Shown piece after piece: positions 1 to 35,394 of a DNA stretch of 35,394 bases. The notes beneath the pieces were generated by a model, which searched no databases, was not told where the DNA came from, and worked only from the letters and a program-made list of their open reading frames with translations. The translations under genes and the position numbers were made by a program. Numbering within the stretch: position 1 is the first letter of the stretch; every line of letters begins with the position of its first letter. The stretch is from an uncultured Saprospiraceae bacterium (GTDB taxonomy: Bacteria > Bacteroidota > Bacteroidia > Chitinophagales > Saprospiraceae): the NCBI GenBank assembly GCA_938002665.1, contig CALLAE010000097.1, positions 1-35,394 on the forward strand, written 5' to 3'.

Positions 1-2
1 TT

Positions 3-230
3 TCTAACGCTGCTTTTGATGCTAGTTCTGACAACTTAGTTTTCGATACTACTAAAGATATCTCAGTTGTACAGATATACAATGGTGCTGGAGAATTAGA
101 ATTCCAACTACCAGTAATGAGCAACAACGTTCAGATAAACAAAAACTTATTTGATCAAGGAAATTACAAATTAGGATTCATTCTTGAAGGTCAGTCTCAA
201 GTACACTTCACGGATGTAACAATCAGATAA
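3..230 (+). CDS. C-terminal end of a protein, possibly a secretion-sorting-like domain (partial)
   Basis: An open frame enters from the left edge and stops with TAA at 228-230, giving the last 75 residues of a protein. The segment reads as alternating beta strands (ISVVQIYNGAGELEF, then NYKLGFILEGQ, ending VTIR). This resembles the small Ig-like C-terminal domains of T9SS cargo, which usually run 'IYNxxGxxV ... GxYxLxIxxxG' to a short basic end. The match is by pattern only and the domain is not a textbook example. The rest of the gene lies outside the window. A structured region and a terminator follow it, so the transcript probably ends near 458. Confidence 0.55.
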   Translation, partial: SNAAFDASSDNLVFDTTKDISVVQIYNGAGELEFQLPVMSNNVQINKNLFDQGNYKLGFILEGQSQVHFTDVTIR

Positions 231-247
231 AATAGAATATTTAGGGT

Positions 248-266
248 GCAGGTCTAGTCAACTTGC
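248..266 (+). repeat. 19-nt direct repeat, copy 1
   Basis: GCAGGTCTAGTCAACTTGC occurs here and, identically, at 403-421. The ends (GCAGGT / ACTTGC) are imperfectly self-complementary. The inner TCTAGTCAA is the exact complement of TTGACTAGA at 325-333 in the central hairpin between the copies. Confidence 0.85.
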
Positions 267-293
267 GAATAAAAAAGATAGAGTATTTAATGA

Positions 294-382
294 GAATGAA
301 CGGTCAGCCTTCTGGCTGACAAGATTGACTAGATGTCAATCTTGAGTGAGAGAACTGAAACAAAAGTTTCAGCGTTCCATTC
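294..382 (+). other. Structured element: closing stem enclosing three perfect hairpins
   Basis: A closing stem, 294-302 paired with 373-382 (9 bp, one bulged C at 378), encloses three consecutive perfect hairpins. They are 303-309/314-320 (7 bp, loop TTCT), 321-329/335-343 (9 bp, loop TAGAT) and 355-361/366-372 (7 bp, loop AAAA). Stem 1 abuts the closing stem and stem 2 with no unpaired base, and stem 3 abuts the closing stem. This is typical of a coaxially stacked four-way junction. It lies between a stop codon and a terminator, so it could be a 3'-UTR structure, a small RNA or a DNA cruciform. No known RNA family was recognised. The strand is assigned from the flanking gene and terminator. 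Confidence 0.6.
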
Positions 383-402
383 GGTTTTGTTCTAAAAGGG
401 TC

Positions 403-421
403 GCAGGTCTAGTCAACTTGC
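403..421 (+). repeat. 19-nt direct repeat, copy 2
   Basis: This is the identical second copy of the repeat at 248-266, 155 bp downstream. It sits directly before the terminator stem. The pair of copies brackets the structured element. Confidence 0.85.
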
Positions 422-423
422 AA

Positions 424-458
424 AAAACAGCTTCCGAAAGATCGGAGGCTGTTTTTTT
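424..458 (+). terminator. Rho-independent terminator
   Basis: AACAGCTTCCG pairs with CGGAGGCTGTT (one G-T pair) across the loop AAAGAT, followed by a run of seven T. It ends the transcript of the gene at the left edge together with the structured element. Confidence 0.85.
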
Positions 459-474
459 ATGATTGCTGATGCTG

Positions 475-1065
475 ATGCATCAGTTCTCTTACTTCTAAGA
501 TTCTGTCTTGTCGACCTCTTGGAGACAAATTCAAAATACAAGACACCTGCACATACTCCAGATTAGTTGAGGTTTTCTCCGCTCCACTCCGTTATGGTCG
601 AAAAGACAAAGGGATTGAGTTATAGTCGAAAAGACAGAGGGATACATCAGTGCTCTCTCTCTTCTCTAAAACCACTTGTCTTGTCGACCTTGTGGAGACA
701 AATTCAAAATACAAGACAAAATGCATAAACTCCAGATTAGTTGAAGTTTTCTCCGCTCCACTCTGTTACTGTCGAAAAGACAAAGGGATTGAGTTACAGT
801 CGAAAAAACAAAGAGATGCATAAGTGCTCTCTATTCTCTAAAACCCCTTGTCTTGTCGACCTCGTGGAGACAAATTCAAAATACAAGACAAAATGCACAT
901 ACTCCAAATTAGTTGAAGTTTTCTCCGCTCCACTCCGTTATGGTCGAAAAGACAAAGGGGTTGAGTTACTGTCGAAAGACAAAGGGAGGCATCAGTGCTC
1001 TCTATTCTCTAAAACCCCTTGCCATGTCGGCCTTGTGGAGACAACTTCAAAATACAAATTGCTGC
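475..1065. repeat. ~172-bp tandem repeat, about 3.5 copies
   Basis: The landmark (G/A)TG(T/C)CG(A/G)CC...TGGAGACAA recurs at about 505, 678, 850 and 1021, and CATCAGTGCTCT-like sequence at 478, 645, 819 and 990, giving periods of 167-174 bp. Each full unit also holds an inverted repeat (TTGTCTTGT / ACAAGACAA) and two tandem copies of a ~28-bp piece containing GTCGAAAAGACAAAGGG. Related 'ccgctccactccgttatggtcgaaaagac' sequence is common in Bacteroidota intergenic DNA. The 741-1094 open frame is made of these repeats and is not called a gene. From 1066 to 1140 nothing more was seen. Confidence 0.85.
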
Positions 1066-1140
1066 TTTCAAAACTAGTCCTAATATCATTTTAGCTGTTA
1101 TTAGTAGTTTAGGTATATTCGTTTCTAAATCGATTTTAGC

Positions 1141-3147
1141 TTGTCCATAACCCTTTCTAAATACAATACTTTCAGAGTGCTAAGGATATTTTGCCTTATA
1201 ATTTCAATTTGTTCTTCTGGCTTTCTCATAAGCCAAGCTGATCCCCAGCTCAAAACCGCTAATTACAAAATGGATATCCGTCTTGATATCGAAAAAAAGA
1301 AACTTTACGGCACCACAACAATAATATGGAATAATCCATCATCAGACGAAATTCCCTACCTGCTGATGCACCTTTATTACAATGCCTTCAGAAACTCACA
1401 ATCCACTTTTTTTAAAGAAAGAGGTGTTCCAGATTTCCTAACAAAAAATATTGATTCAGAATGTGGATGGGGGTGGACACATATCCACTCCATCAAAGAT
1501 TCTAATGACAACGACCTTTCGGCAGGGCTAAGTTACATCCAGCCAGACGACAACAACCCAGAAGATAAGACAGTACTCATGGTACCTCTGGCTAATCCAG
1601 TAGGACCACAGGAATCACTTTCCTTAACTTTCGAATGGGAAGCAAAAATTCCTCATACCATGCCTCGCACAGGCTACAATATGGACTACTATTTCTTTGC
1701 ACAATGGTTTCCCAAAGTAGGCGTCTACGAACCCGCAGGCACCAGGTATGCATCAGAAGGCGCATGGAATTGCCACCAGTACCATTCTAATGGAGAGTAT
1801 TATTCTGACTTTGGCGTCTATGATGTAAGCCTCACTGTACCTACAGACTACATGGTGGCCGCCAGTGGTGCGCTGAGCACAGTAAAAGAAAATAGCGCAA
1901 CAAAGACTTGGAACTTTGTAGCTGAAAACGTCATTGACTTTAGCTGGACAACCTCTCCACATTATGTAATGACCGAAGACCAATACCAACAAACCAAAAT
2001 CAAACTATACAGCTACCCAGAGAAACATCACTTCAAAGATCGTTACCTGCCCACGATAAAATATACAATGCAATACCTAGAGGAACATCTAGGTCCCTAT
2101 CCCTATCCTACCCTCTCTATCATAGATCCACCCGTACATGGTCTCTACACAGGTGGAATGGAATACCCTACCCTTATTACCTCACTCAGTTTCAACTCTT
2201 TTCCGAAGGGCTTTAAGACTCCAGAAACCTTGGTCGTACATGAATATATACACCAGTATTTTATGCAGATGATAGCCACTCACGAGGTAGAAGAGCCGTG
2301 GATGGACGAAGGATTCACGACCTACTATGAAGGCAGAATTTTAGACGCTTATATGACGGACAAAACTTCCACCATAGAATTTCTTGGAATAAATGCTGGC
2401 AATAAAGAATGGAACAGAGCAGAGTTTTTTGGAACTGATAATCCGAAGATAGCAGCCAATACTAGAAAGAGCTGGCAGTACAAGCATGGCGGCTATGGCT
2501 ACATCTCCTATAACAAAACAGCACTTTGGTTACAGACGATGGAAGGACTACTCGGGCTGGAGACTATGGATGAAATAATGAAAACCTATTTCAAAAAATG
2601 GCAATACAAGCATCCCGCCAGACAAGACTTTATAGATATCGCTAATGAAGTCACCATTAAAAATCATCCTCAACAATATCCTCAAGGGATGGACTGGTAT
2701 TTTGAACAAGTGCTCTATGGTACTGGACTCTGTGACTATGCTGTCGCTTCTATAGCTAATGAAAAAAAGGATAGGGTGAGAGGCTTCATGACAGATCTAG
2801 ATAACTGCGAAGTGCATGATGCTGCTGATGATGAGTATATTTCTACGATTATCCTACACCGTCTAGAAGAACTAAAGATTCCAGTAGAGATTCTAGTGAC
2901 CTTTGAAGATGGCAAGAGCGACACTTATTTCTGGGATGGAAAGGATAGAACTTCAGAGATAATTATAGAGGGTCTCCAAAAAGTAATATCTGTAGAAATA
3001 GATCCTGAGCAAAAAATTTACCTTGATAAAAATTTTCTAAATAATTCTTTGTTGGTCGAGCAGCGATCAGGTGGCGTAAGAAAATTATTTGCAAGGCTCA
3101 TTACGGCAACACAGCATGTTTTTGAATCTATAGCTTGGATCATATGA
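1141..3147 (+). CDS. M1 family zinc metallopeptidase, exported
   Basis: A zinc aminopeptidase of the M1 (gluzincin) family that should trim N-terminal residues from peptides in the periplasm or at the surface. The zinc site is HEYIH at residues 367-371 followed after exactly 18 residues by E390 (HEXXH-X18-E). GGMEY at 338-342 stands for the family GxMEN exopeptidase motif. An N-terminal hydrophobic stretch (ILxxFCLIISICSSGFLISQA-like) is a signal peptide. At 668 aa it is a short M1 form lacking the large ERAP1-type C-terminal domain. An in-frame TAA at 1126 forces a non-ATG start: TTG 1141 is used here, GTG 1177 is possible. The next gene overlaps its stop by 4 nt, so the two are co-transcribed. 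Family is certain; the substrate is unknown. Confidence 0.92.
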   Translation: MSITLSKYNTFRVLRIFCLIISICSSGFLISQADPQLKTANYKMDIRLDIEKKKLYGTTTIIWNNPSSDEIPYLLMHLYYNAFRNSQSTFFKERGVPDFLTKNIDSECGWGWTHIHSIKDSNDNDLSAGLSYIQPDDNNPEDKTVLMVPLANPVGPQESLSLTFEWEAKIPHTMPRTGYNMDYYFFAQWFPKVGVYEPAGTRYASEGAWNCHQYHSNGEYYSDFGVYDVSLTVPTDYMVAASGALSTVKENSATKTWNFVAENVIDFSWTTSPHYVMTEDQYQQTKIKLYSYPEKHHFKDRYLPTIKYTMQYLEEHLGPYPYPTLSIIDPPVHGLYTGGMEYPTLITSLSFNSFPKGFKTPETLVVHEYIHQYFMQMIATHEVEEPWMDEGFTTYYEGRILDAYMTDKTSTIEFLGINAGNKEWNRAEFFGTDNPKIAANTRKSWQYKHGGYGYISYNKTALWLQTMEGLLGLETMDEIMKTYFKKWQYKHPARQDFIDIANEVTIKNHPQQYPQGMDWYFEQVLYGTGLCDYAVASIANEKKDRVRGFMTDLDNCEVHDAADDEYISTIILHRLEELKIPVEILVTFEDGKSDTYFWDGKDRTSEIIIEGLQKVISVEIDPEQKIYLDKNFLNNSLLVEQRSGGVRKLFARLITATQHVFESIAWII

Positions 3148-4022
3148 GGGAAGCTACTAGACTTAATAAGCGGTCTGGCATCTGGACCATCTACACTACT
3201 GCTTGGAAAGCTCTTTGGTCTCAATGGAAAGTTATACTACTTATCTATTCTCTAAACTTACTCATCGCTTTTATTGCTATGGGTCCGCTCAGCAAAGTAG
3301 TGACTGATAGATTAGCAAAGACAGTGTACCATAATAGTTTGGCGGAGGGCTTTGATTATACTTTGGTCATGGACATCCTTAATAACTATGGACTTGGTGT
3401 AGATGTTACTCTGACTCTACTGCTGAGCATGGCTATTCCAGCTTTCTTATGGATAGTATTTTGCAGTGGAGGTATTACAAAAATCTGCATGCTCTATCCT
3501 TACAAAACATCACTGTCTAGTTTTTGGGCAGGCGGGGCAGAATACTTTTTTAGATATCTCCGACTGGGTCTCTATGTTCTCGCAATTCTTGGAGGCATTC
3601 TCTTTCTTTTGTTGTTACTGATGGCAGATCATCTTAATGCACTAGAAATGGTATCAGAGGGACCAGCCAAGAGTAGATTTTTTCTTTGTGTTGGCTTGCT
3701 GTTAGTTGCAGGTTTTATCCTCAATATTTTCAAGGAATTAGCTAAGGCTAAAATTGCTGTGCATGATAAGTCGCTTATCGCACAGCCTAATAGTGAAGCT
3801 TTTCTAAAGACCTTCACCATGCGGAGTATAGCTCTAGGTCTATGCCATTTCTTAGTGCTAGGCTTAGTTTTTGGACTATACTATTTATTGAGAAAGTTGT
3901 GCTGTGGATACTTGATCCCTCTTGTATTAGTGGGACAGCTATTTTTGATATATAGAATTGCTCACCGCTTTGTTAAGCAAGCTTCGTTCTGCTTTTTATG
4001 TGCTTCTGACAGAGAACATTAA
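3144..4022 (+). CDS. Multi-pass membrane protein of unknown function
   Basis: Not recognised as a named family. The chosen ATG overlaps the peptidase stop in an ATGA arrangement, which argues for translational coupling (an upstream TTG at 3135 is the alternative). The 292-aa product has about six hydrophobic segments: roughly residues 27-44, 86-110, 137-157, 175-193, 228-247 and 251-270. A short basic N-terminus (RLNKR) suggests the N-terminus is cytoplasmic. There are no cysteine clusters, no ATP-binding motif and no obvious transporter signature. It could be an inner-membrane partner of the exported peptidase, but this rests only on the operon. Confidence 0.8.
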   Translation: MREATRLNKRSGIWTIYTTAWKALWSQWKVILLIYSLNLLIAFIAMGPLSKVVTDRLAKTVYHNSLAEGFDYTLVMDILNNYGLGVDVTLTLLLSMAIPAFLWIVFCSGGITKICMLYPYKTSLSSFWAGGAEYFFRYLRLGLYVLAILGGILFLLLLLMADHLNALEMVSEGPAKSRFFLCVGLLLVAGFILNIFKELAKAKIAVHDKSLIAQPNSEAFLKTFTMRSIALGLCHFLVLGLVFGLYYLLRKLCCGYLIPLVLVGQLFLIYRIAHRFVKQASFCFLCASDREH

Positions 4023-4035
4023 GCAGTACCCTTTT

Positions 4036-4521
4036 CTATTTTCTCAACTCTTCTTGTACATACTTAGAAAGAGCTACAATCTCTGCATCCTTGAGCACCC
4101 CCTTATAAGGAGTCATTAGACCCTTCCCAAAGTATACTTGAGCCACGCTTTCTTCCATAGAGATTTTTGACTTGGTCAAGTCTTTAGCACCATTGATCAT
4201 CATATTACCGGTAAACCCATGGCAGACTGCACAGTGAATTTTGAATAACTTTTTTGCATTCACTGCTGCTATTTCAGAGTCCTTGACCTTCTTTAGAATT
4301 TTCTTTGCTTTATCTAGTTGCTCTTTAGGCACTGGTTCTGTTTTGCCTTCCTCAGAGCTGGACTTAACAGAGGCGGCACTAGTTGTTTCTGTTTTTGAGG
4401 CAGTCACTTTTTCTACCGGCTTGGGAGCAGTAGTTTTTTTACTAGTTGGAGTTGTCTTCTCTCCGCTACCACAAGCGATAGCAAGAATCAAGAAAAAAAA
4501 CAGAGGCGCTAAATATTTCAT
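4036..4521 (-). CDS. Lipoprotein cytochrome c (single heme)
   Basis: A mono-heme c-type cytochrome anchored as a lipoprotein. The N-terminus MKYLAPLFFFLILAIAC is a lipoprotein signal with C17 as the lipidated cysteine. A low-complexity Thr/Ser/Lys/Glu linker (about 20-65) follows, then the heme-binding CAVCH at 97-101. A likely axial methionine is in GKGLMTPYKG, and a closing helix (DAEIVALSKYVQEEL) is standard for class I cytochrome c. It would carry electrons in the periplasm, possibly to a terminal oxidase or peroxidase. It is convergent with the membrane-protein gene upstream (14 nt apart). The small size and PxMxP-like loop fit the cytochrome CBB3-type c fold (SoxX/CccA-like); the redox partner is not shown by the context. 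Confidence 0.9.
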   Translation of the reverse strand: MKYLAPLFFFLILAIACGSGEKTTPTSKKTTAPKPVEKVTASKTETTSAASVKSSSEEGKTEPVPKEQLDKAKKILKKVKDSEIAAVNAKKLFKIHCAVCHGFTGNMMINGAKDLTKSKISMEESVAQVYFGKGLMTPYKGVLKDAEIVALSKYVQEELRK

Positions 4522-4569
4522 TGTAGTAAGATATCTTTTTTAAGTGATTAATATATTCTCAGGTGCTGC

Positions 4570-5169
4570 TTAATAGCCATGCTTTCCTCTACTCCATCCC
4601 TTGCCACCCAGTAGCTTTTCTCCATCCTCCGCTGCAGGCTCTTCTAACTGTGTACCCATACTATCATTCCATCTATTGAGGTAACCAAAAAGAGCCACTA
4701 CACCTAGCACCTCTACGATCTCTCCCTCATCCCAGTGCTTGCGCATATTCTCTGCTATCTCATCGGTTACTGCATTAGGTACCTGTGAAGCTGATATGGC
4801 AAAATCAAATATCGCCCGCTCCCCTTCTGTAAATGCACCATAAGTCTTATACTCCCATATATGGTTTAACCTGTCCTGCTCTGAACCGTATCGCTCTGCC
4901 GCTCTGATCGCATGTGCCTCACAATATCTGCAGCCCGTCGTCATACTCGATAGATAAGCCAATTCTCTTTTTAAAGAGCTGGTAATACGACCTTTGTTCT
5001 CCATCACTGCCTTATTCATTTCTACAAAGGCATGGGATATTCTAGGACGATGCATCATCGTAAAGAGACTATTAGGTGTAAAACCTAGAGTCTCCTCGTA
5101 GAAGTCAGCCATCTCTTTGGACTCATCTGATGCATTTTTATCTAGAGGGTATACTAGAGGTCTTTTCAT
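4570..5169 (-). CDS. Carboxymuconolactone decarboxylase / AhpD-like protein
   Basis: A 199-aa all-alpha protein of the CMD/AhpD family. The redox motif is in TGCRYCEAHAIRAAERYG (CxxC with His three residues after the second Cys), the active pattern of alkylhydroperoxidase-type members. The fold helices ELAYLSSMTTG before it and EGERAIFDFAISAS after it also match. Such proteins reduce peroxides or act on small cyclic substrates; the exact reaction is not decided here. The start MKRPLVYPLDK (ATG 5169) is preferred over the longer frame to 5265, whose extra 32 residues do not look like a family N-terminus. It follows the cytochrome lipoprotein on the same strand after 48 nt. No cysteine is missing from the motif. 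Confidence 0.85.
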   Translation of the reverse strand: MKRPLVYPLDKNASDESKEMADFYEETLGFTPNSLFTMMHRPRISHAFVEMNKAVMENKGRITSSLKRELAYLSSMTTGCRYCEAHAIRAAERYGSEQDRLNHIWEYKTYGAFTEGERAIFDFAISASQVPNAVTDEIAENMRKHWDEGEIVEVLGVVALFGYLNRWNDSMGTQLEEPAAEDGEKLLGGKGWSRGKHGY

Positions 5170-5398
5170 AAGTATTGCACTGATTGTTAAATAAAAACAA
5201 TTATACGAATAAAATTGAGGCTTAAAAGCCATCCTCATGACTCTTAGCGCATATATTCTCTCCAATCTCTTAGCCTAGAATATTCTATTTTTGGAGAAGA
5301 TATTTTTATCCACAAGATTGCCTTCCAACTCTGAGAGATAATAAGCTAATTAATGAGGCTTAGTTTAACAGGCCTATCTCAAATTTTTAAAATTCAGC

Positions 5399-7015
5399 AT
5401 GCTTAGCAAGTCAGAAAAATCAATATTACGTGGAGACCTATTTAGGTATTTAGATGGTTTAGGTACGGCTCCCACAGCCTATGCCCTATATGACAAAGGC
5501 GTCCTTGACTATCTTCTAAAAAAAGGAGAAACGACCCTAGATGAAGTCACTAAGAAATTCCAAGCTAACGAAGGCTATCTCAATGTAGCTCTCAGAATAC
5601 TTTGCTCTCAAGGCTGGCTGACTCAGCAGGTAGATAATAAAACTGATAAAATTAAGTATGCCACAAATAAAAAGAGCGCAGTGGCTTTTGAGCATTGCAA
5701 GCTATACAAAGAAGTCGTAGAACTGCTACAGTACTCAGGAAAATTTCATCCAAGAATCTTTGACAAGGAGCCTTTTGAAAAACTGGCGCTCATCTTTGAG
5801 AACTATCAAAAAGATTATGGACTAACTCTTTCTGAAGATCCTATCACCTTAAGCGTACAACAACAGGTCTTAAAGCATATAGAAGGTGCTGTAACTGCTC
5901 CTTCCATCGTACTCTTAGGAATGAATGGTATGTTCCACAAGTACTTTATGGAATCTTCATTCAGGCCAGAAGAATTTCACAAAGACCCAGAAAGTTTCAA
6001 GGTGCTCTTGGATTTCTTTGCCTACCTAGGATGGTTCAGAAAGAAAAATATGACTTATGGCTTTACAGATAAGGGACTCTTTTTTGCTAAGAGAGCCAGT
6101 GCCTTTGGAGTCACGGTTTCTTATAACGCTACATTCAGACATATGAACGAACTACTCTTCGGTAATGCTAGTATCCTCAGAGAAATACCGGAAGGTGCTC
6201 AGGAGATACATGTAGATAGAGAAATGAATGTATGGGGCAGTGGCGGGGCACACGGTACCTATTTCAAAAAAGTAGATGAGATCATCATAGACCTATTCAA
6301 TAAACCTATCGCTCAACAACCAAAAGGCATCGTAGATATGGGCTGTGGTAATGGTGCCTATCTAGAACATCTTTTTGATGTGATAGCGACACGAACAGAA
6401 AGAGGTAAGGTACTGGAAGAGCATCCCCTCTTCCTAGTGGGCGCCGACTATAATGAAGCTGCCCTCAAAGTCACCAGAGCCAATCTTATCCAAGCTGATG
6501 TCTGGGCCAAAGTTATCTGGGGAGACATAGGCAGGCCCGACCTTTTGGCTAGAGATCTAGAAGAAGATTACGGTATCCATCTTAAGGAGTTACTCAATGT
6601 CAGAACCTTCCTAGATCACAATAGAATCTGGTCAGACGAGCAGCCTACAACAGAGGGCAGGGTCTCTACTTCTACTGGTGCCTTTGCACACAGAGGCAGG
6701 AGAATAAGCAATAATGAGGTAGAAGATAATCTTCTGGCACATCTTAAAAAGTGGTCACCTTATGTACAGAACTTTGGCTTGCTGGTCATAGAATTGCATA
6801 CAGTAGATCCTGCACTTGTCGCTGAAAATCTAGGAAAAACAGCAGCCACTGCCTATGATGCAACACATGGTTTTTCTGATCAGTATATCGTCGAAGTACC
6901 AGTGTTCAATAAGATAGCAGCAGAGGCTGGACTCTATCCTGATGAAGCACATTTTACTAAGTTCCCTAATTCTGATCTGGCGACGGTTAGTATTAATTTA
7001 CTCAAGGGGAGGTAA
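5399..7015 (+). CDS. SAM-dependent methyltransferase, polyketide-type (AprA-like)
   Basis: A 538-aa protein. The N-terminal part (about 10-75, FRYLDGLGTAPTAYALYDKG...) looks like a winged-helix dimerisation domain as in O-methyltransferases. The SAM-binding motif I, VDMGCGNGAYL, is at 312-322, with an acidic motif II further on (VGADYNEAALK). The segment RTFLDHNRIW and the C-terminal IVEVPVFNKIAAEAGL resemble the methyltransferase domains of polyketide synthases such as the apratoxin loader AprA. Here the protein is free-standing, with no PKS modules or carrier protein beside it. It probably methylates a small acyl or carbonyl substrate, but that is inference. A TATTTTTG box at 5286-5293 may be its promoter -7 element, though no -33 partner is visible. 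Product class is certain, substrate unknown. Confidence 0.85.
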   Translation: MLSKSEKSILRGDLFRYLDGLGTAPTAYALYDKGVLDYLLKKGETTLDEVTKKFQANEGYLNVALRILCSQGWLTQQVDNKTDKIKYATNKKSAVAFEHCKLYKEVVELLQYSGKFHPRIFDKEPFEKLALIFENYQKDYGLTLSEDPITLSVQQQVLKHIEGAVTAPSIVLLGMNGMFHKYFMESSFRPEEFHKDPESFKVLLDFFAYLGWFRKKNMTYGFTDKGLFFAKRASAFGVTVSYNATFRHMNELLFGNASILREIPEGAQEIHVDREMNVWGSGGAHGTYFKKVDEIIIDLFNKPIAQQPKGIVDMGCGNGAYLEHLFDVIATRTERGKVLEEHPLFLVGADYNEAALKVTRANLIQADVWAKVIWGDIGRPDLLARDLEEDYGIHLKELLNVRTFLDHNRIWSDEQPTTEGRVSTSTGAFAHRGRRISNNEVEDNLLAHLKKWSPYVQNFGLLVIELHTVDPALVAENLGKTAATAYDATHGFSDQYIVEVPVFNKIAAEAGLYPDEAHFTKFPNSDLATVSINLLKGR

Positions 7016-7063
7016 GTATCCTTGTTCCATCGCCGCACAAAACTCAAATTTTAGAACCTAAGC

Positions 7064-7942
7064 TTAGGGACTAAATCTATACTGAACTCCAATATTTATA
7101 GACTTATCATACATCCTAAAATCTGGATGCTTGTGGTTCCAGGCTTCAATTAAATGTATAAAGAGCTTGAAGTTTTTAATATGGAAGTTTACATTAATTC
7201 CTGCTTCAGAAATCAAGTGCTTATCTCTCCCAGAGAGGTAAAGGTTTTGACTAGGGTTACCTAAGTAATTTTCGTCATCTTCTAGAACATCTCCTTCTAT
7301 GTTCATAAATCTTTGTGAGGAAAAACTGTAGTTAGCCCCTAATTCTAAAAACTTCCACCTATAATTTGCAGAGGTCCGAAAACTAACTTTTCTAGTATCA
7401 GCTTCGAGTCCTATAGCAGAAAATTCTGGGTCTATTTTGAATTTTCCTTTCCCATAGCTGAGATAAGAATCCCAAAAAATATTCGGCCCCAAATTCTTAT
7501 AATATCCTAGAGCTAGATTTGTCATCCTCCCTTTCACAACGTACTCTAAATCGTCATATCGATCCACTGAACTACCACCTAAAGGCCAAGGACCTTCTAT
7601 CATTGTACTTCCTACAACTATACTTTTATGAAAGTTATCTCTAAAGAATTCTCCTGAAAGTATAAGGCCTAAACCTTTCGCAGGTGAATAACCTAGTTGA
7701 TAGTCTTTTCCATCAAAACGTTCAAAAAAGAGTGCTTTACTTGTCTTTGCGACACCAAGCACATAATCGCCTTTAGTCTCAAAGGAAGGTGTAATAAAAC
7801 TGGAGGCTCTTAGAAATTTTGGACAATTAGAACTCCTTTGAGAGCAATAGATACTTTCAGGAGATATTTGCGCAGAGCTAGTGAATGTTAGTAATAGAAG
7901 GATTACAATTTTTCCAGCAGTTATAAGGTGATAATTATTCAT
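7064..7942 (-). CDS. Putative outer-membrane beta-barrel protein
   Basis: Not assigned to a named family. The 292-aa product starts with a signal peptide (GKIVILLLLTFTSSAQ, cleavage probably after AQ). The rest alternates aromatic and polar residues in about ten short strands and ends INIGVQYRFSP, with a penultimate-region aromatic as in outer-membrane barrels. A Cys-containing segment right after the signal (IYCSQRSSNCPKF) is unusual for a barrel. Upstream lie a promoter-like TAATTTTG box (7958-7965) and a perfect 21-bp palindrome (7985-8005). It is divergent from the flavin reductase, so the two may share a regulator. Confidence 0.7.
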   Translation of the reverse strand: MNNYHLITAGKIVILLLLTFTSSAQISPESIYCSQRSSNCPKFLRASSFITPSFETKGDYVLGVAKTSKALFFERFDGKDYQLGYSPAKGLGLILSGEFFRDNFHKSIVVGSTMIEGPWPLGGSSVDRYDDLEYVVKGRMTNLALGYYKNLGPNIFWDSYLSYGKGKFKIDPEFSAIGLEADTRKVSFRTSANYRWKFLELGANYSFSSQRFMNIEGDVLEDDENYLGNPSQNLYLSGRDKHLISEAGINVNFHIKNFKLFIHLIEAWNHKHPDFRMYDKSINIGVQYRFSP

Positions 7943-7957
7943 GATTCTATTTTATGT

Positions 7958-7965
7958 CAAAATTA
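7958..7965 (-). promoter_or_regulatory. Promoter -7 box for the outer-membrane protein gene
   Basis: Read on the minus strand this is TAATTTTG, a full match to the Bacteroidota -7 consensus TAnnTTTG. It lies 15 nt upstream of the ATG at 7942. The nearest TTTG upstream (within the palindrome at 7985-8005) is about 26 nt away, longer than usual, so the -33 element is not confirmed. Confidence 0.45.
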
Positions 7966-7984
7966 GTTTGACAATAGATCTCGC

Positions 7985-8005
7985 TAGTTTACAAATTGTA
8001 AACTA
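7985..8005. promoter_or_regulatory. Perfect 10-1-10 palindrome, probable operator
   Basis: TAGTTTACAA, one A, then its exact complement TTGTAAACTA. It lies in the 150-bp gap between the divergent outer-membrane protein (start 7942) and flavin reductase (start 8093), 20 bp upstream of the TAATTTTG box. Its length and position suit a dimeric repressor such as a MarR-, HxlR- or TetR-family protein; no regulator gene is adjacent. Confidence 0.6.
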
Positions 8006-8092
8006 CTTAAGTTTCTTTTTACAAAAGATGAAATAATCCTAGAAGCAACTATTAGACTTTCTCTATTATTACACCACTTAAAAGTGATCAGA

Positions 8093-8578
8093 ATGGCAGA
8101 CAAAACAGACAGTAAAAAACTAAGACAAGTTGCAGGTGGCTTCGCTACTGGTATAACCGTCGTCACTGCGCTTACAAGTGAAAAAGAAGTTGTAGGAATG
8201 ACAGCGAGCTCGTTCGTTTCTATTTCTCTCGATCCGCCTTTGGTAGGATTTTTTGTCACTCTTGATGCGGAGTTTCTGTCTCATATGAAAATAGGTAAGG
8301 CTGTGGCCATCAGCATCTTGAGCGCTGAGCAAAAAGATATCAGCAACCAATTTGCGGGTATGACCAAAGAGGATATTGAAATCTCTTTTGATACCAATGG
8401 AGACTATTATAAGATATCCTCTGCCCTAGCCTGGTATGAAACTATTGTGGAGGGCATTATTCCTGCTGGAGACCATGTATTACTCAGCTGTAGTGTAATA
8501 GACCTGAGAAGAGATGATAGTAAGCAACCTCTGCTCTACTATTCAGGTTACAGAGGGATAGGGTCAGAAATAGTATAA
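8093..8578 (+). CDS. Flavin reductase-like, FMN-binding split-barrel protein
   Basis: A 161-aa member of the flavin reductase / HpaC-type family that uses NAD(P)H to reduce flavin or another acceptor in the cytosol. The family opening is clear: LRQVAGGFATGITVVTA (about 9-25), then GMTASSFVSISLDPPLVGFFV with the TASSF FMN-phosphate contacts, then a HVLLSCSVIDLRR strand and a final LLYYSGYRG. ATG 8093 is chosen; a GTG three codons earlier (8084) is possible. It is divergent from the outer-membrane protein and shares a 21-bp palindrome upstream, suggesting redox- or drug-responsive control. It is not next to a monooxygenase that would need reduced flavin, so the partner is unknown. Confidence 0.9.
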   Translation: MADKTDSKKLRQVAGGFATGITVVTALTSEKEVVGMTASSFVSISLDPPLVGFFVTLDAEFLSHMKIGKAVAISILSAEQKDISNQFAGMTKEDIEISFDTNGDYYKISSALAWYETIVEGIIPAGDHVLLSCSVIDLRRDDSKQPLLYYSGYRGIGSEIV

Positions 8579-8739
8579 CAATCCAGTTTTTCACAAGTCC
8601 ATTTATTAAGTAATTGACTATCAGTCCTGTAGTTATGATGATTAAAAATATATGAATACTATAGGCCTAATTAACTCAGAATGGACGGACTACTAAGTTC
8701 CAATTGCTACTTTTATAGCGCTGACTACAATAAAACTTT

Positions 8740-9702
8740 ATGGTATTTCTAGAATTTGAGCGCCCCCTTGAGAAGTTGTATGATCAATTAGATAAGATCA
8801 AGCAGATTGCAGAAGAAGGGGATATAGATGTTACAGACAAGCTGAAAGAGCTGGACTCGAAAATAAAAGCAAAAACTAAAGAGATATATGCTGACCTCTC
8901 AGGTTGGCAAAAGGTGCAGCTCTCTAGACATCCAGAGCGGCCATATACCCTTCATTACATTAAAAATGTCTTTAAAAAATTCGTTGAGCTACATGGTGAC
9001 AGAAAGTTTGGCGAGGACAAGGCTATCGTGGGTGGCATAGCTAAGCTAGGCGACCAGTCAGTCATTGTGATAGGTCATCAGAAAGGGGTCAACACTAAAA
9101 TGCGTCAGTACCGTAATTTCGGTATGGCTAACCCTGAAGGCTACCGCAAAGCCCTACGACTCATGAAGATGGCAGAGAAGTTTGGTTTTCCTGTTATCTG
9201 TCTCATAGATACCCCAGGTGCTTATCCAGGCATAGAGGCAGAAGAGCGCGGGCAAGCAGAGGCTATAGCACGTAACCTATTCGAGATGGCACAGCTCAAA
9301 GTTCCTATCGTCTGTTACATCATAGGAGAAGGGGCTTCAGGAGGAGCCTTAGGCATCGGTCTAGGAGATAAAGTTTTCATGCTAGAGAATACCTGGTATT
9401 CAGTAATCTCTCCAGAATCCTGCTCTTCTATATTATGGAGGAGTTGGGACTATAAAGAGCAAGCTGCGGAAGCGTTAAAACTTACAGCGGATCATATGCT
9501 GGATTTTGGTCTGATAGATGAGATTATAAAAGAGCCTCTAGGTGGTGCTCATGTAGATCCTGACAAAATGGTCAAGACCCTGCGCTCCCATATGAAAAAG
9601 GAAATAGCTGCGCTGATGGATATTTCCACCCAAAAAAGAATCAAACAACGAATAGACAAATACTCTAAGATGGGTCGATTCAAAAAAGTCCAAACCAAGT
9701 AA
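8740..9702 (+). CDS. accA: Acetyl-CoA carboxylase carboxyltransferase subunit alpha
   Basis: This is the alpha half of the carboxyltransferase that moves CO2 from carboxybiotin to acetyl-CoA, giving malonyl-CoA for fatty-acid synthesis. The length (320 aa) is typical. The N-terminal helical part ([15 protein letters not shown]) and the crotonase-like core with [21 protein letters not shown] and [16 protein letters not shown] (the CoA-binding, oxyanion-forming glycines) are both well conserved. The family ending [11 protein letters not shown]...A is present. dapA follows after 3 nt, so they form one operon; fabF and acpP of the same pathway are 3-4 kb away on the other strand. Nothing is missing. 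Confidence 0.97.
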
Positions 9703-9705
9703 GTT

Positions 9706-10605
9706 ATGTACTCGCATTTTGAAGGAACTGGTGTCGCACTTATCACACCATTCAATGATGACTTAACTGTAGACTATGAGGCCTATGGAAAGATAGTAGA
9801 GCATGTCATTTCGGAAAACATAGATTTCCTTATCCCACTAGGCTCTACAGGAGAAACAGCGACCCTAAATGAAGAAGAGGCAAGAGAGGTACTGGACTTT
9901 GTGATAGAAATCAACAAAGGTCGTAAACCCATTCTCGCTGGAAACTTTGGAGGTAATAACACCAGAGAACTTGTCAGAAAACTAAAGGACTATAATTTTA
10001 AAGGCATAGATGGTATCCTTTCCTCCAGCCCATCATATGTTAAGCCTAACCAAGAAGGAATCTACAGTCATTACATGGCTATGGCAGAAGCGTCAGCGGC
10101 ACCTATCATGCTCTACAATGTACCTGGTAGGACTAAGTCAAATATGGAATGGGATACCGTCATCAGACTAGCTGAAGCAAGCAAGAACTTTATAGGCATC
10201 AAGGAAGCCTCCGGCGATCTCATCCAAGCCACAAGAATTATAAAAAATAGACCTGATGGCTTTATCGTGACCTCAGGCGATGATGAAGTCGCCTTGCCTA
10301 TGATAGCTGCTGGTGGCGAAGGCGTTATCTCTGTTATAGCTAATGCTTATCCTGGCTACTTTGCAGAGATGACCCGATATATCAGAGCAGGGAAGATGAA
10401 AGAAGCAAGGGCTTATAACTTTGAAATCTACGACCTGCACAAGTGGCTGTACATAGAAGGCAACCCTGTAGGAATTAAGTCTGCCATGAAGATTCTTGGT
10501 TTCTGTAAAAACCATGTACGCTTACCTCTGCATAAGATGTCTTCTGAAAACTATGATGCTCTAAAGGCCTGCCTTAAAAGAATCAAAACCTTCCAACATA
10601 GCTGA
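9706..10605 (+). CDS. dapA: 4-hydroxy-tetrahydrodipicolinate synthase
   Basis: DapA condenses pyruvate with aspartate semialdehyde, the first committed step to diaminopimelate and lysine, and so feeds peptidoglycan. The 299-aa TIM-barrel carries PLGSTGETATL (substrate-carboxylate loop), Y137 in LYNVPGRT and the Schiff-base lysine K166 in GIKEASGD. A later GDDEVALPMIAAGGEGVISV segment is also diagnostic. The start at ATG 9706 gives the usual N-terminus FEGTGVALITPF. It is joined to accA with a 3-nt gap. Downstream it meets the convergent membrane-hydrolase gene over a small GAATATG repeat. Confidence 0.97.
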   Translation: MYSHFEGTGVALITPFNDDLTVDYEAYGKIVEHVISENIDFLIPLGSTGETATLNEEEAREVLDFVIEINKGRKPILAGNFGGNNTRELVRKLKDYNFKGIDGILSSSPSYVKPNQEGIYSHYMAMAEASAAPIMLYNVPGRTKSNMEWDTVIRLAEASKNFIGIKEASGDLIQATRIIKNRPDGFIVTSGDDEVALPMIAAGGEGVISVIANAYPGYFAEMTRYIRAGKMKEARAYNFEIYDLHKWLYIEGNPVGIKSAMKILGFCKNHVRLPLHKMSSENYDALKACLKRIKTFQHS

Positions 10606-10613
10606 GAAATTTG

Positions 10614-10646
10614 TAATATGGAATATGGAATATGGAATATGGAATT
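10614..10646. repeat. GAATATG heptanucleotide repeat
   Basis: The unit GAATATG occurs three times in a row (10621-10641), preceded by a variant TAATATG and followed by GAATTT. CATATTCC at 10657-10664 can pair with any GGAATATG register, forming a weak hairpin between the convergent dapA and membrane-hydrolase genes. Confidence 0.8.
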
Positions 10647-10655
10647 TAAATCTCC

Positions 10656-11864
10656 TCATATTCCCTTTATCCGCAACCACAAATCCTTAAAGATCTCTCC
10701 CCTATCATCTTCTTCGCTAGGACCTCCCTCTGTTCTCAGCAACTCATAGTTACCATTAGCATCCCTATCCAAAACAAATCGAAAAATAAAATCATTCTTC
10801 TCCCCCGTTCCTCTGAAAGTCCCAAAGCGTAAATCATTTATCTGAAACAATCCATCTGCACGGTGGTATACAGAATAGAACCCATCACTAAACCAACTCA
10901 ACACATTGACCGTATTATCCTCAGAAGGAGCTGAGATAAGGTCATGATTCTTAGGAACCTTAAGAAAAGAAATAGGTGAAGTATCGAAAATAGAATACTG
11001 GCCCATGTAGTAGGCATCTTCAGCTTCTACCGTCGCATTCCACAGGAAATTATTCATGATAGCTGGGCCACTTATCATTCTAGTATAGCTGATACCTTGC
11101 TCAGTAAGTTGGGCTCTATAGACTCTATTAATTTTCTGCTTATGCCAGATAGTAAGGAGCAAGTAACCCGTAGAGATAGCAATACCCGCGTAGGTCCAAA
11201 ACCGACGTTTAGAAGTAGTTCTGTTATATCTAGAAGCGATAACTAGACAGATGACAAAAGGAAGCGTATAACCAAAAGGATCCGCTACAGAGATACTGGC
11301 AATAGCTGCACGATAATCAGAAAAAGGCATGAACAGTTGGGTCCCATACATGGTAAAGGTATCTAGCAATGCATGTGTCAGGTAAGCCCAAAAGAACATC
11401 CACTGCCAGGATCTTAAGCTTGCTTCTGATATAAACTTTGGCCGCTCAGCATACCAGCGTTTTAGGCCCATGAAAATAGGTACCGCTAGGCCTAGTGCTA
11501 ATGCCGCATAATAATATCTCTGATGATCATCTGCAAATAAGAAAAAGAAAAGACTAGTGGGTATGCAACTTATAAATAAGGACAAGATTGCCATTAGTAT
11601 CTGTCTGTAGTATGGGCTTTTGTGCAAGCGATATAGCAACCATCCCGAGGCCAGTCCGCCTAACACAGCAAAGAAAATAGAATGAGAAATACCTCTATGA
11701 AAAGCCAATGATTGCAACTCAGAAAGGAAAGGACTGGTTATAACATCTAGATCAGGAATAGTACCACCCACGGCTCCCCAGAACATAGCTCTGTTGCCAA
11801 GCTTTCTGCCTAGGACAGCTTCTCCCACCGCAGCACCCAATACCATCTGTGACACTGAATCCAA
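10656..11864 (-). CDS. Membrane-bound metal-dependent hydrolase (DUF457/YdjM family)
   Basis: A 402-aa integral membrane protein of the DUF457 (YdjM/YbcI) family. The opening DSVSQMVLGAAVGEAVLGRK, then GGTIPDLDV (acidic metal ligands) and FHRGISHS (histidine ligands), is the family signature. Five or more hydrophobic helices follow in the middle, and a soluble C-terminal domain runs from about residue 240 to the end. The start is TTG 11864: family proteins begin exactly at 'MDSxxQ', and the next ATG (11846) would cut that motif. It abuts the rnc stop with no gap, so it is the last gene of the fabF-rnc block. Its chemistry and substrate are unknown even for better studied members. Confidence 0.88.
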   Translation of the reverse strand: MDSVSQMVLGAAVGEAVLGRKLGNRAMFWGAVGGTIPDLDVITSPFLSELQSLAFHRGISHSIFFAVLGGLASGWLLYRLHKSPYYRQILMAILSLFISCIPTSLFFFLFADDHQRYYYAALALGLAVPIFMGLKRWYAERPKFISEASLRSWQWMFFWAYLTHALLDTFTMYGTQLFMPFSDYRAAIASISVADPFGYTLPFVICLVIASRYNRTTSKRRFWTYAGIAISTGYLLLTIWHKQKINRVYRAQLTEQGISYTRMISGPAIMNNFLWNATVEAEDAYYMGQYSIFDTSPISFLKVPKNHDLISAPSEDNTVNVLSWFSDGFYSVYHRADGLFQINDLRFGTFRGTGEKNDFIFRFVLDRDANGNYELLRTEGGPSEEDDRGEIFKDLWLRIKGI

Positions 11865-12596
11865 CTAAACGGTTTTAGGAATTTTATTGATATTAAGATT
11901 TTTCAAGGCTTTCTGCGAAGCTATTTGCTCAGCAGATTTTTTGTTGTAGTCCTCAGCTGTAGAAACCGATTCTCCATCTAGATAGACTCCTATCTTGAAC
12001 CTATCTCTCTTATCCCTTTTGTACTTAGATATAAGCTTGTAAGTGATCGTCCTATTTTCTTTCTGTCCCCATTCTAGCAACTGGCTCTTGTAATTATCAT
12101 CACTGGTTTCTAATTCATACATATCTAGATACTTCATCAGTATCTTAGATATCACATAGTCTCTGGTCTTATCATAACCATACTCGATATATAGAGCCCC
12201 AACCATAGCCTCGAAGGCATTACCTAGCATAGAATAACTCATCTTACCTTGCGTATACTTTGTAAGGATAAGATCTATGCCCATATTTTCAGCGATCTTG
12301 TTTAGGGTTTTACGTTTAACGATTTTAGAACGCATCTTTGTAAGAAAGCCCTCATCTTTTCCTGGGTACTTTTTATAGAGATATTCTGCGACTATAGTGG
12401 ACAGGACACTGTCTCCTAAATATTCTAATCTTTCATTATTGTAGGACTTGACGGTTGCGGCATTATTCATTGACTTATGGAAAAAAGCCAATTTGAACAA
12501 CCGCATGTTGTCTGGTACAAATCCTAGAACTGATTTTAATTTCTTGGCTAAGTCTTTCTCTGGCGAGACATAATAGTGATAAAATCTTCTGATCAA
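11865..12596 (-). CDS. rnc: Ribonuclease III
   Basis: A dsRNA endonuclease that processes rRNA precursors and degrades duplex RNA in the cytosol. The 243-aa chain has the signature NERLEYLGDSVL with catalytic E58 and D62, a second acidic site around GNAFEAMVGALY (E129), and a C-terminal dsRNA-binding domain from about 168 to the end (YKSQLLEWGQKENRTITY...). The residue equal to E. coli D114 is N126 here. An in-frame TAA lies at 12605-12603, so the start must be TTG 12596 (or the ATT before it); the first ATG would remove a conserved N-terminal helix. The order acpP-fabF-rnc is common in bacteria. Confidence 0.95.
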   Translation of the reverse strand: MIRRFYHYYVSPEKDLAKKLKSVLGFVPDNMRLFKLAFFHKSMNNAATVKSYNNERLEYLGDSVLSTIVAEYLYKKYPGKDEGFLTKMRSKIVKRKTLNKIAENMGIDLILTKYTQGKMSYSMLGNAFEAMVGALYIEYGYDKTRDYVISKILMKYLDMYELETSDDNYKSQLLEWGQKENRTITYKLISKYKRDKRDRFKIGVYLDGESVSTAEDYNKKSAEQIASQKALKNLNINKIPKTV

Positions 12597-12640
12597 AATT
12601 CTTTAGTTAGAGGGTGCAGAAGACCGTTCAAGATCTAGAT

Positions 12641-13879
12641 CTACACTTTTTTAAAAATAACCGATGAATTATGACCTCCAAAGCCAAATGTATTGCTCAA
12701 GGCGTAAGTTACGTCGCGATCCTGAGCTTTATTGAGAGTAAAGTTAATTCTTTCGTCGAAAGATGGATCATGAGTTTCATGATTTATTGTAGGTGGTATT
12801 CTATTATGTGTAATAGCTGCAATGCAGGCGACAGCTTCTATCGCACCAGCTGCACCTAATAAGTGACCAGTCATAGACTTAGTGGAACTGATATTCAGTT
12901 TATAGATATGCTCACCAAAAACTTTAGATATCGCTTTTGTCTCAGCTACATCCCCTAATGGTGTAGAGGTACCGTGCACATTAATGTAATCTATATGCTC
13001 AGGTGTAATATGAGCATCCAGAATAGCTTTTTGCATGACCTCCATAGCACCTAATCCTTCAGGGTGCGGAGCAGTAAGATGATAGGCATCTGCGGTAGAG
13101 GCACATCCGACTACTTCTGCATAGATTTTTGCACCTCTCGATTTTGCTGACTCATACTCTTCCAGGATCAGTGCGGCACCGCCTTCCCCTAGGACAAAAC
13201 CATCTCTGTTAGCATCAAAGGGCCTTGAGGCAGATTGTGGATCATCATTTCGTGTGGATAAGGCTTTCATTGCCGAAAAACCTCCAATGCCTGCCTTAGT
13301 TACAGAAGCTTCTGAGCCACCTGTAATCACTATCTCTGCTCTTCCTAGTCTTATAAGGTCAAAAGCATTAGAAATAGATTGGGTAGAGGAGGCACAGGCT
13401 GAAACAGTGCAATAGTTAGGACCTCTAAAACCATACTTCATAGAAATATGACCTGCAGCTATGTCTAGTATGAGTCTAGGAATGAGGAAAGGGCTGTATC
13501 TAGGCTTGCCCGCTAAGGTAGCCTGCTCCACTTCTTTTTCTATCGACTCAAAACCACCTATTCCACTAGCCCAGATAACACCTGCTCTACTGAGGTCTAT
13601 TGTCTCTAGATCTATTCCGCAGTCAGCCATGGCTTCATTTACTGCTACCATAGCAAACTGGCTAAAACTGTCTAACCTTTTGACTTCTTTTCTTTCAAAA
13701 TAGTCCAAAGGATCATAATCCTTTACTTCACATGCAATCTTAGTCTTAAAGAGCTCTGGGTCAAATTTTGTGATGATATCAGCACCACTTTTACCACTAA
13801 ATAAGCTCTCTACATAGGAAGGATATGTATTTCCTATAGGAGTTATGGCACCTATACCTGTTACGACTACCCTTTTCAT
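12641..13879 (-). CDS. fabF: 3-oxoacyl-ACP synthase II
   Basis: KAS II elongates acyl-ACP with malonyl-ACP in fatty-acid synthesis. The 412-aa thiolase-fold enzyme has the full Cys-His-His triad: C162 in TVSACASST, H302 in NVHGTSTPLGD and H339 in KSMTGHLLGAAG. The terminal GGHNSSVIFKK is also standard. The start MKRVVVTGIG (ATG 13879) is chosen; the frame is open 18 codons further but those residues do not fit the family. It is separated from acpP by a short gap containing a terminator-like hairpin, so acpP may be made in excess over fabF. accA, its malonyl-CoA supplier, is close by. Confidence 0.97.
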   Translation of the reverse strand: MKRVVVTGIGAITPIGNTYPSYVESLFSGKSGADIITKFDPELFKTKIACEVKDYDPLDYFERKEVKRLDSFSQFAMVAVNEAMADCGIDLETIDLSRAGVIWASGIGGFESIEKEVEQATLAGKPRYSPFLIPRLILDIAAGHISMKYGFRGPNYCTVSACASSTQSISNAFDLIRLGRAEIVITGGSEASVTKAGIGGFSAMKALSTRNDDPQSASRPFDANRDGFVLGEGGAALILEEYESAKSRGAKIYAEVVGCASTADAYHLTAPHPEGLGAMEVMQKAILDAHITPEHIDYINVHGTSTPLGDVAETKAISKVFGEHIYKLNISSTKSMTGHLLGAAGAIEAVACIAAITHNRIPPTINHETHDPSFDERINFTLNKAQDRDVTYALSNTFGFGGHNSSVIFKKV

Positions 13880-13924
13880 AAATCTTATAAGATCAGTTAC
13901 ATAAAATGATACATGAAGATAAAA

Positions 13925-13956
13925 AAAGTCCACTAGCAGTAGCCAGTGGACTTTTA
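13925..13956 (-). terminator. Intrinsic terminator / attenuator between acpP and fabF
   Basis: AAAAGTCCACT and AGTGGACTTTT are perfect complements (11 bp) around a 10-nt loop. Read on the minus strand it ends in a T-rich tract, so it should stop part of the transcription leaving acpP (stop 13976) before fabF (start 13879). Confidence 0.8.
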
Positions 13957-13975
13957 TTACTTTGATATTTCTATT

Positions 13976-14212
13976 CTAAGCCTTCGCTTTTTCCAAGTAA
14001 GTGATAGCATCACCTACTGTGCCTATTTTTTCAGCTTCTTCATCTGGAATAGCTAGGTCGAATTCTTTTTCAAATTCCATAATTAGTTCGACAGTATCTA
14101 GAGAATCTGCCCCTAGATCGTTAGTAAAACTAGCCGCATTAGTGATTTCTGATTCATCAACCCCTAATTTATCGACGATGATCTGTTTTACTTTGTCTGC
14201 AATTTCTGACAT
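13976..14212 (-). CDS. acpP: Acyl carrier protein
   Basis: A 78-aa acidic helical protein that carries growing acyl chains on a 4'-phosphopantetheine arm. The attachment serine is S37 in [15 protein letters not shown], a full match to the DSL motif. Length and charge are typical. It heads the acpP-fabF-rnc block. A possible promoter is at 14240-14270 and a strong hairpin after the stop, which suits a small, highly expressed gene with partial read-through into fabF. Confidence 0.98.
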
Positions 14213-14239
14213 AATAAGTACTTTTTGATTTTAGTGGCG

Positions 14240-14270
14240 CAAAATAAGGTAATTGTTATCTACCAACAAA
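14240..14270 (-). promoter_or_regulatory. Possible acpP promoter
   Basis: On the minus strand TTTG (14270-14267) is followed after 19 nt by TTATTTTG (14247-14240). The -33 box is exact; the -7 box is one base off TAnnTTTG. The distance to the ATG at 14212 is reasonable. Confidence 0.35.
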
Positions 14271-14479
14271 GCTTATTTTCCTATTTTATAAATGTTTTGA
14301 AGCTCTTGAGACTCTTTACAATGCTTATACAACTATAGCACTAGCTCAATACCTCCAAAATACACGTTCTTAATGATTAAATAATTTAGAAAGTTCCATT
14401 CCAAAAACTTATGAGCTTAATTTTACATATCTTTAGTAATTGTATTATATACACCAAGTCCTAACTTATATCTCCTATT

Positions 14480-15922
14480 TTGAGTAAAATAAAGATCACA
14501 GACCGCCAAAAAACCAAGATAATAGCCACTATTGGCCCAGCTTGTAACACTAAAGAAGGCCTCAAAGCACTTGTGCAAGAAGGTGTCGATGTCTTCAGAC
14601 TTAATTTCTCACATGGCACCCATGCAGATCATCTGAAGGTTATAGAATTAGCAACAGAGATTATAGAAGAATACAATGTGCCTATAGGCTTACTCGCAGA
14701 CCTGCAAGGACCCAAAATAAGAGTAGGAGAAATAGAAGGTGGAAAGCTAGAACTGATTCAAGGCGATATCCTGACCTTTGTCTCTGAGCCATGTATAGGT
14801 ACTCGAGCTCAGATATACATGAGTTACAAGAATTTTGCCTCAGATGTCAATAAAGGTGAAAAAGTATTATTAGATGACGGGAAGCTAGTACTAGAAGTTG
14901 TAGAAACCAACAAAAAAGATACAGTCAAACTAAAGGTACTTTTCGGTACCAATATCGCCTCTAATAAAGGTGTCAATCTGCCGGATACTGCTATTTCTCA
15001 GCCCTCACTTACTTCTAAAGATCTGAAAGATCTGGCATTTATCTTGACGCAGCCTATTAATTGGATAGCCCTTTCTTTTGTAAGACATGCCAATGATATT
15101 ACGGAGCTTCAGAAAATCATAAAGGAAAATAACCATTATGCCAAGGTTATAGCAAAGGTGGAAAAACCAGAGGCCATTAAAAACATCAAGCAGATTATCA
15201 AAGTCTCTGATGCCATAATGGTAGCAAGAGGAGACTTAGGTGTAGAAGTACCTATGGAAAAGCTACCCGCCATGCAAAAGGATATCATCAGACGATGTAT
15301 ACAAAGGGCTAAGCCGGTCATAGTAGCGACGCAGATGATGGAAAGCATGATAGAGAATCCCTCTCCTTCTAGAGCAGAAATAACAGATGTGGCCAATGCT
15401 GTACTAGATGGCGCAGACTGTGTAATGCTGAGTGGAGAAACCTCTGTAGGAAAGCATCCCTACCTCGTCGTCAGAGCGATGAACAAAATAATAGGTGAAG
15501 CAGAAAAACACTACGAACTACTAAACAAAAGACCTAAGCCTGGCAAGGATTCCAAAACCTTCCATAGTGATACCATCTGCATCACTGCCTCCAAAATGGC
15601 TGAAGATATCAAGGCCAAAGCACTGCTGGGAATTACCGTTTCTGGCTATACTGCCTTTAGAGTATCCAGCTATAGACCTAAGACTAATATCTATATCTTT
15701 TCTTCTGTCAGACCCATGCTAGGCACCATGAACCTCATCTGGGGAGTAAAGGCCTTTTATTATGACAAGTTTACGTCCACAGACCAGACAATAGAAGACC
15801 TTTGTGAAATTTTAAAGGAAAAAAAGTTGTTAAAAACAGGGGATGTGGTGGTCAATACGGCTTCTATGCCATTGCATAAGCGTTTTATGACCAATACCGT
15901 AAAAATCACCATCGTAGATTAA
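14480..15922 (+). CDS. pyk: Pyruvate kinase
   Basis: This enzyme converts phosphoenolpyruvate and ADP to pyruvate and ATP, the last step of glycolysis. The 480-aa chain has TKIIATIGPAC at the N-terminus, the small B domain about 80-165, the catalytic lysine segment VIAKVEKPEAI, the metal site MVARGDLGVEVP, CVMLSGETSVGKHP, and a C-terminal regulatory domain. The start is TTG 14480: an in-frame TAA at 14462-14464 blocks anything longer and no Met occurs in the first ~45 residues. It is divergent from acpP across a 267-bp gap. Its pyruvate product is also a substrate for the nearby dapA. Confidence 0.97.
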   Translation: MSKIKITDRQKTKIIATIGPACNTKEGLKALVQEGVDVFRLNFSHGTHADHLKVIELATEIIEEYNVPIGLLADLQGPKIRVGEIEGGKLELIQGDILTFVSEPCIGTRAQIYMSYKNFASDVNKGEKVLLDDGKLVLEVVETNKKDTVKLKVLFGTNIASNKGVNLPDTAISQPSLTSKDLKDLAFILTQPINWIALSFVRHANDITELQKIIKENNHYAKVIAKVEKPEAIKNIKQIIKVSDAIMVARGDLGVEVPMEKLPAMQKDIIRRCIQRAKPVIVATQMMESMIENPSPSRAEITDVANAVLDGADCVMLSGETSVGKHPYLVVRAMNKIIGEAEKHYELLNKRPKPGKDSKTFHSDTICITASKMAEDIKAKALLGITVSGYTAFRVSSYRPKTNIYIFSSVRPMLGTMNLIWGVKAFYYDKFTSTDQTIEDLCEILKEKKLLKTGDVVVNTASMPLHKRFMTNTVKITIVD

Positions 15923-15926
15923 TACC

Positions 15927-15934
15927 TAACTTTG
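15927..15934 (+). promoter_or_regulatory. Promoter -7 box for the TPR operon
   Basis: TAACTTTG matches TAnnTTTG fully and lies 53 bp upstream of the ATG at 15988, just after the pyk stop. No TTTG is seen at the usual distance upstream, so only the -7 element is supported. Confidence 0.4.
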
Positions 15935-15961
15935 TAATCTTTTATTCACAGGACTACATTC

Positions 15962-15977
15962 TGTGATATAAATCACA
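15962..15977. promoter_or_regulatory. CRP/FNR-like inverted repeat
   Basis: TGTGA-TATAAA-TCACA is a perfect dyad of the CRP type (TGTGA, 6-bp spacer, TCACA). It sits 10 bp upstream of the TPR gene start and downstream of the -7 box at 15927-15934. From there a bound protein would block transcription, or the RNA could fold as a hairpin over the ribosome site. Binding is inferred only from the pattern. Confidence 0.45.
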
Positions 15978-15987
15978 ATGGGATAAA

Positions 15988-17448
15988 ATGAAACATTTAT
16001 TGGCAATTGTTCTCTTTTCTATGGGAATAATAGACTGTATACATGGCCAACCTGGCATGTATCAGGAGTCTGAAATCGAATACCAAACTATCTTTTTTGA
16101 AGCTCAAGAAGCGAAGTACAAAGGAGATACTGATAAGCAGATAGAGCTCCTCAGCAAACTCATCAAAAGAGATAAAACGAATGCAGCCGTCTACGCAGAA
16201 CTGGCTAGAACATATATGGCCATCAGCAACCTAGAGCTGGCGCAAAAAAATGCTAAAAAAGCACATCAGCTAGATCCCAATAAAGAATGGTATCTACTCA
16301 CGCTTGCAGAAATATATGAATCCAGTGAACAAAGGTCTGCTGCCATAGACTGCTACAACAAACTAAAACTTATCAACCCTAGAAACCCCACCATCTATCA
16401 CAAAGCTGCCCAGTTGCTACTCCATGAAAAAAGACCAGAAGAAGCAGTAGCTAATCTTGAAAAATTGCAAGTAGAGCAAGGTGTAGATGAGGAGACCTCC
16501 AGACGTATCTTTGACATACACAAAACGACAGGAGATCGTAAGAAGGCCGTCTCTACGCTTCAGAACTTGATAGCCGCATATCCTGACAACGTAAGGTATA
16601 TGGGAAATCTCGCTTCTTATTTTATGGAAATCGGTGAGCCAGAAAATGCAAAAGACATCTACGAGCAGATTCTTATGCTAGATCCTAACCACTCTAAGGC
16701 CAACATAGCCCTCGTCAAAAAGAGCAGCAGTAAAAGCGAAGGCAGCTCAAAACTGACGGCCCTCATTCCTATAATGGAAAACAAAAACTTACCATTAGAC
16801 GATAAGATAAAAGAGCTCATGCCTTACCTGACCACCATGAAGAAAGGTGATGCCAGCACGGAAGACCTGACTCTACTAAGTAGTAAACTTGTCGCTCTAT
16901 ATCCCGAAGAAGCTAAGGCTTATTCTTTACTAGGTGACGTCATGTTTTATCAAGGAAAGTTTAAAGAATCAGAAAGCAATTATAGAAAAGCCATAACGCT
17001 AGATGATCGTAAATTTTCTTTATGGTCTCAGTATCTTCAGAATCTATGGGAGTTAGAAAAACTAGCAGACATGAAAAATATGTCTGAAGAAGCCATTGAT
17101 CTCTATCCCAATAAAGTAAGTGCTTTTATCTATCATGCTATCAGCCTAGCAAAAGACAAGAGTGAGGCTAGCTCCTACTTGGAAGAAGCACAAATGGTCG
17201 CTGGAAAAAACCCTATGCTATCCACTCAGATTTCCATTACTAAAAACTGGATATCCAACGAGAAGTTATCAAAGGATGAATTGAAAAAGCTAAATCTTAA
17301 GTCCATCTCTGAACCTCTCTTTTTTGAGCTCGCTGCTGACCTCTACCAAAGAGCAGGAGATTCTAATATGGCAACTCAGCTGTATAAGCAAGCGATAAGA
17401 TTAGGGGCGGGCGAGACTAGAATAAATCAGAAAGCAGGACTTGAGTAA
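15988..17448 (+). CDS. Tetratricopeptide repeat protein, exported
   Basis: A 486-aa protein with an N-terminal signal sequence (LLAIVLFSMGIIDCIHGQ). It is largely helical, with TPR motifs beginning near residue 30 and recurring to the end (for example AAVYAELARTYMAISNLELAQ, PNKEWYLLTLAEIYESSEQ, KAYSLLGDVMFYQGKFKES). TPR proteins act as protein-binding scaffolds; this one should sit in the periplasm or at a membrane. It is the first gene of a tight run: the next gene, a DUF4292 lipoprotein, overlaps its end by 8 nt, and an EnvC-like protein follows. This grouping in Bacteroidota points to the cell envelope. The exact role is unknown. Confidence 0.88.
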   Translation: MKHLLAIVLFSMGIIDCIHGQPGMYQESEIEYQTIFFEAQEAKYKGDTDKQIELLSKLIKRDKTNAAVYAELARTYMAISNLELAQKNAKKAHQLDPNKEWYLLTLAEIYESSEQRSAAIDCYNKLKLINPRNPTIYHKAAQLLLHEKRPEEAVANLEKLQVEQGVDEETSRRIFDIHKTTGDRKKAVSTLQNLIAAYPDNVRYMGNLASYFMEIGEPENAKDIYEQILMLDPNHSKANIALVKKSSSKSEGSSKLTALIPIMENKNLPLDDKIKELMPYLTTMKKGDASTEDLTLLSSKLVALYPEEAKAYSLLGDVMFYQGKFKESESNYRKAITLDDRKFSLWSQYLQNLWELEKLADMKNMSEEAIDLYPNKVSAFIYHAISLAKDKSEASSYLEEAQMVAGKNPMLSTQISITKNWISNEKLSKDELKKLNLKSISEPLFFELAADLYQRAGDSNMATQLYKQAIRLGAGETRINQKAGLE

Positions 17449-18241
17449 TGTTATTACAAGGCTAAGTAAGCTGAGCTTAGCTTCATTCGTGCTCAGCATG
17501 TTTTTTTTAGCCAGCTTATCGTCCTGCAAGACTAAGAAAAGTATTCCTGTAATTATTTCAGAGCAGTCATTCTTGACCCCAGAGGAAGCCAAAGATAGAT
17601 TACTGAATCAACCAGAAATAAATTTTTTTTCTGGAAAAGCAAAGATATCTATCAGCTCTAAATTTGGCAAAGAGAAAGGCACACTGTACACAAGAATAAA
17701 AGCAGATAGTGTTATCTGGGCTGCTGTAAAAAAGCTAAGCGTAGAGGGCGGGAGAATCTTGATAACTAAAGATTCAGCTTCTATGATAAACAGACTAGAA
17801 AAGAGCTTCCTCACTAAACCTCTAGATAAGATAGCAGAGAATTATGGCTTGGCCGCAGATTACCATTACTTAGAAAAGCTCTTCTTAGCACAGACACCAG
17901 CGCTAGACACCACCACCTTATGGGAACAGTCTGAAGATAGTCTACACTACACTATAAAGACAATTGCCCAAGATATCGTCCACACGTTCCACTTAGATAA
18001 ACGAGATGGAACTGTCACCTCTGGAACCTTCCGTGATAAATTTGTATCCGATGGTTCCTGGATCTATAGTGATTATCGCTTAGTCAAAGAAGGTATCCTG
18101 CTCCCCTTTTATAGAAAGTATGAGCTAACTATGGGAAATGATGAATATCTTAGCCTCGAGATAAAATATTCTGAGATAGAACTGGACGAACCTAAGGATA
18201 TCAAATTCTCCATCCCTTCCCACTATTCTAGAATGAACTAA
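17441..18241 (+). CDS. DUF4292 lipoprotein
   Basis: A 266-aa protein of the Bacteroidota DUF4292 family, whose fold resembles lipoprotein carriers of the LolA/LolB kind. The signal ends in a lipobox with C29 (LASLSSC). The family core follows: FSGKAKISISSKFGKEKGT, then a RIKADSVIWAAVKKL strand and an ILITKDSASMI segment. The start is TTG 17441: the frame has a TAA at 17423-17425 and no ATG before the lipobox region would leave a workable signal. It overlaps the TPR gene by 8 nt and is 7 nt from the EnvC-like gene. A role in moving or anchoring lipids or lipoproteins is inference from the fold. Confidence 0.85.
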   Translation: MSNVITRLSKLSLASFVLSMFFLASLSSCKTKKSIPVIISEQSFLTPEEAKDRLLNQPEINFFSGKAKISISSKFGKEKGTLYTRIKADSVIWAAVKKLSVEGGRILITKDSASMINRLEKSFLTKPLDKIAENYGLAADYHYLEKLFLAQTPALDTTTLWEQSEDSLHYTIKTIAQDIVHTFHLDKRDGTVTSGTFRDKFVSDGSWIYSDYRLVKEGILLPFYRKYELTMGNDEYLSLEIKYSEIELDEPKDIKFSIPSHYSRMN

Positions 18242-18248
18242 AAGTCAT

Positions 18249-19430
18249 ATGCGTTTTATCTTATCCATCATTTTCATTTCTATTGTAGCCCTTTCCACTG
18301 CTCAGCAGTCTAGGCAAGACCTTGAAAAAGCGAGATTGGACATCATTAGGAATATAGAGGAAACCCAACAAAAACTTGCCACTGCAGAAGCCAACAAAGA
18401 ATCTACCTTATCACAACTCAATGCCCTAGAAAAACAAATAGACGCAAGAACAGCCCTCATAAACAACCTGCAAAAAGATGCCACCCTTAGCCAGGAAACC
18501 ATCCAGACAGAAACAGTCAGCCAAGAAGAAACGGTGTCTACTAACGAGGACCTTACGGAAGATTATTACAAGCTGCTCAGAATCAGATACAGAAACAAAC
18601 TGCTGAATAAAAATTTCTCTGCCCTATACAATTCAGAAAGACTGAATGAGCTAATAACCAAATGGAAGTACCTAAAAACTTTTGAGAGTATGCTCATCGC
18701 TAAGGGTTCAGAGATCAATAACTTGGATGATAAAGCTGAAGAAATAGAAGATAACATTCAGAGCGAAACCATAATCCATTCTTCACTAATAGAGCAAGAA
18801 ATAGCAGCTAGGGACTCGTTAAAGTTACTAATGAAAAATCTTAGTTCCTTAGCTACAAAAATGACATCCGAGGAAAGGACTATAAAGCAAATGCTAGAAC
18901 AACAAACCCTGACAAGAGAACGCTTTAATCAAGCTATAGAAAATTCAATTTTTAGCTCGATGACTACTAGCTCTAGCACTCCAGTTCCTAGTCCTGCTGC
19001 TACCTCCACTCTCAGTTCCAAGACCATTACCGAAAAAAAAGGCTTCCTTCCATGGCCCTTGCAAAATGCGACCCTCACAACAAGATATGGACCACAAGCC
19101 CACCCTACTGTAGCGGGCATTATCGTGGACAATAAAGGGATAGATATAAGCTCCACATCACCTTCCGTAACGGCCATCTATGAAGGAGAAGTCATAAGCG
19201 TGGCTGAGGTGAAAGGCAGTGGACTAACCATTATCGTCAAGCACCAAAACGAAGTGTACAGCGTCTATTCCAATCTAGAAAATGCTCTTGTTAATAGAGC
19301 AAGTAGAGTCGTACAAGGAGAACAGCTAGGCATAGCAAAAAGAAATAATAATGGGCAAGCTAAAATGCATTTCGAAATATATCAGGGCAAGCAAAACCTC
19401 AATCCCAACCACTGGCTTAAAAACAACTAA
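18249..19430 (+). CDS. EnvC-like murein hydrolase activator (degenerate LytM/M23)
   Basis: A 393-aa exported protein: signal peptide (FILSIIFISIVALSTAQ), a long coiled coil (about 20-235) and a C-terminal LytM/M23 domain (about 270-393, LPWPLQNATLTTRYG...). The M23 zinc site is broken. The usual HxxxD is N295-K-G-I-D299, the YxHL histidine is N342, and the HxH pair is K372-M-H374, so only D299 and H374 remain. This is the pattern of EnvC/NlpD proteins, which do not cut peptidoglycan but activate amidases during cell division. It is in an operon with a DUF4292 lipoprotein upstream and hflX 17 nt downstream. The partner amidase is not in the window. Confidence 0.88.
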   Translation: MRFILSIIFISIVALSTAQQSRQDLEKARLDIIRNIEETQQKLATAEANKESTLSQLNALEKQIDARTALINNLQKDATLSQETIQTETVSQEETVSTNEDLTEDYYKLLRIRYRNKLLNKNFSALYNSERLNELITKWKYLKTFESMLIAKGSEINNLDDKAEEIEDNIQSETIIHSSLIEQEIAARDSLKLLMKNLSSLATKMTSEERTIKQMLEQQTLTRERFNQAIENSIFSSMTTSSSTPVPSPAATSTLSSKTITEKKGFLPWPLQNATLTTRYGPQAHPTVAGIIVDNKGIDISSTSPSVTAIYEGEVISVAEVKGSGLTIIVKHQNEVYSVYSNLENALVNRASRVVQGEQLGIAKRNNNGQAKMHFEIYQGKQNLNPNHWLKNN

Positions 19431-19447
19431 CCAAAAACAGAAACGCT

Positions 19448-20662
19448 ATGAGTGATCAGTGGAATGTAAGTAAAGACAAGAATAAAGGTCTAAAGAAAAA
19501 GATAGAGAAGGCCGTCTTAGTGGGAGTGATATCTGAAAAGCAATCAGAAGAGCAGGTAACAGAATACCTTGCTGAGTTGGAATTTCTAGCTATGACCGCA
19601 GGTGCTCAAACCATTAAAGTATTCACTCAGAAACTTAAGAATCCACATATCAGAACCTATGTCGGAAAAGGGAAGCTAGAAGAAATAGTAGACTACTGTG
19701 AACTCAAGGACATAGACCTAGTCATCTTTGATGATGACCTCACAGGCAAGCAAACTAATATCTTAGAGCAAGAGCTGAAAAGAAAGATAGTAGATAGATC
19801 CTCCCTGATCCTAGATATTTTTGCAAGCAGAGCACAGACTGCACAGTCAAAGACACAAGTAGAGCTAGCGCAAATGCAATACATGCTCCCCAGACTGCGA
19901 GGCCTATGGACTCACCTAGAAAGGCAGCGAGGAGGTATAGGTATGAGGGGGCCAGGTGAGATGGAAATAGAAACGGATAGACGTATCATCCGAGACAAGA
20001 TCTCCTTACTCAAAAAAAGACTGGATAAAATAGATCAGCAAAATAGAACACAAAGAAAAAACAGAGGACAGCTCATCAGGGTGGCCCTCGTAGGCTACAC
20101 CAATGTGGGTAAGTCTACCATCATGAACTTGCTCTCAAAATCAGAAGTCTTTGCCGAGAATAAGTTATTTGCAACTCTAGACACCACCGTCAGAAAAGTA
20201 GTCTTTGGCTCTATGCCTTTTCTGCTTTCTGATACCGTAGGATTTATCAGAAAACTACCTCACCACTTAGTGGAAAGCTTTAAGTCTACACTAGATGAAG
20301 TAAGAGAAAGTGATCTTTTAGTACATGTAGTAGATATGGCCCACCCACAATACGAAGACCATGTCAAAACCGTCAACCTAACCCTCCAAGATCTAGGCTG
20401 TACAGAAAAGCCTACCCTCATGGTATTCAATAAACTAGACTTGTATAGAGAGAAGTATTTTGACGAACTGCTAGATCAAGAAACCAAAGATGAGATCCTC
20501 AACGAAACTCAAAAACGACTGACAAATACTTACGAATGTGAAACCATTTTTATCTCTGCGCTAGGCAAAGAAAACATTACTGCATTCAGAGATAAGCTAC
20601 AAAAAATGATAATGGACCAATATGAAATAAGATATCCTTATCAGACTAAGACATGGGGTTAG
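19448..20662 (+). CDS. hflX: GTPase HflX
   Basis: HflX is a ribosome-associated GTPase that splits or rescues stalled 70S ribosomes under stress. The 404-aa chain has the N-terminal HflX domain (TYVGKGKLEEI, FDDDLTGKQTNILEQ), the glycine-rich linker QRGGIGMRGPGEMEIETDRR, and then the G domain: P-loop GYTNVGKST at 216-224, G3 in SDTVGFIRKLPH and G4 NKLD. It ends shortly after the G domain, as is normal for the family. It closes the plus-strand run begun by the TPR gene. Two 125-bp repeats with terminator-like hairpins follow its stop. Confidence 0.96.
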   Translation: MSDQWNVSKDKNKGLKKKIEKAVLVGVISEKQSEEQVTEYLAELEFLAMTAGAQTIKVFTQKLKNPHIRTYVGKGKLEEIVDYCELKDIDLVIFDDDLTGKQTNILEQELKRKIVDRSSLILDIFASRAQTAQSKTQVELAQMQYMLPRLRGLWTHLERQRGGIGMRGPGEMEIETDRRIIRDKISLLKKRLDKIDQQNRTQRKNRGQLIRVALVGYTNVGKSTIMNLLSKSEVFAENKLFATLDTTVRKVVFGSMPFLLSDTVGFIRKLPHHLVESFKSTLDEVRESDLLVHVVDMAHPQYEDHVKTVNLTLQDLGCTEKPTLMVFNKLDLYREKYFDELLDQETKDEILNETQKRLTNTYECETIFISALGKENITAFRDKLQKMIMDQYEIRYPYQTKTWG

Positions 20663-20676
20663 TCAGTACTAAATTT

Positions 20677-20961
20677 ATTCTTCGAACTACTTCCTATAAG
20701 CCGAACCTGATGATACGGTTCCTAAACTTTAAAGGTCTATTTCGACTCCGCTCAACACAGGCGTTTAGGACCTTTAATTTTTTCCTTGAAAGGAAAAAAC
20801 CTGCCCATGATTAAATGCCTGTTAAGTTTAAAGTTCATTCTTCGAACTACTTCCTATAAGCCGAATCTGATGATTCGGTTCCTAAACTTTAAAGGTCTAT
20901 TTCGACTCCGCTCAACACAGGCGTTTAGGACCTTTAATTTTTTCCTTAAAAGGAAAAAACC
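20677..20961. repeat. Two tandem 125-bp palindromic repeats between convergent genes
   Basis: Copy 1 is 20677-20801 and copy 2 is 20837-20961, a 160-bp offset, with very few mismatches. Each copy holds TTAAAGGTC...GACCTTTAA, the overlapping pair CCTAAAC...GTTTAGG, and the common Bacteroidota phrase TTTCGACTCCGCTCAACACAG. In copy 2, CCGAATC-TGAT-GATTCGG is a perfect hairpin; copy 1 carries two mismatches there. The region separates hflX (plus) from bamA (minus) and should serve as a bidirectional transcription stop. Frames crossing it are not called as genes. Confidence 0.85.
20778..20799. terminator. Bidirectional terminator hairpin in repeat copy 1
   Basis: TTTTTTCCTT, two bases, then AAGGAAAAAA, a perfect 10-bp stem with A and T tracts. 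A second copy is at 20938-20959. The pair lies past hflX and, on the other strand, past bamA. Confidence 0.7.
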
Positions 20962-20963
20962 GT

Positions 20964-23597
20964 TTAGTCAGGTTCGAAACCGAGAACTATATTAAATTGT
21001 CCGTAGCCATCAAAGCCAGAAGCATTAGGATCCTTATCAAATCCCCATCCATAATCGAAGCCTAACAAACCAAACATCGGTAAGAAAACCCTTACACCAA
21101 AACCAGCTGAACGCTGAAGATCAAAAGGATTGAATTCTTTGAAACTAGACCATGAGTTACCCCCCTGTACAAAACTGTGTACGTAGATGGCAGAGTTAGG
21201 ATTGGTAGAGAGTGGATATCTGAGCTCTAAAGTGAATTTATCAAATACAGCTGCCCCACCATTTCTGTTCTCCGCAAAGGCCTCTTGCTGATAACCTCTT
21301 AAGGAAAGAATATCCTTTCCAGTAATGCCTACTGATTGATTATTGAGTCCATCACCTCCTATCTCAAATCTCTCGAAAGGAGATATGCCTATGTCATCGT
21401 TATATGAGCCTAGGAAGCCCAGCTTGATAGAAGAAGCGAGTACAAACTTACCTGTAACATTAAAGTACCACTCAGCATTAAATCGCCACTTATGATATTC
21501 TAAGAATTGGAATTTTTTAGACAACTTTCTTTCTTCTATTGCTTGGTCTATTTGAGCTTGAGTGGGAGGGTTTCCTGGGCCTCGCTCTAGTCTTATAACT
21601 TTTTCTATTTCCTCAGCTTCACCCTCCTCTAATTCTCCTGGTATACAATCTCCAGAATCACATTTTCTGAATAAGGAATAAGGAGGAGTCGCTTGTACAG
21701 ATAATGATATTCTAGATCCTCTTCTTGGATAGATAGGATCTGCGACAGAACTTCTAGTAATGGTCTGATTGATACTGAAGTTCTTAAAACTACCTTGTCC
21801 TATAGGAACGTTTCTACCACTTGCATCTCTAACTGAGAAATTTCCAAAACGGTAATCTTCTAATTTTATCCACTCTGCAGTGAAGGTCGTATTGATAGAG
21901 AAAAAATCATCTGGCCACTTAAGTTGAGTACCTAAGCCAGCAAATAACCTGGTAATATTCAGTTTTCCGGCACTACTTATAGTTTGATCAAAGGCAGAAT
22001 GTACACCTCCTACTGTAAACGAAGTAGGCTTTTTACCTCCTAGCCATGGCTCAGTAAACGAGGCATTATAAGATCTGAAGAATCGACTATTCGATTGTAT
22101 TCTGAGTGACAACTTCTGACCATCACCCTGAGGTAATGGACTCCAAGTGGATTTGTCTTTTATGTTCTTTATCGAGAAATTATTGAAAGTCATACCCAGT
22201 GTTCCTATCAGCCCACTTGCTTGTCCACCATATCCAGCCGATAGCTCCAGCTGATCTGATGGTGTTTCTTCTAGAGGGTATTCGATATCCACAGTACCAT
22301 TTGCTTGATTAGGTTTTGGTTGAGGATTCATATTCTCTGGATTAAAATATCCAAGATTCATCAGTGATCTCTGCGAACGGATAATATCAGATCGGCTAAA
22401 CTTATTGCCCGGCTTAGTCCTCAGTTCTCTTCGGACTACATGCTCATGTGTTCTATCATTACCAGAGATGATAACATTAGATATGACCGCCTGCGCACCC
22501 TCAGAAATCTGTATCTCTAGATCAATGGCATTATCAGTAACCGCTACTTCTACAGGGTCAACATTAAAAAACAAATAACCATCATCTAGGTATAAAGAAG
22601 ATACATCTCTTCCATCCATACTGAATGACAACTGCCTTTCTAAGGTTTCCGGATTATAGATGTCGCCTGGCTTTATTGCGAGGACATTGCTCAGCTGATC
22701 ACTCGTATACTTAGAGTTTCCACTCCAGCTTATATTCCAGAAGTAATATTGCTCCCCTTCCTCTAGAGTCAGAAATAACTGTAGATGACCATCCAGTCTT
22801 CTCACCATAGAATCAGAAACTATAGTCGCATCACGATAGCCGTTCTTATTGTAGAAATCTATAATCGCCTGCTTATCCAGTTTGTAGTCTTCTTCTACAA
22901 ACTTGGATTTCTTGAAGATGGTGCCCATCTCTTTGGTCTCCTTCATTTTTCGCTTCAGCTTGGTATCTGAAAACTTTCTATTACCGAGAATGACAATATC
23001 ACTGATCTTGACTCTCTCATTTTTCTGGACATCAAAAACCAATCTTACAGCACTTTCCTTCAGTTCATCTTCTATTTCAGTTATCGTTACTTCTGCATCT
23101 AGAAATCCTTTTCCGTGGTAATTATCTTCCAGTTTTATTTTAGCTAGATTCTTTAGGTCTTCTGTAACGATAGATCCTTTTATCAAGACTGCATCTATAA
23201 TATCTACCAGTTCACTGTGCTTGTTTTTTGATTCTCCTTTTATGCTATATCTGGAAAGTGTCGGTCTTTCCACTAAGATTATTTCTAACCAGATCAGGCC
23301 GTCCTCTATTTTCTCCTGAACAATCTGGACGTCCTCAAATAATTTCAATTTTAATAAGGCCTTGATTGCTTTAGGAATATCATCGCCTGGAATAGTGATT
23401 TCTTTCCCTTCTCGGAGGGCAGCTATAGACTTGATAGCTGTTCTATCACGGTTCACTGCTCCAGTGATTTTTATACCTCCTATGTTATAGCTGTTCTTTT
23501 CAGTATAGTCATAGACTGGAATATCTATCTGAGCAGTAACTGTTACCGTGCCTATTACTAACAACGAAAACAAAAGGAAACAAGAAATGAACCTCAT
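20964..23597 (-). CDS. bamA: Outer membrane protein assembly factor BamA
   Basis: The Omp85-family barrel that inserts beta-barrel proteins into the outer membrane. The 877-aa chain has a signal peptide (FISCFLLFSLLVIGTVTVTAQ), a run of POTRA domains from about 35 to 420 (starting NSYNIGGIKITGAVNRD), and a C-terminal barrel from about 455 to 877. The substrate-handling loop motif LRGY is at 766-769, as in VRGF/Y of other Omp85 proteins. A TATTTTTG box at 23632-23639 (minus) is a possible promoter -7 element. It lies 192 nt after uppS on the same strand, a frequent pairing in Bacteroidota. Other barrels in the window would depend on it. Confidence 0.97.
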   Translation of the reverse strand: MRFISCFLLFSLLVIGTVTVTAQIDIPVYDYTEKNSYNIGGIKITGAVNRDRTAIKSIAALREGKEITIPGDDIPKAIKALLKLKLFEDVQIVQEKIEDGLIWLEIILVERPTLSRYSIKGESKNKHSELVDIIDAVLIKGSIVTEDLKNLAKIKLEDNYHGKGFLDAEVTITEIEDELKESAVRLVFDVQKNERVKISDIVILGNRKFSDTKLKRKMKETKEMGTIFKKSKFVEEDYKLDKQAIIDFYNKNGYRDATIVSDSMVRRLDGHLQLFLTLEEGEQYYFWNISWSGNSKYTSDQLSNVLAIKPGDIYNPETLERQLSFSMDGRDVSSLYLDDGYLFFNVDPVEVAVTDNAIDLEIQISEGAQAVISNVIISGNDRTHEHVVRRELRTKPGNKFSRSDIIRSQRSLMNLGYFNPENMNPQPKPNQANGTVDIEYPLEETPSDQLELSAGYGGQASGLIGTLGMTFNNFSIKNIKDKSTWSPLPQGDGQKLSLRIQSNSRFFRSYNASFTEPWLGGKKPTSFTVGGVHSAFDQTISSAGKLNITRLFAGLGTQLKWPDDFFSINTTFTAEWIKLEDYRFGNFSVRDASGRNVPIGQGSFKNFSINQTITRSSVADPIYPRRGSRISLSVQATPPYSLFRKCDSGDCIPGELEEGEAEEIEKVIRLERGPGNPPTQAQIDQAIEERKLSKKFQFLEYHKWRFNAEWYFNVTGKFVLASSIKLGFLGSYNDDIGISPFERFEIGGDGLNNQSVGITGKDILSLRGYQQEAFAENRNGGAAVFDKFTLELRYPLSTNPNSAIYVHSFVQGGNSWSSFKEFNPFDLQRSAGFGVRVFLPMFGLLGFDYGWGFDKDPNASGFDGYGQFNIVLGFEPD

Positions 23598-23631
23598 TAT
23601 GTGGATTGAATATAATACGAGTAAAAAGGGG

Positions 23632-23639
23632 CAAAAATA
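23632..23639 (-). promoter_or_regulatory. Possible bamA promoter -7 box
   Basis: TATTTTTG on the minus strand fits TAnnTTTG and lies 34 nt upstream of the bamA ATG. No -33 TTTG is visible at the right distance, so this is weak. Confidence 0.3.
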
Positions 23640-23789
23640 GCCATTTATTAGAGCCTACCTTAAAGAATGTAAATCTAAGGCAGATAGCGCTTATAGTAGC
23701 TGCTTTAACTATAATTTAAGCTCATACGAGCGCTGTACGAGACATTATATCCCACCTTAACAAGTTGTTTCAACTAGAAATGATCTTAA

Positions 23790-24533
23790 TTAATCTAGTT
23801 GCTCTGAGATCCGGCCAAAACGGCGTTCCCTGTTCTGATACCCTAAAATGGCTTCGTAAAGCTCATTCTCACCAAAGTCTGGCCAAAAAATGTCTGTAAA
23901 ATAGAATTCCGTGTACGCAATTTGCCACAATAAGTAATTACTGACTCTATGCTCTCCACTAGTCCTTATAAGTAGCTCTGGGTCAGGAATCTTAGAAGTG
24001 GTCAGATGCTGAGATATCATATCCGCAGAAATCTCGTCTGTCTGGATGTCACCATTCTTCACTTTTTGAGCTATCGCTCTAGTGGCCTCAGTAATCTCCC
24101 ATCTAGAACTGTAGTTAAGAGCAAGATTTAGTGTCATCTTTTTATTACTCTTAGTCAGCTCTATACCTTCTAGTAGTGCATCGTAGGTTTTCTTAGGCAA
24201 TTGCTTCAGATCCCCTATTGCTTCGAGTTTAATATCATTTTTGTGTAGGGTTTTCAACTCTTTCTTCACCGTTTCCACTAATAAGTGCATGAGTGCATTG
24301 ACTTCAGTCTTGGGTCTATTCCAGTTCTCAGTGGAGAAAGCATACAGTGTTAAGTGCTCTATACCTATCTTAGAAGCCGCTTCTGTAACGGTCCTTACAG
24401 ACTTTACACCATTTCTATGCCCGAAAATCCTAGGTTTACCATTGCTTTTTGCCCAGCGGCCATTCCCATCCATAATGATGGCTATGTGCTTAGGTAAGCT
24501 AGATAAATCAATCTTATCCAAAATAGTACTCAT
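23790..24533 (-). CDS. uppS: Isoprenyl transferase (undecaprenyl diphosphate synthase)
   Basis: Extends farnesyl diphosphate with isopentenyl units in the cis form to make the C55 lipid carrier for cell-wall and glycan building. The 247-aa chain has the catalytic D22 in HIAIIMDGNGRWA, then TLYAFSTENWNRP, and the C-terminal DPELLIRTSGEHRVSNYLLWQ and YTEFYF motifs. All are diagnostic and complete. bamA follows on the same strand. A WecA/MraY-like transferase that would use its product lies divergently, 670 bp upstream of the uppS start. Confidence 0.96.
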   Translation of the reverse strand: MSTILDKIDLSSLPKHIAIIMDGNGRWAKSNGKPRIFGHRNGVKSVRTVTEAASKIGIEHLTLYAFSTENWNRPKTEVNALMHLLVETVKKELKTLHKNDIKLEAIGDLKQLPKKTYDALLEGIELTKSNKKMTLNLALNYSSRWEITEATRAIAQKVKNGDIQTDEISADMISQHLTTSKIPDPELLIRTSGEHRVSNYLLWQIAYTEFYFTDIFWPDFGENELYEAILGYQNRERRFGRISEQLD

Positions 24534-24546
24534 CTTAATGTAGTTT

Positions 24547-24561
24547 GTCCTGATTCAGGAC
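24547..24561. promoter_or_regulatory. 7-1-7 palindrome in divergent promoter region
   Basis: GTCCTGA-T-TCAGGAC is a perfect dyad 13 bp upstream of the uppS start (24533) and 88 bp upstream of the lipoprotein start (24650). It may be an operator or an RNA hairpin in the uppS leader. Confidence 0.35.
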
Positions 24562-24649
24562 TCGAGCTATGAAAAAACATCTAAATTTAGTAACTAATTA
24601 GGGAATCTGTTTTTATGACACTTCTATTGACAGTAAAAAGTAGGTTATC

Positions 24650-25147
24650 ATGAAATTATATCAGCTATTATTTCTAATAATATCTTTGGCTTTCTTTTCT
24701 TGCAAAAGTGACCCCTGCTCTACAAAGGATGGTTTTATAGAGACTTTTGAAAGTTTCAAAAAAGAATATGAAACTAATAAAGCAGAACTCACTCAAGAAC
24801 AGTTAGTTGATTATGACCAAAGATTTGAATCTTTAGTCAATACCTGCTACAAAAAATTCAAGCCAGATCTTAGCCTAAAGGAACGTCAAAAATTTTGGCA
24901 AGAAGCCATAGGTTTTCTTATCAGCCGTCATGATGGAAAATTCAGCTTGGAAATTTCTGATACTATGGAGAACCCCTTCTATCAGTACATAAAAGATGAA
25001 GTAATGGAATTGCTCAAAGAATCAGGCGCAAGTTATCTGTTCTCTCTTCAGCAAGTTTTCAAAGACGAATTACCTAAACTAATGGAATTGTTTTCTACCG
25101 AAATAGAGAATTTCGGGAAAGAACTACTGAACATATTTGATAATTAA
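24650..25147 (+). CDS. Small lipoprotein of unknown function
   Basis: No family recognised. The 165-aa product has a clear lipoprotein signal, LLFLIISLAFFSC, with C18 as the anchor, and a second Cys at CSTKDG soon after. The rest is charged and helical, rich in Lys, Glu, Phe and Leu, and ends LLNIFDN. A Cys in LVNTCYKKF could pair with the second one. It is 55 nt upstream of the WecA/MraY-like gene. An AT-rich hairpin (25150-25158 with 25172-25180) separates them but has no proper T-tract, so read-through is likely. Confidence 0.8.
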   Translation: MKLYQLLFLIISLAFFSCKSDPCSTKDGFIETFESFKKEYETNKAELTQEQLVDYDQRFESLVNTCYKKFKPDLSLKERQKFWQEAIGFLISRHDGKFSLEISDTMENPFYQYIKDEVMELLKESGASYLFSLQQVFKDELPKLMELFSTEIENFGKELLNIFDN

Positions 25148-25202
25148 TAAAAAGTAAAAGACAGCAGAGCATTTACTTTTCGGAGCTCTATAGTCTTGTA
25201 TT

Positions 25203-26270
25203 ATGTACGATATAGTTCTTACCTTCATTACTGCCTTTCTGATGACTTTTTTTGCGATACCTTCTATCATAAGTGTCGCTAACAAAAAGCAGCTGGTGGA
25301 TCTTCCAGGGGAGAGGAGGGCCCATCAGGTAAGTACTCCTTCTCTGGGTGGCATCGGCATTTTTGCGGGAACTATCTTCGCAATTATACTATGGACACCT
25401 TTCAGATACTTTGGAGATCTACAATATATACTCTGTGCCTTTATCGTCGTCTTCCTCATAGGTGCCAAAGATGACATAGACCCTATAGCTGCAAATAAAA
25501 AATTTATCGGGCAATTGTTTGCTGCAGGCATCCTGATCTTTTTTTCAAAGATTAGAATCACTAGCTTCTATGGTCTCTTTGGGATTACAGAATTGCCTTT
25601 ACCTTTCAGTGTGGTACTGACCTTTATTATTATTGTTTTGATTATCAATGCCTTTAATCTTATAGATGGTATCAATGGTCTCTCAGGAAGCATAGGTGTT
25701 CTGATGGCTATCACCTTTGGTACTTGGTTTTTTGTAGTGGACAGAATAGAACTTGCTACTCTCTCCTATGCGCTAGCTGGTTCGGTAATGGCCTTTTTGT
25801 ATTACAATGTCACTCCAGCAAAAATATTTATGGGAGATACTGGCTCCTTGCTACTAGGTCTTATCGCCTCCATCCTAGCTATCAATTTCATAGAACAACA
25901 TCAAGTAATTGCTCGGGATAACATACATGCTTTCGGAGCGCCTCCTGCAGTAGCAGTGGGCATACTTATGTTACCCATCTATGATACCTTCAGGGTTTTC
26001 ATCATGCGGATGCTGAAAGGGAAGTCGCCTTTTAGTCCAGATCGCAACCACATACATCACCTCTTGCTTAACACTGGTCTTTCCCATATGCAGTCCACAG
26101 GTATTCTGATAGTTGTGAATATATTTTTTATAGGTATCGCTTACAAGTTTCAGAACATAGGTACACTTAATCTTCTATTACTCCTATTTGCAATAGCCAC
26201 CTTACTAATTATCTTTCTCTACCTCGTTCTCAAAAACAAAAGCCAGAAAGTAAAAAAGTCTGTTATCTAA
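25203..26270 (+). CDS. MraY/WecA-family glycosyl-1-phosphate transferase
   Basis: Moves a sugar-1-phosphate (most likely GlcNAc-1-P) from a UDP-sugar to undecaprenyl phosphate at the inner membrane, starting O-antigen- or capsule-like glycans. The 355-aa protein has ten or so membrane helices. The family motifs are present: LPGERRAHQVSTPSLGGIGI near the N-terminus, GAKDDI, NAFNLIDGINGLSG, the catalytic FMGDTGSLLLG, and the HIHH loop in PFSPDRNHIHHLL. The HIHH form is seen in WecA/TagO rather than MraY. No other glycan genes are adjacent. crcB follows after 13 nt. Confidence 0.93.
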   Translation: MYDIVLTFITAFLMTFFAIPSIISVANKKQLVDLPGERRAHQVSTPSLGGIGIFAGTIFAIILWTPFRYFGDLQYILCAFIVVFLIGAKDDIDPIAANKKFIGQLFAAGILIFFSKIRITSFYGLFGITELPLPFSVVLTFIIIVLIINAFNLIDGINGLSGSIGVLMAITFGTWFFVVDRIELATLSYALAGSVMAFLYYNVTPAKIFMGDTGSLLLGLIASILAINFIEQHQVIARDNIHAFGAPPAVAVGILMLPIYDTFRVFIMRMLKGKSPFSPDRNHIHHLLLNTGLSHMQSTGILIVVNIFFIGIAYKFQNIGTLNLLLLLFAIATLLIIFLYLVLKNKSQKVKKSVI

Positions 26271-26283
26271 AAATCAAGCTTCA

Positions 26284-26649
26284 ATGAATTTCATTTATGT
26301 GTTCTTAGGGGGTGGGCTGGGTGCTATGACTCGTTATAGTATGTCAAAAATATTACCTACTGTGGAAGGAGGATTTCCCTTAGCTACTTTTGTAGCTAAT
26401 GTTATCAGTTGTATCGTGCTAGGCTTGCTCATGGGGACCCTTATGCAAAGAGAACTCAGTACAAAGACACAACTCATTCTGATGACAGGTTTCTGTGGAG
26501 GCTTCTCTACTTTCTCCACCTTCTCAGCAGAGACCTTTAAACTTTTAGAACAAGGGCAGTTCCCTCTGGCTCTTGGCTATATACTATCTAGTCTTACCAT
26601 CTGTCTAGTCTGCATCTTTATCGGAATGAAGTTGGCAGAAAGCCTATAA
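26284..26649 (+). CDS. crcB: Fluoride ion exporter CrcB/FluC
   Basis: A small dual-topology fluoride channel of the inner membrane that prevents fluoride toxicity. The 121-aa protein has four membrane helices and the family motifs GGGLGAMTRY at the start, FVANVISCIVLG (pore asparagine), and GFCGGFSTFSTFS (the Phe-box and polar track). There is a single gene, as for homodimeric members. It is 13 nt after the glycan transferase, and no fluoride riboswitch was seen upstream. A strong bidirectional terminator follows. Confidence 0.95.
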   Translation: MNFIYVFLGGGLGAMTRYSMSKILPTVEGGFPLATFVANVISCIVLGLLMGTLMQRELSTKTQLILMTGFCGGFSTFSTFSAETFKLLEQGQFPLALGYILSSLTICLVCIFIGMKLAESL

Positions 26650-26656
26650 AAGAAAA

Positions 26657-26682
26657 AGTCTTTGCAGCTGACTGCAAAGACT
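26657..26682. terminator. Bidirectional terminator between crcB and the C10 protease
   Basis: AGTCTTTGCAG-CTGA-CTGCAAAGACT is a perfect 11-bp stem with a 4-nt loop, flanked by A-rich and T-rich stretches. It sits between the convergent crcB (stop 26649) and protease (stop 26738) genes. Confidence 0.85.
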
Positions 26683-26737
26683 CTTCTTTAAAATAGAAAT
26701 TAACTTACTTACTCAATCACAAGTAATTCGATTATTC

Positions 26738-29449
26738 TTATTGTTTGACAAACTTATGCACTCTGTTCTCATATCCGTTATCATAATACAATAGATACAG
26801 ACCTGCATCGTACTCATTCAGGTCTATAGTCAAGCTATTGTATCCTGCCCTTAGTGGGTACTGAGAAATCTGTCTGCCATTCATGTCCATAATTCTAAGA
26901 GAACTATTGTCACTGAAGAGTTTATTTATCTCTAGAGTGATTGCACTACTTGCTGGATTAGGGTACAACTTTGTTATCAGTTCTTCTAGCATACTATCGT
27001 CCCAGTCTGCGCTTTCTCTAGGTGGCAATAAAACTGCCTCTCCTGTTCCTCCTCCAGTAAACCCTGGAGCAGTAGTAAATTGCTTACTACCTGACCAGTC
27101 TGACCAGTTGCCTATCTGGCACTCATGGCTTACTTGGTACTCGTAAGTTGTACTCGCTGTCAGACCACTCAGATATCTATAGTACAAGGTGGAAACATTG
27201 GTATTAGCCCAAGTATTAGATCCTACTGGTCTGTATCTAAATTGATTAGCAACTTGACCATAGGGTTGTGGCGTATAGATATAAGCATTGTTAGCAGTTA
27301 CCGCATTGAAATACATTTTATCTCCCTCTGTAGCTTCGCAGTTGGCCTGGCCACCTGCTGTCGTAAAGGTATGTGAGAAAGTCCATCCCATCCAGACAGA
27401 ATTATCACATAAGTGGTTTACCTGAAACTCGTATTCTGTTCCGGGCTGCAGTCCTGTAAGATACCTGTAGTAACTATCGTCAGTATCAGTCGTGACCCAG
27501 TCCGTCGTTCCTGTAGGTCTGTATCTAAAACTATTACCTACTTGGCCATAAGGCTGAGAGGTATAGATATAGGTTTTTGTTTCTGTCGTGCTGCTGGAAA
27601 ATAACCTTACATCGTAGAGAGGTCCACAATTAGTCAGTTGGCCCTGAGTTGTAAAAACCTCAGATGAACTGTAATCACTCCATTGTCCTGCACTACAGAC
27701 ATGTCTTACCTGGAACTCATAATCAGTACCAGGCTCTAGACCACTTAGATATCTGAAGTAGTTAGCTCCTACATCCGTGTAAGACCAAATAAATGAGCCG
27801 ACAAAGCGGAATCTAAATTGATTATTGACAGCACCATAAGGTCTAGAAGTATAGACATAGGCTTGTGTCTCTGTAATAGAACTGGTCGTCAAACTAGACG
27901 ACAGCAATTGGTTGCACAAGTTGGTATTTGTGTCCTCTAAGGTTGTAAAGGTACTTTCTGGACCATAGATGTAATCAGACCAGTCTCCTTCACAACATTG
28001 CTTTCTTACCTGATACTCATAAGTTGTACCCGGCATTAAGCCTGATAGCAGTTGGTAGTAGTTAGTTGTAGCTTGTGTTTCAGTCCAGTTAGCAGTCCCC
28101 TCTTCTCTGTATCTAAAACTTACCGTCTGCTCATAATCTTCAGGGCTAGCAGTATTTAGATAAGCACTTCTTTCTGATATCTGTCCTGCATACAGTGTCG
28201 TCAGTCCTCCACATTTCTTTTCTGCTGGAAAGATATTATGGATCACATATCTGGTATCATAATAAGTGATGATTCTAGTACCGAAAGTAAATGGAATAGG
28301 GTCCCATGAGTCACTTCCATCTAAGAACCATCCATTGTTATCTCCACCCCATCCCCAATTAAAGTGGAAATAGGCATCTGGCTGATTAGGGTCAGGATCA
28401 AGAAAATAACCGTAGCCGTCAGCTACCCAGGCATGCGCTCCTCCAAAAACACCATTGATATATGATTCTCCTGTCAGCATTAGTGGTCTTCCTTGATTAA
28501 GATCTTGGATAGCTATTCTTGCAAAATCACTGTCATTAGGATCATCAAAAAACCAATTTGCTGACTCGTCATAATTCCAAAACTCCACTAAGGCATCTCT
28601 CATATAACTCACAAAAGTAGACGTATAGGTGGTGCTATACTCTGTGTTAGTAGAGGCCCCTACATGGTAGATAAACTCTGCTACATCATCATTAGGACCG
28701 GAGAGAGAATCTGGCATATTTGACCAATTGTATGGCCTACAGAAATCTACAGATTGCTCACCGTATGTAGGATCGTCGTAACTGTTATAGCCATTACCTA
28801 CCTCAGGATAATTATGATACTTTATAAGCTGAGACATTGCGATAGGCGCACAACCACAATATGTACCACCTGCAACATTATCTGGATCAGCTGCATCTCT
28901 TGGGGTAAAGGCATTATAGAACTCTCCTTGGTTCCAAGTAGTAGTGGTTAGTGGTGCCACAACCATCCCCTCAGGATCATCTTTCCCCAAGTATCTTTCT
29001 ACCTCATTTTCGATCAGAACTGCCCATTCTTTTTGTATGGCAGGATTGGCTTTGATGTTATTTTCTCTGATATACTCGATACGCCTTTCGTGTTCTCCTA
29101 GACTTGCAAAGGCAGGAGCACTCTTTTCTGCATCAAAAACAAAAGAGCTTTCGTCAGAAAAAGCCAACACAGGGTTATATCTATCCTCTGCGGAAACTAT
29201 TACGAAACCCTTAGGCTCCATATTGAAAATATAGTAAGCCTCACGATCTCTAGTCAATCTTGTGTACTGGTCTACAACTTTAAGGTCTTGTGCTTTTTTT
29301 ACGGTATGATTAGACTTCATTGCAAAAGCTACTCTTGCAAGGTCTTTGGCTTTTTGCATAGGCACCTGGCTAGCAGAAAGTGTCATTGTGCCTGCCATCA
29401 TCGCTGCAAAAATCATTAGGAAAAAATAGCTCTTAGTAGTTTGAGACAT
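26738..29449 (-). CDS. Secreted C10 (streptopain-type) cysteine protease with T9SS sorting domain
   Basis: A 903-aa exported protease. In order: signal peptide (about 1-27), a SpeB-like propeptide (to about 160), a C10 catalytic domain, four Fn3-like repeats (about 413-805) and a C-terminal T9SS sorting domain starting KLYPNPASSAITLEIN. In the catalytic domain C200 (GGTYCGCAPIAMSQ) and H339 (GGAHAWVADGY) match the C10 nucleophile and histidine. NWGWGGDNNGWF is also typical. It should be secreted by the type IX system and matured by loss of the propeptide, then cut extracellular protein. The repeats each contain a YRYLSGL-type motif and a CxxGxWS motif, and are similar enough to be visible at the DNA level. 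It is flanked by terminators and is a single-gene unit. Confidence 0.93.
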   Translation of the reverse strand: MSQTTKSYFFLMIFAAMMAGTMTLSASQVPMQKAKDLARVAFAMKSNHTVKKAQDLKVVDQYTRLTRDREAYYIFNMEPKGFVIVSAEDRYNPVLAFSDESSFVFDAEKSAPAFASLGEHERRIEYIRENNIKANPAIQKEWAVLIENEVERYLGKDDPEGMVVAPLTTTTWNQGEFYNAFTPRDAADPDNVAGGTYCGCAPIAMSQLIKYHNYPEVGNGYNSYDDPTYGEQSVDFCRPYNWSNMPDSLSGPNDDVAEFIYHVGASTNTEYSTTYTSTFVSYMRDALVEFWNYDESANWFFDDPNDSDFARIAIQDLNQGRPLMLTGESYINGVFGGAHAWVADGYGYFLDPDPNQPDAYFHFNWGWGGDNNGWFLDGSDSWDPIPFTFGTRIITYYDTRYVIHNIFPAEKKCGGLTTLYAGQISERSAYLNTASPEDYEQTVSFRYREEGTANWTETQATTNYYQLLSGLMPGTTYEYQVRKQCCEGDWSDYIYGPESTFTTLEDTNTNLCNQLLSSSLTTSSITETQAYVYTSRPYGAVNNQFRFRFVGSFIWSYTDVGANYFRYLSGLEPGTDYEFQVRHVCSAGQWSDYSSSEVFTTQGQLTNCGPLYDVRLFSSSTTETKTYIYTSQPYGQVGNSFRYRPTGTTDWVTTDTDDSYYRYLTGLQPGTEYEFQVNHLCDNSVWMGWTFSHTFTTAGGQANCEATEGDKMYFNAVTANNAYIYTPQPYGQVANQFRYRPVGSNTWANTNVSTLYYRYLSGLTASTTYEYQVSHECQIGNWSDWSGSKQFTTAPGFTGGGTGEAVLLPPRESADWDDSMLEELITKLYPNPASSAITLEINKLFSDNSSLRIMDMNGRQISQYPLRAGYNSLTIDLNEYDAGLYLLYYDNGYENRVHKFVKQ

Positions 29450-29657
29450 ATTCTAAGTGTTTAAATGTTAGATTTAAAACGATAAGTAAATATCTATCGC
29501 CGCTATACTCTTAATGTAATCGGATGGGAAAAGGTTATCTATCGTCCCAGGTCAATGTTATAAAACATCTCCTACAGGGACTATTCTTACAAATATATGG
29601 GTAATTCCAACTGCAAATTGTCGTTAAGATATAGCTCTGGCTGTGCAGAACCAGGAT

Positions 29658-30809
29658 TTAGATGCCCTTCCATGTTTTTACAGCGTACTCAGTCCGTTTC
29701 TGATCTTTGTCTCCCCCATAGATCAAGGTCTGGTTCCCTACTTCATCCTTTGCCAATTTTTTGAAAAAGTCCATACCCTTAAACATATCGTATGAGATCG
29801 TTTTGCTAGATTTTATCTCATATATATGCGTGGAATCTGCATCTTCGTACAATAGATCTATCTCATTGCCATGATTGTCTCGCCAGTAATAATAGTCTAC
29901 TGGTAGATTACTATGTAGCGCTCTCTTATACTTTTCTGCTATTATGAAATTTTCAAAAATATGTCCATAGTTCCTATTAGTAGCGACAAGGTTTCCTTTT
30001 CGAATATTCAGCAGATAACATAGTAAACCCGTATCATAGAAATATAGCTTTGGACTCTTGGTCAATCTTTTATTATAGTTCTTATAAAAGGGAGGCAGCA
30101 AGAATAGAACAAAACTAGCCTCTAGCAGGGATAACCAGTTGTTAGCAGTGCTGTGGCTGACACCTGTATCTCGTGCAAGGTCAGAATAATTGAGAAGTTG
30201 GCCAGCCCTAGCAGCACACAGCTTAATGAATCTGCTGAAGGTGGTCATGTTCTGAATATTAGTCAGCTGGGTAATATCTCTTTTAATATAAGTTGCTAGA
30301 TAGTCCTTATAATACTGATCAGGCTCTATTTTTCTATCATAGATAGCTGGATAAGCACCTTTAGTCAGCATGCTTGTGAGATCACCAGTCCAGATTCTAC
30401 CGTTTTTCATTTCATCAAAGTCGTAAGGTAATAAGGTGAACAAGGCCACCCTACCAGCCAAGGACTGCGATATATGCTCCATCAGATTGAAATTCTGAGA
30501 ACCAGAGAGCACAAACTGTCCCATCTTTCCTGAGTCATCTACAATACTCTGTATATACGAAAACAAACTAGGCACCTTCTGTGCTTCGTCTATGATTACC
30601 TTATCGTTGTACTCATTAAGAAAGCCCCTAGGGTCTCTACTTGCGTACTCATTATTATCAGGGTCCTCAAGATTAATGTATCTATATGAACTTAGACCAT
30701 TTCTCAGCAAGGTTGTCTTCCCTGATTGTCGTGGTCCAGTGAGTACTACTACAGGGTATTTCTTTAGTTGTAAATTAATAGAATCTAGTATTCTCCTTTT
30801 TAGTGCCAT
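29658..30809 (-). CDS. AAA-family ATPase with DUF4143 (PD-(D/E)XK-like) domain
   Basis: A 383-aa protein of the AAA_14/DUF4143 type. Walker A is GPRQSGKT at 25-32, Walker B VIIDEAQ at 71-77, and a sensor-like FVLSGSQNF follows at 99-107. A winged-helix segment (YSDLARDTGVSHSTANNWL, about 208-226) precedes the DUF4143 part. There E286, D318 (GNEIDLL) and E331-I-K333 (YEIKSSK) match a PD-(D/E)XK nuclease core with no residue missing. The family is common and variable in number in Bacteroidota; its biological job is not settled, with mobile-DNA or defence roles often suspected. The start is ATG 30809. The promoter region contains a dyad and the first unit of a 22-bp repeat array. Confidence 0.88.
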   Translation of the reverse strand: MALKRRILDSINLQLKKYPVVVLTGPRQSGKTTLLRNGLSSYRYINLEDPDNNEYASRDPRGFLNEYNDKVIIDEAQKVPSLFSYIQSIVDDSGKMGQFVLSGSQNFNLMEHISQSLAGRVALFTLLPYDFDEMKNGRIWTGDLTSMLTKGAYPAIYDRKIEPDQYYKDYLATYIKRDITQLTNIQNMTTFSRFIKLCAARAGQLLNYSDLARDTGVSHSTANNWLSLLEASFVLFLLPPFYKNYNKRLTKSPKLYFYDTGLLCYLLNIRKGNLVATNRNYGHIFENFIIAEKYKRALHSNLPVDYYYWRDNHGNEIDLLYEDADSTHIYEIKSSKTISYDMFKGMDFFKKLAKDEVGNQTLIYGGDKDQKRTEYAVKTWKGI

Positions 30810-30818
30810 ACTACTGAT

Positions 30819-30836
30819 ATTCAGATACTTCTGAAT
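30819..30836. promoter_or_regulatory. 7-4-7 dyad in the ATPase leader
   Basis: ATTCAGA-TACT-TCTGAAT is a perfect inverted repeat between the -7 box (30838-30845) and the ATG (30809). It covers the probable transcription start, a place where a bound repressor or an RNA hairpin would act. Confidence 0.5.
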
Positions 30837-30837
30837 G

Positions 30838-30869
30838 CAAAATTAGATATTATTTGCAGATTACACAAG
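30838..30869 (-). promoter_or_regulatory. Promoter of the AAA/DUF4143 gene, reaching into the repeat array
   Basis: On the minus strand the -7 box TAATTTTG (30845-30838) is an exact TAnnTTTG match. CTTG (30869-30866) lies 20 nt upstream in the -33 position, one base off TTTG. This CTTG is part of the first 22-bp repeat unit, so the array and promoter overlap. Confidence 0.5.
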
Positions 30870-31139
30870 ATATATATTCAATATACACAAGATTTATTTG
30901 CAGATTACACAAGAAATATATTCAATATACACAGAATTTATTTGCAGATTACACAAGATATACTTGCAGATTACACATCAGTTATCTGCAAGCTACCACT
31001 TTGCAAATATTCAATTTACACAAGATTTATTTTCAATATACACAGAGATTATTTGCAGATTACACGAGATATATCTACAGATTACACCTAGTAAATATTT
31101 AATTTACAGAAGATGCATAGCAGATTATACGAGTGAAAA
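30854..31139. repeat. Array of thirteen 22-bp iteron-like repeats
   Basis: Thirteen units follow one another with no spacers and a near-exact 22-bp step (ACAC anchors at 30863, 30885, 30907, 30929, 30951, 30973, 30995, 31018, 31040, 31062, 31084, 31106, 31127). Two subtypes occur: A with TTGCAGATTACACAAGA and B with TTCAATATACACAAGA. The order is A B A B A A A' B B A A B' A'; the last units near ileS are decayed. The array fills the gap from ileS (stop 31146) to the promoter of the ATPase. Frames seen across it arise only because the repeat lacks stop codons. Confidence 0.93.
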
Positions 31140-31145
31140 GATAGC

Positions 31146-34100
31146 TTAGGCTAAATTTCTTACCAAGATCTTAAGGGAAACAGCTCCTGGAAGCTCTACT
31201 TCTGTCCCTCCTTCAGCAGCGCCTAAGTCTAGACTATCAGCAAGGACTTCGGTCTTAATATATGAGCCGTATTGCTCGACAGCACCGCGAACTGATTCAT
31301 GATCAGCTATAGTCACGGCGATTCTATCAGTAACATTAAAATCACTGTCTTTTCTTATGTTCTGAATTCTATTCACCAGGTCTCTCGCCATACCCTCTGC
31401 AATCAACTCATCGGTGAGACTAACATCTAGCGCAACTGTCACATCACCATCTTGAGCGATCTGCCAACCTGGAATTTCCTGTGCAGAAATATCGAAATCC
31501 TCGTAAGCCAACTCAAAAGTCTGACCATCTACTGCTACCGGGAAAGGCGCTTCTGGATTCTTTTCTATCTGAGTTATCTGCTCTTCGTCGAACTGCGAAA
31601 TCAATGCTGCAACCGCCTTCATATGCTTACCCAACTTCTTACCTAGGGTCTTAAAGTTAGGCTTGATCTTCTTCTTTATGACACCACTGGCATCTTTGAG
31701 GTATTCTATTTCCTTGACATTTACTTCTGCTAGTATCAGATCCTCTACCGCTCTCACCTGCCCTTCGAATTTATCATCCAGAATAGGAATAAGAATTTTA
31801 TTGAGGGGTTGTCTTACTCTCAGCTTTTCAGCTTGTCTGAGTGATAACACTAACGAGCAGATGCGCTGAGCATAATCCATACGTTGCTCGAGATCACTAT
31901 CTATCACCTCAGCTTCTGCCCCAGGGTATAAGGCTAAGTGTACAGAGCTGTGGCTGTCTTTTCCAGTTGCTTCATTGAGGTTCTTGTACAACCAGTCCGC
32001 AAAGAAAGGAGCAATAGGTGCCATGAGCTTAGAGATAGTGCTGAGGCAAGTGTAGAGGGTCTGATAGGCCGCAATCTTATCAGCAGAATACTCCCCTTTC
32101 CAGAATCGTCTTCTACATAATCTGACATACCAGTTACTGAGATGCTGATCTACAAACTCCTGAATCTTTCTAGCTGCCCGCGTCGGCTCATAATCTTCAT
32201 AGTCTGCCTCTACTTTAGTCACCAATGTATTTAACAGAGAGATTACCCATCTATCTATTTCTGGTCGGTGCTCTAGTCCTATCTCTTTCTCGCTAAATTC
32301 AAAGCCATCTATATTCGCGTAAAGCGCAAAGAAGGAGTAAGTATTATACAAAGTCCCAAAGAACTTTCGCTTCACTTCTTCTATACCCGCAATATCAAAC
32401 TTCAGGTTGTCCCATGGATTAGCATTAGCCATCATGTACCATCGGGTGGCATCAGCGCCATGCTTTGCTAGTGTCTCAAAGGGGTCCACAGCATTCCCTA
32501 GACGCTTAGACATTTTCTGCCCATTCTTATCTAGAACTAAGCCATTAGAAACAACATTCTTAAAAGAGACTTTATCAAAGACCATAGTGGCTATCGCATG
32601 CAAAGTATAGAACCAACCTCTCGTCTGGTCTACGCCTTCTGCAATAAAATCAGCTGGGAAGTTCCTTTCAAAGACATCTTTGTTTTCAAAAGGATAATGC
32701 CACTGCGCATACGGCATAGACCCGGAGTCAAACCATACATCTATTAGGTCTGCCTCCCGCTTCATTTCTTTGCCTGAAGGGCTGACCAGCGTGACATCAT
32801 CTATATAGGGCTTATGCAAGTCCTCAGGTACGGACTGACTAAGACCCAGAGCGGCATTGGCTTTGGCGATTTCGTTACTCAATTCTTCTATAGAACTGAT
32901 GCATATTTCTTCTTCCTTATCAGCTGTTCTCCAGATAGGGAGCGGGATGCCCCAAAATCTAGAACGGGATAGATTCCAGTCTAATAGATTCTCTAGCCAG
33001 ACCTGGAAACGACCTGTTCCTGTATGTGCCGGCTTCCAATTGATCGTCTTATTGAGCTCCGCCATTCTTTCTCTCATCTTAGACGAACTGACAAACCAGC
33101 TATCTAGAGGATAATAGAGAATAGGCTTATCTGTACGCCAGCAATGTGGGTAGGAGTGGTCGTACTTTTCTACTTTAAAAGCACGATTTTCTTTTTTTAG
33201 CTTGACAGCAATACGGAGATCAGTAGACTCAAAACCATCCACGGCTCTCTCCTCGTCACTATAATATTCTGCTCTTACATAGTCGCCTCCAAAATCTGAC
33301 ACCTCTTCCACAAACTTTCCTTGACTATCCACGAGAGGCACTAATTCCTTACCTCTTCTTACTAAGATAGAAGGTACATCGTTTTGCATGCAGACTCTAT
33401 AATCATCAGAACCGAAAACAGAAGCGGTATGCACTATGCCAGTACCATCTTCCGTAGAAACAAAGTCTCCGAGAATGGCCCTAAAAGCATCTCCACTTTC
33501 TGGCTGCACATAAGGCATCAGTTGCTCATAATGGATACCTTCTAGCTCTCCACCCCTCATGGTCTTAATGACTTTCCATGGAATCAATTTACCAGAAGGA
33601 TCATAATCTTCTATTGCTACTTCTTTGCCTTCTTCTTTTAGGTACTTGCCCATCAGCTCAGTGGCGAGAATAACCGTGATAGGCTCCTTAGTATATGTAT
33701 TGTAAGTCTGTACCAGAGAGTACTCTATTTTAGCCCCTAGCGCAACAGCACAATTAGAAGGCAGTGTCCAAGGTGTCGTCGTCCAAGCTAAGAAGTAGAC
33801 AGAGTTAGGGTGGCCATCGAAAAGGAAAGCAGAGCTGTCATCATTGATGACTTTAAACTGTGCCGTAACCGAAAGATCTTTTATATCCTTATAGCAGCCT
33901 GGCATATTTAGCTCATGGGAACTCAGACCAGTTCCGGCAGCTGGAGAGTAAGGCTGTACGGTGTAGCCTTTGTATAAGAGGTCCTTCTTATAGAGCTGAC
34001 CCAGCAACCACCAGACAGACTCTATGTAGTTATTATCGAAAGTAATGTACGGATCATCCAGATCCACCCAGTATCCCATCTTTCTAGTGATGTCATCCCA

Positions 34101-34493
34101 CTGGTCTTTGAACTGCATGACGGTGGTACGGCAGGCCTGATTGTATTCTTCTACGGTAATCTTAGTACCGATGTCTTCTTTGGTGATACCTAGTGTCTTT
34201 TCGACATTCAGCTCTATGGGTAGGCCATGCGTATCCCAACCCCCTTTTCTTTCTACCCGCTTACCTTTCATGGTATGGAACCTGCAGAATAGATCCTTGA
34301 CTGTACGGCCCATCACATGGTGGATTCCTGGCTTTCCATTGGCAGAAGGTGGGCCTTCGTAAAAGACGAAGGTGTTGTCTTCAGGTCTTTCCGATATACT
34401 CTTATCGAAGATTTTGTTTTCCTCCCAAAAGGCCAGTATTTCCTTATCTATTTCTGGAAGATTTAAACCTTTGTACTCTTTATACTTTGCCAT
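31146..34493 (-). CDS. ileS: Isoleucyl-tRNA synthetase, type 2-like
   Basis: Charges tRNA-Ile with isoleucine in the cytosol. The 1115-aa chain has the Rossmann core with FVFYEGPPSANGKPGIHHVMGR at the N-terminus, the editing domain in the middle (TWTTTPWTLPSN start, EDGTGIVHTAS), the class-I KMSKR loop at 660-664 (GQKMSKRLGN), an anticodon-binding helical domain and a long C-terminal extension. The HIGH signature is changed: where HxGH is expected after ANGxx, the residues are G56-I-H58-H59. The length and lack of a clear C-terminal zinc cluster also fit the eukaryote-like type 2 group. A promoter is present (34519-34551). The 22-bp array starts 6 nt after its stop with no terminator seen. 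Confidence 0.97.
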   Translation of the reverse strand: MAKYKEYKGLNLPEIDKEILAFWEENKIFDKSISERPEDNTFVFYEGPPSANGKPGIHHVMGRTVKDLFCRFHTMKGKRVERKGGWDTHGLPIELNVEKTLGITKEDIGTKITVEEYNQACRTTVMQFKDQWDDITRKMGYWVDLDDPYITFDNNYIESVWWLLGQLYKKDLLYKGYTVQPYSPAAGTGLSSHELNMPGCYKDIKDLSVTAQFKVINDDSSAFLFDGHPNSVYFLAWTTTPWTLPSNCAVALGAKIEYSLVQTYNTYTKEPITVILATELMGKYLKEEGKEVAIEDYDPSGKLIPWKVIKTMRGGELEGIHYEQLMPYVQPESGDAFRAILGDFVSTEDGTGIVHTASVFGSDDYRVCMQNDVPSILVRRGKELVPLVDSQGKFVEEVSDFGGDYVRAEYYSDEERAVDGFESTDLRIAVKLKKENRAFKVEKYDHSYPHCWRTDKPILYYPLDSWFVSSSKMRERMAELNKTINWKPAHTGTGRFQVWLENLLDWNLSRSRFWGIPLPIWRTADKEEEICISSIEELSNEIAKANAALGLSQSVPEDLHKPYIDDVTLVSPSGKEMKREADLIDVWFDSGSMPYAQWHYPFENKDVFERNFPADFIAEGVDQTRGWFYTLHAIATMVFDKVSFKNVVSNGLVLDKNGQKMSKRLGNAVDPFETLAKHGADATRWYMMANANPWDNLKFDIAGIEEVKRKFFGTLYNTYSFFALYANIDGFEFSEKEIGLEHRPEIDRWVISLLNTLVTKVEADYEDYEPTRAARKIQEFVDQHLSNWYVRLCRRRFWKGEYSADKIAAYQTLYTCLSTISKLMAPIAPFFADWLYKNLNEATGKDSHSSVHLALYPGAEAEVIDSDLEQRMDYAQRICSLVLSLRQAEKLRVRQPLNKILIPILDDKFEGQVRAVEDLILAEVNVKEIEYLKDASGVIKKKIKPNFKTLGKKLGKHMKAVAALISQFDEEQITQIEKNPEAPFPVAVDGQTFELAYEDFDISAQEIPGWQIAQDGDVTVALDVSLTDELIAEGMARDLVNRIQNIRKDSDFNVTDRIAVTIADHESVRGAVEQYGSYIKTEVLADSLDLGAAEGGTEVELPGAVSLKILVRNLA

Positions 34494-34518
34494 ATGTGGA
34501 AATAATTAATATATGGGG

Positions 34519-34551
34519 CAAAAGTAAGAATTCAGCACTTAAGAAGGCAAG
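34519..34551 (-). promoter_or_regulatory. ileS promoter
   Basis: On the minus strand TACTTTTG (34526-34519) is an exact TAnnTTTG -7 box. CTTG (34551-34548) lies 21 nt upstream as the -33 box, one base off consensus. The expected start site is about 20 nt before the ATG at 34493. Confidence 0.55.
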
Positions 34552-34571
34552 GTGAATAACATTCTACCTTG
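34548..34571. terminator. Hairpin between higA and ileS, overlapping the ileS -33 box
   Basis: CAAGGTGAAT (34548-34557), loop AAC, then ATTC-t-ACCTTG (34561-34571): a 10-bp stem with one bulge. A second 7-bp hairpin TGAATCA/TGATTCA is at 34576-34582/34592-34598. Neither has a strong T-tract, so they may end the higBA transcript or act as operators for ileS. Confidence 0.35.
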
Positions 34572-34619
34572 AGCATGAATCACATTGGTTATGATTCACT
34601 TTGGGTAGCGAATTGGTCT

Positions 34620-34982
34620 CTACTTCAAAAGGTCGTATTCTTGAACAAGAACCTTGGCAGCTAAATTTAATTTTTCAGATAGATTACGGATCATCTTTAC
34701 AGTTAATGATCGTTTTTTATTTAGTACTTCCGAAACTATACTTTTGGTGCCTATGACTCCTACAAGGTCTTTTTGTTTCAATTCTAGTTCTTCCATTCGA
34801 ATACGAATGGCCGTAATTGGATCTGGAGCATCAATTGGGTAATTAGATTCTTCGTATTCCTCTATTAGCAGAGCTAACAACTCAGCTTCTTCACCTTGCT
34901 TGGAAGCTGGTACTGCATCAAATATTTGGTTCAGCCTTTCGAGGGCTTGGTCGTATTCCTTTTCTGTTCTTAATAATTTCAT
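34620..34982 (-). CDS. higA: HigA-type antitoxin, helix-turn-helix protein
   Basis: The antitoxin of a type II HigBA pair: it should bind and silence HigB and repress its own operon. The 120-aa product has an acidic helical N-terminal half (about 1-50, AELLALLIEEYEES) for toxin contact and an HTH of the Xre type at about 68-93 (KQKDLVGVIGTKSIVSEVLNKKR). ATG 34982 begins one base after the toxin stop (TGAAATG), giving coupled translation; ATG 35000 is the alternative and would overlap the toxin by 17 nt. Toxin-first order is the usual higBA arrangement. Confidence 0.9.
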   Translation of the reverse strand: MKLLRTEKEYDQALERLNQIFDAVPASKQGEEAELLALLIEEYEESNYPIDAPDPITAIRIRMEELELKQKDLVGVIGTKSIVSEVLNKKRSLTVKMIRNLSEKLNLAAKVLVQEYDLLK

Positions 34983-34983
34983 T

Positions 34984-35280
34984 TCAAATTGTATTGGCAT
35001 CAATTTTATCGTATTCAGCATGTGTTCCAATGAATCTTATAAAAAGCCATTGTCTTTCGTAATTGACTTTTGCCACTAGCCGGTAATCATTACCTTTTAT
35101 GTTAAAGACTACTCTTGAGTTTTTCAAAATACTTACCGATGCATAAAACTCTTTGATATCTGATGGTTTTAACCATTCTGCATTTTTGACGGTCTGATAC
35201 CAAGTCTCGAGATATACCTTCGAATCATTATGCTTTTCCCAAAAGTTTCTAATAGTTCGCTTTGCTACTATTCTCTTCAC
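34984..35280 (-). CDS. higB: HigB-type toxin (RelE-like mRNA interferase)
   Basis: A small toxin that cuts ribosome-bound mRNA when free of HigA. The 98-aa product matches the HigB_toxin family along its length: basic N-terminus (MKRIVAKRTIRNFWEKH), a KNAEWLKPSDIKEFY helix, then VVFNIKGNDYRLVAKVNY and the final FIRFIGTHAEYDKID motif. The start is GTG 35280. A promoter with exact boxes ends only four nucleotides before this codon, so the mRNA may be almost leaderless. The pair could be chromosomally stable or part of a mobile segment; no mobile-element genes are visible beside it. Confidence 0.92.
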   Translation of the reverse strand: MKRIVAKRTIRNFWEKHNDSKVYLETWYQTVKNAEWLKPSDIKEFYASVSILKNSRVVFNIKGNDYRLVAKVNYERQWLFIRFIGTHAEYDKIDANTI

Positions 35281-35284
35281 AGCC

Positions 35285-35316
35285 CAAAGTTATTTAGATT
35301 GTTCGCAATATGCAAA
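35285..35316 (-). promoter_or_regulatory. higBA promoter with operator-like dyad
   Basis: On the minus strand TTTG (35316-35313), 20 nt, then TAACTTTG (35292-35285): both boxes match the Bacteroidota consensus. Between and over them lies TTCGCA-ATA-TGCAAA (35302-35316), a 5-of-6 inverted repeat that could be the HigA operator for self-repression. Confidence 0.6.
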
Positions 35317-35376
35317 CATGAATACGTCCTAAGTTTATAATTGCCAAGAAGCATGCTCTAACTATTATTTTCAAAC

Positions 35377-35394
35377 TTTCAATAATTATTGAAA
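35377..35394. other. Perfect 18-bp AT-rich palindrome at the window edge
   Basis: TTTCAATAA and TTATTGAAA are exact complements with no loop. It is AT-rich and cut by the window end, so its role cannot be judged. It could belong to a terminator or operator of the gene to the right. Confidence 0.4.

Follow-up and report, generated by a model that had tools for sequence, protein, structure and literature searches.

AAA+ proteins such as Orc1/Cdc6 and DnaA bind repeated sites at origins, and plasmid iterons are direct repeats of about 22 bp that lie beside the gene for a DNA-binding protein. STAND ATPases are expected to carry a C-terminal sensor repeat domain, and their winged helices are, as a rule, not readers of DNA. 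In the available part of one report, multimers of MalT are described as binding MalT boxes cooperatively (PMC4381067). The available text of another ranks PDC-S01 as the fourth most common defence across prokaryotes and states that most PDCs await validation (PMC12988326). The excerpts searched on PDC-S01 mentioned neither arrays upstream of the gene nor any rule for their period and gave no tested mechanism, and those on DUF4143, AAA_14, PDC-S01 and repeat-linked phage defence contained no description of the arrays reported here.

The repeat array and the gene behind it

The window, that is, the whole stretch of DNA that was analysed, comprises 35,394 nucleotides from an uncultured Saprospiraceae bacterium (GCA_938002665.1, contig CALLAE010000097.1). 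Its relevant features are collected in Table 1.

Table 1. Features of the array locus, with positions in the window
Feature	Position	Strand	Basis
Putative -7 box TAATTTTG, at array edge	30838-30845	-	Box scan
Array of thirteen units in 22-bp steps, with stronger decay at the distal end	30853..31138	.	Unit mapping, TRF, lag identity
Unit 1 (type A), promoter-proximal, with putative -33 TTG at 30866-30868	30853..30874	-	Unit mapping; promoter consensus from general knowledge
Unit 7, degenerate, 23 bp	30985..31007	.	Unit mapping
ileS, upstream neighbour, same strand	31146..34493	-	ORF list, homologues; gene name from the earlier note
AAA_14 + DUF4143 gene, 383 aa, PADLOC PDC-S01	29658..30809	-	ORF, Pfam, PADLOC
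AAA_14 nucleotide-binding domain, residues 19-134	30408..30755	-	Pfam; fold match to 2qen and 2fna
Putative helix-turn-helix/winged region, residues 186-234	30108..30254	-	Inferred from AF2 secondary structure
Predicted PD-(D/E)XK nuclease-fold domain, residues 268-383	29661..30008	-	Structure models, alignment

An earlier note on this DNA had described thirteen spacer-less 22-bp units, and mapping bears this out. The units start at 30853, 30875, 30897, 30919, 30941, 30963, 30985 (the degenerate unit 7), 31008, 31030, 31052, 31074, 31096 and 31117; the only irregularities are a 1-bp insertion in one step and a final step of 21 bp. Tandem Repeats Finder (TRF) returned a period of 22 with 11.0 copies, as well as periods of 44 and 88, with a best score of 248. 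The identity of the array with itself was 0.561 at lag 22 and 0.582 at lag 44. In 2000 Markov simulations, the means were 0.307 and 0.308 and the maxima 0.428 and 0.418, so both values exceed those of all simulated sequences and the array is real. A CRISPR array was ruled out for the window, as the units stand head to tail and have no spacers.

The unit types run A B A B A A ? B B A A B A. Thus, the two mixed types claimed earlier are present, but they do not strictly alternate. Mismatches, counted against unit 1 for type A and unit 2 for type B, so that the first two zeros arise by construction, were 0, 0, 1, 2, 0 and 5, more than 8 in unit 7, and then 1, 5, 1, 7, 5 and 7. The series rises distally, which indicates that the units decay, unevenly, towards ileS, and the earlier description of the cleanest units as those nearest the ATPase agrees with these counts. 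Dyad symmetry is not a general property of the units (10 of 57 at p ≤ 0.05), and the window unit gave p 0.995. Long tandem repeats also occur elsewhere in the window, at 504-1057 (period 172 bp, 3.2 copies) and 20670-20961 (160 bp, 1.8 copies).

Bacteroidota promoters have a consensus of -33 and -7 boxes. The near edge of the array lies 43 bp from the ATPase start codon, and 7 bp separate its other end (31138) from the ileS stop (31146). The TTG inside unit 1 is placed 20 bp upstream of the -7-like box, a spacing that fits the earlier proposal that this unit supplies the -33 box. A perfect inverted repeat (30819-30836; 7-bp arms, 4-bp loop) is found between the -7 box and the ATPase ATG. Across the arrayed Bacteroidota genes, an exact TAnnTTTG box was present at most 100 bp from the start in 24 of 47 cases, against 5.0 expected, and this excess of promoter boxes near the array end favours autoregulation.

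The protein encoded behind the array matches PADLOC profile PDLC04790 (PDC-S01), with residues 2-369 aligned to positions 11-402 of 422 (E 3.4e-102). Pfam found only AAA domains and DUF4143 in it, with no Rep initiator domain, and no helix-turn-helix model matched. Foldseek matches include ORC and Cdc6/Orc1 chains. The nucleotide-binding, helical and winged-helix domains of STAND proteins are all predicted, and the C-terminal sensor repeat domain is absent, with residues 268-383 modelled as a nuclease fold. This predicted fold is joined by a D...E-x-K site of the PD-(D/E)XK type, and E286, D318, E331 and K333 are invariant across 29 aligned sequences. The models thus describe a STAND-like AAA+ module that includes a winged helix and is followed, at the C terminus, by a PD-(D/E)XK nuclease fold, which may be active as a nuclease. 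Co-variation of the helix-turn-helix with the repeat unit was negative when tested by region; the top single column co-varying with the unit was residue 220 (30150-30152), in the predicted recognition helix.

Arrays in the source genome and among relatives

The genome of origin contains four DUF4143 genes, and each of them has an array upstream. Their units differ, with 22 bp at the window gene, 32 bp at L002, 33 bp at L003 and 32 bp at L004. A scan of 934 kb of this genome, in which the window, the DUF4143 contigs and contig C42 were deliberately included, gave 23 arrays of period 15 to 100 at a TRF score of at least 70. Only four of them had a period of 22, 23, 32 or 33, and each adjoins a DUF4143 gene, so arrays of this type were not met at unrelated loci in the scanned sequence. 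A 17-base unit pattern allowing up to 3 mismatches matched the genome 19 times in forward and 14 times in reverse orientation, window units counted, and its reversed control 4 and 6 times. A scattered repeat was rejected, as outside the window no two matches lie near each other. On C42, a contig without a DUF4143 match, a TTACA-rich tandem array with periods of 18, 36 and 54 was seen at about 3653-3821 (L374).

The same-order sample consisted of 115 DUF4143 genes from 32 genomes, with weak, partial and some full-length matches left out. Start codons were inferred from the P-loop distance, and an array was called at a TRF score of at least 50, with a period of 15 to 100, within 300 bp upstream. 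Arrays were found at 41 of the 115 genes and, by TRF, not at the other 74. Their smallest periods were 22 (five), 23 (five), 31 (one), 32 (twenty-three) and 33 (seven). Upstream regions of other ORFs in the same loci served as controls and had arrays in 15 of 272 cases, with periods of 16 (six), 17, 19, 21, 30, 31 (two), 32, 60 and 61; the 32-bp one belongs to a DUF4143 fragment, and the two of 31 bp are one repeat seen from both sides. Fisher tests of DUF4143 genes against these neighbours gave 2.9e-13 when the presence of an array was compared and 8e-10 when the period class was, both nominal since the genes are related. AAA_21 genes, one from each of 30 of the sampled genomes, had no array by TRF (0/30). 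The earlier note had tied the array to the ATPase gene, and with arrays at all four source-genome genes and at 41 of 115 in the order, that tie is well supported and wider than claimed.

A TRF-free lag test, with 100 simulations for each sequence, was applied to 114 DUF4143 and 30 AAA_21 upstream regions. It was significant (p ≤ 0.02) for 58 of the 114, with best lags of 32 (thirty-four), 33 (eight), 23 (six), 22 (three), 44, 64, 66 and four others, and for 3 of the 30 AAA_21 regions, with lags of 16, 29 and 42. The mean z over the DUF4143 regions was highest at lag 32, followed by 33, 64, 23 and 22.

The letters of the units differ from gene to gene, and the spacing class follows the protein clade. 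The tree, built by FastTree only, held 113 proteins (two of 115 were excluded as short), and its 53 period labels accept on-rule periods only. On it, the classes 22/23 and 32/33 required 3 changes, against a mean of 10.2 and a lowest value of 8 in 300 shufflings, and both classes were present in 9 of 23 genomes. Within classes, 32 and 33 showed weak clustering (5 changes, against a mean of 7.5 and a minimum of 5 after shuffling), and clustering of 22 versus 23 was not clear (3 changes against 3.8 shuffled). Such tracking of spacing, two or three turns, with the protein branch points to each protein reading an array of its own. In many relatives no array was detected: two clades are devoid of them (0/14 and 0/11 rows), and the clade of the window protein has one in 4 of 12 rows. 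Unit identity was 0.664 for proteins at least 60% identical (21 pairs), 0.596 at 50-60% (57), 0.522 at 40-50% (115), 0.499 at 30-40% (150) and 0.506 below 30% (1253), with shuffled units giving 0.466-0.526. Close proteins therefore have similar letters, which come near background below 50% protein identity. The letters of the unit thus change along with the protein, and the helical step is kept.

Homologues of the window gene carry arrays as well. Nine homologous loci show at least 48% identity; in six of them (L054-L058 and L128), among them L054-L056 of Dyadobacter or Flavobacterium, arrays of 22 or 23 bp stop 27 to 35 bp short of the inferred start, and in L060, L104 and L132 no array was found. 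The sequence TGTAATTTCAAA is shared by L054-L057, and close variants of it occur in L058 and L235. The latter (50% identity) has an array ending 19 bp from its start; of the 28 further loci that were read in a search of the whole phylum, no other is arrayed. In the full set of 80 homologous loci to which the nine belong, 10 were arrayed, with periods of 22 (five), 23 (two), 21, 25 and 44, which points to a trait bound to parts of the family; 21 and 25 fall off the rule.

In other phyla, the genomes of eight named loci yielded 38 genes (L293 and L278 gave none), and 11 were arrayed. The smallest periods were 17 (two, both beside 33), 22, 32 (three), 33 (two), 34, 44 and 86, of which 34 and 86 are off-rule. 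Of 13 genes read from the genome that holds the Victivallales locus L127, seven had 32- or 33-bp arrays. A further sample from the phylum of L127, which we take to be Verrucomicrobiota, had arrays at 8 of 45 genes, with periods of 22, 32 (two) and 33 (five). The P-loop pattern missed four of its 49 loci: in L426 a 23-bp array stands at the start of the frame, in L422 one of 23 bp lies inside the open frame, and L407 and L428 have none upstream. Fifty controls from this sample gave three arrays, one of period 15 and two of 23 bp, the latter probably being those of L426 and L422. The period rule thus recurs in a second phylum, with exceptions. At a gammaproteobacterial gene (L303), the 22-bp unit contains TACTCA...TGAGTA and resembles the units of two Bacteroidota genes at 52-53% protein identity; it amounts to only 1.9 copies. 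In viral contigs, a two-unit pattern matched three loci; none of the P-loop ORFs there proved to belong to the family, and a 22-bp array was likewise not found. The same pattern had no match in 395 genomes of the phylum, a result that is uninformative because the pattern, owing to mixed A and B units, misses the window too.

A probable phased operator and its alternatives

It is probable that the array is a phased operator, bound by the STAND-like AAA+/nuclease-fold product of the gene behind it, with a step set by the protein clade and with self-repression as the outcome. The ATPase, or an ATP-dependent oligomer of it, would bind with one protomer or dimer per unit on one DNA face, an assembly suggested by the spacing. 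The geometry of the protein clade would fix the step at two turns (22/23 bp) or three (32/33 bp). Binding beside or over the -33/-7 region would repress the gene's own promoter, and the bound assembly, bearing nucleases, may be held on standby. The joint absence of gene and array at the ileS site of a related genome (G004) counts in favour of this reading. Against it count the many genes and the two clades without arrays, the off-rule periods, the negative regional co-variation of the helix-turn-helix, the usual role of STAND winged helices and the folding of array RNA. The earlier note had proposed a self-regulating, partition-like or defence-like module and was in part right: self-regulation is the best inference, defence stands as the PADLOC label, and partition or replication finds no support, with a Pfam content of AAA domains and DUF4143 only.

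A defence role, suggested by the family label, leads to a more speculative extension, which can be offered only tentatively. PDC-S01 might be a self-tethered immune filament, in which the STAND-like AAA+ nuclease assembles in register along the array at its own promoter, an array that would serve as repressor site and as trigger alike. Protomer geometry would set the step, and an infection that disturbs host DNA or transcription would cause release of the protein or its rebuilding as an active nuclease. A private array for each paralogue would prevent cross-talk.

A different arrangement, resembling type III toxin-antitoxin systems, would have the array co-transcribed with the gene and the repeat RNA restraining the ATPase-nuclease. 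The layout is alike, with tandem repeats just upstream of an effector gene in the available text on such systems (PMC6315513), and, as this reading predicts, the folding of array RNA exceeds that of Markov controls (mean z -2.03, median -1.45, 20 of 57 below -2), a signal for which palindromic units may account in part. However, the periods cluster at two or three helical turns, and of the 24 exact TAnnTTTG boxes, 12 lie downstream of the array, 3 no more than a few bases from its edge and 9 in its interior, with 23 of the 47 genes having no exact box. The protein, moreover, is an AAA+ with a PD-(D/E)XK fold and no ToxN-type endoribonuclease. Restraint by RNA is considered unlikely.

Equally doubtful is an operator for another regulator or for a host nucleoid protein. 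This possibility draws on the many DUF4143 genes without arrays. Nevertheless, paralogues in one genome differ in their units, the spacing class tracks the protein clade, and units diverge with the protein, as they would not if read by one common host factor. Differing letters within one genome, together with clade-typed spacing, would not be given by a shared host factor or a mutational bias; a self-bound operator gives them simply.

The array could also mark gene mobility, as a target that the ATPase-nuclease recognises to insert, excise or home, and this too is improbable. In its favour, the family is patchy in the order (32 of 60 genomes, 0 to 15 copies, among the matches listed). In G004, a genome of the same genus with DUF4143 genes elsewhere, ileS is followed by about 250 bp and then by the homologue of the window's next gene; this site has no ATPase gene and no repeats visible by eye, so at this position the two occur together or not at all. 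A further DUF4143-family gene, L445 (G476:C8:15500-20500), is flanked on both sides by arrays of one 33-bp unit (1474-1589 and 2908-3020); the frame just before it reads like what is presumably a leucyl-tRNA synthetase, as the window gene stands just after ileS. Against mobility, no repeat was visible at the G004 site, and an ungapped scan of the sampled loci with the units of 65 arrays, which missed L445 with its units of varying length, located copies outside the array at just 3 loci (6 matches, against 2 for shuffled units). An iteron or centromere of an integrated replicon is very unlikely, as it has the array geometry in its favour and against it the AAA and DUF4143 content by Pfam and the neighbour ileS.

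Comparison with known systems

In the available text, PDC-S01 is counted among the commonest candidate defence genes of prokaryotes. For such a family, a putative cognate site with clade-typed spacing puts a binding assay at hand, pairs protein with site, and makes the spacing predictable from protein sequence. Among sequence signs of protein assembly on DNA, quantised spacing of this kind is unusually clean. The window protein matches PDC-S01 (PADLOC; AAA_14 + DUF4143) over nearly its full length.

The type III toxin-antitoxin system ToxIN has tandem repeats just upstream of its effector gene in the text available (PMC6315513), but the window family differs in its helical-turn periods, in a box located at the array edge or downstream of it in 15 of 24 cases, and in an unrelated protein fold. 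With plasmid iterons the difference is that the window gene lacks a Rep domain and that genomes hold several paralogues with different units. Orc1/Cdc6 and DnaA have in common with this system an AAA+ module plus winged helix and repeated sites, whereas the array of the window stands at the promoter of its own gene. MalT and other STAND regulators share the STAND-type AAA+ module; MalT is an activator of other promoters and includes a sensor repeat domain, whereas the window protein ends in a predicted nuclease fold and has its array at its own gene.
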